DNA of 64,000 nucleotides from assembly GCA_016932095.1 (NCBI GenBank), contig JAFGDN010000074.1, positions 1-64,000 on the forward strand, given 5' to 3'. A program made the translations under genes and the position numbers. This document shows, in pieces, positions 1 to 64,000 of the stretch. This DNA is from Sedimentisphaerales bacterium (GTDB lineage: Bacteria > Planctomycetota > Phycisphaerae > Sedimentisphaerales > Anaerobacaceae). Below the pieces are notes generated by a model that did not search any database, was not told where the DNA came from, and saw only the letters and a list, made by a program, of their open reading frames with translations. Positions within the stretch are counted from its first letter, which is position 1, and each line of letters starts with the position of its first letter.

Positions 1-195
1 AACTGTCCCAAAGAGCGTGGGAATGGTGTAAAGAAAAGGGCTTCCTTGCCGATTTTAATGGAAAAAACAGGCAGGGAAGCCAAAAATGGCCGGCCATACC
101 GTCTCATTGGCCTGGATTATAAGATTAGAGCCAGGACGATGCGCGGCTTTAAGAATTGGCCAAAGGCGTTGGAACATTGCTATTTGTCGGAATAG
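1..195 (+). other. Possible C-terminal fragment of an ORF entering from the left edge
   Basis: Frame 1 is open from the first base to a TAG at 193-195, giving 64 residues rich in Arg, Lys and Gly and ending EHCYLSE. No family is recognised. An opposite-strand frame is also open here, so this may be chance. From 196 to 389 nothing coding is seen apart from the GC-rich hairpin at 218-255. Confidence 0.2.
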
Positions 196-217
196 CTGCG
201 GGGCAGGGATGGCGTCT

Positions 218-255
218 GCCCGCCTCGACTCGCCCGCGAGTCGGGCGAGGCGGGC
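218..255. repeat. GC-rich imperfect palindrome
   Basis: The arms gcccgcctcg (218-227) and cgaggcgggc (246-255) are complementary, and the interior contains a second nested stem (actcg / cgagt) with a short bulge. It has no following T tract, so it is not a good terminator. It is more like a small interspersed palindromic element. A different GC-rich palindrome lies in the gene-free stretch near 46.56 kb. Confidence 0.5.
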
Positions 256-389
256 GATTTGCGAAAAGTAATCTGAGGAAGCGGGCGATGCGGCCGACCC
301 CCGAAAATTCCCCCGCAATCTTCGGGACAGTTATGGATGCTTGATTTTCTTTACAATTTTCGGCCTTGCCTGTATGATTTACGTCTGTT

Positions 390-461
390 GCCGATGTAGC
401 TCAACGGTAGAGCACGGCTTTCGTAAAGCCGGGGTTATGGGTTCAAATCCCATCATCGGCT
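390..461 (+). tRNA. tRNA-Thr (anticodon CGT)
   Basis: A complete cloverleaf can be drawn. The acceptor stem is gccgatg / catcggc, followed by a D-arm, an anticodon stem cggct / agccg with loop ttcgtaa (anticodon CGT, reading ACG), a 5-nt variable region, and a T-arm with loop ttcaaat. CCA is not encoded; the discriminator base is t. It lies 70 bases upstream of the next gene on the same strand. Confidence 0.95.
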
Positions 462-532
462 ATTATGTTTTTGTACAGGGTGATGCACAATTTGTCTTGT
501 TGCATGTATAAAGTAATGATTAGGAGTCAAAT

Positions 533-964
533 ATGAGCAATGCGGATAAAGCGGCGGGGATTTTCAAAGAAGGATTTTCGTGTTCAATGGCGATGCTTTC
601 GACTTATTGTGAGCAGTTCGGCCTGGATAAAAATTTGGCATACAAGGTCAGCAGTGGATTCGGAGGCGGTATGCACTTAGACCAGACCTGCGGGGCGGTA
701 ACGGGCGCCTTTATGGTAATCGGCCTGAAATTCGGCAGGACGAGGGCCGACGACATCGAAGCCAAAATGAAGGTTGCCAAGATGACAAACGAATTCGCCA
801 AGAAATTCAAGGCGCGCCACGGCTCTATCGGCTGCACCGCTCTCATCGGCTGCAATATCAGCACCCCGCAGGGTTTCGAAGAGGCCAGAAAGAAGAACCT
901 GTTTGAACAGGTCTGCCCCAAATACGTCGTTTCAGCAGCGGAAATTCTGGACGAGATGCTCTAA
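533..964 (+). CDS. C_GCAxxG_C_C family redox-type protein
   Basis: A 143-residue protein of the C_GCAxxG_C_C family, named for its conserved cysteine pattern. Visible elements are an N-terminal CSMAMLSTYCEQFG segment, the central CGAVTGA motif, and later IGCTALIGC and QVCPKYV cysteines. Family members are thought to bind a metal or haem/redox centre, and the precise role is unknown. A good AGGAG ribosome site precedes the ATG. Its stop codon overlaps the start of the LarE-like gene by one base (TAATG), so the two are probably translated together. Length is typical for the family. Confidence 0.88.
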   Translation: MSNADKAAGIFKEGFSCSMAMLSTYCEQFGLDKNLAYKVSSGFGGGMHLDQTCGAVTGAFMVIGLKFGRTRADDIEAKMKVAKMTNEFAKKFKARHGSIGCTALIGCNISTPQGFEEARKKNLFEQVCPKYVVSAAEILDEML

Positions 965-1794
965 TGCCGAACGCTTTAAGCAAAAAGCTTGAAAAACTAA
1001 AACGCATCTTAAAAGAGTTTGGCAGTGTTGTTGTTGCCTACTCTGGCGGGGTGGATAGCACGTTTTTACTCAAAGTGGCTGTCGATACGCTGGGGGCAGG
1101 AAACGTGCTGGCCTGTATCAGTGCAGGCGTTGTCGAGCCGAGAAATGTTTTGAAAAGGGCGAGAAAAACCGCAAAGTATTTCGGCGTTCGCCTCATAATC
1201 ATCGACGCCGATGAGCTTAAAGACCCCAATTTCGTCGCCAATAAGGCGGACAGGTGTTTCCACTGCAAGAGCCATTTATGTCAGGAGCTTTTGGAAATAG
1301 CGAGCAAAAAGGGTTTGAAACACGTCGTATTCGGCGCAAACGCCGACGACCTCGATGATTTTCGTCCCGGCAACCGGGCAATGAAGATTTTTGGCGTCCG
1401 CTCACCTTTAGCCGAGACGGGATTGACAAAAAAGGATATACGAGCGCTTAGCAGGAAATTGAAACTTGAGACAGCCGACGTGCCCGCGTCGCCGTGCCTG
1501 GCCTCCCGGCTGGCCTACGGCCTTGAGATTAACGAAGACCGACTCAATCAAATTGAGCAGGCCGAGAATTTTCTGTGTTCGCTTGGCCTGGTTGAATTTC
1601 GCGTTCGTCATCACGACACGATTGCCCGAATCGAGGTCCACCCGCAGGATTTCAAAAAAATTATGAATCAGCCGAACCGCTCGAAGATTATCAAAAAACT
1701 AAAGTCCCTCGGCTTCAAATATATCGCAATTGATTTACAGGGCTTCCGCTCCGGGGCGATGAATGAGGTTTTGTCAAAAAGCGGAAAAAGTTAG
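964..1794 (+). CDS. larE: ATP-dependent sacrificial sulfur transferase LarE
   Basis: A 276-residue PP-loop ATP pyrophosphatase. The signature YSGGVDST lies at residues 26-33. The SPCLASR motif at 177-183 places Cys178 at the site of the sacrificial sulfur-donor cysteine of LarE. An additional CFHCKSHLC cluster lies at 98-106. In LarE proteins the enzyme adenylates and sulfurises a nicotinic-acid-derived dinucleotide to make the nickel-pincer cofactor of lactate racemase and related LarA enzymes. LarA, LarB and LarC are not in the window, so the exact substrate here is inferred. It overlaps the upstream C_GCAxxG_C_C gene by one base. Confidence 0.9.
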   Translation: MPNALSKKLEKLKRILKEFGSVVVAYSGGVDSTFLLKVAVDTLGAGNVLACISAGVVEPRNVLKRARKTAKYFGVRLIIIDADELKDPNFVANKADRCFHCKSHLCQELLEIASKKGLKHVVFGANADDLDDFRPGNRAMKIFGVRSPLAETGLTKKDIRALSRKLKLETADVPASPCLASRLAYGLEINEDRLNQIEQAENFLCSLGLVEFRVRHHDTIARIEVHPQDFKKIMNQPNRSKIIKKLKSLGFKYIAIDLQGFRSGAMNEVLSKSGKS

Positions 1795-1847
1795 CCCATA
1801 TCTTTTGCTGATGTAATAGTGTAAATGGCGTTGGCTCAATCTGATAC

Positions 1848-2381
1848 TCAATCCGCGTCGGTCCCGTCACTTGGAGCTATTTTGCTAAGCAGATGAAATA
1901 CTACCTCCATCACATTTCGTGCATCCTTTTCGATGATAGAATATCGAGATTTATTGGTGATGACCGAACGAAACTCAATTGTGTCTTTATCGAGAGGTTT
2001 TCTAAAATGAGTGACCGGATTGCGAATCTTTTTGGCTTGGTTTAGTTTGTCGAAATCTTCTTTTGTCAGCCAACCACGACGCAATGCTTCTTTAAATAAT
2101 AACGAAACATTGGCTCTTTCAAGGTCACTACGACCTGAAGCATAAAGTAAAGATGCTAAAGTGTGTTCAATGAAGGCAAATCCCAAAACTATGGTAGCAA
2201 AAAACAGTCCGTAAACATAAGAATATCTTGCTTCTTCAAAAAGATAATAGGTAATTAACGCACCGTGAAAAATCCATCCCTCATTTGGTGGCGCGATTGA
2301 AGCAAGCCAATTAAGACGAGCGACTCTCTCGTTTCGGCATTTTTCATCTTCTTGTGAAACCCATTCTTCTGATTGCATCAT
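1848..2381 (-). CDS. Hypothetical membrane-associated protein with HEPN-like R-x4-H motif
   Basis: A 177-residue protein with hydrophobic helices around residues 38-75 followed by a charged helical region. At residues 120-125 it has RNPVTH, which fits the R-x(4-6)-H catalytic motif of HEPN ribonuclease domains, in a helical context (KKIRNPVTHFRKP). It is AT-richer than its neighbours, suggesting recent acquisition. No nucleotidyltransferase partner is adjacent. The HEPN assignment rests on this motif alone. It could instead be a signalling or abortive-infection membrane protein. Two ATG codons (2381 and 2378) are possible starts. Confidence 0.65.
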   Translation of the reverse strand: MMQSEEWVSQEDEKCRNERVARLNWLASIAPPNEGWIFHGALITYYLFEEARYSYVYGLFFATIVLGFAFIEHTLASLLYASGRSDLERANVSLLFKEALRRGWLTKEDFDKLNQAKKIRNPVTHFRKPLDKDTIEFRSVITNKSRYSIIEKDARNVMEVVFHLLSKIAPSDGTDAD

Positions 2382-2514
2382 TAGAAACCGTACTTTGTCT
2401 TACATGGTTTCATATAAGCCACCTTGTTCTTTATCAGAATTTCCACTATGGTGACTCTGGTTTCTGGTTTACAACCTATCTAATTCTTCCCGGATGGTTT
2501 GCGGCAGTAATAAT
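2382..2514 (+). other. Short stretch that reads like a membrane-protein fragment
   Basis: Between two minus-strand genes, the plus strand reads through without stops as an aromatic-rich hydrophobic segment (for example HISHLVLYQNF, TTYLILPGWFAAVIIY). It has no start of its own inside the gap and runs into antisense sequence on both sides. It may be the relic of a membrane-protein gene or chance. Confidence 0.15.
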
Positions 2515-2883
2515 TTATGCTGCGGGGAGCGGGCCTGCGGCGACGAGTTTTTTGCGTGCTGAATCAACCGTGAGATTAAGACCTTCGAGCGTTCGTGCTC
2601 CGAGCAGAGCGAGGTCTCCATTTTCCGCAAAGACCACCTCATCTATGGTAAAGCGCCCATCCACTCGCAGTATAGCAAAACCAAGATTGCGTGTTACTAA
2701 TTCGCCGTTGGCCATAATGAAGGGAACATCTTTCTTTTCTCTATTAACGCCGATTTTTTCCAGCTTCGCTGCGGGAATCCAGGTGTACTCACTGCCGGTG
2801 TCCACCAGAAGTTTAGCGATTTGGATGGATTTTTTGCGGTCGGTATGATTCTCAACTTTGCAATTTATATAAAACGTGCCCAT
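2515..2883 (-). CDS. Retropepsin-like aspartic protease (clan AA)
   Basis: A 122-residue single-domain protein whose centre carries LLVDTGSEYTWIP (about residues 25-37). This is the D-T-G catalytic motif with flanking hydrophobic strands of retropepsin-like clan AA proteases, which act as homodimers. A second conserved hydrophobic-Gly segment (ALLGARTLEGLNLTVD) sits near the C-terminus, as in the family. There is no signal peptide. It precedes no recognisable substrate gene; the upstream neighbour on the same strand is a pRiA4b ORF-3 protein 44 bases away. Such proteases are common in planctomycetes and cyanobacteria, with unknown substrates. Confidence 0.82.
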   Translation of the reverse strand: MGTFYINCKVENHTDRKKSIQIAKLLVDTGSEYTWIPAAKLEKIGVNREKKDVPFIMANGELVTRNLGFAILRVDGRFTIDEVVFAENGDLALLGARTLEGLNLTVDSARKKLVAAGPLPAA

Positions 2884-2927
2884 ATCAATATATTACTGCT
2901 TTTCCTTATTGTTTGCAAGCCGCCTAA

Positions 2928-3590
2928 TTATATAAAATTATCTGGTTTTCGGGCGCGACAGCCCCGTAGTGTTGCGAGTTCTGCATTGATAGCTTCGAGG
3001 TTGAAACGTTCGGGTTTAAAGCCGGGAGGCATCCATCCGCGTATGTCTTTGTAATCCTTGTGTTTGGGATTTTTGAGGACTTCGAGCATATCATAGTAGC
3101 CCCAGATTCCGCCACAGTCCTCCGGCGGGCAGGCGAGTTCGCCAGCAAGACATACCGGATATTTTACTTTATCTGCTGGCGGGCTGATTTTTACCACCTC
3201 AATCAGATGCTCCCAGCCATCGCCAAAATCATACTCATAAATGAACTTACCTTTGACCGCCGGGGCCAATTCGTTCAGCGTTACCTTGTTCTCATTTCCT
3301 GTATCTTCCAATTCAAATCGCGGGTCACTAAAACAGCGTTCGTTATGCGTATATCCGCGCTTGCCCAGTGAGCGATACTCTTTGCGGGATAGGTCGGAGG
3401 CGATGAACTGATGCAGGTGTGAGTTGGTCCAGCCCATAACAATCTGGACAGCGTAGTGAAGGTTACCGAGGCTCATATCGCTTGGGACAGCGGCTCGTCG
3501 CCAGATAGGGGGCTTACTGCCGCGTAATGTAATTTTCAGTTCATAAATCTGAGTTGATTGGCTTTTACTGCCGGATGGTTTCTTTGGCAT
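2928..3590 (-). CDS. Plasmid pRiA4b ORF-3 family protein
   Basis: A 220-residue protein matching the pRiA4b ORF-3 / IS1096-passenger-like family. The N-terminus reads YELKITLRGSKPPIWRR, then LHYAVQIVMGWTNSHLHQF near residue 50 and YEYDFGDGWEHLIEV near 120, all hallmark family segments. A cysteine pair region (PVCLAGELACPPEDCGG) follows. The biochemical function is unknown, and the family is frequent on plasmids and mobile elements. A good GGAG ribosome site precedes the ATG. It starts 19 bases downstream of the hexokinase stop, so it may be co-transcribed with it. Confidence 0.88.
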   Translation of the reverse strand: MPKKPSGSKSQSTQIYELKITLRGSKPPIWRRAAVPSDMSLGNLHYAVQIVMGWTNSHLHQFIASDLSRKEYRSLGKRGYTHNERCFSDPRFELEDTGNENKVTLNELAPAVKGKFIYEYDFGDGWEHLIEVVKISPPADKVKYPVCLAGELACPPEDCGGIWGYYDMLEVLKNPKHKDYKDIRGWMPPGFKPERFNLEAINAELATLRGCRARKPDNFI

Positions 3591-3609
3591 ATTTTCTCCT
3601 GCAATTCGG

Positions 3610-4917
3610 TCAATTTGTCAATCCCGCTATTGCGGCGCCGATGAGAGTTGCGTTATCGACGCTGATAATCTCGTAATAAATACCGAGCTTGTTTTCGAGG
3701 TATTGCTTGAGATAAAACTCAATGCGGGATTTGAGCGTTTTCATCTGGTAAAAGGTCGTGCCTTCGGCCACGATGCAGATTGGGCGGGTAGGGTCGGCGC
3801 CCTGGCCTGACTTGATTGCCGTAGCGGAAAGATTTATTGCGGTCAGTTTGGCGGCGCGCTCGGTCAGTCGGTCTGCTGCATAATATAAGGTGAGGGTGTC
3901 CTCGATTTTGCCCTGTTTGCACACGTTTGAAAGGAGATTTTCGCCGTAAGGGTATTGCAGAAATTCGCTCATATCTTTCGTTTCAAGGCGGGACATTTCC
4001 CAGAGTGATCCGGCGACGTGTGTTGAAAACATATTTTCGGTACAGGCCTTTTGGATTGTTCGCAGGTAAAGGCCGCCAAGATACGCCCCTGAGAACATCT
4101 TCTCGAACTTGTGAACGCCGGGATTGGCGGTGGACTTGTCGAAGGAGATATCGATTTTGCCTCGATGACAGCGGCCGAAGTTGCCGGATTCAGTGTTGAT
4201 AATCTGGCTTTTCGATGGTTCGAGAGCTTCTATCTTTTTTAATTGGCTGTTTTTCTCGACGTAGCAGGCGTTGGTGCCCGTGCCTAAAATAAAGCCGATA
4301 TATGAGTCGTATGTTTTGTTTTTATAACGAACGCCCGCCAGCAGCGTCGCGACGGCATCGTTTAGCAGGACGATATGCTTATCGCCGCCGAGTCCCATCG
4401 ACGCAAGAGCGCGGTTCAGGTTTTCGCCGATAAGCTGACCGACGACCTCCTGGGCCTTGACTTCTTTTGAGAAGCGAATCAGTCGGCCGTCTTTGTTGGG
4501 GAACATTTCGACCGCGTATGAAAAGCAAAAGCCTATGTTCTCGGCAATGTGGGCGACGCCTTTGAGGCAGCCGGCCATAATCCTGAAGAATTCGTCTTTT
4601 CCGACTTCCTGCCTGAGGCCCGGCATTTTGTATAAACGCAGGTTTTCCATCACCGCTTTTTTCTGGTCATCGAAATAGACGGTTGCGACCCTGAAGTTTG
4701 TCCCGCCGGCGTCAATGGCGATTACCCGCTTGTTTGCTGGAATATCGGCCCCGACCTCGATATAAGTCGGTATCATATCGAGCGTGCTTTTACGACCCGC
4801 CAGGCCCCGCTGCATTTCTGAAAGAAACGCATCTACCGTCGCGTCCATCTCGATGTCGAGGTAGTCCATCTGGTATTTTCTAAGGAAACGAATTACGTTT
4901 TGCCTTATCTTCTTCAC
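3610..4917 (-). CDS. Hexokinase-type sugar kinase
   Basis: A 435-residue protein of the actin-fold hexokinase family. The phosphate-1 motif AIDAGGTNFRVATV is near residue 67. The segment LLNDAVATLLAG carries the likely catalytic Asp near 185, and FILGTGTNACYVE forms phosphate-2. ATP-dependent phosphorylation of glucose or a related hexose is expected. The start is GTG at 4917: an overlapping ATG two bases upstream is out of frame, and a GAGG site sits at the right distance from GTG. It follows galE by 15 bases, so hexose phosphorylation and UDP-galactose interconversion are probably encoded together. Confidence 0.88.
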   Translation of the reverse strand: MKKIRQNVIRFLRKYQMDYLDIEMDATVDAFLSEMQRGLAGRKSTLDMIPTYIEVGADIPANKRVIAIDAGGTNFRVATVYFDDQKKAVMENLRLYKMPGLRQEVGKDEFFRIMAGCLKGVAHIAENIGFCFSYAVEMFPNKDGRLIRFSKEVKAQEVVGQLIGENLNRALASMGLGGDKHIVLLNDAVATLLAGVRYKNKTYDSYIGFILGTGTNACYVEKNSQLKKIEALEPSKSQIINTESGNFGRCHRGKIDISFDKSTANPGVHKFEKMFSGAYLGGLYLRTIQKACTENMFSTHVAGSLWEMSRLETKDMSEFLQYPYGENLLSNVCKQGKIEDTLTLYYAADRLTERAAKLTAINLSATAIKSGQGADPTRPICIVAEGTTFYQMKTLKSRIEFYLKQYLENKLGIYYEIISVDNATLIGAAIAGLTN

Positions 4918-4932
4918 ATGCGCACCTCATTT

Positions 4933-5916
4933 TTAGTCCTCATATCCATTTGGGTATCTGCTGTGCCATTTCCAGGCGGACTCGACGATTTTTTCCAGCG
5001 ATGTCCATTTCGGCTGCCAGCCAAGCTCCTTTTTGGCTTTTGTCGCGTCGCAGACAAGCACCGGCGGGTCCCCCGGCCTGCGCTGTGTCTCAATGACTTT
5101 GAAGCTTTTACCTGACGCCTTCTTAACGGTATCAATTACCTCGCGAACGGAATGACCTTTGCCTATCCCGAGGTTGTAAATCAGCTCGGACCCCTTATCA
5201 AGTTTTTTCATTGCCAGCAGGTGGGCCAGGCACAGGTCTTCTATGTGTATGTAATCGCGGATACAGGTCCCGTCCGGTGTGGGGTAGTCGGTCCCGAATA
5301 TTTTGATTTCATAGGTTTTGCCCGTCGCGGCGAAAATTGTCAGCGGTATAAGATGCGATTCCGGTCGGTGGTCTTCACCGAGCGTCGAGCTGCGACCTGC
5401 CCCGCAGGCGTTGAAATATCGTAGCGCCGCGTAATTGAGCTTGCCCGCGACGGCCTGATGGTGGCACATTCTTTCGACCGCCAATTTTGTCTCGCCATAA
5501 GGATTGACTGGATTTTTCGGCGTCTGCTCGGTAACAGGCGACTTGTCCGGTATTCCGTAAACCGCGGCGGAGCTGCTGAAAACGAATTTGCCGACGCCCG
5601 CCTTCTCCATCGCGCTCAACAGCGTTTGTGTATTTGAGACGTTGTTTCGGTAGTATTTAAGCGGCTCGGTTACGGATTCGCCCGCCTCGATAAACGCGCC
5701 GAAGTGCATTACGGTCTCGATTTCGTATTTTTTCAGCGTCGCGGCTAACAAATCAAAATCGTCCAGGTCGCCTTTGACAAACTCGAATCCCTCGATTGCG
5801 GCCTTGTGGCCTTTGCTGAGATTATCGTAAACGACCGGCTGATGACCTTCGTCGGCCAGCATCGCCGTCATATTGCTGCCTATGTATCCGGCTCCGCCGG
5901 CGACTAATATCCTCAT
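4933..5916 (-). CDS. galE: UDP-glucose 4-epimerase GalE
   Basis: A 327-residue extended short-chain dehydrogenase. The NAD-binding GGAGYIGS is at residues 7-14. The serine strand FSSSAAVYG and the catalytic NPYGETK (Y-x3-K) lie in the middle, followed by LRYFNACGA. These are the standard features of GalE, which interconverts UDP-glucose and UDP-galactose. Length and motif order fit the family fully. It lies between a lipoprotein gene (4-base gap) and a hexokinase gene (15-base gap), forming a probable three-gene operon feeding nucleotide sugars to polysaccharide or glycoprotein synthesis. Confidence 0.96.
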   Translation of the reverse strand: MRILVAGGAGYIGSNMTAMLADEGHQPVVYDNLSKGHKAAIEGFEFVKGDLDDFDLLAATLKKYEIETVMHFGAFIEAGESVTEPLKYYRNNVSNTQTLLSAMEKAGVGKFVFSSSAAVYGIPDKSPVTEQTPKNPVNPYGETKLAVERMCHHQAVAGKLNYAALRYFNACGAGRSSTLGEDHRPESHLIPLTIFAATGKTYEIKIFGTDYPTPDGTCIRDYIHIEDLCLAHLLAMKKLDKGSELIYNLGIGKGHSVREVIDTVKKASGKSFKVIETQRRPGDPPVLVCDATKAKKELGWQPKWTSLEKIVESAWKWHSRYPNGYED

Positions 5917-5920
5917 TTGA

Positions 5921-6484
5921 TTAATTCCTTTTTCCTGCGGCGAGCTTTTTTTGTATGCGTTTGATGATTTCTGTTTCGAGCTGAGCGTCCCTGCCGAGGC
6001 CCGTCCACGTTATATTTGTTTTTTGCCGATGGCTGTCGCGGACTCTCTGAATGGAACGTCGTATTTCAACGTTCGACGCGCTGCCCTGTGAATCGTCGTC
6101 GATACTCAATCGTTGAGTGGATGCCGTGCAGTTGATACAAAGTTCGCCCGCCTGCTCGGTTATGTTCATTTCCACGGTTCTTCGAATGCTGTGAAGGTCG
6201 GCTTCGGCCTGATTGAATGAGCCGACGCTGTCGCTTCGCCAGAACTCAAACGATTGCGACCCCGGCAGCGGGTAGGTCCTTATCAGACCGGCTTCGGTGT
6301 CTGACTTTTTGACTGTAAAGTGCATTTCAGCGAGCACCCTTTCGGCGGCTGTCATAATCGCCTGTTTTGACGTGGTCGGCGTGCATAGCCGGTCGGTTGT
6401 CAGCACATATTTGTTGTCTGCGCACCCGGCAAGCAAAAGCGGCAGCATAAAAATGAGCGGTTTGGACATCCTTGTTTCAATCAT
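5921..6484 (-). CDS. Small lipoprotein of unknown function
   Basis: A 187-residue protein with a lipoprotein signal: positively charged N-terminus, hydrophobic stretch and lipobox LLLAGC with Cys near residue 21. The mature part includes a segment starting AAERVLAEMHFTVKKSD that resembles periplasmic domains with paired strands and helices, and two cysteines in ELCINC. No family is recognised. It is the first gene of the run leading into galE and hexokinase with only four bases between stop and start. An AAGG-GTG type ribosome site favours the upstream ATG; a second ATG lies five codons later. Confidence 0.75.
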   Translation of the reverse strand: MIETRMSKPLIFMLPLLLAGCADNKYVLTTDRLCTPTTSKQAIMTAAERVLAEMHFTVKKSDTEAGLIRTYPLPGSQSFEFWRSDSVGSFNQAEADLHSIRRTVEMNITEQAGELCINCTASTQRLSIDDDSQGSASNVEIRRSIQRVRDSHRQKTNITWTGLGRDAQLETEIIKRIQKKLAAGKRN

Positions 6485-6578
6485 CTTGCACCTTTATCTA
6501 AGACCGGCCGTCATTATACGCGGATAGCGCCGGCGACTCAATGGTTTAGCCGTCGCCGGCACGGCGACGATTCTTCAT

Positions 6579-8132
6579 TTAATCGCTGCCGAAGGCCAGG
6601 ACAGGGTAGAAAACAAGCGGTAGAAAAGCAAGCCCCAGACCGAAAAGAACGCTGCGCTCGAACGCCTTTGCGACGTTGATGCATATAAAAATTGACAGTC
6701 CAAAACCTATGAGTGGACCGACATACGGTATGAAGCCGACTAAGCAGGAGGCAAGACCTACCCATCCGGGCTGCTCGCCGACTTCCGCCAGGACCCACAT
6801 ATTATAGAATGGAACAATCGCCGCCCAGCCGGGCTGCCCTGCCTTGTCGAAAACCACCCACATTGAAGCAATCATTATTATCAGCAGGACGCCCCAGGCA
6901 ATCACAATAGCGCAGCAGCTTTTTGCCAAAGCAGGTAAGAATCCCGTCAGTCCCTCCTCCAGAGGCAGCAAAACTGCTTCCGACAATTCCCGAGCGCTCC
7001 TCGGCCCTATCGTAACTGAGCCCCCGGCATCGTCCTCTGTAGCGACGCAGTCGATTTTGAGCTCATTATCGACCTCGCTTATAGACAGTATGAGCGGTCG
7101 AAAAGTTTTTTTACCGGCTCGAACCATGTAGTACAGGTAATATCTGTCGCCCTGGGTGTTTGGCTCGTAATTCGTTCGTATGAATTTCACAGCAACGTTT
7201 TTATCTTTAAATAAACCGGTCATAGAGTCCATTTGTTCGGTTGTAACGCTTGTCTGCAAACTCGGTATCAGGAGTTTTTTGGCTCCTGCGGTGTCGCCGG
7301 CTTTCAAGCTTTCTGTATAAAACTCGGCGGTTTGTTTTGCCCTTTCGGTAAGCGGGCCGTTTTTAGAGCTCATTTGCTTGAAAACGCTGAAAAAAGTAAA
7401 AATAACGTAGCCCATAAACGCCGCATAAATCAACGCGCAGATACTTCCAATGACCAGCTCGCGTCCTATATTTGTCGGCCCGCGGCGTTGAGCCGTTCCC
7501 GTGCCGGCCGGAAGCTCGTTAGAGCATATCAGGCAAACCCCCGCCTCAGGCGGATTCATTTCACCGCACTTGGGACACCTTACCCTGGCAATCGGCTTTT
7601 CCTGCTCCGGCGTTGGTGCCAGATGGAGCGGCTCATCCTGCGGTGGACTTTGTCGAACCTCATCCGCCGGCAGGTTTAACAGCCCGCCGACCGATTCATC
7701 CTTGAGTAGTGCGCCGCCTAACATTTCATTTATGTCCGCTTCGTCGTCGGGCGACGTCTTTGTTTCCTTAGGCGATAAAAGCGCGTCAAAATCCAGCTCC
7801 TGGTCAATAGGGCTTGATGTTTTTGGCTGCGGGGCCGCGTTGCTGCCTTTCGGCGTGGGAACCTGCATTAGTGTCCCGCACTTGGCGCATTTTACGGTCT
7901 TTCCCGCGTAATTTTTGCTTACCCCGATTTTCTGGTTGCAGCCGGGACAGCGAATCTTGATTATGTTTGATTGAGCGTTTGAGGGCGCCCGGGCGGGGCT
8001 TGCCGCCTTACCGGGGGCGGGCGAGGGAATACGAATCATCTGCCGGCATTTCGGGCAGTGAATTTCCCTGCCGGCGTAAATGTCTTTGGCGTTAACCTTT
8101 TGACCGCAGTGAGGACAGTCAAAGCTAATCAC
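6579..8132 (-). CDS. Multi-zinc-ribbon membrane protein with DUF5684-like C-terminus
   Basis: A 517-residue protein built from three zinc ribbons and a membrane part. Ribbons 1 and 2 (Cys pairs near 6/9-26/29 and 62/65-82/85) share the planctomycete C-x2-C-x10-AG-x4-CPxC style. A third (CPKCGEM...CLIC) lies near 186-202. After one transmembrane helix near 228-250 comes a soluble globular segment (about 260-370). The end of the protein has several helices with WVVFDKAGQPGWAAIVPFYN, characteristic of the DUF5684 / signal-peptidase-like membrane module. A role in envelope sensing is inferred only. Acidic linkers separate the ribbons. Confidence 0.82.
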   Translation of the reverse strand: MISFDCPHCGQKVNAKDIYAGREIHCPKCRQMIRIPSPAPGKAASPARAPSNAQSNIIKIRCPGCNQKIGVSKNYAGKTVKCAKCGTLMQVPTPKGSNAAPQPKTSSPIDQELDFDALLSPKETKTSPDDEADINEMLGGALLKDESVGGLLNLPADEVRQSPPQDEPLHLAPTPEQEKPIARVRCPKCGEMNPPEAGVCLICSNELPAGTGTAQRRGPTNIGRELVIGSICALIYAAFMGYVIFTFFSVFKQMSSKNGPLTERAKQTAEFYTESLKAGDTAGAKKLLIPSLQTSVTTEQMDSMTGLFKDKNVAVKFIRTNYEPNTQGDRYYLYYMVRAGKKTFRPLILSISEVDNELKIDCVATEDDAGGSVTIGPRSARELSEAVLLPLEEGLTGFLPALAKSCCAIVIAWGVLLIIMIASMWVVFDKAGQPGWAAIVPFYNMWVLAEVGEQPGWVGLASCLVGFIPYVGPLIGFGLSIFICINVAKAFERSVLFGLGLAFLPLVFYPVLAFGSD

Positions 8133-8309
8133 GATAGAACCTCTCCGGTTGTCTTCATCCGGCAGTTCATTTTAATCCGCAAACGCATTTTTCCCGCCTC
8201 GTAGAAGCAAAAGCGTTACAGAATTATCCTCTTAATTTATAAAGAGTGTAACCTTAAAACCGCAAAATGTCAATCAAATTAGGGACAGTCGTCTGTTTTG
8301 AGGATTATA

Positions 8310-9704
8310 TTATGAGGATTTTCTCGGCGGCTGATGAACGCTTAGACCAAAGGCGTCCTCCCACGCCTCTTTTAGCGCCTCCGACACGGTCGGATGAGGA
8401 AAACTGACGTCGTTGAATTTTTCCGTTGAGCCGATGAGCAGCCGTGCCCCGGCAATAAGCTCGGTAACATTTGCCCCGACCATTGTTACGCCTAAAATTT
8501 TGTCTGTCGCCTTTTCACGGACGACCCTTATTTCGCCCGTCGTCTCATTATGCGCTACGCTTCGACCATTGGCCTTGAAGAACCCCCTGCCGATAGTTAC
8601 GTGGAGTCCCGCCTTTGCGCAGGCCTGCTCGTTTTTGCCGACCGATGCGATTTCCGGGAACGTATAAACGGCCCTCGGTATCAGCGAGTAATCGCCGATT
8701 CGAGCGTTGCCCCCCGCGATATTTTCCGCTACGACTTCCGCCTCAGCGAACGCCCCGTGCGCCAGATACGTCGTGCCGACGACGTCGCCTAATGCGTAAA
8801 CGCCCTCGACGTTCGTCCGCATTTTATCATCAACTTTTATCGCAGGCCCGCTGGTATGCAGTTTCAGATTGTCGATTGTCTTTTTGTCGCAGGTCGCTTT
8901 TCTCCCCACGGCCACTAAGACCTTTTCCGCATCGATATGCCTTCCCGATTGCAAAACCACCTTGGCCGAATTACCCGCCTTCTCAACCGCTGTAACCTTT
9001 TGCCCTGCCAGTATTTCGATTCCGTGTCTCCTCAATTCCCTTTCCATCAGTTGGCCGACCCAGGAATCCTCAGTATTGATTATGTGTTCGAGCGCCTCGA
9101 CGATTGTTACTTTCGCCCCAACGCCAGAGTAAACGCACGCAAGCTCACAGCCAATGATTCCGCCACCCACGACAACCATTGATGCCGGTATGTCTGGCAG
9201 ATTAAGCGCCTCAGTGCTGCTGATAATAATCTCTCCGTCGAAAGCGAACGCCGGTATTTCAACGGGAACCGAGCCGGTCGCTATGACAACCGCTTTGCCT
9301 GCGTTAATTTCGTTTTGCCCCTTTGAATTTTCGATAACCACCGTTTTGGCGGATGCGCAGGTTCCGACACCCTCGAAAATTTTAATTTTATTGGCCCCGA
9401 TAAGGCCCGCCAATCCCTTGCGAAACCCCGCCACTATCGACTCCTTTCGCCGCTGAATTTTCACCCAGTTGGGCGACACCCCCGCAACGTCAATACCTAA
9501 AGCGTCCGCGTTTTTGACTTTCAAAAACGTCTCAGCCGACGCCAGAAGTGTTTTCGACGGAATACAGCCGCGATTGAGGCAAACGCCCCCGATTTCCCCT
9601 TTTTCGACTATTGCTGTTGACAATCCCTTTTGCGCACAGCGAATTGCCGTGAAATACCCCCCCGGCCCCGAACCGATTATCACAACGTCATACGTCTCCG
9701 GCAT
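8310..9704 (-). CDS. lpdA: Dihydrolipoyl dehydrogenase
   Basis: A 464-residue pyridine nucleotide-disulfide oxidoreductase. The FAD site VVIIGSGPGG is near residue 6, the redox disulfide GGVCLNRGCIPSK (C-x4-C) near 40, the NAD site VVVGGGIIGCE near 180, the second FAD site YALGDVVG near 310, and the catalytic HPTVSE dyad near the C-terminus. It is the E3 component of 2-oxoacid dehydrogenase or glycine cleavage complexes, but no E1, E2 or gcv gene is nearby. The start at 9704 is chosen because GAGG lies just upstream and it clears the preceding gene; the frame remains open 49 codons further but that part is antisense-like. Confidence 0.95.
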   Translation of the reverse strand: MPETYDVVIIGSGPGGYFTAIRCAQKGLSTAIVEKGEIGGVCLNRGCIPSKTLLASAETFLKVKNADALGIDVAGVSPNWVKIQRRKESIVAGFRKGLAGLIGANKIKIFEGVGTCASAKTVVIENSKGQNEINAGKAVVIATGSVPVEIPAFAFDGEIIISSTEALNLPDIPASMVVVGGGIIGCELACVYSGVGAKVTIVEALEHIINTEDSWVGQLMERELRRHGIEILAGQKVTAVEKAGNSAKVVLQSGRHIDAEKVLVAVGRKATCDKKTIDNLKLHTSGPAIKVDDKMRTNVEGVYALGDVVGTTYLAHGAFAEAEVVAENIAGGNARIGDYSLIPRAVYTFPEIASVGKNEQACAKAGLHVTIGRGFFKANGRSVAHNETTGEIRVVREKATDKILGVTMVGANVTELIAGARLLIGSTEKFNDVSFPHPTVSEALKEAWEDAFGLSVHQPPRKSS

Positions 9705-9714
9705 TCGATTTTCC

Positions 9715-10242
9715 TCAATGCAGGATATTTCTAAGTATCGGCAGCGTTTTGAAAAACTCAATCGCCTGCGGGTCTTTTCGCGCCGCCGACAAAACGTGCG
9801 TTCCGACGCCCAACTGCGCCAAAACGTATTTGCCCAACGCGATTTGTCCAATAGCTATGTATCCCGTCGCCAGTTGTCCTAATCCGAAATAGACACCAAT
9901 TGCCGCCTGCGCGACAGCCGCGATGCCCGTTGAAAGCTGCCCCAGGCCGAACAAAAACCCGATTGCTAATTGCCCTATCGCGATTACCCCCATCGACGCG
10001 TGCCCTATGGCGATTATCCCCATCGCCAGCCGGCCCACTGCGATTACCCCTTTGGCGCATACGCGCCTGCCCGTTTCAGGGCTTCTGCCGTATGTATAAT
10101 GAATCAAGGGCAGGCCAAGCCACGTCGCGTTGGACTTGAACTCGTGAAAGCTCGTCCCGTTCTGATAGCCGAAGCTCCGCCACGTCCCCAAACCCGTCTT
10201 TACAACTTTATATTCCGCCTTATCAAGCAGTGTATTTTGCAT
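9715..10242 (-). CDS. Decapeptide-repeat protein (GxIAIGQLAh repeats)
   Basis: A 175-residue protein. After a 60-residue N-terminal domain (TWLGLPLIHYTYGRSPETGRR), residues 64-148 are about eight copies of a 10-11 residue repeat of the form G-h-I-A-I-G-x-L-A-h (GVIAVGRLAM, GIIAIGHASM, GVIAIGQLAI and so on). The short hydrophobic/Gly periodicity suggests a beta-solenoid or tightly packed helical hairpins. The repeats are too regular and too Gly-rich for ordinary membrane helices. Similar small proteins of unknown function occur in several bacterial phyla. A good GGAG ribosome site precedes the ATG. It ends 10 bases before lpdA. Confidence 0.75.
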   Translation of the reverse strand: MQNTLLDKAEYKVVKTGLGTWRSFGYQNGTSFHEFKSNATWLGLPLIHYTYGRSPETGRRVCAKGVIAVGRLAMGIIAIGHASMGVIAIGQLAIGFLFGLGQLSTGIAAVAQAAIGVYFGLGQLATGYIAIGQIALGKYVLAQLGVGTHVLSAARKDPQAIEFFKTLPILRNILH

Positions 10243-10303
10243 AAATAAATCTCCTAAATCAATCCTTTAAATTTATAAGTTAGGCAAAACCTAAATTGTA
10301 CAA

Positions 10304-11161
10304 TCACCATACACCGGCCTCTCTACGCAGTTTATAAAGTTCTAAAATAATAAAAAATAACAACAAAAGATGAAGAGCTACCAGATTACAGAAAATAGCA
10401 CAACCTTTTAAGTGTTTATGCTTAAAAAAATCTCTCCCAAACATACTAAGTGAACATATGGTACCTGGTCCCAAAAACAAGACTACAGCTACTAATAAGG
10501 CAGGCATCCAATCTTTTTTCCCAAAAGAATACCTAGGACCGAACACAATATACAACGCAAAACCAACTGAGTAAACAAACGTAGAAAGAATAAGTGCGAG
10601 TTTCTCAAAAAAGGTAAAAGGCACTGGCTTATGAATCTCAGGGATGTTCTGAAATGGAGGCAACCTTTCTGCAATATATTTACGGATTTGTTCGGCCATT
10701 TCGTTCTTGGGGAGTTGGAGTATTACAGGTTTGTTTTCTGTAAGTAAATAAACAACTTTTTGATTGGGAACACTCTCGGAATCAGATAATACATATCCTT
10801 TCAAATTTGACCATTTATGTATCTTCCGATTGTCACCAAAAATTATCTTAACATACTCATTAGTAATACGATACCGAGGACGGTCGAGAACTTTCACCCA
10901 AGGGCCTATAAAATAGAAAAACAGCAGAATTCCGACACCAACGAGCCATACCAAGAAAAACGCCTTTGGCATTTTGGGAAGAACTCCCGGTGGTATAAGA
11001 TAATCAAAGATAAAATATAAAACAGCTAATATTACGGTGATGATAGTAACGCTGCGAGGCAAATCTTTGATTCCGGTTTTATTCATAAATCGAGCAAACT
11101 GTATCGATATCTCTCTTGGTCTAATCCATTCAAACAGGATTTCCTCTTTTATCCGGGGCAT
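10304..11161 (-). CDS. Hypothetical integral membrane protein
   Basis: A 285-residue protein with two transmembrane helices near residues 40-90, a soluble loop of about 100 residues (from RPRYRITNEYVKIIF) that looks like a small PH-like beta domain, and three more hydrophobic helices from residue 185 to the C-terminus. No enzyme motif is recognised. Base composition is clearly AT-richer than the adjacent rsmE and lpdA genes, consistent with acquisition. It begins 15 bases downstream of the rsmE stop, so it may ride on the rsmE transcript. Confidence 0.68.
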   Translation of the reverse strand: MPRIKEEILFEWIRPREISIQFARFMNKTGIKDLPRSVTIITVILAVLYFIFDYLIPPGVLPKMPKAFFLVWLVGVGILLFFYFIGPWVKVLDRPRYRITNEYVKIIFGDNRKIHKWSNLKGYVLSDSESVPNQKVVYLLTENKPVILQLPKNEMAEQIRKYIAERLPPFQNIPEIHKPVPFTFFEKLALILSTFVYSVGFALYIVFGPRYSFGKKDWMPALLVAVVLFLGPGTICSLSMFGRDFFKHKHLKGCAIFCNLVALHLLLLFFIILELYKLRREAGVW

Positions 11162-11176
11162 AATTAGTTCTTCTCG

Positions 11177-11917
11177 TTATGGTGATTCCTTAGCTATGTC
11201 TCGCAATGCGCAAAGGACCGACGCGAACGCCAGCGCTGCCGTCTCTGTCCGTAAAACCGTATCGGTCAGGCGGACGAATTTTGCCCCTTCGTTCTTCAAT
11301 AATTCCGTCTCATTTTCCGTAAAGCCCCCTTCCGGCCCGATAAAGGCCGCCACATCAGCCGAGCCGATTAACTGCCCCGTCAAAGAAAACGCCTCCGGTG
11401 ACAGTCCGCCGACGATGATTTGCAGTTTCGGGTATTCCTTTTTCAGCGTTTTCATAACCTCGCCAAGCGGCCTCGGCGCGTCGATTTTCGTTAAAAATAT
11501 CCTCCTGCTCTGTTTGGCCGCTGATATGACTAAGTTCTGCCATCTTTCCAGAATTTTCGGATTCGACGCCTGCTTTATGCTTCGCTCGAATATGACCGGG
11601 CAAATCCGGTCGGTCCTCAATTCCGTGCATTTCTCAATCAGCCAGTCAAAACGCCGCCCCTTGGCGATACCCGGCGCAATGATTATTCGCCCCGTTGTCC
11701 TCGGCGGGTATCGCTTAATCTGCTCGATTCGCAGTTCAACCTCGCGTTTTTTAATCCCGCCAATCGCCGCCTCCGCCACCGTTCCTTCCCCGTCGAAAAC
11801 CTCGACTTTTTCCCCCGCCTTGAGCCGCAGGACCGAAATCAGGTGATGCGCCTCCGTCCCGGCTAATTCCGTCTTCAACTCTTTTATCGGCCTACAATAA
11901 AATCGATGCACCGGCAT
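11177..11917 (-). CDS. rsmE: 16S rRNA (uracil1498-N3)-methyltransferase RsmE
   Basis: A 246-residue SPOUT-superfamily methyltransferase. The N-terminal PUA-like part shows HRFYC and HHLISVLRLKAGEKVEVFDGEG. The C-terminal trefoil-knot region carries IGPEGGFTENE and the diagnostic LRTETAALAFASVL SAM-binding ending. It methylates U1498 in the decoding region of 16S rRNA. Length and both motif blocks match RsmE closely. The ribosome site GGAAGGGG is strong. The nucleotidyltransferase-like gene lies 20 bases upstream on the same strand. Confidence 0.95.
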   Translation of the reverse strand: MPVHRFYCRPIKELKTELAGTEAHHLISVLRLKAGEKVEVFDGEGTVAEAAIGGIKKREVELRIEQIKRYPPRTTGRIIIAPGIAKGRRFDWLIEKCTELRTDRICPVIFERSIKQASNPKILERWQNLVISAAKQSRRIFLTKIDAPRPLGEVMKTLKKEYPKLQIIVGGLSPEAFSLTGQLIGSADVAAFIGPEGGFTENETELLKNEGAKFVRLTDTVLRTETAALAFASVLCALRDIAKESP

Positions 11918-11937
11918 TTCATTACCCCTTCCTCTGT

Positions 11938-12465
11938 TTATTTTTCCAGCTCTTTACGAATACTCTTCGGCAGTGCCTCCGCTAACTTCGGGAACTTTTC
12001 GACAATGCGAAAAATATCCGCCAAATCCTTCTGCCTTTTGCTTTTTCGCCTCGATTCGTCCATATACGCCCAAATTTTGCCCCTTAAAACGTTCTCGACT
12101 TTCGCGACCCTCATTCTATAGCCCAGGACGTTGCCGTCCTTGGCATTATGGATAAACTCCTGATATCGCGGGTCTTCCTGAAGCTGAATTCTTATGTCGG
12201 AGTCGGCGCCGCTGATGTTCACGCTATGTTCGAATTTCTCAACTTTCAGGCCGCGTTCTTTGGCCGACTTGCATATCGCACTGATGTTTTCTGAAGCCGC
12301 AACAACGTCCATATCCAAGCTCACTACCGGCTCAACGTATGCGTTCACGGCAAGCCCGCCTATCAGGCAATACCGAGAACCCGTCTTTGAAAGAATGTCC
12401 AGGAATACCTCGATAATATCGGATTTCCCGTTTGCCAGCCGCCTTACAAATTCCTTGCCCGTCAT
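11938..12465 (-). CDS. Nucleotidyltransferase-fold protein (AbiEii/DUF6036-like)
   Basis: A 175-residue protein with an N-terminal helix followed by YCLIGGLAVNAYVEPVVSLDMDVV. This is the G-G-hh-(x)n-D-h-D pattern of minimal nucleotidyltransferases, seen in AbiEii-type toxins and related DUFs. The C-terminal part is charged and helical and ends in a dimer-like helix. The start at 12465 has a clean AAGGA ribosome site; the longer open frame to 12684 is antisense to the homoserine dehydrogenase gene. No partner antitoxin is adjacent, so a toxin role is not supported by context. Confidence 0.78.
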   Translation of the reverse strand: MTGKEFVRRLANGKSDIIEVFLDILSKTGSRYCLIGGLAVNAYVEPVVSLDMDVVAASENISAICKSAKERGLKVEKFEHSVNISGADSDIRIQLQEDPRYQEFIHNAKDGNVLGYRMRVAKVENVLRGKIWAYMDESRRKSKRQKDLADIFRIVEKFPKLAEALPKSIRKELEK

Positions 12466-12535
12466 TTGATTTTCTTCCTTATTGACTAACCAATACGGAA
12501 TTCCTAAACTACTCGTTTTGACGGGAAAACGCAAT

Positions 12536-13858
12536 ATGCAGGAAAAGATTGTAAAAATCGGTCTCGTCGGGTTCGGCACCGTTGGCTCCGGCGTCGCTAA
12601 AATTATACTGGAAGACGCCGACCGGCTCGCCGACAAGACCGGCCTGCGCCTCCAGCTGGCCTGCGTCGTCGATAGCGACCTCAAAAGGGAAAGGCCGGTT
12701 CAATTGCCGCAGGGAATCCTCACTAACGACCTCAACAAGCTTCTCAGCGACAAATCCATTCAAATCGGTATCGAGCTTGTCGGCGGCACAGGAATCGCAA
12801 AAGAAATTCAATTGAAGCTGCTGGCGGCCGGCAAAGACGTCGTTACCGCAAATAAAGCCCTTCTGGCAAAACACGGTATCGAGCTTTACGCCGCCGCCGA
12901 AAAGGCAGACCGCTGCATTGCGTTCGAGGCAAGCTGTGCCGGCGGCATTCCCATTATTTCAGGCATACGGACCGGCCTCGCCGCCAACGATATCTCGGCA
13001 ATCTACGGCATTGTCAACGGCACCTGCAACTACATCCTCTCGAAAATGACCTCCAACGCCGAGGAATTCGCCGAGGCGCTGGCCCAGGCCCAGCAAAGGG
13101 GCTACGCCGAAGCCGACCCCATCATTGATATCTCAGGCGGCGACAGCGCACACAAACTCGCTATCCTTGCCTCCATCGCCTTCGGCTGCCAAATCTCCCT
13201 CGACGATATTTACGTCGAAGGAATCCAGCACGTCTCAAAAACTGACGTCCAGTTCGGCGGCGAAATGGGTTATATGCTTAAACTGTTGGCTATCGCCGAA
13301 AAAAATCAACAGGGGCGTATTTCCCTCCGAGTCCACCCATCGTTTGTCAACAGTGAAAATCGCCTCGCCCAGGTCGATGGCTCCTTTAACGCCATCAGCA
13401 TCTTCGGCCACGCCGTCGGCAACGTCCTTTTCATCGGCCGAGGCGCAGGTATGCTCCCAACCGCCAGCGCGGTCGTCGCCGACGTTATCGACGTCGCTTT
13501 GGGCAACTCCGCAACGATTTTCAACCATTTGCGCCTCAAACCCCGAAACGAAGTCGTTGGCCTTATTGACAAAATCGATAACCTTGTCAGTCGGTTCTAT
13601 ATCCGCTTAATGGCCAAGGACCAGCCCGGTGTCTTCGCCCAGGTCGGAAAAGTCCTCGCCGACAATGCCATCAGCATTTCCGGCGTCCTGCAGCACGAGG
13701 CCCACGGCCCCGACGACTCCGTCCCCGTCGTGATTACCACTCACCCAAACCGCCAGGCCAATATAACCGCCGCCCTCAAAGGCCTCGCCGATTTGAACAC
13801 CGTCTCTGCCGCCCCCGTCTGCATTCGTATCGTCGATATCCCGGAAGACAACGAATAA
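12536..13858 (+). CDS. hom: Homoserine dehydrogenase with C-terminal ACT domain
   Basis: A 440-residue NAD(P)-dependent enzyme reducing aspartate semialdehyde to homoserine, in threonine/methionine synthesis. The Rossmann motif GLVGFGTVGSGVA begins near residue 8. VTANKALLAKHG carries the catalytic Lys, and GIVNGTCNYILSKM is the conserved homoserine-binding segment. The last 80 residues (from FYIRLMAKDQPGVFAQVGKVL) form an ACT domain, indicating threonine feedback control. The ATG at 12536 aligns with family N-termini; an upstream TTG at 12482 lacks a ribosome site. It is divergent from the 11938-12465 gene and followed on the same strand by apgM and lysC. Confidence 0.95.
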   Translation: MQEKIVKIGLVGFGTVGSGVAKIILEDADRLADKTGLRLQLACVVDSDLKRERPVQLPQGILTNDLNKLLSDKSIQIGIELVGGTGIAKEIQLKLLAAGKDVVTANKALLAKHGIELYAAAEKADRCIAFEASCAGGIPIISGIRTGLAANDISAIYGIVNGTCNYILSKMTSNAEEFAEALAQAQQRGYAEADPIIDISGGDSAHKLAILASIAFGCQISLDDIYVEGIQHVSKTDVQFGGEMGYMLKLLAIAEKNQQGRISLRVHPSFVNSENRLAQVDGSFNAISIFGHAVGNVLFIGRGAGMLPTASAVVADVIDVALGNSATIFNHLRLKPRNEVVGLIDKIDNLVSRFYIRLMAKDQPGVFAQVGKVLADNAISISGVLQHEAHGPDDSVPVVITTHPNRQANITAALKGLADLNTVSAAPVCIRIVDIPEDNE

Positions 13859-14308
13859 AAATCTACTTCGTGGAATCGCTTAACCTCTGACATTTACTTC
13901 GAAATTCGATATTTGGTGTTGGACATTCATCTCTCTTCTATCTTTTGCCAACCAAAAATCCCTTGTCTTCTTTCCCATTTTGCCGTTATTCTGCTCTTTT
14001 GAGGCCTGAAGAAACGCCGTTTTAACCACGGAGACGCTGTTTAAGACGGCAGGTCAGAAATATTGAAAAAAATAAATGGCGATACGAGGCAGTTTTTAAT
14101 ATAATTGCTGAATTGGAATGCTCGGTTGTGTAGTCGAACGTTTTATCCGCCTCTGGCGGATTAATATGGAAAATCCCGTATAAGTAAGAAGTCACGGCAA
14201 CTTCTTATACTGAAACAAGTTGCCTTTGTTTGCCGTATTATACGGATTGTATAATTTTTTTGGGCGGCAACGCCGAGTGATTCAAAGTCTGCTGAATAGG
14301 AGAACGTT
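13859..14308. other. Gene-free stretch
   Basis: No credible coding frame is seen in 450 bases. It includes word-like repeat text (around 13885-13930 and 14020-14060, the latter with the accacggagac motif common in planctomycete intergenic repeats) and a small hairpin tccgcctctggcgga near 14148. A promoter for the following methyltransferase lies near its right end. Confidence 0.5.
14226..14255 (+). promoter_or_regulatory. Sigma70-type promoter candidate
   Basis: TTGTTT (14226-14231), an 18-base spacer, then a perfect TATAAT (14250-14255), ending 53 bases before the methyltransferase ATG. Confidence 0.5.
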
Positions 14309-15010
14309 ATGACTATACAGCTCAAGACCTTCGTAAAATCCAAACTTCCATTTCTTGTTCCTCTTTGGAGACAAGCAAAGTATTTCTCTTTGTCTAGAAA
14401 ATCTCCCAAGCGCGTGTTCACTGAAATATTCCACGGGAAGAAATGGGGGGACAGGGATTCACTTTCCGGACCTGGCTCAGATATAGTTCAAACAGAAGCT
14501 GTTCGTAGAAATTTAACGCTCTTAATCAAGGAAATGAATTGCAAGTCTCTTCTTGATGTTCCTTGTGGGGACTTCTTTTGGATGAAGCTGGTAGAGATGG
14601 ATGTTGAATATATCGGTGGCGATATTGTTGATGAATTGGCAAGAAACAATCAAGAACAGTATGGTGATAATAGTCATAGATTCATTACTTTAGACCTCCT
14701 GCAGGATGAATTACCAAGAGTCGATTTAATTCTTTGCCGGGACTGCCTCGTTCACTTTTCAAATCGGCATGTTTTTCGCGCCCTCAGGAATATAAAGAGT
14801 TCTGGCAGCACATATCTTCTGACAACGACTTTTGTTGGGAGAAAAAAAAACGAAGATATCCCGACAGGTAAATGGCGACCTGTAAACTTACAGCTTCCAC
14901 CTTTTAGCTTTCCAACACCGATAAAGTTGATTAATGAAGAATACCCGTTAGAAAATTATCGTGATAAGCACCTGGGACTGTGGAAAACGGATGATATTCC
15001 AGACCTGTGA
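14309..15010 (+). CDS. Class I SAM-dependent methyltransferase
   Basis: A 233-residue protein with the SAM-binding motif LLDVPCGDFFWM near residue 85, an acidic motif-II region (YIGGDIVDEL) and DLILCRDCLVHFS as post-motif. An N-terminal segment (FTEIFHGKKWG ... SLSGPGSD) is of a kind often seen in methyltransferases from surface-polysaccharide gene clusters. The substrate is unknown. It is AT-rich compared with hom and apgM around it and has its own promoter, so it looks inserted into the amino-acid biosynthesis block. Confidence 0.82.
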   Translation: MTIQLKTFVKSKLPFLVPLWRQAKYFSLSRKSPKRVFTEIFHGKKWGDRDSLSGPGSDIVQTEAVRRNLTLLIKEMNCKSLLDVPCGDFFWMKLVEMDVEYIGGDIVDELARNNQEQYGDNSHRFITLDLLQDELPRVDLILCRDCLVHFSNRHVFRALRNIKSSGSTYLLTTTFVGRKKNEDIPTGKWRPVNLQLPPFSFPTPIKLINEEYPLENYRDKHLGLWKTDDIPDL

Positions 15011-15119
15011 TAGTTTTGCGGAAGCACCAGGATTTCCTGAACTCGTTACATCCTCCCGGGGGAAAAGGGGACATTCTGCTTTTCCATTTTTTTAACTGAA
15101 TCCGCAATTTTTCTCTTCC

Positions 15120-15235
15120 GCCTTCCGTCTTCTGTCTTCCTCCTTCTGCCTCGCGCTCTTGTGCTCTTATGCTCTTATGCCCTTGTGCTCTTATGCCCTT
15201 GTGCTCTTATACCCTTGTGCTCTTCTTTTATACTG
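15120..15235. repeat. Tandem word repeat
   Basis: A run of degenerate short repeats of the kind cttccgtcttctgtcttc, followed by several copies of 6-12 base units (ctcttatgc, ccttgtg). Open frames through it are compositional artefacts. Confidence 0.75.
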
Positions 15236-15269
15236 ACTGCTTTGCGTCCTTTGATAAACCGATGTCGGT

Positions 15270-15437
15270 TTATGAATGAGGACGAGTTAAAACCTTGTGT
15301 TTTTGCCCCTGCGCCTGGGTCGCCTGGCCCCGATGTATATGACAGTAAACATCATGGTTATATATACTCAGGATATGCGTGCAGTTCGGAAACATGCATT
15401 TCCTGTTATCGGGCGAAGTTTTCAGCATTTTTCCCAT
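15270..15437 (-). CDS. Small Cys/His protein, possible zinc-binding micro-domain
   Basis: A 55-residue protein. Its core is C-x4-C (KCMFPNC) followed by LSIYNHDVYCHIH, giving a C-x4-C-x(13)-C-x2-H arrangement typical of tiny zinc-binding modules with the LS-x-YN spacer. The start at 15437 has an excellent AGGAG ribosome site five bases upstream, although the frame is open further. A perfect consensus promoter lies about 90 bases upstream. Its position on the opposite strand to its neighbours and its own strong signals argue that it is a real, independently expressed gene. Function is unknown; a transcription- or redox-related role would be a guess. Confidence 0.62.
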   Translation of the reverse strand: MGKMLKTSPDNRKCMFPNCTHILSIYNHDVYCHIHRGQATQAQGQKHKVLTRPHS

Positions 15438-15525
15438 TGTTACTCCTATAGGCAAATCGCTAAACAAAAAAGGTTAAATGTTTACGTATGCGGCCTGAAG
15501 ATGTTCTAATCTTTTGTATTGTATT

Positions 15526-15553
15526 ATTATACCGCGTTACTGGGCTTTGTCAA
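15526..15553 (-). promoter_or_regulatory. Perfect consensus sigma70-type promoter
   Basis: On the minus strand TTGACA (15548-15553), a 16-base spacer and TATAAT (15526-15531) point toward the small Cys/His gene. The predicted transcript start near 15519 leaves a leader of about 80 bases. Confidence 0.75.
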
Positions 15554-15647
15554 ACAAACTCATTTATATTTTGCACTTTAGATTATTGGTGGTTGATTAT
15601 TGCGTGGTTGGAGGTGAAAATAGCGGACAAAAATTAAGAGGCATATC

Positions 15648-15914
15648 ATGGTTGAACAGCAGCAAGGCGGGAGCATACTGCCCGAGATGCTCAAAAACGC
15701 GCTCAAGGCGTTCAAGAAACGGCTGAAACTCACCGCCCTCGATGACGATTCGTCACTCGGACGCGGGCCGTTTTCGAGCGGCGCCAAGGGCATTTACGCC
15801 ATCCAGCCGCCAAACCAGTTTCCGCGTGAAGTGTGGGAGGAATTATGCCGGCAGGGAAAACTCCGTGACTCCGGCCACGGTATGTATGAGCTGGTTAAAG
15901 CTGAACTGGGCTAA
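15648..15914 (+). CDS. Conserved-looking small hypothetical protein
   Basis: An 88-residue soluble protein. The N-terminal half is helical and basic (LKNALKAFKKRLKLTALDDDSS). The C-terminal half (AIQPPNQFPREVWEELCRQGKL ... GMYELVKAEL) looks like a small winged-helix or similar fold. GC content and codon use match real genes here. A weak aagagg ribosome site lies upstream. No family is recognised. It stands alone between the small Cys/His gene and apgM. Confidence 0.6.
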   Translation: MVEQQQGGSILPEMLKNALKAFKKRLKLTALDDDSSLGRGPFSSGAKGIYAIQPPNQFPREVWEELCRQGKLRDSGHGMYELVKAELG

Positions 15915-16116
15915 CGTGAATCGTCGCTGAAGATGTGATAAATCCGTGGCTGCTATACTAATTTTTATTCCATTCTAAAACTTCGTCTGCCATTAAATCA
16001 TAAAAAAAATCTCCGCGGTCTCTGCGTTGAATTTCTTTTGTGCCGTTTCCCGGCCTTGACTCCCCACCAAAAAACTAATAAACTACTGTGTCCGATTTAA
16101 CGCGATTTATTGTTTA

Positions 16117-16145
16117 GCCCCGCCTTCTGTGGGCGCGGTTTTTAA
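16117..16145 (+). terminator. Terminator-like hairpin just before apgM
   Basis: gccccgcc and ggcgcgg can pair around a short loop and are followed by ttttt. The hairpin ends about six bases before the apgM ATG, where no Shine-Dalgarno is seen. It may terminate upstream transcription or act as an attenuator. Confidence 0.45.
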
Positions 16146-16150
16146 TAAGT

Positions 16151-17341
16151 ATGACCAATAAATATGTAATAATAATACCCGACGGCGCCGCCGACAATCC
16201 TATCGAGCAGTTCGGCAATAAAACCGTTCTCGAAACCGCCGACAAGCCCAATATGGATAAAATCAGCCAGACCGGCCGGCTCGGTATCGTCCAGACCGTC
16301 CCGGAAGGTATGGACCCGGGAAGCGACGTCGCCCAGATGTCGCTTCTCGGATACGACCCCCGAACATATTACACAGGCCGCGCACCCATCGAGGCCGTCG
16401 CTCGAAACGTCCAATTATCGCCCGACGACTGGGTCTTTCGCTGCAACCTCGTGACCTTCGCCGACGGCAAAATGGCAGACCACTCCGCAGGACACATCTC
16501 AACCGAAGAAGGCGCAAAACTCATCACCGAGCTTAACGAGCAGGTCGCTAATGATAAGGTTCGCTTCTACACCGGCGTCAGCTACCGCCATTTACTCGTC
16601 CTAAAGGGTTTCGATTTCGACGTAAAGGCCTGCCCGCCGCACGATTACATCGGTACCCCAGTCGAGAAAATCCTGCCCCGCGGTAAAGGCGCCGATTTCC
16701 TAATCGACCTTATGGTTCGCTCCCAGCAGTTCTTTCTCAATCACGATATAAACAGGGTCCGAACCGACCTGAATGAAAATCCCGTATCCTCAATCTGGTT
16801 ATGGGGCCAGGGCAAAAAGGCGCGCCTTGAAAGCTTCGAAAAGCGTTTCGGCCTGAAAGGCGCCGCCATAACCGCAGTTGACCTCGTCCGAGGTCTCGCA
16901 AAACTCATCGGCTTTGACCTCATCGAAGTGCCAGGCGCTACCGGCTTTATAGATACCAATTTTCAGGGCAAAGGCGAAGCGGCCATTAATGCCCTTGAGA
17001 AATACGATATTGTGGTTGTCCATATCGAGGCGCCCGATGAGGCCGGCCACTTAGGCAACGCCGAATTGAAGAAAAAGGCCGTTGAGCAGATTGATAAATA
17101 TATTGTTGGCCCCGTTTACGAGGCCATTCAGAAATTCCCCGACTGGCGAATTATGGTCCTGCCCGACCACCCCACACCCGTTCAGAGCGCTTCCCACTGC
17201 GGCGACCCCGTGCCTTTCGCTATGGCAGGGACCAACATCTCAGGCGTCCTTCAGGCCGGCTTCACCGAGCCGAACGCCCGGCAATCCGGCTTGCGAATTG
17301 AAAATGGCTACGAGCTTATGGAATATTTCCTTAAGAATTAA
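16151..17341 (+). CDS. apgM: ApgM-type cofactor-independent phosphoglycerate mutase, possible homoserine kinase analogue
   Basis: A 396-residue alkaline-phosphatase-superfamily protein of the archaeal-type phosphoglycerate mutase family. The N-terminal metal-binding IIPDGAADNP has Asp11, DPGSDVAQMSLLGYDP holds the nucleophile-region Ser near 58-64, and VVVHIEAPDEAGHLG and LPDHPTPV carry the later metal ligands. By sequence it should interconvert 2- and 3-phosphoglycerate. However, it sits between homoserine dehydrogenase and aspartate kinase and no thrB is visible. Relatives in this context have been proposed to serve as homoserine kinase. That alternative is inferred from context. Confidence 0.88.
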   Translation: MTNKYVIIIPDGAADNPIEQFGNKTVLETADKPNMDKISQTGRLGIVQTVPEGMDPGSDVAQMSLLGYDPRTYYTGRAPIEAVARNVQLSPDDWVFRCNLVTFADGKMADHSAGHISTEEGAKLITELNEQVANDKVRFYTGVSYRHLLVLKGFDFDVKACPPHDYIGTPVEKILPRGKGADFLIDLMVRSQQFFLNHDINRVRTDLNENPVSSIWLWGQGKKARLESFEKRFGLKGAAITAVDLVRGLAKLIGFDLIEVPGATGFIDTNFQGKGEAAINALEKYDIVVVHIEAPDEAGHLGNAELKKKAVEQIDKYIVGPVYEAIQKFPDWRIMVLPDHPTPVQSASHCGDPVPFAMAGTNISGVLQAGFTEPNARQSGLRIENGYELMEYFLKN

Positions 17342-17397
17342 TAAATTATTCCCACCAACATAGTGGGAAGTCGGTTGAATTTTTGTTGGAGAGCTAA

Positions 17398-18636
17398 ATG
17401 GCTATACTTGTTCAGAAATTCGGCGGAACATCCGTCGCCGACGCCGCCAGGATTCGCCGGGCCGCCGAACGCTCCATTAACGCCGTCAAAGCCGGCTACC
17501 AGGTCGTCGTCGTCGCCTCCGCCCGCGGCCAGCAGACGGATGAGCTGGTGCGGGACGCGATGGAGCTGAACCCCAACCCGCCTAAACGGGAAATGGACCA
17601 GCTTTTAAGCACCGGCGAGCAGCAGACGGTATCGCTTTTCGCTATGGCGCTGGAGGCGATGGGCTATAAGGCCATCAGCTTCACCGGCTTTCAGGTCGGA
17701 ATGCTCACCGACAGCGTCCATACAAAGGCCAGAATTAAAAGCATTGACGCCCACCGAATCCACAAGCAGCTTAAAGAGGGCAAAATCGTGATTGTCGCCG
17801 GTTTCCAGGGTATAGACGAAAACGAGAACATAACCACCCTGGGAAGAGGCGGCTCCGATACCACCGCCGTGGCCATCGCCGCCGTGCTCAAAGCCGAGGT
17901 CTGCGACATTTACACCGACGTTGACGGGATTTATACTACGGACCCGCGGATTTATAAAAATGCGGTGAAAATGAAGGAGGTCAGCTACGACGAGATTTTA
18001 GAGCTTGCCAGCTTAGGGGCCGGCGTTATGCACAGCAGGTCCATCGAATTCGGCAAAAATTACAACGTTAAAATCCACGTTCGTTCCAGTATGAACGACG
18101 TAGAAGGAACTATTATTACAAAAGAGGTGGAACAAATGGAAGGAATAGCGGTTTCAGGGGCTACAATACAAAAAGATATGGCGAAAATCTCACTGGTCGG
18201 GGTTGAGAACAAGCCGGGCAACGCGGCGAAGATATTTCACCAGCTGGCGGAGGCGAAGGTCATAATCAATGATATTATGCAGACCGAGGGCAGCGCAGAC
18301 AAGGCGAACCTGGCATTTACAATCGAGGCAAGCGACCTGAGGGCCGCCAGGGAGGCCGTTGAGTCGATTAAAAATGAGGTTCCTTACGACAGCTTATTCA
18401 TCCGCGAAGACATCGCCGAGGTATCGGCCGTCGGGGTCGGGATGAGAAGCCATTACGGCATCGCTGAAAAGATGTTCAGCGCCCTTGCCAAAGAGAAGGT
18501 CAATATCGACTCGATTACCACAAGCGAAATCCGCATAAGCTGTATCATCGATAAGACGCAGGCGGAAAAGGCGCTGACAGCCGTCTGCGACGCCTTCGAG
18601 CTGGACAAGCCCGAAAAAAAGAGAGGCAAAAAGTAA
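17398..18636 (+). CDS. lysC: Aspartate kinase
   Basis: A 412-residue monofunctional aspartokinase that phosphorylates L-aspartate in the first step of Lys/Thr/Met synthesis. The catalytic domain begins VQKFGGTSVAD; later segments include FTGFQVGMLTD, TLGRGGSDTTA and DVDGIYTTDPRI. Two ACT modules occupy roughly residues 260-405 (SLVGVENKPGNAAKIF and SAVGVGMRSHYGIAEKMF), so feedback inhibition by lysine and/or threonine is expected. It follows apgM by 56 bases; together with hom this makes an aspartate-family block. The C-terminus ends in a basic tail. Confidence 0.96.
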   Translation: MAILVQKFGGTSVADAARIRRAAERSINAVKAGYQVVVVASARGQQTDELVRDAMELNPNPPKREMDQLLSTGEQQTVSLFAMALEAMGYKAISFTGFQVGMLTDSVHTKARIKSIDAHRIHKQLKEGKIVIVAGFQGIDENENITTLGRGGSDTTAVAIAAVLKAEVCDIYTDVDGIYTTDPRIYKNAVKMKEVSYDEILELASLGAGVMHSRSIEFGKNYNVKIHVRSSMNDVEGTIITKEVEQMEGIAVSGATIQKDMAKISLVGVENKPGNAAKIFHQLAEAKVIINDIMQTEGSADKANLAFTIEASDLRAAREAVESIKNEVPYDSLFIREDIAEVSAVGVGMRSHYGIAEKMFSALAKEKVNIDSITTSEIRISCIIDKTQAEKALTAVCDAFELDKPEKKRGKK

Positions 18637-18812
18637 AAAAATCTTTCGTCAAACGGTTGCGGTTCCGACTTCGCTTCGCTGCCGCTGCTGCGATGCGCTT
18701 AGCAAATCAAATCCCGCGAAAACATCCAAAAATACCCTAAGCAGGTCGAGCGTATCGCCAAAACTCACTAAAACCGAACGAGGTCTCCTTAGCTATCAAA
18801 GGGTTACAAAAA

Positions 18813-18837
18813 GCGCCCCGACGGGATTCAAATGCCC
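18813..18837 (-). other. Fragment resembling a tRNA 3' end
   Basis: On the minus strand the text tttgaatcccgtcggggcgc resembles a T-loop plus acceptor 3' strand, but the complementary halves of a cloverleaf are missing. It could be the relic of an integration site at a tRNA gene, or chance. Confidence 0.2.
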
Positions 18838-18845
18838 CATCGTCA

Positions 18846-19979
18846 TTAAAAAATAAGATACTCGTTTGCCTTGTTCAGCAACTTTGTGGGTTTGCCGATT
18901 TCGCAGATACTCTTAATTTTGGCGATTTTTCGCTGTTCGATGATTCGGCTGACGGTAATGTTGCCCAGGCCGGGAACGCGCAAAAGCTCGTATTTGGACG
19001 CCTTGTTCACGTTGACGGGGAAATAATCGGGATGACGCCTGGCCCAGGCCTCTTTTGGGTCGATTTCGAGCGAGAGAAAGCCCCTGTTGTCGAAACAGAT
19101 ATCCGATTCGGTGAAGCCATACTTACGCATAAGGAAATCGACCTGATATAAGCGATGCTCACGCATAAACATTTCGCCTGGATTTTGCCTTTTATGTTCG
19201 TCAATAGCATTATCGCCGATTCCTTTTTGGTATGCGCTGAAGTAAATTCTTTTGAGGTTGAGGCGGTCGTAAAGGCCCCACATATACTTAATGATTTCGC
19301 AATCGCTTTCCTCGGCTGCGCCGACGACAAACTGGGTGGTTTGTTTAACGCGGGCGTATTTATTCCCGCGGCCGGTCAATCGGCTGATGAGCTTGATGGG
19401 TTCTACGATATCCTCGATGAACCGCTTTCTGCTGGATAGTTTGGCGAGGTGGTTTGCGCCGGGGGTTTCGATATTTAGCGAGACGGCGGTCGATAGCGAA
19501 ACGGCTTCTTCAATAGCGTTTGCGCTTGCGCCGGGAATGACCTTGAGGTGAATGTAACCCCTGAATTTGCGTTTGTATCTAAGAATGCGGGCTATACGGT
19601 TAAGGCGTTCCATAGTCGCATCGGGTGTGCCGAGGACGCCTGAGGTAAGAAACAGGCCGAAGACCTCGCGGCGGTTGAAATAATCGAGAAACGTGTTTAC
19701 CGTTTCTTCCTCGCTGAGCGTGCATCGGCGGACGTCCTGGTCGGACCTTAGCGGGCAGTATTTGCAGTCGTTGGTGCAGACGTTTGAAATGAGGGTTTTA
19801 AACAGGACGCTTGTGCCGCCGTTGGGAAGCGTTACGGGATAAATCCATTTGCCCTGCGCGCCGCGTTTGCGATGCTCATCATCTCTCGTGCCGCAGGCGC
19901 AGGCCAAATCGTATTGAGCGTCGGCGCTGAGAATTTCCAGCTTTTGACGAGTATCGGGCGCACTAATTACCGCGGTCAT
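18846..19979 (-). CDS. Putative DNA modification/repair radical SAM protein
   Basis: A 377-residue radical SAM enzyme. The [4Fe-4S]/SAM motif is CTNDCKYC (C-x3-C-x2-C) near residue 66. The N-terminal CACGTRDDEHRKRG and the C-terminal helix-hairpin-helix part (VNKASKYELLRVPGLGNITVSRI, near 315) match the family annotated as putative DNA modification/repair radical SAM protein. That family is usually paired with a SAM-linked uracil-DNA-glycosylase-like protein, and the partner is not in the window. The HhH domain implies DNA binding. The reaction is unknown. Confidence 0.88.
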   Translation of the reverse strand: MTAVISAPDTRQKLEILSADAQYDLACACGTRDDEHRKRGAQGKWIYPVTLPNGGTSVLFKTLISNVCTNDCKYCPLRSDQDVRRCTLSEEETVNTFLDYFNRREVFGLFLTSGVLGTPDATMERLNRIARILRYKRKFRGYIHLKVIPGASANAIEEAVSLSTAVSLNIETPGANHLAKLSSRKRFIEDIVEPIKLISRLTGRGNKYARVKQTTQFVVGAAEESDCEIIKYMWGLYDRLNLKRIYFSAYQKGIGDNAIDEHKRQNPGEMFMREHRLYQVDFLMRKYGFTESDICFDNRGFLSLEIDPKEAWARRHPDYFPVNVNKASKYELLRVPGLGNITVSRIIEQRKIAKIKSICEIGKPTKLLNKANEYLIF

Positions 19980-20039
19980 AAGAACTAAAAATTGAAAACT
20001 AAAAACTTAAAACTTTTTAGATGATTACAAAGCTAATAA

Positions 20040-21377
20040 CTATTTATCGAAAGGCAGTTTGACGCCGCCCTGAGGCGTTCGCTCGACCTGGCTTTTTGCG
20101 CCTTCGGGTTCCTGCGGCGGTAGTTGTTTTGCCCGGCAGATTAAACCCTGAGAAAGTTTCGACGCCTCACCCGAAACCACCGAAGCGTATGACATAGTCG
20201 GCGCAACTTTATCAATTCTGATAGTTGCGACAAGCACCTCGGTCAAGCCGAGGGCCTCTTCAGTATCGGAATCGGTAATTTTTATATCGGGCTTGAAGAC
20301 ATCGAGCACCGTGCCGACGGCGAAGCGGTCGCCGCCCTGGTCGATTATTATGGAGCCGTCGGGTGAAATTGACGCGATTCGCGGCGGATACAATTTATCG
20401 CTTATTTCATCGACGACCTTTAGGGCGGCCGCGGCGATGAGATTATCGGCAAGCTCATTCAAATCAAGGTCGGACGGCTCCCATTTGGCGACGAGTTTTT
20501 TGACGTCGTCTGTTTCGAGCCGCAGGCGAATTGAGCCGGAGGTTTTGACCTGCCGTGAGGGGGCGACGATAAGCTGATAATCGAAGCCGAAGTCGGCGCG
20601 GTATTCCTTAAAGGTTACATTGGCGATAGCGCCCGTGTCGGTCTGCTTGATGCGGAGGTTGGCTTCGGTAATAGTGCCTACAAGTATTAAGTCAGCGCCG
20701 AGGGCAAGGCCGATTCTGGCCTGCTCCTCGATTGGGGCAGTATTAAACAGGACGGCCTGCTCGTGGAGGTATTCCTGTATGTGCTGCCTGTCTAAGACGG
20801 CAAATTTATTGGTCTGGGTAAGGGCAGTTGTCAGCTTCTGGGCGAGCTTATCGGCGAGCTTGTCACCGGTCATAACAAGGTCGAGAAAATTATATGATGC
20901 GGCCTCGGTTCTAAGGGGCATTACGGCTAATCGGACTCTCGCGGATTTATCGAGCGGCTGATGGTCATAGACCCAGACCTTCAGCGTTACCTGGTATGTG
21001 CCGTCGGGGAGCTTCTTTTCGTTGATTACTTCGTAAGTTTTGACAAGGCCGGCAATATCGGTGGTCTGGAGTGTGCCGGCTGTCTGGACTGAGACGGCGT
21101 CAAATTCGACGCTTTTTTTGCCGGTCCCGGTCCCGTTTACGTCGGCGGTTGCGGAGCGATAACCGAATGAGTAATCGCCTGAGCCGACTACGACTCCCTT
21201 TGCCTGGGCGACCGCCTGAAAGAGACCATTTTTGACTGCCTCGTCCTTTGTCGGCCCCTGGCCCTGAACCTGGCGAAATATAGTATCCTTCGAAGTAGCG
21301 TTCGCATCTGCTGCAACGCCGGTATTAAGAGAACAGAAAAGAACTGTTATTGCCACTATCGAGCAAATGGCTTTCAT
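20040..21377 (-). CDS. Exported CsgG/FlgT-like protein
   Basis: A 445-residue protein with a Sec signal (cleavage near AVAADA, residue 23). The N-terminal domain (FRQVQGQGPTKDEAVKNGLFQAVAQ) resembles the repeated FlgT N-terminal fold. The central domain from residue 145 (RLAVMPLRTEAAS ... FAVLDRQHIQEYLHEQ ... LGADLILVGTITE) is CsgG/TolB-like. A C-terminal domain with SISPDGSIIIDQGGDRFAVGTVLDVF follows, as in FlgT-C. It is the last gene of a four-gene minus-strand cluster with LpoB, YcfL and COG3014 relatives. A periplasmic or outer-membrane assembly role is inferred. Confidence 0.8.
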   Translation of the reverse strand: MKAICSIVAITVLFCSLNTGVAADANATSKDTIFRQVQGQGPTKDEAVKNGLFQAVAQAKGVVVGSGDYSFGYRSATADVNGTGTGKKSVEFDAVSVQTAGTLQTTDIAGLVKTYEVINEKKLPDGTYQVTLKVWVYDHQPLDKSARVRLAVMPLRTEAASYNFLDLVMTGDKLADKLAQKLTTALTQTNKFAVLDRQHIQEYLHEQAVLFNTAPIEEQARIGLALGADLILVGTITEANLRIKQTDTGAIANVTFKEYRADFGFDYQLIVAPSRQVKTSGSIRLRLETDDVKKLVAKWEPSDLDLNELADNLIAAAALKVVDEISDKLYPPRIASISPDGSIIIDQGGDRFAVGTVLDVFKPDIKITDSDTEEALGLTEVLVATIRIDKVAPTMSYASVVSGEASKLSQGLICRAKQLPPQEPEGAKSQVERTPQGGVKLPFDK

Positions 21378-21417
21378 TTTACAGCACCTCCAAAAATCGG
21401 CAGATTAAATAAGCGAA

Positions 21418-22032
21418 CTACCAGGAGACGCTTTTGTTGCTGCCGCGTTTTCCGAGAACAATTTCATTTTGCCAGAAGACCAGACCATTGGTGAGGTTGT
21501 TCATCTGGAGCTGGAAGTAGTATTCGACCTGCTGCTTGTCGCCTTCATAGCGGACGTTTCTCTGGATGACTTTGCCTGAAATGCTCAGTTCCGGGGCGAT
21601 AAGCTGGCCTTTGGCCTGCAGGGTGTCCTTGTTGAATTCGTCGGCCTTGTCCGAATCGCGAATTTCGCGGACGTCGTGGACCATACTGTCTTTCGGAGCG
21701 TTGCCTGCCCCTACGGCGGCGGTCATAACGACCAGGCCCGAGCGGGTCATCTCCTGCTCGACTTTTGCCATAAGCTGGTCGGTGTCGATACGCTGCATAG
21801 TATCGTTGAGGATTCGGCCTTTCGCGACGACGTATCTGCCGCCGCCTTCTTTTTTGAACGCGCCCGAGGCGACCATCGACTGGACCATTTCGCTTGCCGC
21901 CCTTTCGAAGTCGCGGTAATCCAAGCCCATAACAGCCTTGCCGGGGTCGTTTATGGTGTCGATGTTTTTGGTTGATGGTTCACAGCCGAAAAGGGCTGCT
22001 GCTAATACGAAAGGCAATATCTTCTTCATCAT
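21418..22032 (-). CDS. lpoB: LpoB-type penicillin-binding-protein activator lipoprotein
   Basis: A 204-residue lipoprotein with lipobox ALFGC and Cys near residue 17. The body matches LpoB: DYRDFERAASEMVQSMVASG, then RYVVAKGRILNDTMQRIDTDQL, and the closing FQLQMNNLTNGLVFWQNEIVLGK. In enterobacteria LpoB activates PBP1b from the outer membrane. The start at 22032 follows a GGAG site; an upstream TTG at 22050 is less likely. The gene lies 14 bases downstream of the YcfL-like gene, the same order as ycfL-lpoB in Escherichia coli, which supports the call. Confidence 0.87.
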   Translation of the reverse strand: MMKKILPFVLAAALFGCEPSTKNIDTINDPGKAVMGLDYRDFERAASEMVQSMVASGAFKKEGGGRYVVAKGRILNDTMQRIDTDQLMAKVEQEMTRSGLVVMTAAVGAGNAPKDSMVHDVREIRDSDKADEFNKDTLQAKGQLIAPELSISGKVIQRNVRYEGDKQQVEYYFQLQMNNLTNGLVFWQNEIVLGKRGSNKSVSW

Positions 22033-22046
22033 AGTTTCATCTCCAA

Positions 22047-22481
22047 TCAATCAGGAATTTTTCGAGTGTTCATACGGAAATCAACGGCGGTTGTTCTTGG
22101 GGCGACGGCCTTAATGGTAAACGGCGATTTGCCGGCGGCGGACGTGAGCATCCACTTATTGGTCAGGGAGGCGATAACCATACCTGATTTGTCGAGCCAT
22201 TCGACCTTGTATTCGAATCTTTTTGTTCCGAAAGACCTGTTGTGGCCGGCGACCTCAAGCTCCATAAAGCCGTCTTTGTTGACGTAAGTTACGGCGCGGT
22301 CGATTTCGATACCCTCCCCGATAATCGCGCTAAAGGCGTGAATTATGGGTTTGGTAACAATATTGCTTGCGAGCGTGTCACTTGCTATGTCTTCCTGCAG
22401 AATAACGCCTTTTTCCTGCTGCTGACAGCCGGCCAGGCACAAGGCCGTCGTTAACAATAATACGTAAAGCATCAATCTCAT
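22047..22481 (-). CDS. YcfL-like (DUF1425) lipoprotein
   Basis: A 144-residue lipoprotein with lipobox CLAGC, Cys near residue 19. The mature domain has an immunoglobulin-like beta pattern (FMELEVAGHNRSFGTKRFEYKVEWLD ... WMLTSAAGKSPFTIKAVAPRTTAVDFRM), which matches YcfL/DUF1425. The function is unknown; its constant neighbourhood with LpoB suggests a supporting envelope role. It lies between the COG3014 gene (22 bases) and lpoB (14 bases). Confidence 0.83.
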   Translation of the reverse strand: MRLMLYVLLLTTALCLAGCQQQEKGVILQEDIASDTLASNIVTKPIIHAFSAIIGEGIEIDRAVTYVNKDGFMELEVAGHNRSFGTKRFEYKVEWLDKSGMVIASLTNKWMLTSAAGKSPFTIKAVAPRTTAVDFRMNTRKIPD

Positions 22482-22503
22482 AATTCACCTCCAGAATAAA
22501 TTC

Positions 22504-23901
22504 CTAAAAAGTCAGAATTTCATATACCGGCATAGCCCCGGCGTTAGTAATTTTAATATAGACGATGGCATTTTTGCAAGGGGGAATATTTATTTCAAAT
22601 GATGCGCCTCCGGCAGGGGCGATTTGGAGTTTTCGGTCGGGAGGAATGGCGCATCTTGCGACCTGGAAATCCTTAGGCAGGGCCGACCAGATTCGCACGT
22701 CGGCGGCGGTGGTAGCGGCGGTGTAAACGGCCAGAAAGGCCGTCGCGAGACCATATTGATCGTTGTCTTTGACAGCGTATTGAGCGGCGGCTTTTACTAC
22801 CGCAGAAGCGATGGCGCGGGCAAGGATACCCCTGAAATCCTTGTTAAATTCGGTCTGGATGACCCGTTCCATATCGGCGATTTGCTTTGTTTGATATTCC
22901 CCCCCGTCGGCGTGGATTGCCAAAGACAGATAGGCGATGCTTCTGGATTGCAGGCGAGGCAGGGCGACGCCCGTATAATAGATGTTGCCGGCAGCCAGCA
23001 TTAAAGGCAGGTCGATACGGACCTCCTCTCTAACGGGGCCAAGGCCGTTTTCAAATATGACCCATACGAAGTTTTCGAGTTTCGCCTTGCCTGAAATAAC
23101 GTCGTCGGTAAGAACAAGGTCTTTTGCAATATAGTCATTTTCGGGAACCATTCCGTATGACTCTTTCAAGAGGTATCCGGCTTTCTGGTAATCGCCGACG
23201 AGGGTGAAGAACAACCCAGCCAGATACGTCGTGAAGGGATTGACGAAGTCGGGGTATGACTGGAACTGGTCGAGATTGGGGTAGTATGCCGCGATTTTGC
23301 CGGCGACGTTGGGGTCGTCAACCATTGCGTTAACGTCGTTATTGTTCTTCTCTTTTTGTTTTGCGAGCTGGTTTTCGAGCTTTCGTATTTCGGCGTTGAA
23401 GTGCTCTTTGGCGCGGGTTTGCCTGTCGAGGGCGCGGTTCAGCTCAACCCTGGCCAGCTCGAGGTTGTTTTGGGCCATAAAATCGAGGGCCTTATAGGTA
23501 TTGACCATAACGCCGTCATATTCCTCGCCATAATATGGAACGACGTTATCATTGACGATAGTGGAGCCGGCTGTATCAACTATTCCACTTGCTTTTTCAT
23601 CATAGTATTTGAGCATTTCTTCGGCCTTATCGAGGCAGGCGATGCTTTGCGAGTGATTGAGCTGTGCCCTTTCAGAGGCGGCAAGCTGAAGCGTCCAGAG
23701 GAGGTCGCAGCCGGAGGGGGTTTGCCTGTTTTTGATTTTCTTCTGGGCGAACTGAGCGGCGCAATTGTAATCGGCGGCCTCGAACCGGGCGTTAAAGACC
23801 GCCAGGTCGCTTTTGGCGGGATTACAGCCCGTTAGAAACGAACAGGCAAGTAAAATGTAAACCACAGCAGCAGCTTTATTTATAACCAGCATCCTTCTCA
23901 T
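22504..23901 (-). CDS. COG3014-family lipoprotein
   Basis: A 465-residue lipoprotein with signal and lipobox FLTGC (Cys near 26). The N-terminal half is TPR-like helical (ARVELNRALDRQTRAKEHFNAEI, residue about 155, followed by a charged coiled coil). The middle contains YPDFVNPFTTYLAGLFFTLVGDYQKAGYLLKE, a conserved COG3014 segment. The C-terminal half has VWVIFENGLGPVREEVRIDLPL and a beta-rich end. The family is found next to ycfL and lpoB in several proteobacteria. It heads this minus-strand cluster. Function is unknown. Confidence 0.85.
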   Translation of the reverse strand: MRRMLVINKAAAVVYILLACSFLTGCNPAKSDLAVFNARFEAADYNCAAQFAQKKIKNRQTPSGCDLLWTLQLAASERAQLNHSQSIACLDKAEEMLKYYDEKASGIVDTAGSTIVNDNVVPYYGEEYDGVMVNTYKALDFMAQNNLELARVELNRALDRQTRAKEHFNAEIRKLENQLAKQKEKNNNDVNAMVDDPNVAGKIAAYYPNLDQFQSYPDFVNPFTTYLAGLFFTLVGDYQKAGYLLKESYGMVPENDYIAKDLVLTDDVISGKAKLENFVWVIFENGLGPVREEVRIDLPLMLAAGNIYYTGVALPRLQSRSIAYLSLAIHADGGEYQTKQIADMERVIQTEFNKDFRGILARAIASAVVKAAAQYAVKDNDQYGLATAFLAVYTAATTAADVRIWSALPKDFQVARCAIPPDRKLQIAPAGGASFEINIPPCKNAIVYIKITNAGAMPVYEILTF

Positions 23902-24602
23902 CGGTCGAACCTGTTTATCCTTTTGTGCACTGTGTAGTATATCGACTGTCAGCCGTCAGTTAGTTAAACCATAAATACGTCTTAATAATATGGATAACAA
24001 GGTATAATCGTTCCCCGTTTGAGAGAGTTCGTCTCTGGTTATATAATCAGGTCCGAGCCCGCCTCAGCCATAAATCGAACTTACTTCTGCCTGTCATACG
24101 CACTCAACAGGTCGGCGGAAAAATTGCTTAAACCGTCAAAAACCGGCTTTGGAGCTTCTTTTTTCAAGGATTTCCGCTTTTACCACGTTTTCAGGGGCTC
24201 CGGAACGCATTTTTTATCACTTTTCAGCATCTATCAGTCATATATCTTTACCCAGAAAATATTCCGTTTTTTTAAAAAACATCCCATAATTTGCTTGACA
24301 TATCAAAATGAATCTGGTAAATTGGGTAAAGTCAAGAGAAGCTATAAACATGTGTAGATATGTGGCTCCCTCGTGAGGAGGGTAAAGCCAAAAAAAAGAT
24401 GTTGCAGGTGTCTTTGATTTATTGATCAAGCACAAGGTTATAAAAAGGTGAAAGTCAATTAGTGCTTGTTCAATGCTGTTCGAGACAGGCGCGACATGTT
24501 AGAAGTGATCACTGCGCTTGTTGAGAGCAACGTGAAGTTTGGCTTGTTGCCAAAGTATCACGAAAAAGAAGTTTTGGCAATTTAAGAAGGAGGAATGAAG
24601 AA
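23902..24602. other. Gene-free stretch with long leader
   Basis: Open frames here (for example near 24019-24357) look non-coding. The right part is the leader of the PEP-CTERM gene at 24603. From the promoter at 24295 it runs about 270 bases and contains a hairpin ccctc-gtgag-gaggg with flanking ggct/agcc near 24363-24390. No known riboswitch class is recognised. The left part presumably holds the promoter of the COG3014 gene. Confidence 0.5.
24295..24323 (+). promoter_or_regulatory. Sigma70-type promoter candidate
   Basis: Perfect TTGACA (24295-24300), 17-base spacer and TAAATT (24318-24323), upstream of the 24603 gene with a long leader. Confidence 0.6.
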
Positions 24603-25262
24603 ATGTGTAAAAAGTTAATTTTTATGTGTCTTGCAATTTCGGTGTGTCTGATTTCCACGGGCAATGCGGCAGACGTTGTCATAGGTAATTGGGAAGACAA
24701 CTCCGGCGACGGATGGGTTTGTTGGAGTCCGGGCCCGGAATCGATTGGCCCGATGCCCAAGACTATAAACGGCATCACGTATGCGCAGTCCGATATGACA
24801 TCCTCACTGGATGAATATTGTTTGGAAATATCGGGAATAACCGGATGGGGCCAGCAACTTGGCATTCAGTTGAACGAGACCCAAAGAGCCGGCTTCATGG
24901 AAAACTTCGTGTTTTCGATTGACTTTATTTCAGCGCCAAGCACGACCGGCGGCTGGAATGAGATTTACGCGCTTTCGATAAACGTTGATGGTTACGCTTG
25001 GACTGACATAGGCGATAAACCCGCGGCCCATTATGACTATTGGGATGGTTCCGGGATTCGGGTTACAACAGTGCAGTGGGACTATAGCGACTATAAGGGG
25101 ACGCCCAATCCCAGCTATGTGGAATTTATCTTTGCCCTCAACAGTGATAGCGCAGAGCCACACGCGATTTACCTTGACAATGCCCGGCTGACGATTCCCG
25201 AGCCGGCAACAATGACTCTGCTTGGTCTTGGCTGCCTGGCATTACTCCGCAGGAAAAGATAA
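24603..25262 (+). CDS. PEP-CTERM sorting-domain protein
   Basis: A 219-residue exported protein. It has a signal peptide (LIFMLCLAISVCLI-like hydrophobic core after MCKK), then a beta-sandwich body that resembles carbohydrate-binding folds (VIGNWEDNSGDGW ... AIYLDNARLTI), then a PEP-CTERM tail: IPEPATM, a hydrophobic helix and RRKR. Exosortase is expected to process the tail in the cell envelope. An AAGGAGG site about 11 bases upstream supports this ATG over a nearer ATG at 24594, which only opens a seven-codon frame. A strong terminator follows. Confidence 0.85.
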   Translation: MCKKLIFMCLAISVCLISTGNAADVVIGNWEDNSGDGWVCWSPGPESIGPMPKTINGITYAQSDMTSSLDEYCLEISGITGWGQQLGIQLNETQRAGFMENFVFSIDFISAPSTTGGWNEIYALSINVDGYAWTDIGDKPAAHYDYWDGSGIRVTTVQWDYSDYKGTPNPSYVEFIFALNSDSAEPHAIYLDNARLTIPEPATMTLLGLGCLALLRRKR

Positions 25263-25303
25263 TTAAACCGACAAGGCACCGAGTTATTAGTTTGCATCAA
25301 AAT

Positions 25304-25343
25304 GGGGCCTGTCTGGATTATTCAAGACAGGCCCCGGTTTTTT
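25304..25343 (+). terminator. Rho-independent terminator
   Basis: ggggcctgtct (25304-25314) and agacaggcccc (25325-25335) form an 11-bp stem with a 10-base loop, followed by a short gg and six Ts. It closes the PEP-CTERM gene. Confidence 0.9.
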
Positions 25344-25712
25344 ACGAAACTACGGAACCCTAATGACACTATATTGTCTTTTGGCAGAAAACGGCTCAAA
25401 AAACCAAAATATCACGCTTATTAATCGAAAAAACATTAAAAACCTCATAATATGAGTTCAATTGTGCAAATTCGGTCCGTTCGCAGGGAGATTCGGTTTA
25501 TGCACCTGTTTTTAGCCGGAAAACACGGTTTTTGGGAATTCATAGCCCATGCCGCCAGAAAAAAACTCTATCAACTGCAAAAAAACCTTGATTTTTCGGG
25601 ACGGGCCTGCTATACTATAAAGCGATAACGAGGGCTTGGTTGCGTAGCCAGGCAATATGTATGACTTTACGTCTAAATCTGGAACTTTATATTATTATGG
25701 AGGAAAATAACT
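25344..25712. other. Intergenic stretch with promoter and leader
   Basis: No coding sequence is seen. It contains the promoter at 25588-25616 and then a leader of about 90 bases with an imperfect cttggttgcgtagccag hairpin ahead of the large LamG gene. Confidence 0.5.
25588..25616 (+). promoter_or_regulatory. Sigma70-type promoter
   Basis: TTGATT (25588-25593), 17-base spacer and TATACT (25611-25616), about 97 bases before the GTG start of the large LamG gene. Confidence 0.65.
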
Positions 25713-28700
25713 GTGTGTAAAAAAACTATTATTTGCTGTTTTGTGTTAATATCGGCCTTTGCAACGTTGAGTACGCCAAGCTATGCCACAATCGATGTCA
25801 ATCACTCACCTATGACAGTGGGTTGGTCTGCATTGAACGGGAGTCCACCAAAAATCATAACCTGCACTGACCCAAACGAGCTGCCAAGTTATAACGAGGA
25901 CGGCGGCGGTTCAGGTAACCTAAGGATAGCCGAGAATTTTATCGGCGGCAGAGGCGTTAGTCAGACATTCACGGTGCCGGCAAGCGACATAGGATTCTCT
26001 GTGACCGATATCGTCATCCGCGTCGGCGGAGGCGGAAGCGACACAGTCGGCCCGTACACCCTGCACCTCTACGATATCAACGACCCCAATCTGGATTCGC
26101 TTCCGGGCAGCTATACCCCCGCTACTCAAAGTTCTTACCCCGGCGTTGATTTCCTTTCAGATACTACCGGCTTTTTAGGCGATGTCGCGCTGATGGAATT
26201 TGCCGACGGAGACAACGATGAGCTCGTCACATTCACGTTCTCAGACGATGACCTGGTGGACCTCGAACCCGGTCATATGTATGCCTTTGAGATTTGGGGG
26301 CCTGAAAACTGTGTGGACTATCCGTTTTTGTGGATACGTTACGGGGTAGATAATCCATACGATCCGAATGGCGATGGATATGAGTGCCCGGCGAGCAGGG
26401 ACAACGGAGAGGGACCCGGTCCATCGAACCCCGGCAACTACCGCTCTCAGCTCAGCGGTGAGTCCCACGACACCGTAATGGCCGTCTATGGCGTCCCCTA
26501 TGACGGGAATGCCTACCATCCAACGCCGCGGAACTACGAAAAGGAGATAAGTCTGAATCCTATTTTAAGCTGGAAACCGGGAAAGTGGGTTGATGACGTC
26601 GACGGCCACCAGGTGTGGTTCAGCACGAGTTTTAACAGGGTAGCCAGACGCCTTAGCGCCGCGAATCAGGGCAGGCGGACTGACCCCAACTATACCCCTC
26701 CCGGGCCGCTCGAACTCGATACCACCTACTACTGGAGAATTGACGAGTATAACGACACCCCAACTGTACCAGTGCCGTTTCACGCCGACGACGGTAACAG
26801 CTATTGGGGAGTTGATAGTGAAGCCGGCGTCGATAAACCTACAATCTACCGGTTCACTACCTTTACCCCCCAGGCCCATGACCCGGTGCCGGCGACAGGC
26901 ACTACAACGGCTGATTTCAGCATAAAGCTGCCCGAAATTACATGGACTGCCGGCGCCTTGACAGCGGATACAAATGGACACACGGTTTACTTCGGCACAG
27001 ATCTCGACGAGGTGAACAACGCTGACACAAATACCCCCACGGTTTACAGAGGCCGGCAGACGCCTGCTTCCTATAACCTTCTCGACCTGGCCGGGGATTA
27101 CACTTTAGAAGTTGGGACAACTTACTACTGGCGCGTCGATGAAGCAAACGACAGCACCGCTGGCAGCCCGTGGAAAGGGAATATATGGTCCTTCACAATG
27201 GCTCCCTATGTTACTGTCGATGCCTTCAGCTACAGTAGCCAGACGGATATGAACTCCGCATGGAAAGCACCAACAACGAACTACTGCTTCCCTGAGTGTA
27301 CTGCCAATCCAGGCGGCACAATCACTTTGGACGCCGGTAAGATGCGGTTCGCATTCGATAACAGGGGTACAGTAGCTTGTCCGTGGTCGGAAGCCAAGAT
27401 GGATTATAATGGGACAGGAATTGACTGGACCGCCGGCGGGATTGTTAACACGCAATCACTGTCTATCAGCGTCGATGGAAATATTTTCAGCAGCACCAAC
27501 CCCGACTATGACAACTTGTACGTGGCGATAGAGGACTCTGGCGGCAACATCGGGGTTGTCTATTGCGACGACACCATCATTCAGAAAAGACAGTTCGACA
27601 GCGGTAGAATGGGCAATCAATGGAACATCGCTCTTGCTGAACTTAGAGATAATGGAACTCCTGGCCCCGTTGACCTGACGGACATTAACGCCCTGTATAT
27701 AGGAACCGGCCCGAGATGTTCATGGGGACCTCCTCCTTATACATACGGCGGGACGGGCATTATCTACGTCGATAAAATCCGGCTGTATATGCCGAGATGT
27801 CTGACACAATACGGCGGATTCAATGACCCCAACGAATTCTCAGGCGATCTGGCCGGCGGTCCTTATAATCAAGCCGGCAACTGGACGCCTGGTGACTGCA
27901 CCGTGAACTTCTTCGACCTCGATTACATGTTCTACAACTCGACTTATGACACCAAATACTGGCTCGATTCGGACGTTAACCTGACCTATCCCGGAGCGGT
28001 CCAGCCGCTCAACGATTCCAGCCACTTGACGGTCTGGTACAAGTTCGATACCGAAACCGGCACCTCCGGCACAGTGACAGCGACCGATTCTTCAGGAAAC
28101 AACAGGCACGGCACAATCGGCAATCCAAATTCAAAACTGTGGGCCAGCGACGGCGCTAGCGGTCAATGCCTTAACTTAGAGGCGGGTCTGAGGACGTGGG
28201 TAGAGGTTCCAACCTCGGCGTATCATCCCGATACGAATGGCGTAACCTTCAGCTTCTGGACTGCGTATGATATGAACTACCAGCCGACCGGAGATTACGC
28301 GGCGACTTGGGCTTCAGTGTTCACGATGCACACAAAGACCCCGGCGGAAGCCAATGCGAACAACAGTAACGACGACAGCCAGTTGATTGAATCGCAGGTT
28401 CCGACGCCGTGGCCGCGCAATCATGATTGGGGTCCGCAGATTAGATACGTAGATATGAGATCAAGCAGCGGCGAGAACGTTGGTCGTCCCGGCCCACAGT
28501 GGGCAAGATTAAGCGATTACGGAAAACGCTGGAACCACTATGCATTCACGTATGACGACATCAACAACATCAAGGAGATTTATGAAAACGGCGTACGTAT
28601 CGGCTTTGTTGAAGGCGACGTCAATGTGCCTTTGCCAGTGTGGCCTGCGCCTGGTTCGTTCCGACTCGCTACCCGCAGCAACAGGTACTATAACCCGGGC

Positions 28701-28940
28701 ATCGGAGCTATGGGGCCGAACTGGGGCTTCTGGCTTGGCAAGCTGGATGAGTTCAGAGTTTATAACTATGCACTGACTGAACACGAGATACAGTGGCTTG
28801 CCAAGAACGGGGCAGCGTCTCGTATTGTGCCGTTATTGGATAGTGCCAACCTCAACAGGTCCGAATCGACACAGATAATCAACTTCAGAGATTATGCAAA
28901 ACTGATGCAGCATTGGTTGGACACGGAACTGTGGCCGTAG
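25713..28940 (+). CDS. Large exported LamG-domain protein with planctomycete C-terminal motif
   Basis: A 1075-residue exported protein. It has a signal peptide ending near SYATID (residue 26), an N-terminal beta domain with Asp/Gly-rich loops (to about 260), and two FnIII-like modules. Each of these contains a variant of the phrase DGHQVWFST / NGHTVYFGTD and ends TYYWR(I/V)DE. A further beta domain follows, then a LamG/concanavalin-like lectin domain from about 775 to 1030 (LTVWYKFDTETGTSG ... KLDEFRVYNYALTEHEI). The last 25 residues (IINFRDYAKLMQHWL) are the planctomycete terminal motif related to dockerin. The start is GTG with GGAGG upstream. Polysaccharide binding is likely, and no catalytic domain is seen. 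Confidence 0.85.
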   Translation: MCKKTIICCFVLISAFATLSTPSYATIDVNHSPMTVGWSALNGSPPKIITCTDPNELPSYNEDGGGSGNLRIAENFIGGRGVSQTFTVPASDIGFSVTDIVIRVGGGGSDTVGPYTLHLYDINDPNLDSLPGSYTPATQSSYPGVDFLSDTTGFLGDVALMEFADGDNDELVTFTFSDDDLVDLEPGHMYAFEIWGPENCVDYPFLWIRYGVDNPYDPNGDGYECPASRDNGEGPGPSNPGNYRSQLSGESHDTVMAVYGVPYDGNAYHPTPRNYEKEISLNPILSWKPGKWVDDVDGHQVWFSTSFNRVARRLSAANQGRRTDPNYTPPGPLELDTTYYWRIDEYNDTPTVPVPFHADDGNSYWGVDSEAGVDKPTIYRFTTFTPQAHDPVPATGTTTADFSIKLPEITWTAGALTADTNGHTVYFGTDLDEVNNADTNTPTVYRGRQTPASYNLLDLAGDYTLEVGTTYYWRVDEANDSTAGSPWKGNIWSFTMAPYVTVDAFSYSSQTDMNSAWKAPTTNYCFPECTANPGGTITLDAGKMRFAFDNRGTVACPWSEAKMDYNGTGIDWTAGGIVNTQSLSISVDGNIFSSTNPDYDNLYVAIEDSGGNIGVVYCDDTIIQKRQFDSGRMGNQWNIALAELRDNGTPGPVDLTDINALYIGTGPRCSWGPPPYTYGGTGIIYVDKIRLYMPRCLTQYGGFNDPNEFSGDLAGGPYNQAGNWTPGDCTVNFFDLDYMFYNSTYDTKYWLDSDVNLTYPGAVQPLNDSSHLTVWYKFDTETGTSGTVTATDSSGNNRHGTIGNPNSKLWASDGASGQCLNLEAGLRTWVEVPTSAYHPDTNGVTFSFWTAYDMNYQPTGDYAATWASVFTMHTKTPAEANANNSNDDSQLIESQVPTPWPRNHDWGPQIRYVDMRSSSGENVGRPGPQWARLSDYGKRWNHYAFTYDDINNIKEIYENGVRIGFVEGDVNVPLPVWPAPGSFRLATRSNRYYNPGIGAMGPNWGFWLGKLDEFRVYNYALTEHEIQWLAKNGAASRIVPLLDSANLNRSESTQIINFRDYAKLMQHWLDTELWP

Positions 28941-28964
28941 TATAAGATATTAAGTTAAATTTTC

Positions 28965-29005
28965 GGGGTCTGCGTGGCCGACGGGTCAAGCAGACCCCGT
29001 TTTTT
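28965..29005 (+). terminator. Rho-independent terminator
   Basis: ggggtctgc (28965-28973) pairs with gcagacccc (28990-28998), followed by g and six Ts. It separates the LamG gene from the riboswitch-led locus. Confidence 0.9.
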
Positions 29006-29090
29006 AAACGTAAAAATTTTTATTTTTTTGTTGCAATGCGAGAAGAATAAAGGTAAAAAGAAGGTGCTCTTTGAGAATATAATAAAACGA

Positions 29091-29325
29091 TTACAGGTCC
29101 CGGCTTATGTAGCCGGGATAATTTAAACGGGAACACGGTTAGAAGCCGTGACGGACCCGCCGCTGTAAGCGTCTGTTTCGCCCTGAACCAGAAACGGTTC
29201 GGGGTGGAAATCCGAAAGGCATTAGTTCCACTGTTCGGCGTCAGTTTTGTTATGGAAAGCAAAACGACGCGAAACGGGAAGGCGGCTTTTCGGTAAGGCG
29301 CAAGTCAGAAAACCTGCCTGTAGTC
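29091..29325 (+). promoter_or_regulatory. Cobalamin (B12) riboswitch
   Basis: Aptamer hallmarks appear in order: the P2-like stem tcccggc/gccggga, then gggaacacggttagaagccg, gacggacccgccgctgtaa (the conserved GCCxCTGT block), a variable arm with a large stem, and the 3' B12 box aaggcgcaagtcag followed by acctgcc. This is the adenosylcobalamin-type riboswitch consensus. A tataat at 29078-29083 just upstream may be the -10. It lies on the plus strand before the DUF4465 gene, with an intrinsic terminator (29458-29492) between aptamer and gene. Confidence 0.93.
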
Positions 29326-29370
29326 AGCTAATTGTGAATGGAGTTCTCGCGGAAAGGAACCCTTCAGATT

Positions 29371-29452
29371 TTCTATTTTCAATTTTATATTTTCTATTTA
29401 CGGGAATGAGCTGAGCGGATTTTTTCTCAAATAGAAAATAGAAAATAAAAAA
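29371..29452. repeat. A/T word repeat with inverted arms
   Basis: ttttctattttcaatttt-type text on the left and aaatagaaaatagaaaat on the right are complementary. The same words recur at 50525-50612. Here they sit between riboswitch and terminator and could form a competing stem. Confidence 0.6.
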
Positions 29453-29457
29453 TGATG

Positions 29458-29492
29458 AGCCGTCGTTCCTTCGCGGGGACGACGGCTTTTTT
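29458..29492 (+). terminator. Intrinsic terminator in the riboswitch leader
   Basis: agccgtcgt (29458-29466) pairs with acgacggc (29479-29486) and is followed by six Ts. It lies about 130 bases after the B12 box and 140 bases before the first gene, so it is the likely expression platform. Confidence 0.85.
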
Positions 29493-29598
29493 ATTTTACG
29501 CGGTTTGGAATATTACGCGTGAAAGGAGGCGTAAGGAAATTTAGACGGTTAACAAAACAAATCGGTAGGAAAAAACAGAGCAAGGAGGTGAAAAAACT

Positions 29599-29703
29599 AT
29601 GAGAAAGAACGCTTTGAGACAATGGAGAAGGGCAAATGGCTTCGGAGATGGTGATGAGAGCTTTGGCAGCAGTGTTTGTATTTTTACTCTGTGGAGTGGT
29701 TAA
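29599..29703 (+). CDS. 34-residue leader ORF overlapping the DUF4465 gene out of frame
   Basis: The best ribosome site in this leader (AAGGAGGTG, ending eight bases upstream) drives the ATG at 29599, which starts a 34-codon frame (MRKNALRQWRRANG...) ending at TAA 29701-29703 inside the next gene in another frame. It could be a translated leader peptide coupled to the downstream start. Alternatively, a one-base indel near 29630 has split the true N-terminus of the DUF4465 protein. Confidence 0.35.
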   Translation: MRKNALRQWRRANGFGDGDESFGSSVCIFTLWSG

Positions 29704-30421
29704 AGCCGAAGGAATAGCGGATTTTGAGGATTTGAGTTTGGAAACACAATCGTACTGGAACGGCTCGGACGGCTCAGGCGGATTCGCCAGCGGCAGGGCG
29801 TGGTTTTACAACCACTACAATACCACGTATGGCTCGTGGGCGGGATTTGCGTATTCGAACATAAGCGATTCCTCGGCGACGGGCTGGACGAGCCAGTACA
29901 ACGCGATAACAGGCGGCGGGCAGGGCGGCAGCACAAACTACGCGGTTGGATACGGATATGAAGATGAAATGCAGCCGCCGACGATGATCCTGGAGGAGCC
30001 GACGCTTGTAAGCGGGCTCTACGTGACCAATAACAACTACGCGTATTACTCGATGCGTGACGGGGATATGTTCGCCAAGAAATTCGGCGGCTCGACGGGC
30101 GGCGACCCGGACTGGTTCCTGCTGACAATGACGGGCAAAGATGAGCTGGGCGAGATTACAGGAAGCGTAGATTTTTACCTGGCGGATTTCCGTTTCGCAG
30201 ATAATCAAATGGATTACATCGTCAATGACTGGCGGTTCGCGGATTTAAGCCCGCTGGGGGTGGTCAAGAGCGTGGAGTTCTGCTTAAGCTCGAGTGATAT
30301 GGGAACCTGGGGTATGAACACACCCGGGTATTTTGTAATCGATATCGTTGTGCCTGAGCCGGCAACATTGGTATTTATGGGCTTCGGAGTGCTGGGTGTT
30401 TTAAGACGTTGTAAAAGATAA
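29636..30421 (+). CDS. DUF4465 PEP-CTERM protein under B12 riboswitch
   Basis: A 261-residue exported protein. A signal peptide (MRALAAVFVFLLCGVVKA) is followed by a beta-rich DUF4465 domain (FEDLSLETQSYWNGSDGSGGF ... WAGFAYSN ... VSGLYVTNNNYAYYSM ... VDFYLADFR). A PEP-CTERM tail follows: VPEPATL, a hydrophobic helix and RRCKR. DUF4465 genes elsewhere also occur under cobalamin riboswitches, suggesting a surface role in corrinoid handling. This is context-based, not shown. Possible starts are 29636 (GGAGAAGGG upstream), 29648 and 29654. It is the first gene of a nine-gene same-strand run. Confidence 0.85.
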   Translation: MASEMVMRALAAVFVFLLCGVVKAEGIADFEDLSLETQSYWNGSDGSGGFASGRAWFYNHYNTTYGSWAGFAYSNISDSSATGWTSQYNAITGGGQGGSTNYAVGYGYEDEMQPPTMILEEPTLVSGLYVTNNNYAYYSMRDGDMFAKKFGGSTGGDPDWFLLTMTGKDELGEITGSVDFYLADFRFADNQMDYIVNDWRFADLSPLGVVKSVEFCLSSSDMGTWGMNTPGYFVIDIVVPEPATLVFMGFGVLGVLRRCKR

Positions 30422-30468
30422 TCGATGAACGACGGCGTTCATTGATTGTCGTGAGGTTTCGGCGAGGG

Positions 30469-31566
30469 ATGATGAAAAGCATAAGGGCGGTGATATTGTT
30501 TATTGGAGTGCTGGGTTCAAGCCGGATAGTGGGAGCAGGGCCGTATAATGAGCCGGGGGTAAGCGGATACGTCGGTTCGGACGGCAAATACGCAAGTCCG
30601 GGAGAGCCGAACGCGGTAATAAACCCGATATTCCGCGGCTGGGCAACATCCGTTGCGAGCTACGAGCCGACGCCGCAATATATGCGGCCGTGGTGGGCGT
30701 ACCCTACGAAGGCATTAGGTCCGACGATGAGCGATACAGATGAAGTATATACGGTTAGCTTAGGCGACCTGTATCAGGAAGATATTGACGCCGGAGTGCC
30801 AACCGGACGTATAACTTTATCTTTCAGCGAAACAATACAAAATCAAAAAGGGTATGACTTTGTTGTTTTCGAAAATGGATTTCGTGTTTCGGAAAATGAG
30901 TGTTACGGTGAACTCGGTTATGTAGAGGTCTCGACCAACGACGTAGATTTTGCGCGATTCCCTGCAGTTGCTTTAATGACGCCCGCCCTTGACCCAAACA
31001 TGCAATGGTACTATTTCTTTAGCATCACTGACGTATATAATCTTGCCGGAAAACATCCGAATAACGGCAATGAGGAGTTGATAGGTGAGTTTACAGGAAC
31101 GCCTTTCGACCTTGACGATATTAAAAATGACCCGAACGTGCTAAGCGGCCTCGTTGACATCAACAACATTACGTATGTTCGCATAATCGACATACCGGGA
31201 AGCGGAGATTTTAACGACGAAGGGCAAAAACATATAGACCCCTGTACCTGGCCCGACTGGGATTACTATGACGCAAACCACCCGATATATGACGCCTGGC
31301 CAACATACGAATCGGGAGGGCTGGATTTGGAGGCCATAGGCGTGCTGCATCCGCAACAGTATCGCGGAGACATCAACTTAGACGGGATAGTCAACTACGA
31401 GGATTTTGTGATTTTTGCCAACGCCTGGCGAAGTCAGTTCGGACAGGCCGCCTGGTTTTCACGGTGCGACATAAACAGCCCCAAGGATATGGTGGTGGAT
31501 TTTCTGGATTTTGCGGTATTCGCGGAGGAGTGGCTGATGATAGAGCAATGGAGAATAAACCAGTGA
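30469..31566 (+). CDS. Exported surface protein with dockerin-like C-terminus
   Basis: A 365-residue exported protein. The signal peptide is followed by a beta domain with GYDFVVFENGFRV and LGYVEVSTNDVDFARFP. This pattern is seen in cell surface proteins of B12-regulated loci in Bacteroidetes and planctomycetes (recalled, not searched). The C-terminus has two dockerin-like calcium loops: GDINLDGIVNYEDFVIFANAW and CDINSPKDMVVDFLDFAVFAEEWL. The ATG at 30469 has GAGG upstream; an open TTG frame begins at 30442. It is 47 bases after the DUF4465 gene. Confidence 0.82.
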   Translation: MMKSIRAVILFIGVLGSSRIVGAGPYNEPGVSGYVGSDGKYASPGEPNAVINPIFRGWATSVASYEPTPQYMRPWWAYPTKALGPTMSDTDEVYTVSLGDLYQEDIDAGVPTGRITLSFSETIQNQKGYDFVVFENGFRVSENECYGELGYVEVSTNDVDFARFPAVALMTPALDPNMQWYYFFSITDVYNLAGKHPNNGNEELIGEFTGTPFDLDDIKNDPNVLSGLVDINNITYVRIIDIPGSGDFNDEGQKHIDPCTWPDWDYYDANHPIYDAWPTYESGGLDLEAIGVLHPQQYRGDINLDGIVNYEDFVIFANAWRSQFGQAAWFSRCDINSPKDMVVDFLDFAVFAEEWLMIEQWRINQ

Positions 31567-31613
31567 TTGAACGGTTGGTTTAGAAAACGCTTTATCATTA
31601 AGGAGAACTAAAA

Positions 31614-32468
31614 ATGAAGAAGGACACCAGCAACGGATTTAGCCTGGTGGAGGTGATGGTAGTCGTATCGACGGTGTCGATGGTGATGGCGGTAACGATG
31701 CCGGCGATGAATAAGGCAAGGGGGCACGCGAGGGCAATTGTGTGCCGGTCAAACCTGAGGCAGCTTGTGCTGGCCAATATAGGATATTCGAATGACAGCG
31801 GCGGATACTATGTTCCGGCAGCTCAGGACTACTGGCGGAACGCAGGTATTTTACAGGGTGGTTATCATCGTTGGCATGGCGTCAGGGATGGAAATGATGC
31901 GCCATTCGACCCGTTGAAAGGCCCTTTGGCTGAATATCTTGGAGACGGCCAGGTCAAGGAATGTCCAGAGCCGGTGATTTTCACAAAAGACCAATCCGGG
32001 ATAATCAACTTCGAAAAGGGCTGCGGGGGTTACGGGTACAATATGCAGTATCTTGGCAGCCGGCTCTGGCGAAACGGTCTTACAACATTGAGCATCTGGA
32101 GAAAAGCACATGCCGAAACAACAAACGTTGCAGAGGTCAAGATGCCTTTTGAGACGCTTATGTTCGCAGATACGGCATTCTATAAGGAATATCAGAATAA
32201 CTGGTATTTAGTCGAGTATTCGTTTGCACAGCCGCGTTATTGGGTTTTGAACGGAAATCCAGACGTTACCGGAAGGGCAATGGGCTTTCCAGTTCCGTCG
32301 ATACATTTCCGGCATTTGGGTAAAGCAAACGTCGGCTGGGCGGACGGGCATATTGAGCCAAAGCCGATGGCTAACCTCGAAGGCAAGCCGGGTTATAACG
32401 CCGCCTGCGCGAGCGTCAATATAGGGTGGTTCGAGCCGGTGGATAATTCGCTGTTCGATTTGAAATGA
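31614..32468 (+). CDS. Pseudopilin-like protein with prepilin leader and H-X9-DG motif
   Basis: A 284-residue protein with a short charged leader ending in Gly8, cut before FSLVEVMVVV. The mature Glu5 is present, then a hydrophobic helix: a classic type IV prepilin/pseudopilin N-terminus. A globular part follows, and near residue 243 HLGKANVGWADGH is the H-X9-DG processing-associated motif common in planctomycete paralogs of this family. An AAGGAG ribosome site is clear. Such proteins are numerous in planctomycetes and are probably exported by a type II-like system. Its place in a riboswitch-led run is unusual. Confidence 0.88.
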   Translation: MKKDTSNGFSLVEVMVVVSTVSMVMAVTMPAMNKARGHARAIVCRSNLRQLVLANIGYSNDSGGYYVPAAQDYWRNAGILQGGYHRWHGVRDGNDAPFDPLKGPLAEYLGDGQVKECPEPVIFTKDQSGIINFEKGCGGYGYNMQYLGSRLWRNGLTTLSIWRKAHAETTNVAEVKMPFETLMFADTAFYKEYQNNWYLVEYSFAQPRYWVLNGNPDVTGRAMGFPVPSIHFRHLGKANVGWADGHIEPKPMANLEGKPGYNAACASVNIGWFEPVDNSLFDLK

Positions 32469-32498
32469 GATGCCCATTGTGGTAAGCTGGCCGCGTTT

Positions 32499-33215
32499 AT
32501 GCGGCTGCAATTCATAGTTTGCAAGGTGATGCAGAGGGAGGCGTATTATTGCGCGGCCAGGTCGCCCAACGTCGTTGACGTTGTGGCGGTGAAGCAGGGG
32601 CTGCACAATGAGCCGGCGATTATGCGCGGGGAGGTCCAAAAGCATCTCGACGCTACAAGCGACGCCGACGGCAGGCAGTATGATGCGCAGCTCCTGGGCT
32701 ACGGGCTTTGCAGCAACGGAACCGTGGGCCTTCATTCGGAAATCCCGCTCGTTGTGCCGAGGGGGCACGACTGTGTAACGCTGCTGCTGGGGTCGAAGGA
32801 TAAATACAGGGATTATTTCGAGAGCCACAAGGGCGTTTACTGGTTTAGCCCCGGATGGATAGAGACGAATATGCAGCCGGGGAAGGAAAGATTCGAAAGG
32901 ACGCTGAATCAATACATACAGAAATACGGCAAGGACAACGCGGGATTTCTGATGGAAAGGGAGCAAAACTGGCTCAAAGAATACCGCTGGGCTACGTATA
33001 TCGACTGGGGATTTGCAAATTCGCTGACGGAAAAGGAATATACAAAACGTGCGGCTGAATACCTCGGCTGGACGTATGATTTAGTCAAGGGCGACTCGGG
33101 CTTAATGCAGCGGCTCGTCGATGGGAAATGGGACGTGAGAGAATTTTTAATAGTCAAACCAGGCCAAAAGATTATTGAAGACCTGACAAATGAGGGAATA
33201 ATAAAGGCAGAATAA
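32499..33215 (+). CDS. DUF1638 family protein
   Basis: A 238-residue soluble protein of the DUF1638 family. Recognisable segments are FIVCKVMQREAYYCAA near the N-terminus, DAQLLGYGLCSNGTVGL near residue 68 and VPRGHDCVTLLLGSK near 90, with conserved cysteines and histidine that could bind a metal. DUF1638 genes are often found near corrinoid proteins and methylamine methyltransferases, so its position downstream of a B12 riboswitch fits a corrinoid link. The biochemical function is unknown. The stop is only ten bases from the next gene. Confidence 0.88.
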   Translation: MRLQFIVCKVMQREAYYCAARSPNVVDVVAVKQGLHNEPAIMRGEVQKHLDATSDADGRQYDAQLLGYGLCSNGTVGLHSEIPLVVPRGHDCVTLLLGSKDKYRDYFESHKGVYWFSPGWIETNMQPGKERFERTLNQYIQKYGKDNAGFLMEREQNWLKEYRWATYIDWGFANSLTEKEYTKRAAEYLGWTYDLVKGDSGLMQRLVDGKWDVREFLIVKPGQKIIEDLTNEGIIKAE

Positions 33216-33225
33216 AGAATACGGA

Positions 33226-34974
33226 ATGCAGAATACAGAACACGGAATGCAGAACGCAGAACGACGGACTCTGTTTGTTTGCTTCGCATTAGCGATTGCG
33301 GTATTGGCCGCATACGAAGGAGTTCGCAAAAACAATTTTGTCAATTATGACGACAACATTTACATAACGGACAATCCCCGGGTGCAAAAGGGGCTGAACG
33401 CCGATTCGCTTAAATGGGCGCTGACGGATTCTGAAACCGGCTACTGGCATCCGCTGACGTGGCTGAGCCACATAACCGATTGTGCTGTTTTCGGAATGAA
33501 GCCGGCGGGGCATCACATGGTCAGCGTCGGTTTTCATATCGCAAACGTATTATTGCTTTTTTTGATATTGAAGAAAACAACAGGCGCGTTTTGGCCAAGC
33601 GTCTTTGTGTCGGCTGTTTTCGGGCTGCACCCTCTGGGCGTGGAGTCCGTCGCGTGGGTCGCTGAACGAAAGAACGTCCTGAGCTCCTTTTTCGCATTTC
33701 TTACGATATTGGCGTATTTGCGATATACACAAAAACCGTGCGTCGGTCGATATTTGGCGGTCGCGTTTCTTTTTGCGGCCGGACTGCTCAGCAAGCCAAT
33801 GCTGGTTACGCTGCCGTTTGGACTGATGCTGCTGGATTTTTGGCCGATATGCAGATTTTCAAACGCCAGGGGATGGCGGTGGCTTTGGGCTTCGGTCATT
33901 GACAAAACGCCGCTTCTGGTGATGTCGGCTGCGCTGAGTGCAGCGACAATAATACATACCAAAAAGGAGTCAATGTCGGGTCTCGACCTTGTGCCGATGG
34001 GCGCAAGAATGGGAAACACTGTGGCTGGGTATATCGGGTATATAGGCAAGATTTTTTACCCGGTGAATCTTTCGGTATTATACCCGATAAATTTGGACGG
34101 GCCGCCTTTGGGGCAGGCAGTTGTGTGCTTTTTAGCGCTGGCGCTCATCTCGTCGGGGGCGTTTTTGCTGAGGCGTAAACGGGGGTATTTGTTTACGGGA
34201 TGGTTCTGGTATCTGGGCACTTTAGTGCCGGTGATAGGGCTGGTTCAGGTCGGCTCACAAAGTATGGCCGACCGGTATATCTATATCCCGGGTATAGGAA
34301 TTTACATTATAGTCGCGTGGCTTACAGCAGACGCGACGGCGGGATTGCGCCTGCGGAGGGAAATTATCGCCTCAATCGGAGTATGTATTCTCGCTGTCCT
34401 GCTGATTGTCACAAGAAAGCAGGCGGGATACTGGAAAGACGGTATCACGCTTTGCAGGCGCGCCACAGCGGTAACAAAAGACAACTATATAATGCACACC
34501 AACCTCGGCTGCGCCCTGCAGGACCGGGGTTCGATTGACGAGGCGGAGGCGGAGTTCGAAAAGGCCCTTCAAATAATGCCGAATCACGCCGAAGCGAATA
34601 ACGGCTACGGGGTCATCCTTGCCCAAAAAGGGCTTTATGACGAGGCAATCGCGAGGTTCAGAAAGGCGCTATCCGGAAAAACGTTTATACCCGGCGCGCT
34701 GAATAACCTGTGCAAGGCGGGCGTCGAGGGCGGTAAATTAAACGCGGCGCTTGAAATAATCAAAGGCCTGGAGCAAAAAACTCCCGACAACGCGGAACTG
34801 TATTACAACGAGGGAATGATTTACAGGATGCTCGGAAACGACGAACAGTGCATCGCGCTGCTCGAAAAGGCGCTGGAGCTGGCCAAAAGCCGGAACAAAC
34901 TAGAGCTTGTCGCGGAGATTCAGCCGCGATTAGAGAGGTATCGACAGACAAAAAAACAGACCGATGACAAATGA
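33226..34974 (+). CDS. TMTC-like membrane glycosyltransferase with TPR C-terminus (paralog 1)
   Basis: A 582-residue protein. About ten transmembrane helices form a GT-C type N-terminal domain; the first extracytoplasmic loop has NYDDNIYITDN, the acidic motif expected to bind a lipid-linked sugar donor. From about residue 410 TPR repeats follow (NLGCALQDRGSIDEAEAEFEKAL). Architecture matches TMTC/PMT-related O-mannosyltransferases. The 5' end (33212-33265) consists of word-like repeat text, so the first dozen residues may not be native; ATG at 33247 is an alternative start. It overlaps the next paralog by 11 bases. Confidence 0.83.
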   Translation: MQNTEHGMQNAERRTLFVCFALAIAVLAAYEGVRKNNFVNYDDNIYITDNPRVQKGLNADSLKWALTDSETGYWHPLTWLSHITDCAVFGMKPAGHHMVSVGFHIANVLLLFLILKKTTGAFWPSVFVSAVFGLHPLGVESVAWVAERKNVLSSFFAFLTILAYLRYTQKPCVGRYLAVAFLFAAGLLSKPMLVTLPFGLMLLDFWPICRFSNARGWRWLWASVIDKTPLLVMSAALSAATIIHTKKESMSGLDLVPMGARMGNTVAGYIGYIGKIFYPVNLSVLYPINLDGPPLGQAVVCFLALALISSGAFLLRRKRGYLFTGWFWYLGTLVPVIGLVQVGSQSMADRYIYIPGIGIYIIVAWLTADATAGLRLRREIIASIGVCILAVLLIVTRKQAGYWKDGITLCRRATAVTKDNYIMHTNLGCALQDRGSIDEAEAEFEKALQIMPNHAEANNGYGVILAQKGLYDEAIARFRKALSGKTFIPGALNNLCKAGVEGGKLNAALEIIKGLEQKTPDNAELYYNEGMIYRMLGNDEQCIALLEKALELAKSRNKLELVAEIQPRLERYRQTKKQTDDK

Positions 34975-36772
34975 CGGAAGAAAGATATTGCTGATATGCA
35001 TCATGCTGGCGCTTGTGATATTTGCCGCATACGAGGGAGTTCGCAAAAACGACTTTGTCTATTACGACGACGATACATACGTGACTGAGAACCCCTCGGT
35101 TCAGAAGGGATTGAATCTCGAATCGATACGGTGGGCGTTCACGTCCCTGTATCAGGCCAACTGGCATCCGCTGACGTGGCTGAGCCACATAATCGATTGT
35201 GCAGTTTTCGGAATGAAGCCGGCGGGACATCACCTGGTCAGCGTCGGCTTTCATATCGCCAATACACTGCTGCTTTTGCTGATTTTGAGGAAGATGACGG
35301 GGGCGTTCTGGCCGAGCGTTTTTGTGTCGGCGGTATTCGGATTGCACCCGTTGGGCGTGGATTCCGTCGCGTGGGTTAGCCAGCGAAAGAATTTGCTGAG
35401 CGCTTTTTTCGGGATTTTAACCATCGCGGCGTATTTTCGATACGCACAAAAACCGGGGCTTCGCCGATACCTGATTGTCGTGTTTTTTTTTGCGGCCGGA
35501 TTGTCCAGCAAGCCGATGCTGGTAACACTGCCGTTTTGTTTGATGCTGCTGGATTTTTGGCCTTTAGGCAGATTCGCAAAAATCAAAGGATTGAGGTGGT
35601 TTCGGGCTTCTGTTTCTGAAAAGACGCCGCTTTTGGTTATGTCGGCGGCGTCCTGCGTGATAACGTATATTGCGCAGGCCAGGGCGGAAGCGGTGGCGTA
35701 TTTTACCCTGCTGCCTCTGGGATTGCGCGTAAGCAACGCCCTGATATCCTATGTAAATTACATCGGCAAGATTTTTTACCCGTCTTCCCTGGCCGTGCTT
35801 TATCCTTTGAACATCAGGATGCCGGCATTTTGGAAGACGGGGTCCTGCCTTTTACTGCTCGCGGCGATTTCGGTGACGGCGATTGGATTAAGACGCCGAT
35901 TCGGTTATCTGTTTACGGGATGGTTCTGGTTTCTCGGGACGCTTGTGCCCGTGATAGGGCTGATTCAGGTGGGCCTGCAGAGTATGGCCGACAGATACGT
36001 TTACTGGCCTGGAATTGGAATTTACATTATCGTCGCGTGGCTGACCGGCGATTTGCGGGAGAAATTCAGGATACCTAAGCCGGTTTTGACGATTGGCGCA
36101 ACGGCGGCGCTCGTCATCTTGTTTATGCTCACCCGGCAGCAGGTTCGATACTGGAAAAACAGTATGACGATATACGAGCGGACGCTGGCCGTAACGGAAA
36201 ATAACTATCGAATAGAAACCAATTACGGCGAGCTTCTCAGAAAAGCAGGTCGCCTCGATGAGTCGGCGGAGCATTTTAAGCGTGCGATTGCGGCTCATCC
36301 CCGCTTAGCGAGGGCATACCATAACCTCGGAATCGTGTATAGTGAGAAGGGCTTATTCGCGGAGGCGACAGCGGCGTTCGAGCGGGCTCTCGAGTTTGAG
36401 CCGAATTCCACGTCGGCGCACAATTATTACGCGATTTGCCTCGCCGAGCAAGGGGCGTATGACAAGGCAGTCGAGCATTTCAGCAGGGCGTTGACGCCGG
36501 GAAAGCATTTTTCTGGCGTTTTGAAGAATTTGTGCAACGCCGCGGTAATGGCGAAAAATCCCGGCGCGGCCATGAAAGTGATTGCGGACTGGCTGCAAAA
36601 AATTCCCGATAACGCGGATTTGTATTACCAGGCGGGGATTCTTTACGAGGACAAAGGCGACGTATCGGCTGCGATAGAGAGCTTTGAAAAGGCGCTGGAG
36701 CTGGCCGAAAGCCAGAACAGACGCGAGCTTGCCGATGAGATTAAGCGGCGATTAGAGAAATATCATAAATGA
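34964..36772 (+). CDS. TMTC-like membrane glycosyltransferase with TPR C-terminus (paralog 2)
   Basis: A 602-residue paralog of the flanking genes with the same order: GT-C membrane domain, acidic motif YYDDDTYVTEN near residue 31, shared phrases such as NWHPLTWLSHIIDC, VESVAWV-like DSVAWVSQRKN and GWFWFLGTLVPVIGLIQVG, then TPRs (HFKRAIAAHPRLARAYHNLGIVYSEKG). Protein O-glycosylation across the membrane is the likely role. It overlaps paralog 1 by 11 bases and the following methyltransferase by the four-base ATGA, so translation is coupled. Confidence 0.85.
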   Translation: MTNDGRKILLICIMLALVIFAAYEGVRKNDFVYYDDDTYVTENPSVQKGLNLESIRWAFTSLYQANWHPLTWLSHIIDCAVFGMKPAGHHLVSVGFHIANTLLLLLILRKMTGAFWPSVFVSAVFGLHPLGVDSVAWVSQRKNLLSAFFGILTIAAYFRYAQKPGLRRYLIVVFFFAAGLSSKPMLVTLPFCLMLLDFWPLGRFAKIKGLRWFRASVSEKTPLLVMSAASCVITYIAQARAEAVAYFTLLPLGLRVSNALISYVNYIGKIFYPSSLAVLYPLNIRMPAFWKTGSCLLLLAAISVTAIGLRRRFGYLFTGWFWFLGTLVPVIGLIQVGLQSMADRYVYWPGIGIYIIVAWLTGDLREKFRIPKPVLTIGATAALVILFMLTRQQVRYWKNSMTIYERTLAVTENNYRIETNYGELLRKAGRLDESAEHFKRAIAAHPRLARAYHNLGIVYSEKGLFAEATAAFERALEFEPNSTSAHNYYAICLAEQGAYDKAVEHFSRALTPGKHFSGVLKNLCNAAVMAKNPGAAMKVIADWLQKIPDNADLYYQAGILYEDKGDVSAAIESFEKALELAESQNRRELADEIKRRLEKYHK

Positions 36773-37437
36773 CTTATAAGCAATCGCTGGAACATTTTGA
36801 AGAAATTTACCGGGAAAGCTCTCCTGAAGAGATACCGTGGAACAGCCAAACACCGCCTGCGTTGCTGGTCGAGCTGCTCGAAAGCGGCAAAGTTCAGTGT
36901 GGTCGCGCCTTGGATTTGGGCTGTGGATTGGGCAATTACGTGATTTGGCTTGCGGGTCTTGGCTTTGATGTTATTGGCATAGACGGCTCGCCAACGGCGA
37001 TAAAGAAAGCGAAGCGAAACGCTAAGATGAAAAACGTGAAGTGCAGATTTTTAGTCGCTGATTTGACGGGCGACTGGCCTGATTTGCAAAAGCCGTTTGA
37101 TTTTGCTTACGACTGGGGATTGCTTCATCATATATCGCCGGAGCAGAGGCCGGGATACGTCAAGAACGTGCACAGGGCTTTGAAGCCGGGAGGGAAATAC
37201 GTTTCGGTATGTTTTAATGAAAGGGACGCAGCATTTAAGGGCACATGCAAACACAGAAAAACGAATATGGGAACGGCCGTTTATTTATCATCTGAACAGG
37301 AATTGCGCGAGCTTTTCGGGCGTTTTTTTGAAATAATTGATTTTCGCGTCCTCGAAATCGCGGGAAAGTTTATGAAGCACGTTTTTAATTACTGCTTTAT
37401 GCAAAAAAGGAAAGACCCCGATAACAGGTGCGGGTGA
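36769..37437 (+). CDS. Class I SAM-dependent methyltransferase
   Basis: A 222-residue methyltransferase. Motif I is RALDLGCGLGNYVIWLAG near residue 45, motif II ends VIGIDGSP, and a post-I DLTGDWP and DFAYDWGLLHHI motif follow. The end (FKGTCKHRKTNMGTAVYLS ... FFEIIDFRVLEI) resembles thiopurine- and TehB-like small-molecule methyltransferases. Embedded between glycosyltransferase paralogs 2 and 3 with an ATGA overlap, it may methylate the transferred sugar or the acceptor, but that is inferred from position only. Confidence 0.86.
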   Translation: MTYKQSLEHFEEIYRESSPEEIPWNSQTPPALLVELLESGKVQCGRALDLGCGLGNYVIWLAGLGFDVIGIDGSPTAIKKAKRNAKMKNVKCRFLVADLTGDWPDLQKPFDFAYDWGLLHHISPEQRPGYVKNVHRALKPGGKYVSVCFNERDAAFKGTCKHRKTNMGTAVYLSSEQELRELFGRFFEIIDFRVLEIAGKFMKHVFNYCFMQKRKDPDNRCG

Positions 37438-37462
37438 CGTAACTATAAATGATATAAACCGT

Positions 37463-39337
37463 ATGAAAACCGATAACAATAAACATTGCGAACCGCGAGG
37501 TAAAATCAGGACGGCGGCGTTATGCCTGCTGCTTGCGGCGGCGACCTTCGCGGCGTTCGAGGGGGTGAGGAACAATGATTTTGTCAATTTTGACGATGAT
37601 TTATACGTGACGAACAACCCGCACGTGCAGCAAGGATTGTATGCCGGCTCAATCGTGTGGGCGTTTACGAGCCGGGACGCGAGCAACTGGCATCCGCTGA
37701 CGTGGCTAAGCCACATAATCGACTGTGTATATTTCGGGCCTGACCCGGCGGGTCACCATTTAGTCGGTCTGGGTTTTCATATCGCCGGCGTTGTGCTTCT
37801 GTTTTTGATATTAAAGGCAATGACGGGGGCGCTGTGGCCGAGCGCCTTTGTCGCGGCGGCGTTCGGGCTGCACCCCCTGGCGGTGGAATCAGTCGCGTGG
37901 GTCGCCCAGCGAAAAAACGTTCTGAGCACGTTTTTTTGTTTTTTAACGATAGCGGCGTATGTTCGATATTCGCAAAAGCCGGGGCTTTGGCGGTATTTGA
38001 CGGTCGCGGGTTTGTTTGCGGCGGGCCTGCTTTCCAAGCCGATGCTCGTTACGCTCCCGTTTGTTCTGATTCTCCTGGACCATTGGCCTCTCAATAGAAT
38101 CCGAAATAAGAATGAAGAAACAGAAGAAAAAACTCTACATTCTAAATTCACAATTCTCAATTCATTTTACGAAAAGATTCCCCTGCTATTGATGTCTGCG
38201 GCGTCGTGCGTCGTGACGTATATGGCACAGGCACAGGGCGGCGCGGTATCGGACATCGTCAAGGTGCCTTTAATTTCACGCGCAGAGAACACGCTGGTTT
38301 CGTATATAAATTATATCGGGAAGGTTTTCTGGCCGACCTCGCTGTCGGTTTTGTACCCGTTTAACTTTAGCGAGCTGGCCGCGTGGAAAGCGGGCGCGTG
38401 CCTTTTACTGCTCGTGCTGGTTTCGTCGGCTGCAATTATTCTGAGGCGCAGGTTCGGCTGGCTGTTTACAGGATGGTTCTGGTATCTGGGAACACTTGTG
38501 CCCGTGATTGGGCTGGTCCAGATAGGGGCGCAGGGTATGGCTGACCGGTATATGTACCTGCCCGGGATTGGTATTTACATCATTGTTGCTTGGTCTGCCT
38601 ACGAGCTTGCGGGGAAGTTACGACTGCCCAAGGTCATTCCCGCCGCGGCGGGCGCGTCTGCTTTAGGCGTTCTGCTGCTTATGACGAGGGCGCAGGTCGG
38701 GCACTGGAAAGACAGCGTGTCGCTGTGTCAGTATGCGCTGGCGACGACGAAGAACAATTACATAATGCATTATAACTGCGGCGTGGCGTTCTGGACGCTG
38801 GGGCGGCTGGATGAGGCGATAGAGCAATACAGGCAGGCACTGAAAATCAATCCCGCATACGCAAAGGCGCATAACAACCTGGGCTGTGCTCTCAGGGACA
38901 AAAGACAGACGGACGAGGCGCTGGCTGAATTTGAGCGGGCGATAAAAATTGAACCCGATTACGCCGAAGCGCAGAATAATTACGCCGTTTCACTGGCCAA
39001 ACGCGGGCAGTATGAAGAAGCTATCGGTCATTTCAACGCAGCAATTAAGGCAAAGCCGTGCTACGGCGATGCCCTGAAAAACATCTGCAAGGCGGGTATT
39101 GACGGCCATAAAACCGATGAAGTCCTGGAAACGCTGCTGGCTATGCAGCAACAAACGCCTTCCTGCGCCGAACTGTATTACAGGGCCGCAACAATTTACG
39201 ACGCAAAAGGCCAGGTCGAAAAGGCGGTCGAGCAGCTCGAAAAGGGATTGACGCCGGCTGACAGGCAGGGCAACAGGGAGCTTGTCAATCTGATTAAAGC
39301 TCAACTGGAACGGTATAGCCGGCCGACGGCGAAATGA
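37463..39337 (+). CDS. TMTC-like membrane glycosyltransferase with TPR C-terminus (paralog 3)
   Basis: A 624-residue member of the tandem family with acidic motif NFDDDLYVTNN near residue 36, the GT-C membrane core and C-terminal TPRs (NCGVAFWTLGRLDEAIEQYRQAL and following). Compared with paralogs 1 and 2, the cytoplasmic loop after DHWPLNRIRNK is longer: residues about 214-236 (NEETEEKTLHSKFTILNSF) are encoded by AT-rich word-like repeat text at 38103-38170, apparently inserted in frame. It starts 25 bases after the methyltransferase gene. Confidence 0.83.
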   Translation: MKTDNNKHCEPRGKIRTAALCLLLAAATFAAFEGVRNNDFVNFDDDLYVTNNPHVQQGLYAGSIVWAFTSRDASNWHPLTWLSHIIDCVYFGPDPAGHHLVGLGFHIAGVVLLFLILKAMTGALWPSAFVAAAFGLHPLAVESVAWVAQRKNVLSTFFCFLTIAAYVRYSQKPGLWRYLTVAGLFAAGLLSKPMLVTLPFVLILLDHWPLNRIRNKNEETEEKTLHSKFTILNSFYEKIPLLLMSAASCVVTYMAQAQGGAVSDIVKVPLISRAENTLVSYINYIGKVFWPTSLSVLYPFNFSELAAWKAGACLLLLVLVSSAAIILRRRFGWLFTGWFWYLGTLVPVIGLVQIGAQGMADRYMYLPGIGIYIIVAWSAYELAGKLRLPKVIPAAAGASALGVLLLMTRAQVGHWKDSVSLCQYALATTKNNYIMHYNCGVAFWTLGRLDEAIEQYRQALKINPAYAKAHNNLGCALRDKRQTDEALAEFERAIKIEPDYAEAQNNYAVSLAKRGQYEEAIGHFNAAIKAKPCYGDALKNICKAGIDGHKTDEVLETLLAMQQQTPSCAELYYRAATIYDAKGQVEKAVEQLEKGLTPADRQGNRELVNLIKAQLERYSRPTAK

Positions 39338-39350
39338 AAGGAAACTGGAA

Positions 39351-39500
39351 ATGTGGAGCTGCTGCCATAATTGCGATGGCGGTGCGACTGTCGATAGACG
39401 CGTTCGCGGTGAAGTTGATGACGGAAACGGCGTATTTTGCTGCAACACTTGTTTGTATAATGTAAAATTCGGATTATGGAACCAAAGGTATATTTCATAA
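39351..39500 (+). CDS. Possible 49-residue zinc-ribbon micro-protein
   Basis: An ATG preceded by AAAGGA opens a 49-codon frame with CCHNC at residues 4-8 and CCNTC at 30-34, i.e. two C-x2-C knuckles 22 residues apart as in zinc ribbons. It fills the only large gap in this run and overlaps the DUF362 start by 25 bases in another frame. The paired knuckles make chance less likely, but the evidence is limited to this pattern. Confidence 0.35.
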   Translation: MWSCCHNCDGGATVDRRVRGEVDDGNGVFCCNTCLYNVKFGLWNQRYIS

Positions 39501-40555
39501 AAGCGGGCGCCGGCGAAGGCGAGAAGGTAATTTCGGACAAGGCACGCCGGCTGTTTAAGAAGGCGGGATTGAATAAGTGCTTCAAGCCGAATGACTTTAC
39601 CGCGATAAAAGTGCACGTCGGCGAGCACGGCAACACCACCTATATCAAAGCGCCCTGCTTTAAGGGACTGATTGATGAATTGATTGCATTAAAGACAAAG
39701 CCGTTTTTGACGGATACCAGCACGCTGTACCTTGGCCGAAGGCATAACGCGATTGACCACGCGCTCCTGGCCGCCGAGCACGGTTTCGACGCAAAAGGGC
39801 TGGGGATACCTTTCATACCGCCCGACGGGCTTTTCGGGACAAGCGAGACGGCTGTTCAGATTAACGGCGAACTGAATAAGGAGGTTTCTATCGCATACGA
39901 CATTGTGCGGGTGCAGTCGATTTTAGCGGTATCTCACGTAACGGGACATCTGGCGACGTGTATGGGCGCGACGCTGAAAAATCTCGGTATGGGCTGCGCA
40001 AGCAGGAAGGGCAAAATGAGACAGCACGCCTCGCTCAAGCCCAGCATCAAAAAGAGCAAATGCGTCGGCTGCGGAGAATGTTACCGGCACTGTCCTGAAG
40101 GCGCAATTACGATGAAGGATTTGAAAGCGCATATCAACCGGGACAAATGTATCGGCTGCGCGGAGTGCGTGGCGGTGTGCCGGTTCGACGCGGTCAAATA
40201 CGACTGGGGGGCGGAAAATCAGAAGCTGCAGGAAAACGTCGCAGAGCACGCAAAAGGGGTGTTAACAGGCAAGGAAGGACGGGCGGCGTTCATAAGCTTC
40301 GCAATCTCAATCACGGATGACTGTGATTGTATGAATAATACGAATATGCCGAGTATCGTGAAGGACATAGGCATTTTGGCTTCGACAGACCCGGTCGCGA
40401 TTGACCAGGCGGCGCTCGATTTGATTGAAAAGCAGGCAGGCAGACCGCTGGAGCAAATCCTGAAATATCGCAACCTCAACCCCAAGTGGCAAATCAAGCA
40501 CGCCGAAAAAATCGGCCTGGGAAACAGAAAATACGAGCTTAACGAAATCGATTAA
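39476..40555 (+). CDS. DUF362 domain protein with 2x[4Fe-4S] ferredoxin insert
   Basis: A 359-residue protein. The DUF362 core starts VYFIKAGAGEG and includes FTAIKVHVGEHGNTTYIK, LTDTSTLYLGRR and VSHVTGHLATCMGATLKNLGMGCASRKGK. Near residues 198-240 two ferredoxin motifs (CVGCGECYRHCP and CIGCAECVAVC) are inserted for two [4Fe-4S] clusters. The C-terminal part (DIGILASTDPVAIDQAALDLI) closes the DUF362 fold. An electron-transfer or iron-sulfur-dependent role is expected, with unknown substrate. A second, truncated copy of its 3' end lies at 43720-43890. Confidence 0.9.
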   Translation: MEPKVYFIKAGAGEGEKVISDKARRLFKKAGLNKCFKPNDFTAIKVHVGEHGNTTYIKAPCFKGLIDELIALKTKPFLTDTSTLYLGRRHNAIDHALLAAEHGFDAKGLGIPFIPPDGLFGTSETAVQINGELNKEVSIAYDIVRVQSILAVSHVTGHLATCMGATLKNLGMGCASRKGKMRQHASLKPSIKKSKCVGCGECYRHCPEGAITMKDLKAHINRDKCIGCAECVAVCRFDAVKYDWGAENQKLQENVAEHAKGVLTGKEGRAAFISFAISITDDCDCMNNTNMPSIVKDIGILASTDPVAIDQAALDLIEKQAGRPLEQILKYRNLNPKWQIKHAEKIGLGNRKYELNEID

Positions 40556-40710
40556 TCATTTTTTTCCGTTGCCATTTGCTTTACAATACTATCGTGAATC
40601 ATGGACTTTTTCAACAGTCCCACTGTCTCTATTTGTTCCCCTGAGTATTACAGGATAAAATTTAACCTAATGCCGTTTCTAAAAGATAGTATAGTTTTTT
40701 CCCCTTTAAC

Positions 40711-42099
40711 CTATTTGTCTGCATTTATGATTTCTTGTTTTGCGATTTTGGTCAAGTGTTCAGCCACTGCGTGGAAAGCCGGCAGCGAGGTGGGATCTAT
40801 CTTTTGGTTGATTGCCAAGGGAAAAGACGCAAAACGGGCAATGACCATTTCGGCGGTCGGATCGACATAGATTGTTTGCCCGTGCACGCCGCGTGCGGCG
40901 AAAGCGCCGTGCTTGTTGTGATATATCCACCACATTGACCGGTAACTTCCTCCGGGAAGTGTTGTGTAACCTGCTTTTGCGAAAGCCCCTTTGTCGCCGC
41001 CCTTACGAATGTTTTCTACGACGCTCGCCGGGAACAGGCGGGTACCGTTAATTACACCTTCGCCGAGCATCAGTTGTCCAATCCTGGCCATATCACGCAG
41101 ACCTGCGCTCAATCCGCCTCCGGCAAAAGGCGTGCCCAGGGCATCCACCGTAATATAGGCATCCTGCTCTGCCCCCATGCGTTTCCATATCCGTTCCGAC
41201 AATAGCTCAGCTACTGATTTACCGGACACTCTGGACAGTATCCAGCCAAGGGCGTCGCTATTGACGGTCTTGTAACCGAATGCCTCTCCGTGCTGACCTT
41301 TCTGACGGACAGTCTGCAGATACTGATAATAACCGACGGGACCCTTATAGTTTGAGGGCTTGGGCAACGGATTAGCCGCGGCGCTGTATTGCCAGATGTG
41401 CGCATTCGGATCGGCATAATCCTCGCTGAAATCAAGCCCGGTTGTCATGTCCATGACCTGACGTACGGTTGCGTTGCCGAAAGCACTTCTTTCCAGTTCC
41501 GGGATTATCGAAGAAACTATCACTTTTTCGTCCAGCTTGCCTTCAGCTATAAGAATCTCGGCAAGCAGACCGGTCAGAGATTTGGTCATTGACATCGCGG
41601 CATGCTGGCCCTGGTCATTGAGACAGCCTGAATACCGTTCATACACAATTCGTCCTTTGTGCAGCACGATGATACCATCGGTATAGTTTGCCTGGAGCGA
41701 TTCTTCCCAGGTCATTTGTTCACCGCTGCCTAACGGCGTAAACCGGATTGTGTCGATCTTGCTGTCAAGAGTATACCGAAAAGGAATCGGTGCGCCGATG
41801 CCCCGGCTGACCTGTTTCGTCGGCAGCAACTCACGGATATGGCAGACCGTCCATCGAAGCTTCGGAAAACTGAAGAAATCCGAATCCGGATGACCTACAA
41901 CTTTTTCAGGGGGAGGCGGAAAGCCCTGCATCCATCCGAGCCGGTCAGGATCAGATTCGGATGCCGTCAGTTGACCGGCTTTTTTCTCCAATACGGCGTT
42001 CTTGTCTGCAGCGATCGCATAGGGCAGCGTGCCCAGGAACACAAAGATGAACAAACACCTTTTCAAGTAACTTTTCACATCAGTAATTGAATATGACAT
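40711..42099 (-). CDS. Exported serine hydrolase of the class C beta-lactamase fold
   Basis: A 462-residue exported protein with a signal peptide (LFIFVFLGTLPYAIAA). The SxxK nucleophile motif is SMTK at residues 170-173. The Y-x-N-like GYKTVNSDALG follows, and HGQTIYVDP near the C-terminus fits the third motif. The overall pattern is close to 6-aminohexanoate-dimer hydrolase/beta-lactamase relatives, so amide or ester hydrolysis of small substrates is likely. The start at 42099 has GGAGG eight bases upstream and overlaps the porin stop by 20 bases; the frame to 42180 is porin antisense frame. It is co-transcribed with the porin. Confidence 0.85.
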   Translation of the reverse strand: MSYSITDVKSYLKRCLFIFVFLGTLPYAIAADKNAVLEKKAGQLTASESDPDRLGWMQGFPPPPEKVVGHPDSDFFSFPKLRWTVCHIRELLPTKQVSRGIGAPIPFRYTLDSKIDTIRFTPLGSGEQMTWEESLQANYTDGIIVLHKGRIVYERYSGCLNDQGQHAAMSMTKSLTGLLAEILIAEGKLDEKVIVSSIIPELERSAFGNATVRQVMDMTTGLDFSEDYADPNAHIWQYSAAANPLPKPSNYKGPVGYYQYLQTVRQKGQHGEAFGYKTVNSDALGWILSRVSGKSVAELLSERIWKRMGAEQDAYITVDALGTPFAGGGLSAGLRDMARIGQLMLGEGVINGTRLFPASVVENIRKGGDKGAFAKAGYTTLPGGSYRSMWWIYHNKHGAFAARGVHGQTIYVDPTAEMVIARFASFPLAINQKIDPTSLPAFHAVAEHLTKIAKQEIINADK

Positions 42100-43495
42100 T
42101 GATAAATCCTCCAGTCCAGTTTGCCGCGTTTTCAGAAACACGTTTGATTCCTCTTTCAGGTATTGAAATGCTGTATCCATCTGTCAGGTAGGTGTTTTGG
42201 TTGATTATGCGACTGTATTCGACAAAGAAATCATCGGCGAGGTGAGGGTGGGTAACACCCGATATGACACTTGATACACCATCTGTAATGTCGACACGTG
42301 TGGCCTGACCGAACTGCACGGGGCTGCGTAGTTCATTGACCCGGATATGGGCATAGCGGAATGTGACGATATCCTGCCTCGATGGTGAAAGCCGCAATGT
42401 CAATCCATGTGCCCGCACATTAGAGTTGATGAACACCATAGTTGATTTGGAACCCGTTGACCAGGCGCTTGGAGATCCTTCGTAATACAGGGGATCGAAC
42501 CGTTCCTGTCTTGACGTGCTTGGGTCGTCGCCGGAAAATGTTTGATAATAATAGGACAATACCGGTTTCCATAGGGTATCGGAAAATGCGTATTCTGCCT
42601 TGAACCGCCCGGCCCATGCACGCATATCGATGCGCTCATTCCACTCATAGGCAATATCGAGGCCGAACGATAGATTTTCCAGTGTCTCTTTTTGTGCGTA
42701 CACATTCAGGGCATGCAGGCCTTCTCTTGCGCCGGGCGTAATGGTTGGAGCTCCATCGCCGTTGGGAGCGGCTTTAGGATAAGGCGCGAGCGACTCAATA
42801 ACATGAATGTACGAAAGCCCGATGTTGTCTTTTTCCGACGCATCATATCTGATATCCAATCCGGCGAGGCGGTTTTCTGTCTTGTTGGATTCCAGTTCAT
42901 TGGGAGCAAGGTAAAAAACACTACTTTTTACCTTGCTTGTTGAGAGACCGGCAAGAAGAGCCATCCGCCATGCTTTTCGGGGGCCGAACTTGAGTGCCCC
43001 GCGCTCGAAGCCGTTAGCCGCTCCGTTGGCAATCAACATGCCTGTGCCAAGCGCAAATTCTCTCGAGCCGGCTGAAATATCCAGCACAAGATTATTGTCG
43101 TCCCTGTTGCGATATCCAAGATATGCTTCCTCCAGAGTGGTGCGCCCCGTGTCACTGGCGTCAAATGCATCGGTGCCAAATGTATAGGAGCTTACTTCCG
43201 AAAGTTTCCCATATAAACACGCGTCTTCTGAAAAGGATCTTGTAAAGCTCAGACCCGCCTTTATGTATGTTTCAAGCCATTCCGTATCGGAATCGAAATC
43301 GATTTCCGGAACGTCTGCGATGTTCCAGAACAAGTTCCGTTCGGCAACGGCATTTAATCCGAGTTGAAGGTGTCCGTGAACCTCCAAATCCTTCTCCTGA
43401 TGAAGCAACATAGGGTCGCGTTGGCCGGCAATGGTTGCCGACATACCCGTAACCTTCAGAGTCACACTGCATACAAGCAAACTGAGATTTCCCAT
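42080..43495 (-). CDS. Outer-membrane beta-barrel porin (alginate-export-like)
   Basis: A 471-residue protein with an N-terminal export signal and alternating polar/hydrophobic strands throughout (YIKAGLSFTRSFSEDACLYGKL, LDISAGSREFALGTGMLI, AEYAFSDTLWKPVLSYYYQTF) and a C-terminal aromatic residue (FINVIFNY), as expected for an outer-membrane barrel. Segments such as SREFALGTGMLIANG and VTFRYAHIRVNEL resemble the alginate-export/carbohydrate porin group. It overlaps the serine hydrolase gene, suggesting uptake of a compound that the hydrolase then cleaves or has cleaved. A TTGGCT-18-TATTAT promoter is possible just upstream. Confidence 0.8.
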   Translation of the reverse strand: MGNLSLLVCSVTLKVTGMSATIAGQRDPMLLHQEKDLEVHGHLQLGLNAVAERNLFWNIADVPEIDFDSDTEWLETYIKAGLSFTRSFSEDACLYGKLSEVSSYTFGTDAFDASDTGRTTLEEAYLGYRNRDDNNLVLDISAGSREFALGTGMLIANGAANGFERGALKFGPRKAWRMALLAGLSTSKVKSSVFYLAPNELESNKTENRLAGLDIRYDASEKDNIGLSYIHVIESLAPYPKAAPNGDGAPTITPGAREGLHALNVYAQKETLENLSFGLDIAYEWNERIDMRAWAGRFKAEYAFSDTLWKPVLSYYYQTFSGDDPSTSRQERFDPLYYEGSPSAWSTGSKSTMVFINSNVRAHGLTLRLSPSRQDIVTFRYAHIRVNELRSPVQFGQATRVDITDGVSSVISGVTHPHLADDFFVEYSRIINQNTYLTDGYSISIPERGIKRVSENAANWTGGFINVIFNY

Positions 43496-43513
43496 ATAAC
43501 CTTACATATTTTC

Positions 43514-43533
43514 GCTCAGCTACGCCGCTGAGC
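43514..43533 (-). repeat. Hairpin in the porin leader, repeated at 46429-46449
   Basis: gctcagc and gctgagc form a 7-bp stem with a 6-base loop, about 20 bases upstream of the porin start. Nearly the same 21 bases occur at 46429-46449, again just upstream of a minus-strand gene. Confidence 0.55.
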
Positions 43534-43719
43534 TTTATTTTTCAATATAATATGACACCTGCCCTGAAAAAGCCAATTTTACTTTTGACTGGAAGTTTTT
43601 TCAGCCATATACATTTACAAAAAGCGAATCTTGGCGGTTGAATATTCGGAGTTTTTTGGCCCCCCGAAAACTGTACAATTGCGGAATAGAGGGTATCCGA
43701 TAAGATTGGGCGATTTAAG

Positions 43720-43890
43720 ATTGACCAGGCGGCTCTGGATTTGATTGAAAAGCAGGCAGGCAGACCGCTGGAGCAAATCTTAAAATACCGCAACCTCAAC
43801 CCCAAGTGGCAAATCAAGCACGCCGAAAAAATCGGCCTGGGCAGCAGAAAATACGAGCTTGTTACAATCGGTAAATCGCTGCTTTTTTGA
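43720..43890 (+). pseudogene. 3' remnant of a second DUF362 gene
   Basis: Residues IDQAALDLIEKQAGRPLEQI onward match the C-terminal 47 residues of the intact DUF362 protein, then diverge to VTIGKSLLF and stop at TGA 43888-43890. Nucleotide differences from the intact copy are almost all synonymous (GCG/GCT, CTC/CTG, CTG/TTA, TAT/TAC), with one N/S change. It was therefore a separate functional paralog before being truncated, not a recent duplicate. There is no start or upstream portion. The break point is at about 43719. Confidence 0.88.
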
Positions 43891-43908
43891 AGCGGATGTG
43901 CCTTTCGA

Positions 43909-43937
43909 TTGACAAATGCCTCTGAATATAGTATAAT
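43909..43937 (+). promoter_or_regulatory. Perfect consensus sigma70-type promoter
   Basis: TTGACA (43909-43914), 17-base spacer, TATAAT (43932-43937), reading toward the 44001 gene. Confidence 0.85.
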
Positions 43938-44000
43938 CCCCTGAAGCTACAAATGTATTAAATTGTGTGCTTTTATGTTTTTGAAAGGAGGAGCAAGCCA

Positions 44001-44780
44001 ATGAAACTTAACCTGCTGGTTATTACGGTTATGACGATTGTTTTGGCGACGGCCCAGGCCGGCTATGCCCAGTGCGAAGAGCCGGTAATCGAACAGCTTA
44101 CCAGCGGCGATGTTGACAAGGACAATGTCAGGATTTCCGGCGTTCACGCCGTGTGGCAGGGCGAGGACCCCAACGGGGGCGACTGGGAAATTTACTACTA
44201 TGACGGCAGCACAGTAACCCAGCTTACGGACAATAATACAGCCGATATCGAGCCGGACATTAAGGGCTCGAACGTCGTCTGGCAGGGTCGCGACGCCAAT
44301 GAAGGGGACTGGGAGATATTCTATTCCAACGGCCAGTGCTTCCTTCAGATTACCGATAACAACCAGGACGATGGGAATCCCCAGGTCTCAGCTTCGAGAA
44401 TTTTCTGGAAGGGATGGGTCGGGGTCAACTGGGAGGTCTTTTCCGCAGCGTTTCCCGTCGGCGTTTCAATGAAGGTATCGCCGAGGACAATTAACCTCAA
44501 AAGCAAGGGGCAGTCGATAACGGCCACCCTTTTGTTAGGCGATGACCTTAAGGCGGACGACGTAGTCGTGTCGAGCTTGCGTCTTTTGGGTCAGGTTCCC
44601 GCTTCAAAAGTAAAAATAAGCGCCCGCTCAAACAAGCTGATTGCTAAATTCGACCGCCCTGAGGTGCAGACGCTTCTGCAAACCGGCAATGACGTTGAAA
44701 TAACTTTGACCGGAAAAATGCAGGACGGCACATTCATTACAGCCACGGACACCGTGAAGGTCATAAAGCCCGGCAATTAA
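44001..44780 (+). CDS. Exported TolB-type beta-propeller repeat protein
   Basis: A 259-residue exported protein with a signal peptide (LLVITVMTIVLATAQAGYA). The N-terminal half has three repeats of the form (V/I)xWQGxDxNxGDWEI(Y/F)(Y/F) ... QLTDN, as in TolB/WD40-like surface propellers. The C-terminal half is a beta domain (VSPRTINLKSKGQSITATLLLGDDL...). The ATG at 44001 has AAAGGAGGAG upstream; the longer frame from 43965 is unlikely. It has a perfect promoter and stands alone. No sorting motif is present at the C-terminus, so periplasmic or surface location is inferred. Confidence 0.8.
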   Translation: MKLNLLVITVMTIVLATAQAGYAQCEEPVIEQLTSGDVDKDNVRISGVHAVWQGEDPNGGDWEIYYYDGSTVTQLTDNNTADIEPDIKGSNVVWQGRDANEGDWEIFYSNGQCFLQITDNNQDDGNPQVSASRIFWKGWVGVNWEVFSAAFPVGVSMKVSPRTINLKSKGQSITATLLLGDDLKADDVVVSSLRLLGQVPASKVKISARSNKLIAKFDRPEVQTLLQTGNDVEITLTGKMQDGTFITATDTVKVIKPGN

Positions 44781-44887
44781 CAGCTTAGGAAGCGCAAAAT
44801 AAAAGTGTTAAGCTCAAAACCGCTTTTTAGCGAGGCCGGGTTTCCTGTGTTTATATTCAAAAGACGCTGAATCACCCCGTTTTGCTC

Positions 44888-44915
44888 TTGACTTTCGCCG
44901 GAAAAAGGGTATTAT
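44888..44915 (+). promoter_or_regulatory. Sigma70-type promoter candidate
   Basis: TTGACT (44888-44893), 16-base spacer, TATTAT (44910-44915), 53 bases before the PEP-CTERM gene at 44968. Confidence 0.6.
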
Positions 44916-44967
44916 CATAGTTGCCTTTGCAGGGGCGGGCAAAAGGCAATTAAGAAGGAGAAGAGAG

Positions 44968-45726
44968 ATGAGAAGCGAAACATATCTAAAGCTAATTTCA
45001 TTCAGGGCGGGATTGTGCATCAAATTTGCATTTATAGCAATCCTGTGCGCGGGAGGAGCGGTTCTGGCCGACTGGGATGTCGGCAACCCTGCCTTGTATT
45101 ATCAACTGCCTGATGAGTCGGATGGGTGGAGTGTGTATTCCGAGTGGGGAACCGGACCGGCCGGGGTGGCGGATAACTGGACGGCCGCGGTAACCGCGTC
45201 AATTACAGAGATTCATTTCTGGGGCGGATGGAAAGATGACCACGTCGGCCAAATAGGCAATATCCTCATCCAGATATTCGAAAACGGTTCCGCCGGCCTG
45301 CCCGGCGAATGCGCATGGGAGCAGGTTTTCAGCACGGGAGAATACACAAGCAAAACTTATTCCACAGGATTTCAGGGCTGGTATTACCCTGGTCCGGATG
45401 GAACCTGGTCGGCACGCAACCATGATGATTTGTATCAGTATAGCATCCCAATTTCTACCGACCCCTTCATACAGCAGGCGGGACAAACCTACTGGATTAT
45501 GACGGCAATGGATGTTCAGGGCGGCACGTGGGGATGGAATACCGCTGAAAGCGTCAGCGGCGGCCCGGCGGTATTCTGGAACGGGGCGTGGGAACAGTTA
45601 CTTACGCCTGCCGGCTACGAAGACCCGCAGACGCCGCTGGATATGTCGTTTGTGATTGTCCCCGAGCCGGCGACGCTTATATTACTCGGCCTCGGCGCGG
45701 CGATTGCAGGAAAACGCAAAGATTAA
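44968..45726 (+). CDS. PEP-CTERM sorting-domain protein
   Basis: A 252-residue exported protein with a signal peptide (FAFIAILCAGGAVLA). The body is beta-rich (WDVGNPALYYQLPDESDGWS ... ITEIHFWGGWKDDHVGQIGN ... TYWIMTAMDVQGGTWGW) and resembles other planctomycete secreted domains with this architecture. The tail VPEPATL, a hydrophobic helix and GKRKD is a PEP-CTERM signal for exosortase. It has its own promoter, and a GAAGGAGAAG ribosome site precedes the ATG. It is one of three PEP-CTERM proteins in the window. Confidence 0.88.
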   Translation: MRSETYLKLISFRAGLCIKFAFIAILCAGGAVLADWDVGNPALYYQLPDESDGWSVYSEWGTGPAGVADNWTAAVTASITEIHFWGGWKDDHVGQIGNILIQIFENGSAGLPGECAWEQVFSTGEYTSKTYSTGFQGWYYPGPDGTWSARNHDDLYQYSIPISTDPFIQQAGQTYWIMTAMDVQGGTWGWNTAESVSGGPAVFWNGAWEQLLTPAGYEDPQTPLDMSFVIVPEPATLILLGLGAAIAGKRKD

Positions 45727-45728
45727 AG

Positions 45729-45829
45729 TTTTAAGCTCAAAACAAAAGCCGATAGCTCAAATTTGAACGCTTCACGCTGAACGCTGTTTTTGAAACCTGT
45801 TCTCTGGACGCTGCAACGAGTGCGAATAC
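45729..45829. repeat. Word-like repeat between convergent genes
   Basis: Text such as ttgaacgcttcacgctgaacgctg repeats similar words seen at 49690 and 51705. Confidence 0.5.
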
Positions 45830-46405
45830 TTATTTGTTTTTTCCGACGGAATCTCTCTGCCGGGATTCTTCCGTTAATTTTCTCAAAAGAGTCAGGGCCG
45901 ACTCGTAAGCCGTCGGGCTTGCGACCACGATTTCATAAATCAGGGGAGAAGTTAAATCCTGCCTCATTTCTGATGGTCTTTCGTTATTTATTTTTCTCAG
46001 CCCAAGATTCCATATCTCCCTGAATCTTTGTGCATAGCTTTCTTTTATCCCTCTGCCCAAATCCTGGCTTTTCGTCCATTCCGGAATCGCCTCGTTATAA
46101 CCCGACTTTGTATTGTTTCTCTTGCCTAAATCCCAGATAAAATCCTTGATAGCTCCCAACTGGCACGCCGTAAAATCATCGGGAAATGCCCTCATCGCCG
46201 CGTATTTGATGAGACATACGCCGGCGTAATTTTTCCCGCAGGCGTATTCGATACTTACCCTGTGGGCATGGCTTTGCGGGACGGGAAGGTCAAGAACCTT
46301 GATTTTTCTCTGTTCAACGCTTAGAAGCTCCTCGAAAATACAGTAATCACACTCCTCGGAACGGCCAATCAAATCCTCTTTTGAGCCGTTTAATTTGACT
46401 TCCAT
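45830..46405 (-). CDS. Hypothetical soluble protein
   Basis: A 191-residue protein with several cysteines in the N-terminal part (ECDYCIFEEL near residue 20, EYACGKNYAGVCL near 55) and a helical C-terminal half. No signal peptide or membrane segment is seen, and no family is recognised. Codon use resembles real genes and an AAAGGG ribosome site lies upstream. A hairpin related to one in the porin leader is just upstream of it. Convergent with the PEP-CTERM gene. Confidence 0.6.
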   Translation of the reverse strand: MEVKLNGSKEDLIGRSEECDYCIFEELLSVEQRKIKVLDLPVPQSHAHRVSIEYACGKNYAGVCLIKYAAMRAFPDDFTACQLGAIKDFIWDLGKRNNTKSGYNEAIPEWTKSQDLGRGIKESYAQRFREIWNLGLRKINNERPSEMRQDLTSPLIYEIVVASPTAYESALTLLRKLTEESRQRDSVGKNK

Positions 46406-46697
46406 TTTACTTTTACCCTTTAAATTCTCGCTCAGCTACGCTGCTGCGCATAACCTTTCTACTTATATCATATACGTCTTGAAAAATCAAGGGTTTCACG
46501 CTTTATATAACTGTCCCAAAAATTCCTCCATAATCTTTTGGTTGGTTTGAACTGCCCGCCCTGCCACGGCGAAGCGCGGCGAAGCCGGGCTGAATTTACC
46601 CGCTGGATTGGGAATGTTAAAGCTTTTCTGATTTGCGATTTACGAATAATTAAAAACTCACATATGGTTTTCTTCAACTCTACTCTTATGACGTGAA
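46406..46697. other. Gene-free stretch with GC-rich palindrome
   Basis: It contains the hairpin at 46429-46449 and, at about 46560-46595, GC-rich palindromic text (gccacggcgaagcgcggcgaagccg) typical of small interspersed palindromes. The open frame on the minus strand here appears to be repeat translation and not a gene. Confidence 0.5.
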
Positions 46698-47099
46698 CTA
46701 TTTTATTCGACCTTCAGGTTGTACTTTTAAACCCAGAGATACTTCGAAAACCGAAGGATATGGTGCTTGTTCGACATTCTTCACGATATCCGGCCAAACC
46801 TTCACTATTCTCCAAGCATATTCTTCCCATGGTAATTTAGTCCATCCGGGTGCTAAGTAAACAAATGCAATTTTGCACTCCTTTAATACTTGTCTCTGGA
46901 CTTGATTTCTAAGAATCCTCGCATCTCCGGAAACAACGACCGTTCTATCGCCCCACGAGGAAACTTTAGGCAACCACTCCTCGTCGGGTGTGCCTTTGTC
47001 AAAGTTATCAATGCTTGCCCGCATTTCATTTCTTCTGTCGAAAGAGCCAAGCATACGTGCTGCATATTCCGAGATGCATTCATCAAAAAAGAATATCAC
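46698..47099 (-). CDS. PIN-like toxin (VapC45/DUF5615-type)
   Basis: A 133-residue protein starting MIFFFDECISEY, the acidic DE motif after a strand seen at the start of DUF5615/VapC45 PIN-like nucleases, with a second acidic region (DNFDKGTPDEEWL) and VVSGDARILRN as the third. It is AT-richer than neighbours. Its start overlaps the stop of the DUF433 gene by four bases (ATGA), the arrangement of a toxin-antitoxin operon. RNA cleavage is expected from the fold, not shown. Confidence 0.8.
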   Translation of the reverse strand: MIFFFDECISEYAARMLGSFDRRNEMRASIDNFDKGTPDEEWLPKVSSWGDRTVVVSGDARILRNQVQRQVLKECKIAFVYLAPGWTKLPWEEYAWRIVKVWPDIVKNVEQAPYPSVFEVSLGLKVQPEGRIK

Positions 47100-47764
47100 G
47101 CTGCAACCCTTCTTCCGTAAAGTTTTTCGAAGTTGACAGCATTAGCAATATCCCTTTCGCTAAGACCATATAAATCTGCTACTAAGTCAGAGTTTTTGTT
47201 GTTAGCATAATATTGATTGTAGATAACATACGTTGTAATACCGGTATTTTCGATCGTTGGTTTTCCCATGCTTATGGAGGGATCCACAACAACACCTTCA
47301 GTTATCCTCCATCGGAGTGCCAATTTATTTATTTCGCTGTAATCAATATGGTCGAGTTTTTCCTTAATATGAAGGAAGAACTGTTGTTGTGAAACCACGT
47401 CACGCAATCGTTCTTCATCAATTTTGTTAGCAACATCCACGAAAATTCTTTTTCCATCTGTCCATAAATCGCTGTGACAAAAAGGATGTTTGGTTTGCAA
47501 CTCTTCCTGAAGCACCTGGTGGGCACGGCGAACAATCCGCATTGGAACATTATGACGGTCTCGAAATTGTCCAGCAATTAATACATCTATCAGGTCAAAA
47601 AAACTAACCGCAAAATCACCATCTACGATTTTGTAATCAGATTCAAAAACAGGACCGCGGCCATGTCTATCCGTACGTCCTTTAAACCATGACCTGACTC
47701 GATTTGGATGTAATTCTGTTAAACGAGCGACTTCACTCAGTATGTATATCCCTTTCCCAAGCAT
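47096..47764 (-). CDS. DUF433 antitoxin with MerR-like N-terminus
   Basis: A 222-residue protein. The N-terminus (GIYILSEVARLTELHPNRVRSWFKG) looks like a MerR/HTH-type DNA-binding segment. The C-terminal DUF433 part has VVVDPSISMGKPTIENTGITTYVIYNQY and the ending DLYGLSERDIANAVNFEKLYG, the usual DUF433 core. DUF433 proteins are the known partners of DUF5615-like PIN toxins. It is upstream of the toxin and overlaps it by four bases, so it likely autoregulates the operon from the adjacent repeat region or its own promoter. Confidence 0.85.
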   Translation of the reverse strand: MLGKGIYILSEVARLTELHPNRVRSWFKGRTDRHGRGPVFESDYKIVDGDFAVSFFDLIDVLIAGQFRDRHNVPMRIVRRAHQVLQEELQTKHPFCHSDLWTDGKRIFVDVANKIDEERLRDVVSQQQFFLHIKEKLDHIDYSEINKLALRWRITEGVVVDPSISMGKPTIENTGITTYVIYNQYYANNKNSDLVADLYGLSERDIANAVNFEKLYGRRVAA

Positions 47765-47899
47765 CTCTATTCCTCCAGCATATCTGCGGCTATGCTACAA
47801 AAGCCGATTTAATACTTATACGATTATGCCATATTATTGTGTCGGCAGCAATAATCTAGTCGCTTCAAATATTTACGTTATCTCTTAGACTCCTTGTTT

Positions 47900-48025
47900 T
47901 TACGCTAAAAACGCAACCTTGCCAAGATGGTCAGGTCACAAAACCTTGTCCAAGTGTGTCCTTCTGTGTCTATCTGTATTTTTAGCGTAATAACACACTT
48001 GGACACACTTAGACACACTTGGACA
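47900..48025. repeat. Iteron-like direct and inverted repeats
   Basis: A 12-bp inverted repeat ttacgctaaaaa (47900-47911) / tttttagcgtaa (47979-47990) is nested with a 14-bp inverted repeat tgtccaagtgtgtc (47947-47960) / gacacacttggaca (48012-48025). The right side also has three head-to-tail 10-bp units (acacacttgg-type), one helical turn apart. This is the pattern of multi-site protein binding, placed just downstream of the RepA-like gene. Confidence 0.8.
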
Positions 48026-48044
48026 GCATTATGGAGAGGGCAAC

Positions 48045-49328
48045 TTAGGCGTTACAAAACTTTTTCAGCTTGGCACGTTCTCTTTCAAGTAGTTTTGCTA
48101 ATCCGGGTATCTTCGATTGTTCTCCTTCTTTCTTAGGTAATCGCCAGTGCCAGGAATTATTTCCTTTGTCATCGAATATCTGAAAGCATTTAATGCCGAG
48201 TTCCTTTCTGGCCCTTTGTAACGTTCTGTCGTTAAAATCTTCTTCTTTTGCCAGCTTGAAGATTTGATTTGAGGGTTTTGACTGGCCGTCGGCGAGTAAT
48301 TCCTTTAGCCATTCGATGGCGCGGCGGCGTTCGGGGGCCTCGATGCTCGATGGCTTGGTCAGAATTTCCTCGGGGCGGGTTTCGACAGGGTCTTTTTCGA
48401 AAACGGGGGCGCCTTCTTTGATTTCAAAGGCGAGGCCGGCGGGTCTTTCGGCGATGTTCATTTTGGCGTTGAGCAGGAATCGCCGGCTTCCTGTATCGTC
48501 GTTGGGGTCGGAGCAGACAAACCACATAACCCTGGCGGCGGCGGTAAATCCCAGGCTGCCGCTGGCACGATATAATATGTTCGATGAATTGCCTTTATTT
48601 AGGTGCATAACGCAGACAACCGCGACGTTATACCTGTCGGCGATTTGCGAAAGAGGCGCAAGCGCGTGCCTTACTTTAGCGTCAACTCGCGTGTCGGCTG
48701 CGCCGAAATATGCGCTCAGGGGGTCGATAATCACCAGCCGGATTTGCGGATTTTGTTTCAGCAGCTCCTCGAGCATTAAATAGTGCTTTGTGATGACGAA
48801 AAAGTTTTGAAACTCGTTGCCGCTTTCGTCTTTTTCGCTCGCCCCCACAACCGCGTGTATTTTTCTTTCGTCGAGATTAGCGCCCAGCGCGATTAAACGC
48901 GGCTTTACCGTATGTTCGAGGGAGTCCTCGTTGCTGAAAATCGCGACTTCACCCTGCGGGCAGGGATTCTCATCTGGCCAGTCGCGTCCCTGCGAGACCG
49001 TTGCCGCCATAAATAATGTGAGAATGCTTTTGCCCAAACCCGGGTCGCCGGCCAGGATGGTCAGCATTTTAAGAGGAATCCTGCCCTGCCAGAGCCAATC
49101 GACTTTTTGCTCTTTCACGTCAGCCATATTAACAACAACAAGGCCGCATTTAGCCACAGAGCTAACAGCCGAAAGCCCGTCGCCGGCGTCTTTTTGATTT
49201 TCGGTAACAGTCGATACGGCCGAGGCCTCGCATAAAGGCGGGGCGCAGGTCTTCGACGAATCGCAAGTAACTGTTGACAATTCTTCGTTCTTCGCCGTCA
49301 ATTCCGAACCAATTTCTTTCTTTTCCAT
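48045..49328 (-). CDS. RepA-like AAA family ATPase
   Basis: A 427-residue protein. A Ser/Thr-rich N-terminus of about 70 residues is followed by a RecA/DnaB-type RepA core: Walker A AGDPGLGKS near residue 91, Walker B RLVIIDPLSAYFG near 180, and VVCVMHLNKG near 210, as in plasmid/phage RepA helicases. The C-terminal third contains a winged-helix-like DNA-binding part (LAKEEDFNDRTLQRARKELG). It has a perfect consensus promoter and an AAAGGAG ribosome site. It is divergent from an XRE-S24 repressor gene and flanked by iteron-like repeats, suggesting a replication or mobilisation ATPase of an integrated element. Confidence 0.85.
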   Translation of the reverse strand: MEKKEIGSELTAKNEELSTVTCDSSKTCAPPLCEASAVSTVTENQKDAGDGLSAVSSVAKCGLVVVNMADVKEQKVDWLWQGRIPLKMLTILAGDPGLGKSILTLFMAATVSQGRDWPDENPCPQGEVAIFSNEDSLEHTVKPRLIALGANLDERKIHAVVGASEKDESGNEFQNFFVITKHYLMLEELLKQNPQIRLVIIDPLSAYFGAADTRVDAKVRHALAPLSQIADRYNVAVVCVMHLNKGNSSNILYRASGSLGFTAAARVMWFVCSDPNDDTGSRRFLLNAKMNIAERPAGLAFEIKEGAPVFEKDPVETRPEEILTKPSSIEAPERRRAIEWLKELLADGQSKPSNQIFKLAKEEDFNDRTLQRARKELGIKCFQIFDDKGNNSWHWRLPKKEGEQSKIPGLAKLLERERAKLKKFCNA

Positions 49329-49375
49329 TGCTTATAGCTCCTTTATTAAACATACATAATTTTATTAGTTTAATA

Positions 49376-49404
49376 ATTATAACAGTAGTTAGATGTTCTG
49401 TCAA
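49376..49404 (-). promoter_or_regulatory. Perfect consensus sigma70-type promoter
   Basis: On the minus strand TTGACA (49399-49404), 17-base spacer and TATAAT (49376-49381), 48 bases before the RepA-like ATG. Confidence 0.85.
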
Positions 49405-49655
49405 CAATAAAATGGCGTGAAAGTTAAATTTTTTGAAATGTTAAAATGGGCAAAATGTCGTGAGCAAAATTGCACGAAAGTCGATTTTTGCCCTTAAAAT
49501 GAGGGTGCAACGGATATTTCTTTGATTTTTAGTTCAGTTTTTCGTTAAATATTTGTTCGGCCCGGCTTGAGAAAACGGACATTCAAACCAATGGGCAAGA
49601 TATGCACACAGAGATACAAATCTGAAAAAAATTAAAATATAATTAAAATAACATC
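49405..49655. other. Divergent regulatory region
   Basis: Between the two divergent promoters lies AT-rich text with a nested pair gggcaaaat ... atttttgccc (about 49447-49494) enclosing two cgt/acg half-site-like words. It could hold operators for the XRE-S24 repressor. No coding sequence is seen. Confidence 0.4.
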
Positions 49656-49683
49656 TTGCATATTTGTTAGGAAGGTATATAAT
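49656..49683 (+). promoter_or_regulatory. Sigma70-type promoter candidate
   Basis: TTGCAT (49656-49661), 16-base spacer, TATAAT (49678-49683), before the XRE-S24 gene. Confidence 0.6.
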
Positions 49684-49689
49684 ATTCTG

Positions 49690-49740
49690 TGAATCGTGAA
49701 ACGTAAAACGTATCTCGCGAAACGACGCTTCACGAAAAAC
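49690..49740. repeat. Word-like repeat in leader
   Basis: Repeated gtgaaacgtaaaacg / cgcgaaacgacgcttcacg words, similar to the element at 51705-51779. Confidence 0.65.
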
Positions 49741-49760
49741 AAATAATGAGGGACGAAAAA

Positions 49761-50525
49761 ATGTCACTTGGAGAGATATTAAGGCAAAAGCGTCAGGAGA
49801 TGGACCTCACGCTCGACGAGGTCAGCGTCAAAGTCGGTTTTTCAAAACCGTATCTGTCAACGATAGAAACGGGCCGAGTGAGCAACCCGCCCAGCGATGA
49901 GCTTTTGCGAAAACTGGAGCACGTTCTGAAGTTCGATAAAGGTCAGCTTTTGCACCTGGCTCACATAGAGAAGATGGCGCCCGACGTCAGAGAGATGTTT
50001 GAAGCGTCGGAGGCGGAAAGAGAGAGATTGCGCCGGATGATTAAGAACTTATCGCAGGACAAGTCCGTCGGCAATACGGAGGCGATTCAAAATATTCTTA
50101 AGGTTGAAGAGCAATCCACTCTTTCAGCCGGCCGGCTGGTGCCCGTCATTAACAAGGTCTCGGCTGGTTACCCCACGGATTTTGACGACCTCGATTACCC
50201 CGTCGGGGTGGCGGACGATTACATCCGATGCCCGGACGTTCACGACCCGCACGCCTTCGCGGTGCGCGTCGTGGGCGATTCGATGGAGCCGAAGTTCAAA
50301 GAAGGGGATTTTGTCGTGTTCTCGCCGCAGGCACAGGTAGTTAACGGCGACGACTGCTTTATAAGATTTACGTCGCCGCACGAGACGACTTTCAAGCGGG
50401 TATTTTTCGAGCAAAACGATTCGATTCGCCTGCAGCCACGAAACGAAAAATACGCGCCGATAACGGTTGAAAACAATAAAATAAACGGCCTGTACAGAGC
50501 AATCGCGAAGGTGGAACGGCTGTGA
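49761..50525 (+). CDS. XRE-family repressor with S24/LexA-like peptidase domain
   Basis: A 254-residue protein. The N-terminal helix-turn-helix is LGEILRQKRQEMDLTLDEVSVKVGF (residues 3-27), with a helical linker to about 120. The C-terminal S24 domain has VVGDSMEPKFKEGDFVVF with the catalytic Ser and a Lys in ETTFKRVFF, so autocleavage as in LexA or phage repressors is plausible. The Ala-Gly cleavage pair may be SAGYPTDF near residue 136. Start 49761 fits the GAGGG site; a second ATG lies five codons upstream. It is divergent from the RepA-like gene and likely controls it. Confidence 0.88.
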   Translation: MSLGEILRQKRQEMDLTLDEVSVKVGFSKPYLSTIETGRVSNPPSDELLRKLEHVLKFDKGQLLHLAHIEKMAPDVREMFEASEAERERLRRMIKNLSQDKSVGNTEAIQNILKVEEQSTLSAGRLVPVINKVSAGYPTDFDDLDYPVGVADDYIRCPDVHDPHAFAVRVVGDSMEPKFKEGDFVVFSPQAQVVNGDDCFIRFTSPHETTFKRVFFEQNDSIRLQPRNEKYAPITVENNKINGLYRAIAKVERL

Positions 50526-50612
50526 TTTTCCATTTTCTATTTTCAATTTTCTATTTGAAAAAACATATGTTAATCTGGTCAATAAGCTGTAACCGGAAAA
50601 AATAGAAAATAG
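50525..50612. repeat. A/T word repeat with inverted arms
   Basis: attttctattttcaattttc on the left and aaaatagaaaatag on the right, nearly the same words as at 29371-29452. Confidence 0.65.
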
Positions 50613-50624
50613 CGGAGCTCAGGG

Positions 50625-51647
50625 ATGGCGATTCAGGGCGAGCGAAGTCGAACCGTTGTGGCGGGGATTGACGAGGCGGGATTCGGGCCGATTCTGGGGC
50701 CGTTAGTCGTTTCGTCGAGCATATTTCGCGTTCCCGATAATCTTATATGGGCAGACCTTTGGGGGATTCTGAAAAAAAGTGTTTCTGAGAAGCGAACGGG
50801 TCTTCGCGGCCGGCTTCTTATAGCGGACAGCAAAAAGGCGTTCACGCGCTCATCGGGCATAAAACACCTTCAGCGAACCATTCTCGCGGCGATTAAGTTG
50901 CTGGGCTATGAACCGGGAAACATATCCGAGCTTCTTTCAGCACTGTGCTCCGCGCCCGTCGGCCCTCGCTTGTCGAGTGACGAAATACGAACGACGAACG
51001 ACGAACTACGCGAATATCCCTGGTATAAAAAACTCGATGAATATCAGCTCGAAGCCGAAACCGCGGATATCGGAATCGGGGCGTCAATGTTAAGAGCCGA
51101 CCTTGCCAATCAGCATATCGAGCTTTTGGGGCTTAACAGCAGGTGTCTTGAGGTTGCGTATTACAATGCGCAGATTTCAGCGGTGAAAAACAAGTCAAAG
51201 GTTCTTTTTACGGCAGTCGCAGGTTTGATGCAGGAGGCGATGGACAAATTCCGTGATGAAAACCTGGAGATAGTGATAGACCGCCAGGGCGGGCGAAGCC
51301 ATTATCGCCGCGAATTGCAGCTTATGTTCGGAGATGCACAGCTTAGAATCATAAAAGAAGACCAGGATAGAAGCAGCTATGAATTAAGAACCGGCGAAAG
51401 GAAGGTGCGCGTTCATTTTATCGTCGGGGCAGATGATAAGTATCTGCCGGTATCACTGGCGTCGATGGCGAGTAAATATATCAGGGAGGTGCTCGTTGAT
51501 AATATCAACCGATACTTTATCGGCTTGAACTCACAGCTAAAGCCCACGGCCGGCTACTGGAAAGACGGCCTGCGGTTTATAAAAGACATAAAAACACACG
51601 TCCCAGACGCCAAATACGACACGAATCAGCTTGTTCGCTGCCGGTAG
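50625..51647 (+). CDS. RNase HII-like protein
   Basis: A 340-residue protein whose N-terminus AGIDEAGFGPILGPLVVS (residues 13-30) is the D-E-A-G signature of RNase HII, followed by LIADSKKAF (matching LxDSKKL) near residue 66. A later acidic segment LEIVIDRQGGRSHY near 215 fits the third catalytic Asp. It is longer than bacterial RNase HII (about 200 residues), resembling planctomycete-specific relatives. Residues near 118-130 (SSDEIRTTNDELRE) are encoded by word-like repeat text and look like an in-frame insertion. Removal of ribonucleotides from DNA is expected, with some doubt for this divergent form. Confidence 0.75.
   Translation: MAIQGERSRTVVAGIDEAGFGPILGPLVVSSSIFRVPDNLIWADLWGILKKSVSEKRTGLRGRLLIADSKKAFTRSSGIKHLQRTILAAIKLLGYEPGNISELLSALCSAPVGPRLSSDEIRTTNDELREYPWYKKLDEYQLEAETADIGIGASMLRADLANQHIELLGLNSRCLEVAYYNAQISAVKNKSKVLFTAVAGLMQEAMDKFRDENLEIVIDRQGGRSHYRRELQLMFGDAQLRIIKEDQDRSSYELRTGERKVRVHFIVGADDKYLPVSLASMASKYIREVLVDNINRYFIGLNSQLKPTAGYWKDGLRFIKDIKTHVPDAKYDTNQLVRCR
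50974..51010 (+). repeat. Word-like repeat inside the RNase HII-like gene
   Basis: gacgaaatacgaacgacgaa and following acgaacgacgaact copies match the style of intergenic words elsewhere in this window but keep the reading frame. Confidence 0.6.
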
Positions 51648-51704
51648 ATTTGTGTTTTTTATTAGCATCGCGCGGTTCATTTCGTATAATCTTCTCGCTG
51701 CAGT

Positions 51705-51779
51705 TCACGTGAAGCGTGAAGCGTGAAGCGAGGATGAGCGATGCCTCGCGAACGGCGCTTCACGAGATACACTTCACGA
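51705..51779. repeat. Word-like repeat
   Basis: Tandem cgtgaagcgtgaagcgtgaag followed by related inverted text cgcttcacgag / cacttcacg. Found between the RNase HII-like gene and mdh. Confidence 0.7.
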
Positions 51780-51805
51780 TCTGACATAATAAAAGGAGTG
51801 TTATT

Positions 51806-52738
51806 GTGAACAGTAACAGGATAACGATAGTGGGAGCAGGCAACGTCGGGGCGACGACGGCACATATCGCGGCGTCGAGGAAACTGGGCGATATTGTCTT
51901 AATCGATATTGTAAAAGGACTGGCCGAGGGCAAGGCGCTGGATATGGCACAAGCGGGACCCGTGCAGGGTTACAGTGTTCAAATTACGGGAACAACCGAC
52001 TGGTCGAAAACCGAAGGAAGCAACATAGTCGTTATCACAAGCGGCCTTGCCCGGAAGCCGGGGATGAGCAGGGATGATTTACTAATTAAAAACGTGCAAA
52101 TCGTCAAAGAAGTCAGCGAAAGGATTGCCAAATACTGCCCTGACAGTATTGTTATCGTCGTATCGAACCCGTTAGACGCGATGGTTTATACGGCGGCTAA
52201 GGTTACCGGATTCGCCAAAAGCCGGATAATGGGTATGGCGGGAGTATTGGACGCGGCCCGGTTCAGCTACTTTATCGCCGGTCAATTAGGCGTTAAGGCA
52301 GAGGACGTGCAGAGCATCCTGATGGGCGGCCACGGCGATGATATGGTTCCGTTGCCGAGGTTTACGACGGTATCAGGCACACCAATAACGGAATTATTGG
52401 ACGTTGAAACGATAAGCCGGCTGGTCGAGCGGACCCGCAAAGGCGGCATTGAGGTAGTTGATTTGCTCGGCTCAAGCGCATATTATGCCCCTGCGGCCGG
52501 GGTCGTGAAAATGGCGGAAGCGATTATCAGCGATACCAAGGCGATTATGCCCTGCTGTGCGTATTGCGAGAAAGAATACGGCGCCGGGGGTTATTTCGTA
52601 GGCGTGCCGGTTGTATTAGGCAAAAACGGGGTTGAAAAGGTCGTGGAGCTAAAGCTGAATCCCGATGAACGGGCGGAATTTGACAGGTCGCTTGGGCACG
52701 TAAAAGAGCTGTCGGCGAAAGTTGATAAGTTATTGTAA
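51806..52738 (+). CDS. mdh: Malate dehydrogenase
   Basis: A 310-residue NAD-dependent LDH/MDH-family enzyme. The Rossmann motif ITIVGAGNVGATTA is at the N-terminus, the mobile loop RKPGMSRDDLL carries substrate-binding arginines, NPLDAMVY the conserved Asn, and MGGHGDDMVPL the catalytic His. The first Arg of the loop (R-K-P) marks malate rather than lactate specificity. It interconverts malate and oxaloacetate. The start is GTG at 51806 with AAGGAG at good distance. It stands alone upstream of the ATPase operon. Confidence 0.95.
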   Translation: MNSNRITIVGAGNVGATTAHIAASRKLGDIVLIDIVKGLAEGKALDMAQAGPVQGYSVQITGTTDWSKTEGSNIVVITSGLARKPGMSRDDLLIKNVQIVKEVSERIAKYCPDSIVIVVSNPLDAMVYTAAKVTGFAKSRIMGMAGVLDAARFSYFIAGQLGVKAEDVQSILMGGHGDDMVPLPRFTTVSGTPITELLDVETISRLVERTRKGGIEVVDLLGSSAYYAPAAGVVKMAEAIISDTKAIMPCCAYCEKEYGAGGYFVGVPVVLGKNGVEKVVELKLNPDERAEFDRSLGHVKELSAKVDKLL

Positions 52739-52819
52739 ATAAAGCGCTTAACGTTTTACCCGATTCAACGATAATAAAAAAACGCCATTACGATAGAAAC
52801 CGCGTTTTGGGATTACAAA

Positions 52820-53125
52820 ATGGAACTCATCAAAAAGATAAAAGAGACGGAAGCCGAGGCGCAGCGAATAATCGAGCAGGCCAAAAAGGATGCCGCCGAG
52901 TCGGCCCAGCAGGCAAAAGAATCGGCTCAAAAAATGCAGGAGCAGGCGCAGAAGGAGCGGGTAAAGGCGATTGAGGCCGCCGTCGGCGCAGGGAAGGCAC
53001 AGGGCCAAAAAGAAGGCGAGACGCTGAAAGCCGAAGGACAAAAACAGCAGAAGCTTTTGCGAGAGAAAGCCAACTCACGAATGAACGCTGCTGTGACAAA
53101 AGTACTGGAATTCCTCAGGGGTTGA
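52820..53125 (+). CDS. V-type ATPase subunit G/H-like stalk protein
   Basis: A 101-residue, almost wholly coiled-coil protein rich in Glu, Lys, Gln and Ala (ETEAEAQRIIEQAKKDAAES ...), as for the peripheral-stalk G/H subunit that pairs with subunit E. It is the first gene of the V-type ATPase operon and ends two bases before the subunit I start. The ribosome site is weak. Subunit naming differs between authors. Confidence 0.85.
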   Translation: MELIKKIKETEAEAQRIIEQAKKDAAESAQQAKESAQKMQEQAQKERVKAIEAAVGAGKAQGQKEGETLKAEGQKQQKLLREKANSRMNAAVTKVLEFLRG

Positions 53126-53127
53126 CA

Positions 53128-55113
53128 ATGGCCGTAGTGCCGATGGTAAAATTTGTTATCGCAAGTTATCGCAGAGAGGCAGATGAACTGCTCGATGCAC
53201 TTCAGCGGGAGGGGATTTGCCAGATTCTCAACGCGGAAGCGGCGACTGCGGGTAAAGAGGCGGGCTCGACCGGCAGAAGCGAAAAAACGCCCAAAGAAAT
53301 CGAAGAGCTTCTGAACAAACTGACCAGGGCCATAGGGTTTTTGAAGCCGTTCAGCAAAAAAGCAGGCGGAATCGTTGCGATATTAGCGCCTCGGATTGTA
53401 GTTGATAAAACCAAATACGAAAAGGTCATAGCCGATGAATCGCTTCTTGAAGTCATCGAGCAGTGCGTTGAGGCGGATTCACAGATACAAAAACTCAAGA
53501 CAGAAATCGAAAATTACAACGCTCGTCTCGAGGAATTGAAGCCCTGGGAGGGACTTGAGGCGGCAATCGAGGAGTTTGGGCGATTAAAGCAGGTCAAATG
53601 CTGGGTCGGGTTTGTGCCTAATCGGCGATTCGGGCAATTGCAGGAGGCGATTGCCGAGGCCGGCGCGATTCTCGACAAAGTCGCCCAGACCGCCAATAAA
53701 AGCGCCTGCGTGATAATCGGGCTAAACGAGAACGCAGAAGCAATTCAAAAGCTGCTTCACGGCGCGGAATTCGAGCAGGCCAACTTCGCGGGCGTTACGG
53801 GAACCGTGGCGCAGGCCATAGTGGAAATCACCGAAAAGGTCGAAGCGGCAAAACAGGAAATCGGTCAGCAAGCCGAAAAGGCAAAATCATCGGCGGGGCA
53901 TATTCTTGAGTTTAAGATTCTTCACGACTATTACTCGAACCTGCTCAACCGCGAGAAAACAAAAGAAAGCGCACCCGCCACTGAGCAGACGGTAATTTAC
54001 GAGGGGTGGGTCAGAAAGAAGGATTTCAGCCGGCTGCAAAAGCTGGTATCCCGTTTTTCAGCGTCGAGCGTTCAGAAAATTGAACCCGCCGAGGGCGAGG
54101 AAATCCCCGTCGATATAGAAAACAAAAGCGTCATCAGGCCTTTCGAGGTCATAACCCGGCTGTACGGTATGCCCGACCGGACAAGCGTTGACCCGACGGT
54201 ATTTTTGACGCCGTTTTTTACGGTGTTTTTCGCGTTGTGCCTGGCCGACGCAGGATATGGCATTTTAATGGTTCTTATCGCCGGCTGGATGATAAAGAAA
54301 ATGCAGGGCGACAAGAAGCTCTTGTGGATGCTGGCGATTTGCGGCGTCTCGACGGCTGTGTTCGGCGCAATGACGGGCGGCTGGTTCGGCGATGTCGTCC
54401 AGCAGTTTGTCCCGGCGCTTAAGATTTTCAGAGAAAAGCTTATGATTTTCGACCCGCTCGAAAATCCGATACCGTTTCTGCTTCTTTCAATCGGGCTGGG
54501 TTACTTCCAGATAAATTTCGGTTTAACGATAGCGCTGGTGCACAACCTGAGACGAAAGGAATATATTGCCGCCGTCTGCGACCAGCTCACCTGGCTTGTG
54601 ATGCTCAACTCACTGGTGCTGTTCGGCTGCGGAAAGTTCGGGCTGATAGACAGTCGCATCGGCGGGCTCTTCGGCAAAATAGCGATATTGCCCGCGGTCG
54701 CGATTCTGCTTTTCAGCCAGCGAGAAGGAAGCATCGGCGCCCGGCTGGGGATGGGTTTTTACAACGTCTTCAGCACGATTTTCTACCTCGGAGACGTTTT
54801 AAGCTACCTGCGGCTTATGGCGCTGGGTATGGTAGGCGCGGGGCTTGCTATGGCGGTCAACGTCATAGCGAAACTGGCAATGAAGCTGCCTTACGGCATA
54901 GGCATAGTCCTTATGATATTGATATTAGTAGTCGGGCATTTGTTCAACCTGGGGATGTCGGCGCTGGGGGCGTTCGTTCATACGCTGCGACTGCAGTTTG
55001 TCGAGTTTTTCCCGAAATTTCTCGTGGGAGGCGGCAAAGCGTTCGAGCCGCTGACGAAACAGTATAAGCACATTTATATAACAGGCGGCGAAAAAACACT
55101 TTTGAAAGATTAG
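53128..55113 (+). CDS. ntpI: V-type ATPase subunit I (a-subunit)
   Basis: A 661-residue protein. The soluble N-terminal half has long helices (residues about 80-330), and about eight transmembrane helices follow from residue 370 (TVFLTPFFTVFFALCLADAGYG, GLGYFQINFGLTIAL, LGDVLSYLRLMALGMVGAGLA). The last of these, with LSYLRLMALGM, is the conserved region carrying the essential Arg facing the K ring. It is the stator subunit that links the peripheral stalk to the ion channel. The ATG at 53128 has AGGGG upstream; a TTG two codons earlier is less likely. Confidence 0.93.
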   Translation: MAVVPMVKFVIASYRREADELLDALQREGICQILNAEAATAGKEAGSTGRSEKTPKEIEELLNKLTRAIGFLKPFSKKAGGIVAILAPRIVVDKTKYEKVIADESLLEVIEQCVEADSQIQKLKTEIENYNARLEELKPWEGLEAAIEEFGRLKQVKCWVGFVPNRRFGQLQEAIAEAGAILDKVAQTANKSACVIIGLNENAEAIQKLLHGAEFEQANFAGVTGTVAQAIVEITEKVEAAKQEIGQQAEKAKSSAGHILEFKILHDYYSNLLNREKTKESAPATEQTVIYEGWVRKKDFSRLQKLVSRFSASSVQKIEPAEGEEIPVDIENKSVIRPFEVITRLYGMPDRTSVDPTVFLTPFFTVFFALCLADAGYGILMVLIAGWMIKKMQGDKKLLWMLAICGVSTAVFGAMTGGWFGDVVQQFVPALKIFREKLMIFDPLENPIPFLLLSIGLGYFQINFGLTIALVHNLRRKEYIAAVCDQLTWLVMLNSLVLFGCGKFGLIDSRIGGLFGKIAILPAVAILLFSQREGSIGARLGMGFYNVFSTIFYLGDVLSYLRLMALGMVGAGLAMAVNVIAKLAMKLPYGIGIVLMILILVVGHLFNLGMSALGAFVHTLRLQFVEFFPKFLVGGGKAFEPLTKQYKHIYITGGEKTLLKD

Positions 55114-55656
<543 letters not shown>

Positions 55657-55683
55657 TAAACGGACTATTCGACAGGAAAAATT

Positions 55684-56277
55684 ATGGACGGCGAACAGGT
55701 AATAGAAAAGATACTGGCTGATGCGCGGGCCGAGGCGGAAAAGTTCAAAAAGGAAGCCCGGGCAAAACAGGCCCAGGAACAGGCGAAGCTCGACGAACAG
55801 CTTGCGGACTTCCGCAAACAAACCGAGACGCTTGCGCAAAAGGCGGGCGATAACGCCAAAGCACAGGTGCTGTCGGGTGTAAGGATGGCCCTTGCCAAAG
55901 AGACGCTCGTGGAGAAGGCGAAGATTCTCGACGAGGTATTCGCAAAGGCCGAACAGCAAATTAAACAGATGCCCGATGAGCAATACCGGGCGATGATGGG
56001 TAAATTACTGGCTGACAGCATCCGGACGGGTGAAGAAGAGGTAATCGTTGACGTCAACGAGAAGCGAATCGACCAGCAGTTGCTCAGCAATGTCAATCAG
56101 CAGCTTGCATCAAAGGGCAAAGGGAACTTGAAACTTTCAGGCGACAAACAGCCGATTGGCGGCGGATTCATTCTCAAAAAAGGAAAAATCAAAAACAACG
56201 CCTCGCTGAAGGTTTTGCTTTCCCGCGCAAGGAACACGCTCGATATCGAGCTGGCAAAGGAGCTTTTCGGCGGATAA
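55684..56277 (+). CDS. ntpE: V-type ATPase subunit E (peripheral stalk)
   Basis: A 197-residue protein with an N-terminal coiled coil of about 95 residues (EAEKFKKEARAKQAQEQAKLDEQ ...) and a globular C-terminal domain ending LKVLLSRARNTLDIELAKELFGG, which fits subunit E. It forms the peripheral stalk with the G/H subunit at 52820. An AGGA site precedes the ATG. It lies between K and C with small gaps. Confidence 0.9.
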   Translation: MDGEQVIEKILADARAEAEKFKKEARAKQAQEQAKLDEQLADFRKQTETLAQKAGDNAKAQVLSGVRMALAKETLVEKAKILDEVFAKAEQQIKQMPDEQYRAMMGKLLADSIRTGEEEVIVDVNEKRIDQQLLSNVNQQLASKGKGNLKLSGDKQPIGGGFILKKGKIKNNASLKVLLSRARNTLDIELAKELFGG

Positions 56278-56284
56278 CTGAAAG

Positions 56285-57373
56285 ATGAACGCGACGCTTG
56301 AACAGCCGATTACTGATTTTTATCGCTACCCGCCGCTCGGCGGGGATGACTGGAGCTACGCCTTTGAAACGGCCCAGGCGCGAACGCTCGAGACACAAAT
56401 GCTCGCCCGTTCGACGCTTCTGGATATGGCTAATGCTTCCGATTTCAAACAGGCGGCGGATTATCTGCGTTCGACCGAATACGCCATACCGGCAGGCGCG
56501 GGGCTTTCCGGGCTTGAAAAGGTCTTGTCGGCCAGTCGCACAACGCTTCGCCGGCAGTTCGAGGGCTGGATGCACAACGAGATGATTTTATCGCTGTTCA
56601 AGTCGAGAGACGATTTTGCGAATCTTCGGCTGGCAGTGAGGCGCATCCTGACGAAAAAGCCCATAGGCAGCGATTACAGCCCCGACGGCGGTTTCCCGCC
56701 CGAACAGTTCGTGGATGCCTTTGAGAACGAAAAGTACGAGATGCTTCCCGATTATATGGCCGACGCCGCGCAGCGGGCGATACTCGCCTGGTATTCAGCC
56801 AAAGGCGAGACCTCATCAGGCGGCGTGCAGGACAAAGACATACGCAGAATCGATTACGCCATCGACGCGGCGCAGACAGAGTTCAACCTGACGACCGCGG
56901 CCAAACTGAAAAACGAATTTCTGCTGGGGCTTTTCAGGATACAGACGGATTTAACCAATATCCGCACGACGCTTCGGCTAAAAATGTCGGGCGATACCAA
57001 GACCGACTCCTTCGATAATGCCATAGAAATGGTCTTTTTGCCCGGCGGATACGTCGAACGCGAAAAGCTGGTTCGCGGAATCGAAGCGGGAGCGGAAGGC
57101 ATATCGGCGTTGTTTTTCGCGACGCCTTATTTTGAGTGTGTGCAGACAGGCGCGGCTTACGCGGCGTCTGAGAAATCATTTTTAAAAATAGAGCAGCAGT
57201 GCGAGGAATACCTGGCGGGATACCTGCGGTCAACGATTTCGGTAGCCGCCGGACCTCAGCCGGTCATCGCGTTCCTGCTTTTGAAGGAAAACGAGATTCG
57301 GACGGTCCGGCTACTCCTGACGGCCAAGAAAAACCATCTGAATCCGAAACTTATATTAGACCGTATCTCGTAA
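56285..57373 (+). CDS. ntpC: V-type ATPase subunit C (AC39/d-type)
   Basis: A 362-residue helical protein of the V0D/AC39 family, the funnel that couples the central rotor axle to the K ring. Repeated helical segments such as RSTLLDMANASDFKQAADYLRSTEYA and NEFLLGLFRIQTDLTNIRTTLRLK (a conserved family signature near residue 210) and the end AFLLLKENEIRTVRLLLTAKKN support the call. It follows subunit E by seven bases. Confidence 0.9.
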   Translation: MNATLEQPITDFYRYPPLGGDDWSYAFETAQARTLETQMLARSTLLDMANASDFKQAADYLRSTEYAIPAGAGLSGLEKVLSASRTTLRRQFEGWMHNEMILSLFKSRDDFANLRLAVRRILTKKPIGSDYSPDGGFPPEQFVDAFENEKYEMLPDYMADAAQRAILAWYSAKGETSSGGVQDKDIRRIDYAIDAAQTEFNLTTAAKLKNEFLLGLFRIQTDLTNIRTTLRLKMSGDTKTDSFDNAIEMVFLPGGYVEREKLVRGIEAGAEGISALFFATPYFECVQTGAAYAASEKSFLKIEQQCEEYLAGYLRSTISVAAGPQPVIAFLLLKENEIRTVRLLLTAKKNHLNPKLILDRIS

Positions 57374-57387
57374 ACGAATCTTTAAAC

Positions 57388-57495
57388 GTTATACGGTTGC
57401 GGTTGCGCGGCTCGTATCGGTTGCGTAAATCGTAAATCGGCGTCAAAGACGCAACCGCAGGACGATTGACGAAACGAGCAGCGCAACCGACGGAT
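57388..57495. repeat. Word-like repeat inside the ATPase operon
   Basis: Repeated gcggttgcgcgg / cgtatcggttgcg and a complementary cgcaaccgcag tract between the C and F genes. It interrupts the otherwise tight spacing of the operon. Confidence 0.6.
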
Positions 57496-57507
57496 GAAAG
57501 ACGAATT

Positions 57508-57831
57508 ATGGAAGGCAAAGTAGCGGTATTAGGCGATGAGGATTTTGTGATGCCGTTTTCGGCGATGGGCATCGATACGTTCACGGCCGGCGAATCGGCG
57601 GACGATGCGGCCGCGTCGGCTCGGAAAATCATCGAAGGCAGATACACGCTTGTTGTTGTGGCTGAGAACAAGGCCAAAGCCGTTGAAGAGACGTTCGCGG
57701 GCCTGCAAAGCGCACCGACCCCCTGCGTGCTGGTTGTGCCCTTTACGACCGAACCGGAAGGATTCGCGACGAGGGCTTTGAGCGCCGTTTTGAAAATGGC
57801 GACCGGTATCAATATTCTTGAAGGCGATTAG
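57508..57831 (+). CDS. ntpF: V-type ATPase subunit F
   Basis: A 107-residue protein with the CheY-like small fold of subunit F ([21 protein letters not shown] ... [18 protein letters not shown] ... [13 protein letters not shown]). It binds the central axle D and takes part in regulation. The ATG at 57508 is chosen over an upstream TTG, since the upstream 14 codons come from repeat text. The stop is four bases before the subunit A ATG. Confidence 0.9.
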
Positions 57832-57835
57832 AAAT

Positions 57836-59614
57836 ATGAGCGAGACAAAAAAAGGCAAAATATCGAAGGTGGCAGGGCCGGTCGTTGTGGCCGAAGGTAT
57901 GGCGGGTTCGAGAATGTATGACGTCGTCCGCGTCGGCGAGCTGAACCTTATCGGCGAAATCGTCGAGCTTGACGGCGACCTGGCCTCGATACAGGTTTAC
58001 GAAGAGACAACCGGTCTTGGGCCGGGCGAGCCGGTGGTTGACACTGAGGCGCCTTTAAGCGTGGAACTGGGCCCCGGCCTGATTGAAAGTATCTACGACG
58101 GAATTCAAAGGCCGCTCGATTCGCTTGTCAAGAAAGAGGGCGCGTTTATGAGCCGGGGCAGCGCCATGCCGGCCCTGGCCAGGGAAAAGAAATGGCATTT
58201 CAAGCCGACCGTCCAAAAAGGAGCTGATGTAACCCCGGGCGACGTTATCGGAGAGGTTGAAGAGACGATATTAGTCAAGCACAGGATTATGATACCGCAG
58301 GGTGTCCGCGGCAAAGTGCAGGAAATTAAAGAGGGCGACTTTACAGTTGAGCAGACAGCCGCGATTGTCGCTGATGAAGCCGGCAAAAGGTATGAGATAA
58401 AGCTGATGCAGAAATGGCCTGTGCGCAACGCGAGGTCGGTCAGGAGACGGCTTGTGCCCAACAAGGTTCTTATCACCGGCCAGCGGGTTATCGACGCCTT
58501 CTTTCCGTTGGCAAAAGGGGGAACCGCGTGCGTGCCGGGACCCTTCGGGTCGGGCAAGACCGTCGTGCAGCACCAGTTAGCCAAGTGGATAGACGCCCAA
58601 ATCGTCGTCTATATCGGCTGCGGCGAGCGGGGCAATGAAATGACCGACGTGCTGATAGAATTCCCGCAGCTCAAAGACCCGCGAAGCGGAGAGCCGCTGA
58701 TGAAACGGTCGGTGCTGATTGCCAATACATCGAATATGCCCGTTGCGGCCCGCGAGGCGTCGGTCTATACGGGTATAACCATAGCTGAATACTTCCGCGA
58801 TATGGGATACACGGTCGCCCTTATGGCCGACAGCACCAGCCGATGGGCGGAGGCGATGAGAGAGATTTCGACCCGCTTGGAGGAAATGCCGGCCGAGGAA
58901 GGTTACCCGGCATACTTAGGCGCACGCATCGCGTCATTCTACGAAAGGGCCGGGCGCGCCGAATGCTTAGGTAAACCCGACAGGGAAGGAGCGCTGGCCA
59001 TAATCGGAGCGGTAAGCCCGCCGGGCGGCGATTTGTCGGATTCGGTCGTCCAGGCGACGCTGCACGTCGTCAAGGTCTTCTGGTCATTACAGGGCCGGCT
59101 GGCATACGCCAGGCACTTCCCGGCAATTGACTGGCTGACAAGCTATTCGTTCTACAAGCAGTACCTCAAGGAAGGTTTCGAGGACAAAGAACAAGGCGCA
59201 GAAATGGAAGGATTGACCGTTGAAGCAATGGGACTGCTCGAAGAAGAGGCGAAACTGCTCGAAATCGTCCGGCTGGTCGGAGCCGAGGCGATTTCCCCCA
59301 GGGACCGTCTTGCCCTCGAAACCTCAAGGTCGATTCGCGAAGATTTCCTGCACCAGAACGCCTACCACGAAGTGGACACTTTTACGTCGCTGAATAAGCA
59401 ATATGAGATGCTCAAAACCATACTTCATTTTCATAACGAGGCGTTATCGGCAATCGGCACGGGCGTGGAAACGGCGCAGATTTTCAAACTGCCCATCCGC
59501 GAAGACATAGGCCGGGCAAAATACGTCCCGGAAGAGGAAATCGATAAAATCAGAAAAATACGAGGCACAATAAGCAAACAGATGAAAGGGCTGCAAGCCT
59601 CGGCCGTCGCGTAG
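57836..59614 (+). CDS. ntpA: V-type ATPase catalytic subunit A
   Basis: A 592-residue catalytic subunit. It contains Walker A GPFGSGKT near residue 228, the catalytic GERGNEM near 255, and [56 protein letters not shown] and [15 protein letters not shown], all diagnostic of the A subunit. The N-terminal barrel starts [14 protein letters not shown], with the bulge domain after it. ATP hydrolysis here drives ion transport, or the reverse. The ATG at 57836 is preferred over an upstream TTG. Confidence 0.97.
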
Positions 59615-59645
59615 ATGAGTAGATGAGTAATGAGTGAATGAGTAG
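59614..59645. repeat. Word-like repeat between A and B genes
   Basis: gatgagtagatgagtaatga and further gagtgaatgagtag units; a short low-complexity run inserted before the subunit B ribosome site (AGGAG). Confidence 0.65.
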
Positions 59646-59665
59646 TTAATTTACAGGAGCTATAA

Positions 59666-61060
59666 ATGCTTTCGCTAAAGGAATACCAGACGGTAACGAA
59701 CATCGCGGGGCCGTTAATGATGGTCGAAATGGTAGATGACGCGCGTTACGCGCATATTGTCGAGATTCAGCTTGCCGACGGCTCGATACGGCACGGGCAA
59801 ATCCTGCAGGTGGAAAAGGACAAGGCGCTTGTGCAGGTTTTCGAGGGAACAAGCGGTATTGACGTCAGGGATGCCACGGTGCGTTTTTTGGGCAAGCCGC
59901 TCGAATTAGGCGTCTCCCGTGACCTTTTAGGCAGGGTCTTCGGCGGGCTTGGCGAGCCGAAAGACGATGGGCCGGCGATTATCCCCGATAAACGTCTGGA
60001 CATAAACGGCAAACCCATTAATCCTTTTGCGAGAGATTATCCCAATGAATTTATCCAGACGGGCATATCGACCATCGACGGCCTTAACCCGCTCGTTCGG
60101 GGGCAGAAGCTGCCTATATTCTCCGGCGCCGGTCTTCCTCACGATGATTTGACCGCACAGGTCGCAAGACAGGCGACGGTGCTTGGAAAAGGAGAGCAGT
60201 TCGCGGTCGTTTTCGCGGCTATGGGGATTACGTTCGAGGCGGCCCAGTTTTTCATCGATGATTTGCAAAAGACGGGGGCGATTGAGCGTGCGGTGATGTT
60301 TATCAACCTCGCCAATGACCCGGCCATCGAACGAATCGCGACGCCGAGATTTGCGCTTACAGCGGCGGAATACCTCGCTTTCGACCTGGATATGCACGTG
60401 CTTGTCATTCTCAACGATATGACAAACTATTGCGAGGCGCTTCGTGAAATCAGCGCAGCCCGAAAAGAAGTTCCCGGCAGACGCGGCTACCCCGGCTATC
60501 TTTATACCGACCTTGCGACCGTTTACGAGCGGGCGGGAAGAATCAAGGGTAAATCCGGTTCGATAACGATGGTGCCGGTATTGACTATGCCCGAAGACGA
60601 CAAAACGCACCCCGTGCCGGACCTGACAGGTTATATTACCGAGGGGCAGATTATTTTGTCGCGGTCGCTGCATCGAAAGGCGGTATCGCCGCCGGTCGAT
60701 GTGCTGCCGAGCTTGTCGCGTCTGAAAGACAAGGGTATCGGCAAAGAAAAAACGCGGGAAGACCACGCCGACTTATACAACCAGCTTTATGCCGCTTACG
60801 CAAGAGGCAAGGAGACGCATGAGCTTGCGACGATTATGGGCGAGGCGGCGCTTTCGGACGAGGACAAGAAGTATATGAAGTTCGCCGACAGCTTCGAGGC
60901 CAGGTATATCGGCCAGGATTATTACGAGAACCGCACGGTAGAGCAGACGCTGGATTTGGGCTGGGAGCTTCTCAGTATGTTCGAGAACGCTGAATTGAAG
61001 CGAATCGACGTGAAATTGATTGAAAAATATATGCCCCGCTTCCGAAAGGTGAAGCCGTAA
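59666..61060 (+). CDS. ntpB: V-type ATPase subunit B
   Basis: A 464-residue non-catalytic subunit. Segments [60 protein letters not shown] (the degenerate P-loop area) and [23 protein letters not shown] are family hallmarks, with [17 protein letters not shown] and [15 protein letters not shown] later. It lacks a functional Walker A, as expected. Together with A it forms the A3B3 hexamer. An AGGAG site precedes the ATG. Confidence 0.97.
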
Positions 61061-61072
61061 CGAGCGACGAAA

Positions 61073-61690
61073 ATGTTACAGAACATAAACACAACTCGAA
61101 TGGAGTTACTGGCGCTGCGAAGGCGGGTGGCGCTGGCGGTGCGCGGGCATAAGCTGCTGAGCGAAAAACGCGACGGCATATCCCGGCGTCTAATCAAAAT
61201 CGCCCGGGCGATACGGCCGTTGCGCAAAAAAGTCGAAAGCGAGCTGATGGAGACGTGCAGGCGGTTTATGCTCGCCCGCGCTTCAATGGAGCCGGAGCAT
61301 GTAAAAGCCGCCCTCGAAGTTCCCGCCAAGAAGTTTACGCTCGCCGTGAAGCTGGCCAGCGTTATGAACGTCAGAGTGCCCGAACTGACCAAACAGATAG
61401 CCGGCGAGATTATCTGCTACGGCTATGCTACGACTTCGGGCGAGATGGACGTGGCGTTACTTGCGCTTGAACGGGCGTTCGATTCGCTTATCGAGCTTGC
61501 TGAAAAGGAAAAACAGGCGCGCCTGCTGGCCGTCGAGCTCCAGATGACGCGCAGACGCGTCAATGTATTAGAGCACGTGGTCATACCCGAGCTGCACGAG
61601 ACGATTAAGTTCATTTACGACAAACTCGGCGAAGCGGAACGCGACAACACCTCGCGACTGATGAAAATAGCGGACATCATAAGAGCATAA
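61073..61690 (+). CDS. ntpD: V-type ATPase subunit D (central axle)
   Basis: A 205-residue long antiparallel coiled coil. The N-terminal LALRRRVALAVRGHKLLSEKRDG and the C-terminal RVNVLEHVVIPELHETIKFI are the conserved ends of subunit D, the rotating axle linking A3B3 to C and K. It is the last gene of the operon; no intrinsic terminator is evident after it. Confidence 0.94.
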   Translation: MLQNINTTRMELLALRRRVALAVRGHKLLSEKRDGISRRLIKIARAIRPLRKKVESELMETCRRFMLARASMEPEHVKAALEVPAKKFTLAVKLASVMNVRVPELTKQIAGEIICYGYATTSGEMDVALLALERAFDSLIELAEKEKQARLLAVELQMTRRRVNVLEHVVIPELHETIKFIYDKLGEAERDNTSRLMKIADIIRA

Positions 61691-61851
61691 GGCGATAGTA
61701 AGCTTTCGGCTGTTCGAAATCACTTGAAAATCACGCAGAGAATCCCAAATTTTTTTGACAGAACAGCTCTCATTCAAGAATCGTAATATCACTGTAAGAA
61801 TACGTATTTTGTGCTTATTTTGTCATTTTTAGAAAATAATTTTGTTAAGGA

Positions 61852-61880
61852 TTGACTATATCTGTTGATATCGGTAAATT
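61852..61880 (+). promoter_or_regulatory. Sigma70-type promoter candidate
   Basis: TTGACT (61852-61857), 17-base spacer, TAAATT (61875-61880), about 90 bases before the 61971 gene. Confidence 0.55.
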
Positions 61881-61970
61881 ATTCTTATACAGAAATGTCG
61901 GCGTTTTCGCGGAATATATTTTTAGAATCGAAAAATTGTGAATGCCCCGATAACCCGGGGCTAAACAAAT

Positions 61971-62306
61971 ATGATGAACATTTACTGGCAGGGTGCGAAA
62001 ATCGCTAAGAGACCATACAAACAGGGGCTGTATTCAGACCGGGAACTTGGGGTTCTGAGAAACGAATACCCGAAAACAAGCGCCGTTGTTCTGGCGGAAA
62101 AACTTAACCGTTCGCTTATCTCGGTGCAGCGTGAGCTGCGCGAGCTTGGCATGCGCAGAAGGAAACAAAAGACCTGGACGCCCGACCAATTAAAAACGCT
62201 GCGCACTTCGTACAAGACCACGGCGATATGGGAAATAGCCAATAAGCTGAACAAGACCCCGTCCGAAATCAAGCGCAAGGCCGATAGAATCGGACTAAAG
62301 AAGTAA
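61971..62306 (+). CDS. Small protein with two helix-turn-helix/SANT-like repeats
   Basis: A 111-residue basic protein containing two similar helical modules: YSDRELGVLRNEYPKTSAVVLAEKL...VQRELRELGM and WTPDQLKTLRTSYKTTAIWEIANKL...IKRKADRIGLKK. Each ends with the basic helix and (L/I)GL/M pattern of Myb/SANT or GcrA-like DNA-binding units. DNA binding is likely, the target unknown. It has its own promoter and is followed by DUF503 after 15 bases. Confidence 0.75.
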   Translation: MMNIYWQGAKIAKRPYKQGLYSDRELGVLRNEYPKTSAVVLAEKLNRSLISVQRELRELGMRRRKQKTWTPDQLKTLRTSYKTTAIWEIANKLNKTPSEIKRKADRIGLKK

Positions 62307-62321
62307 ACCGAATATTGATTT

Positions 62322-62609
62322 ATGATAGTCGGCGTAATGACAGCCAGTCTGCATTTGCAGGGTATTTTCTCGCTCAAGGAAAAACGCAGCATCGTCAAGA
62401 GCGTAATCGGCCGGCTGCAAAGCCGGTTCAACGCATCAATTTCTGAGGTTGACCACAACGACAGCAAGGAGCTGGCCGTACTGGGGATTTCCGTAGTCGG
62501 CAACGACACCCGCTTCGTTGAAAGCCAGCTCGAATCTGTTGCCGCATTTATGCGCCGCGACGGCCGGTTCTATTTATGCAACGTCGAACGCGAGACCTTC
62601 GGCGTGTAA
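62322..62609 (+). CDS. DUF503 family protein (YlxP-like)
   Basis: A 95-residue protein matching DUF503: MIVGVMTASLHLQGIFSLKEKRSIVKSVIGRL, ISEVDHNDSKELAVLGISVVGND and the closing segment near LESVAAFM. Often found near rbfA and infB in Firmicutes; here it is unlinked to them. Function is unknown, probably connected to ribosome or translation factors. It is convergent with the RCC1 gene. Confidence 0.9.
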   Translation: MIVGVMTASLHLQGIFSLKEKRSIVKSVIGRLQSRFNASISEVDHNDSKELAVLGISVVGNDTRFVESQLESVAAFMRRDGRFYLCNVERETFGV

Positions 62610-62618
62610 CTTCGTCGT

Positions 62619-63587
62619 TCACCGTCTGCGCTTATTGGGCGGTTTGAGAACAAAAATGGGCATTTTATAAAGCAGGACCGCAGCCAGCACGAGCAGGAGA
62701 AAAATAACCGGCTCGCCCAGAATGGCGACGTGATAATAGATGCCCCTGGCTATTGCGAGGAAATCGAGGTTAACAACGTTATCGGCCTGGTGGTACGGCT
62801 CAACACCGGCGATTTCGACGCGTCGTTCGGATTTTAGCGCCAAACTATGACGTTCACCGGCTGCGACCGCGACAAAATCCCTGCCGCCTGGGACGCTGCA
62901 TTGCCTGTAAGCGTCCCATCCCCACGCGGCCAGAGAGCCGTCGAGCTTGAGGGCAACGCTGTGAAAATTGCTGTTCGATACATCGGCCAGGTCGGATTGC
63001 GACGGTCTTTGTTGTTCGTATTCGTTGAGGCCAAAAACTATGACTGAGCCGTCCTGTCTGAAAACCCTGCTCCAGTAGCCGCCGGCTTCTATGGAGATAA
63101 ACCCGGTCCCGGTGGGGATATTGCATTGGCCGTATGTGTTGTCGCCCCAGGCGACAAGAGAACCGTCGGACCTTAGAGCCAAACTATGGTAACTGCCCGC
63201 GGCCACGGCAACGAAGCCCCGGCCCTGAGGAACATCGCACTGCTTGAATTTGTTCCAGCCCCAGGCGACAATTGAACCGTCGGATTTGACCGCCAAGCTG
63301 TGATATGAGCCGGCGGCTATCGCAATAAAGTCCTTTCCCTGCGGGACGTTACACTGCCCGTAAGTATTATTGCCCCACGCCTTTACTGAGCCGTCGGTTT
63401 TAAGAGCCATGCAGTGCAATCCCCCCGCCGCAATCGCTGAAAAATCGGCGCCTGCCGGCGCGTTGCACTGGCCGTATGTATTATCCCCCCATGCGACAAT
63501 CGTGGCGGCTAAACAAGGACTGACGAATATAGAATTGAACGTGACTGATAAAAAAACGATGACAATTACACCGGTTTTATATCTCAT
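62619..63587 (-). CDS. Exported RCC1-repeat propeller protein
   Basis: A 322-residue exported protein with a signal peptide (VIVIVFLSVTFNSIF ... CLAA). Six clear and one degenerate RCC1 repeats of about 37 residues follow, each of the form VAWGDNTYGQCNVPxG ... AIAAGxYHSLALKSDGS, giving a likely seven-bladed propeller. A C-terminal transmembrane helix (VIFLLLVLAAVLLY) and a basic tail (PNKRRR) would anchor it with the propeller outside. This tail resembles a sorting signal but lacks PEP. Confidence 0.88.
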   Translation of the reverse strand: MRYKTGVIVIVFLSVTFNSIFVSPCLAATIVAWGDNTYGQCNAPAGADFSAIAAGGLHCMALKTDGSVKAWGNNTYGQCNVPQGKDFIAIAAGSYHSLAVKSDGSIVAWGWNKFKQCDVPQGRGFVAVAAGSYHSLALRSDGSLVAWGDNTYGQCNIPTGTGFISIEAGGYWSRVFRQDGSVIVFGLNEYEQQRPSQSDLADVSNSNFHSVALKLDGSLAAWGWDAYRQCSVPGGRDFVAVAAGERHSLALKSERRVEIAGVEPYHQADNVVNLDFLAIARGIYYHVAILGEPVIFLLLVLAAVLLYKMPIFVLKPPNKRRR

Positions 63588-63951
63588 TTTTCATCTCCTC
63601 CTCAGAAACCGGTCCGCCTATATTATCGATGACCAGGTCGTTTTGAGGACTATTTAGATTACGCGAACCGCTTTCAAATTTTCTTTCCTGCAATTCGCGG
63701 CATAATCCAAATCAGCGATGAAGCATTCCTATAAAATCAATTATAACCTGTGAGGTTCTCAAATCAAGCGCCAAATTATGACAATTTTTAACAAACGATT
63801 GAAAGTGGATTTTTTGATTAAAAACAGGGTTTTTTGCCGGCCAGTGAACCAAAAAATTCCGAACAGGCCGACTTTATCTTGCTTAATCAAACCAAATAAT
63901 TGTATAATCCGGCCGGCAGCGAACCTGCTTACCGTGCTGGAGTTTGACATA
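63588..63951. other. Divergent intergenic region
   Basis: No credible gene; open frames are AT-rich noise. It contains a promoter candidate TTGCTT (63879-63884), 18-base spacer, TATAAT (63903-63908) toward the gene at 63952. Confidence 0.5.
63879..63908 (+). promoter_or_regulatory. Sigma70-type promoter candidate
   Basis: TTGCTT, 18-base spacer and perfect TATAAT upstream of the truncated gene at the right edge. Confidence 0.55.
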
Positions 63952-64000
63952 ATGAAAAACAACCTGTTCAATTTAATAACGATTAAGAAAAGAGAGAAAA
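63952..64000 (+). CDS. 5' end of a gene leaving the window
   Basis: An ATG with GGAG nine bases upstream opens MKNNLFNLITIKKREK and remains open to the last base. Only 16 residues are visible and no family can be named. The good promoter and ribosome site make a real gene likely. Confidence 0.5.
   Translation, partial: MKNNLFNLITIKKREK

Follow-up and report, generated by a model that had tools for sequence, protein, structure and literature searches.

The stretch of DNA analysed here (the window, 64,000 nt) carries, on its plus strand, a cobalamin riboswitch followed by nine closely packed genes. The aptamer (RF00174, positions 29078–29335) was recovered by cmscan over the full model (1–189), scoring 69.3 bits where the gathering score is 31.5 (E 5e-15), and is the sole cobalamin riboswitch in the 2.95 Mb genome. 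Immediately downstream lies a short hairpin (29340–29370, plus strand; GUUCUCGCGG...GGAAC), and then an intrinsic terminator at 29457–29488 on the same strand, a hairpin of 14 pairs followed by the T tract TTTTATTTTA, which was the strongest in the scan and belongs to the expression platform. The nine genes extend from 29636 to 40555, with gaps of at most 138 nt and two overlapping pairs. A preliminary description of this DNA had listed a complete B12 aptamer, an intrinsic terminator and nine tightly spaced plus-strand genes, several of them overlapping, and these elements were all recovered; its gene identities were likewise reproduced, namely a DUF4465 protein with PEP-CTERM signal, a protein with a dockerin tail, one with a prepilin motif, a DUF1638 protein, three TPR/PMT-like proteins, a methyltransferase and a DUF362 protein. 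Terminator-like sites between 28500 and 41500 occur at chance level (18 observed; 14.8 ± 4.6 in shuffled sequence), and none of those within the nine-gene run is strong, so that read-through, and hence co-transcription of the nine genes, is possible.

The regulatory region is well conserved. In 32 of 40 related loci (0.25 expected from shuffling) the first gene is set off from the aptamer by a terminator, and in most of 30 related loci the motif gttctcgcg..ggaac stands directly 3' of the aptamer. By its position, the post-aptamer hairpin is a candidate for P13/L13 and may contribute to the kissing loop. Pairing of this hairpin with an arm of the terminator, as an antiterminator, beat shuffled sequences at only five of 30 loci, and we do not claim it. 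Other cobalamin riboswitches in the relatives lead NrdD, MetE and CobU/CobT, classical genes switched off by B12, and given this and the conserved terminator we infer that the switch is most likely B12-repressed (OFF).

Gene 1 (29636–30421, plus strand) encodes a DUF4465 protein with a signal peptide and a PEP-CTERM signal; it matches PF14717 with 184 bits (cutoff 25; E 4e-54), and six solved DUF4465 chains (PDB entries including 9hmu, 9fct and 9i2l) match it. The hydrogen-bonding B12 contacts common to BtuJ1 and BtuJ2 are Tyr146, Asn241, Thr242 and Tyr245 (PMC12751083); they align with Tyr135, Asn228, Thr229 and Tyr232 of gene 1, so all four are kept. In motif terms, the HI-loop N-T-P-x-Y and the DE-loop Tyr contacts are retained, MNTPGY aligning with BtuJ1 Tyr245 and VTNNNY with Tyr146. 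From its sequence, gene 1 is thus predicted to be a BtuJ-type B12-binding protein. The association of DUF4465 with B12 made in the preliminary description was right, and this part is already known: binding has been published for eight divergent family members, a protein of the planctomycete Mucisphaera calidilacus included (PMC13398666; see also PMC12751083), and PEP-CTERM-type sorting within the family had been noted before.

The second gene (30442–31566, plus strand; likely start ATG 30469/30472) carries at its C-terminal end a weak dockerin match in a profile search, and a Pfam search returned no domain for its main part. Its AlphaFold (AF2) model (pLDDT 94) was best matched in VIA-align by 7biz, BtuH2 with B12 (chain 7biz_B; Z 11.7, rmsd 3.4, 169 residues aligned), and by 8blw, the BtuG1 chain with its BtuH domain (8blw_B; Z 11.6), the best unrelated fold reaching Z 8.9; Foldseek alone gave no match under E 0.001. 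A sequence profile of gene 2 matches 8blw within the H-domain at E 2.4e-4, a weak match of about 90 residues covering part of the domain, and a profile of the domain alone has 8blw as its sole PDB match (E 0.009); 7biz was not matched in the profile search of the PDB. The BtuH assignment combines the VIA-align result with this weak match over about 90 residues. In Bacteroidota, cobalamin riboswitches head loci that encode a TonB-dependent receptor and, after it, DUF4465, a T9SS-tailed member of the gene 2 family and DUF5074/BtuG, the gene 2 relative standing between the other two. Considering the modelled fold, the 8blw profile match and the loci shared with DUF4465 and DUF5074/BtuG, we conclude that gene 2 encodes a BtuH-like surface protein, which may well bind B12.

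Gene 3 (31614–32468, plus strand) encodes a type IV pilin-like protein with the prepilin cleavage/methylation motif GFSLVE (N_methyl 23.7, cutoff 21.2), a long N-terminal helix and an H-X9-DG motif. Its AF2 model has a pLDDT of 93; searched against the PDB, the head gave no clear fold beyond pilin, the best solved match being the pilin PilA4 (Z 5.4). The eight other pilin-like matches in the genome have only the N-terminal helix in common with gene 3, and about 80 full-length relatives were found at the fetched loci, mostly 3' of gene 2. This is a locus-specific family, and what surprises most about the system is that a pilin has a fixed place in a B12 operon.

Genes 1–3 recur as a unit. In a class-wide sample of 397 genomes, DUF4465 was found in 63, and 58 DUF4465 loci were analysed. 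A riboswitch is present at all 51 of those with at least 500 nt upstream (L093, whose ORF call runs into the aptamer, being counted as positive). Under the strict call, 50/58 loci have gene 2 next to DUF4465 or fused with it, eight of them in a single ORF; the eight strict-call misses comprise two contig ends and six loci with a weaker-scoring or separately found homologue. Gene 3 is present at 45/58, and seven of the remaining loci run out at a contig edge or close to one. The recurring order across the sample is riboswitch, terminator, gene 1 or a substitute of about 183 aa, gene 2 and gene 3. This substitute, a PEP-CTERM protein, usually takes the place of DUF4465 in DUF4465-less loci, where a gene-2-like protein (hhalign 98.7%) and gene 3 come next, again behind a riboswitch. 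Descent of the substitute from DUF4465 was considered and rejected, hhalign aligning the PEP-CTERM tail only; a PDB sequence search with it returned nothing useful.

The conservation of genes 4–9 is of another kind. The preliminary description had suggested comparing the synteny of DUF4465, DUF1638 and TMTC-like genes, and in the comparison same-direction genes 4–9 after genes 1–3 were seen within the genus only. The DUF1638 gene (gene 4; PF07796; 32499–33215, plus strand) follows gene 3 in the genus mates G194 and G280 (loci L044 and L134), where TMTC-like genes stand further along that strand, and it may be co-transcribed in the genus. Genes 5–9 (33226–40555, plus strand), which by family searches encode three TPR/PMT-like membrane proteins, a methyltransferase and a DUF362-ferredoxin (4Fe-4S) protein, fall by synteny outside the conserved unit. 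The possibility that the nine genes together encode a single glycosylated, corrinoid-responsive surface system, in which the TMTC-like enzymes and the methyltransferase modify the surface proteins, draws on the tight spacing, the lack of a strong internal terminator and the arrangement kept in G194 and G280. It is very unlikely, however, given that outside the genus the genes for DUF1638, the methyltransferase and DUF362 are either missing or face genes 1–3 from the other strand (L046, L048, L061, L063), there among housekeeping genes such as PGM and Mntp, and that in the other genera surveyed the TMTC-like genes are without linkage to genes 1–3. Genes 4–9, the sugar-transfer genes included, are on this gene-order evidence probably mere neighbours. 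Thus, of the corrinoid-responsive B12-capture surface system envisaged earlier, the portion encoded by the widely conserved genes 1–3 is well supported, and the nine-gene glycosylation unit is not. A gene follows gene 3 on the same strand in 53 of 79 loci, a terminator being present there in five only, so that co-transcription of passenger genes is possible; which genes these are varies from lineage to lineage. Since most loci have a close same-strand gene behind gene 3 and about one-third an opposite-strand gene, the 3' end of the conserved unit is not fixed. A ComF-like gene often found 3' of gene 3 was taken as a housekeeping neighbour, not as B12-related.

Two further alternatives concern individual members of the three-gene unit. 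Gene 2 could encode an unspecialised surface protein that binds sugars, of the discoidin/CBM32 type, whose likeness to BtuH is confined to the fold: many discoidin/CBM32 structures match its model at Z 7–9, its main domain has no Pfam family, and a weakly related Leptospira lipoprotein, LIC_13355, has reportedly been studied for binding activities. We regard this as decidedly improbable, because 7biz and 8blw score about 3 Z above every other jellyroll, because 8blw is the only sequence match of the domain profile in the PDB, and because the linkage to the cobalamin riboswitch and DUF4465, fusions included, is constant across several phyla. Gene 3, in turn, could be a pseudopilin that assists in exporting proteins 1 and 2 to the surface through a type II-like secretion system rather than forming a fibre, genes 1–3 still being B12-regulated. 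Its profile matches include GspG, and proteins 1 and 2 need to leave the periplasm if they are to serve as surface binders; yet pseudopilins are usually encoded with the secretion machinery and shared among substrates, whereas gene 3 is dedicated to its locus, and its head is larger than those of known pseudopilins and poorly matched. We therefore consider export by a pseudopilin possible but somewhat doubtful, and favour a BtuH-like gene 2 protein together with a dedicated pilin-like protein.

The wider genome is informative about the supply of the cofactor. The nine-gene annotation contains no btuB, and the earlier statement that the locus is without a B12 transporter was accurate: BtuF-BtuC-BtuD is encoded away from it, behind mutL. 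No outer-membrane importer was identified, the five Plug/TonB receptors in the genome all scoring far below the BtuB equivalog cutoffs. CbiC is absent from 42/42 genomes of the family searched, and the source genome lacks it, which suggests that the family is probably dependent on outside cobamide. Three relatives assembled as single contigs (G342, G351, G363) carry the cassette of DUF4465 and gene 2, with gene 3 found in two, and no TonB plug domain was found in them. In addition, BtuF-BtuD-BtuC lies directly 3' of genes 1–3 in L067, L164, L166 and L159, with CobT present as well at L159, and genes assigned to these BtuF and BtuD clusters are carried by L077 and L078.

Taking together the computed features, that is the aptamer, the conserved terminator, the protein families and folds, the gene order, the btuFDC/cobT linkage in relatives and the absence of CbiC, we propose, with a probability of roughly 0.8, that the locus is a B12-repressed three-gene operon for the capture of cobamide at the cell surface. 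When cobamide is scarce, transcription would pass the terminator and the DUF4465 (BtuJ-type), dockerin-tailed BtuH-like and pilin-like proteins would be made. Proteins 1 and 2 would hold cobamide at or beyond the cell surface, and the gene 3 protein, we infer, would most likely be built into a pilus-like structure, or act alongside one, by which these two proteins are displayed or retrieved. Cobamide reaching the periplasm would be imported by BtuFCD, encoded elsewhere in the genome; when cobamide is plentiful, the aptamer would be bound, the terminator would form and the operon would be off. Since pili-like fibres of planctomycetes have been reported to bind dextran (PMC5394234), a B12-capture fibre is conceivable. 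The bolder proposal, that planctomycetes of this lineage use a dedicated riboswitch-controlled pilus-like fibre with BtuJ- and BtuH-type binders to capture B12 and need no BtuB to move it through the outer membrane, we hold to be unlikely; were it true, the substitute of about 183 aa would represent a further, undescribed B12-binding family.

Our literature search found no paper joining BtuH with planctomycetes and none joining planctomycetes with cobalamin riboswitches; in the papers searched, neither a BtuH-like partner in planctomycetes nor a dedicated pilin was found. The proposed operon would extend BtuJ/BtuH scavenging, known from gut Bacteroides, to planctomycetes that lack a cobamide-synthesis marker, and would assign a testable function, across several phyla, to the gene 2 family of surface proteins, for which Pfam has no model. 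It places a pilin-like protein as a fixed member of a B12-controlled operon, and the passage of a large cofactor across the outer membrane in such cells becomes directly testable.

Compared with known systems, the riboswitch is an ordinary member of the RF00174 class with a terminator platform, alike in its full aptamer and downstream terminator, and only the genes placed behind it are out of the ordinary. The BtuH proteins and the H-domain of BtuG1 (PMC8941943, PDB 7BIZ; PDB 8BLW, PMC10404256) provide the best solved fold match of the gene 2 model; BtuH is also secreted, and the gene 2 family is likewise encoded in cobamide uptake loci, but the identity is 19–21% over about 170 residues and gene 2 carries a dockerin in place of a PKD or beta-propeller partner. 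Gene 3 resembles type IV pilins and pseudopilins with an H-X9-DG C-terminus (TIGR04294, N_methyl) in its motifs and helix; in contrast to them, it is dedicated to cobalamin riboswitch loci and conserved over its full length only there. Finally, gene 1 belongs by Pfam, PDB and contact-residue evidence to the BtuJ/DUF4465 family (IPR027828) described from Bacteroides thetaiotaomicron and others, with which it has riboswitch control in common (PMC12751083, PMC13398666); unlike those BtuJ systems, the locus described here is without btuB, and its BtuJ-type protein is partnered by a BtuH-like protein and a pilin.

In sister loci, the place of DUF4465, immediately 3′ of the cobalamin riboswitch, is taken by a PEP-CTERM family of about 183 aa (L134:1813-2361, L137, L142, L164, L166 and others, aligned together in A2). 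Most members lack a Pfam or NCBIfam match, and we suggest the family as a candidate new, putatively cobamide-binding one. In a Rhodopirellula MAG, a single ORF of 2003 aa (L034:6301-12312), with a cobalamin riboswitch upstream, unites the gene 2 (BtuH-like) domain with a high-scoring DUF4465 match. The cassette of DUF4465 and gene 2 is also present in the family genomes G342, G351 and G363, each of which consists of one contig and in which (at an estimated 87–90% completeness) no TonB plug domain was found.

Within the window, the start of gene 1 is overlapped in a different frame by a 34-codon ORF (29599-29703) with a strong GGAGGT site, which is possibly a leader peptide or a chance occurrence. 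At the other end of the run, a 159-nt direct repeat (40399-40557 and 43719-43877, copies 91% identical) takes in the 3′-terminal part of the DUF362 gene, and its copies flank two minus-strand genes, encoding a beta-lactamase fold and an Alginate_exp porin-like protein, as if these had been inserted or the DUF362 gene end had been duplicated.

Relatives carry a further cobalamin riboswitch at L144, L149, L150 and L169; within this set the second riboswitches head NrdD, with MetE following two genes further on at L144, and CobU/CobT at L169.
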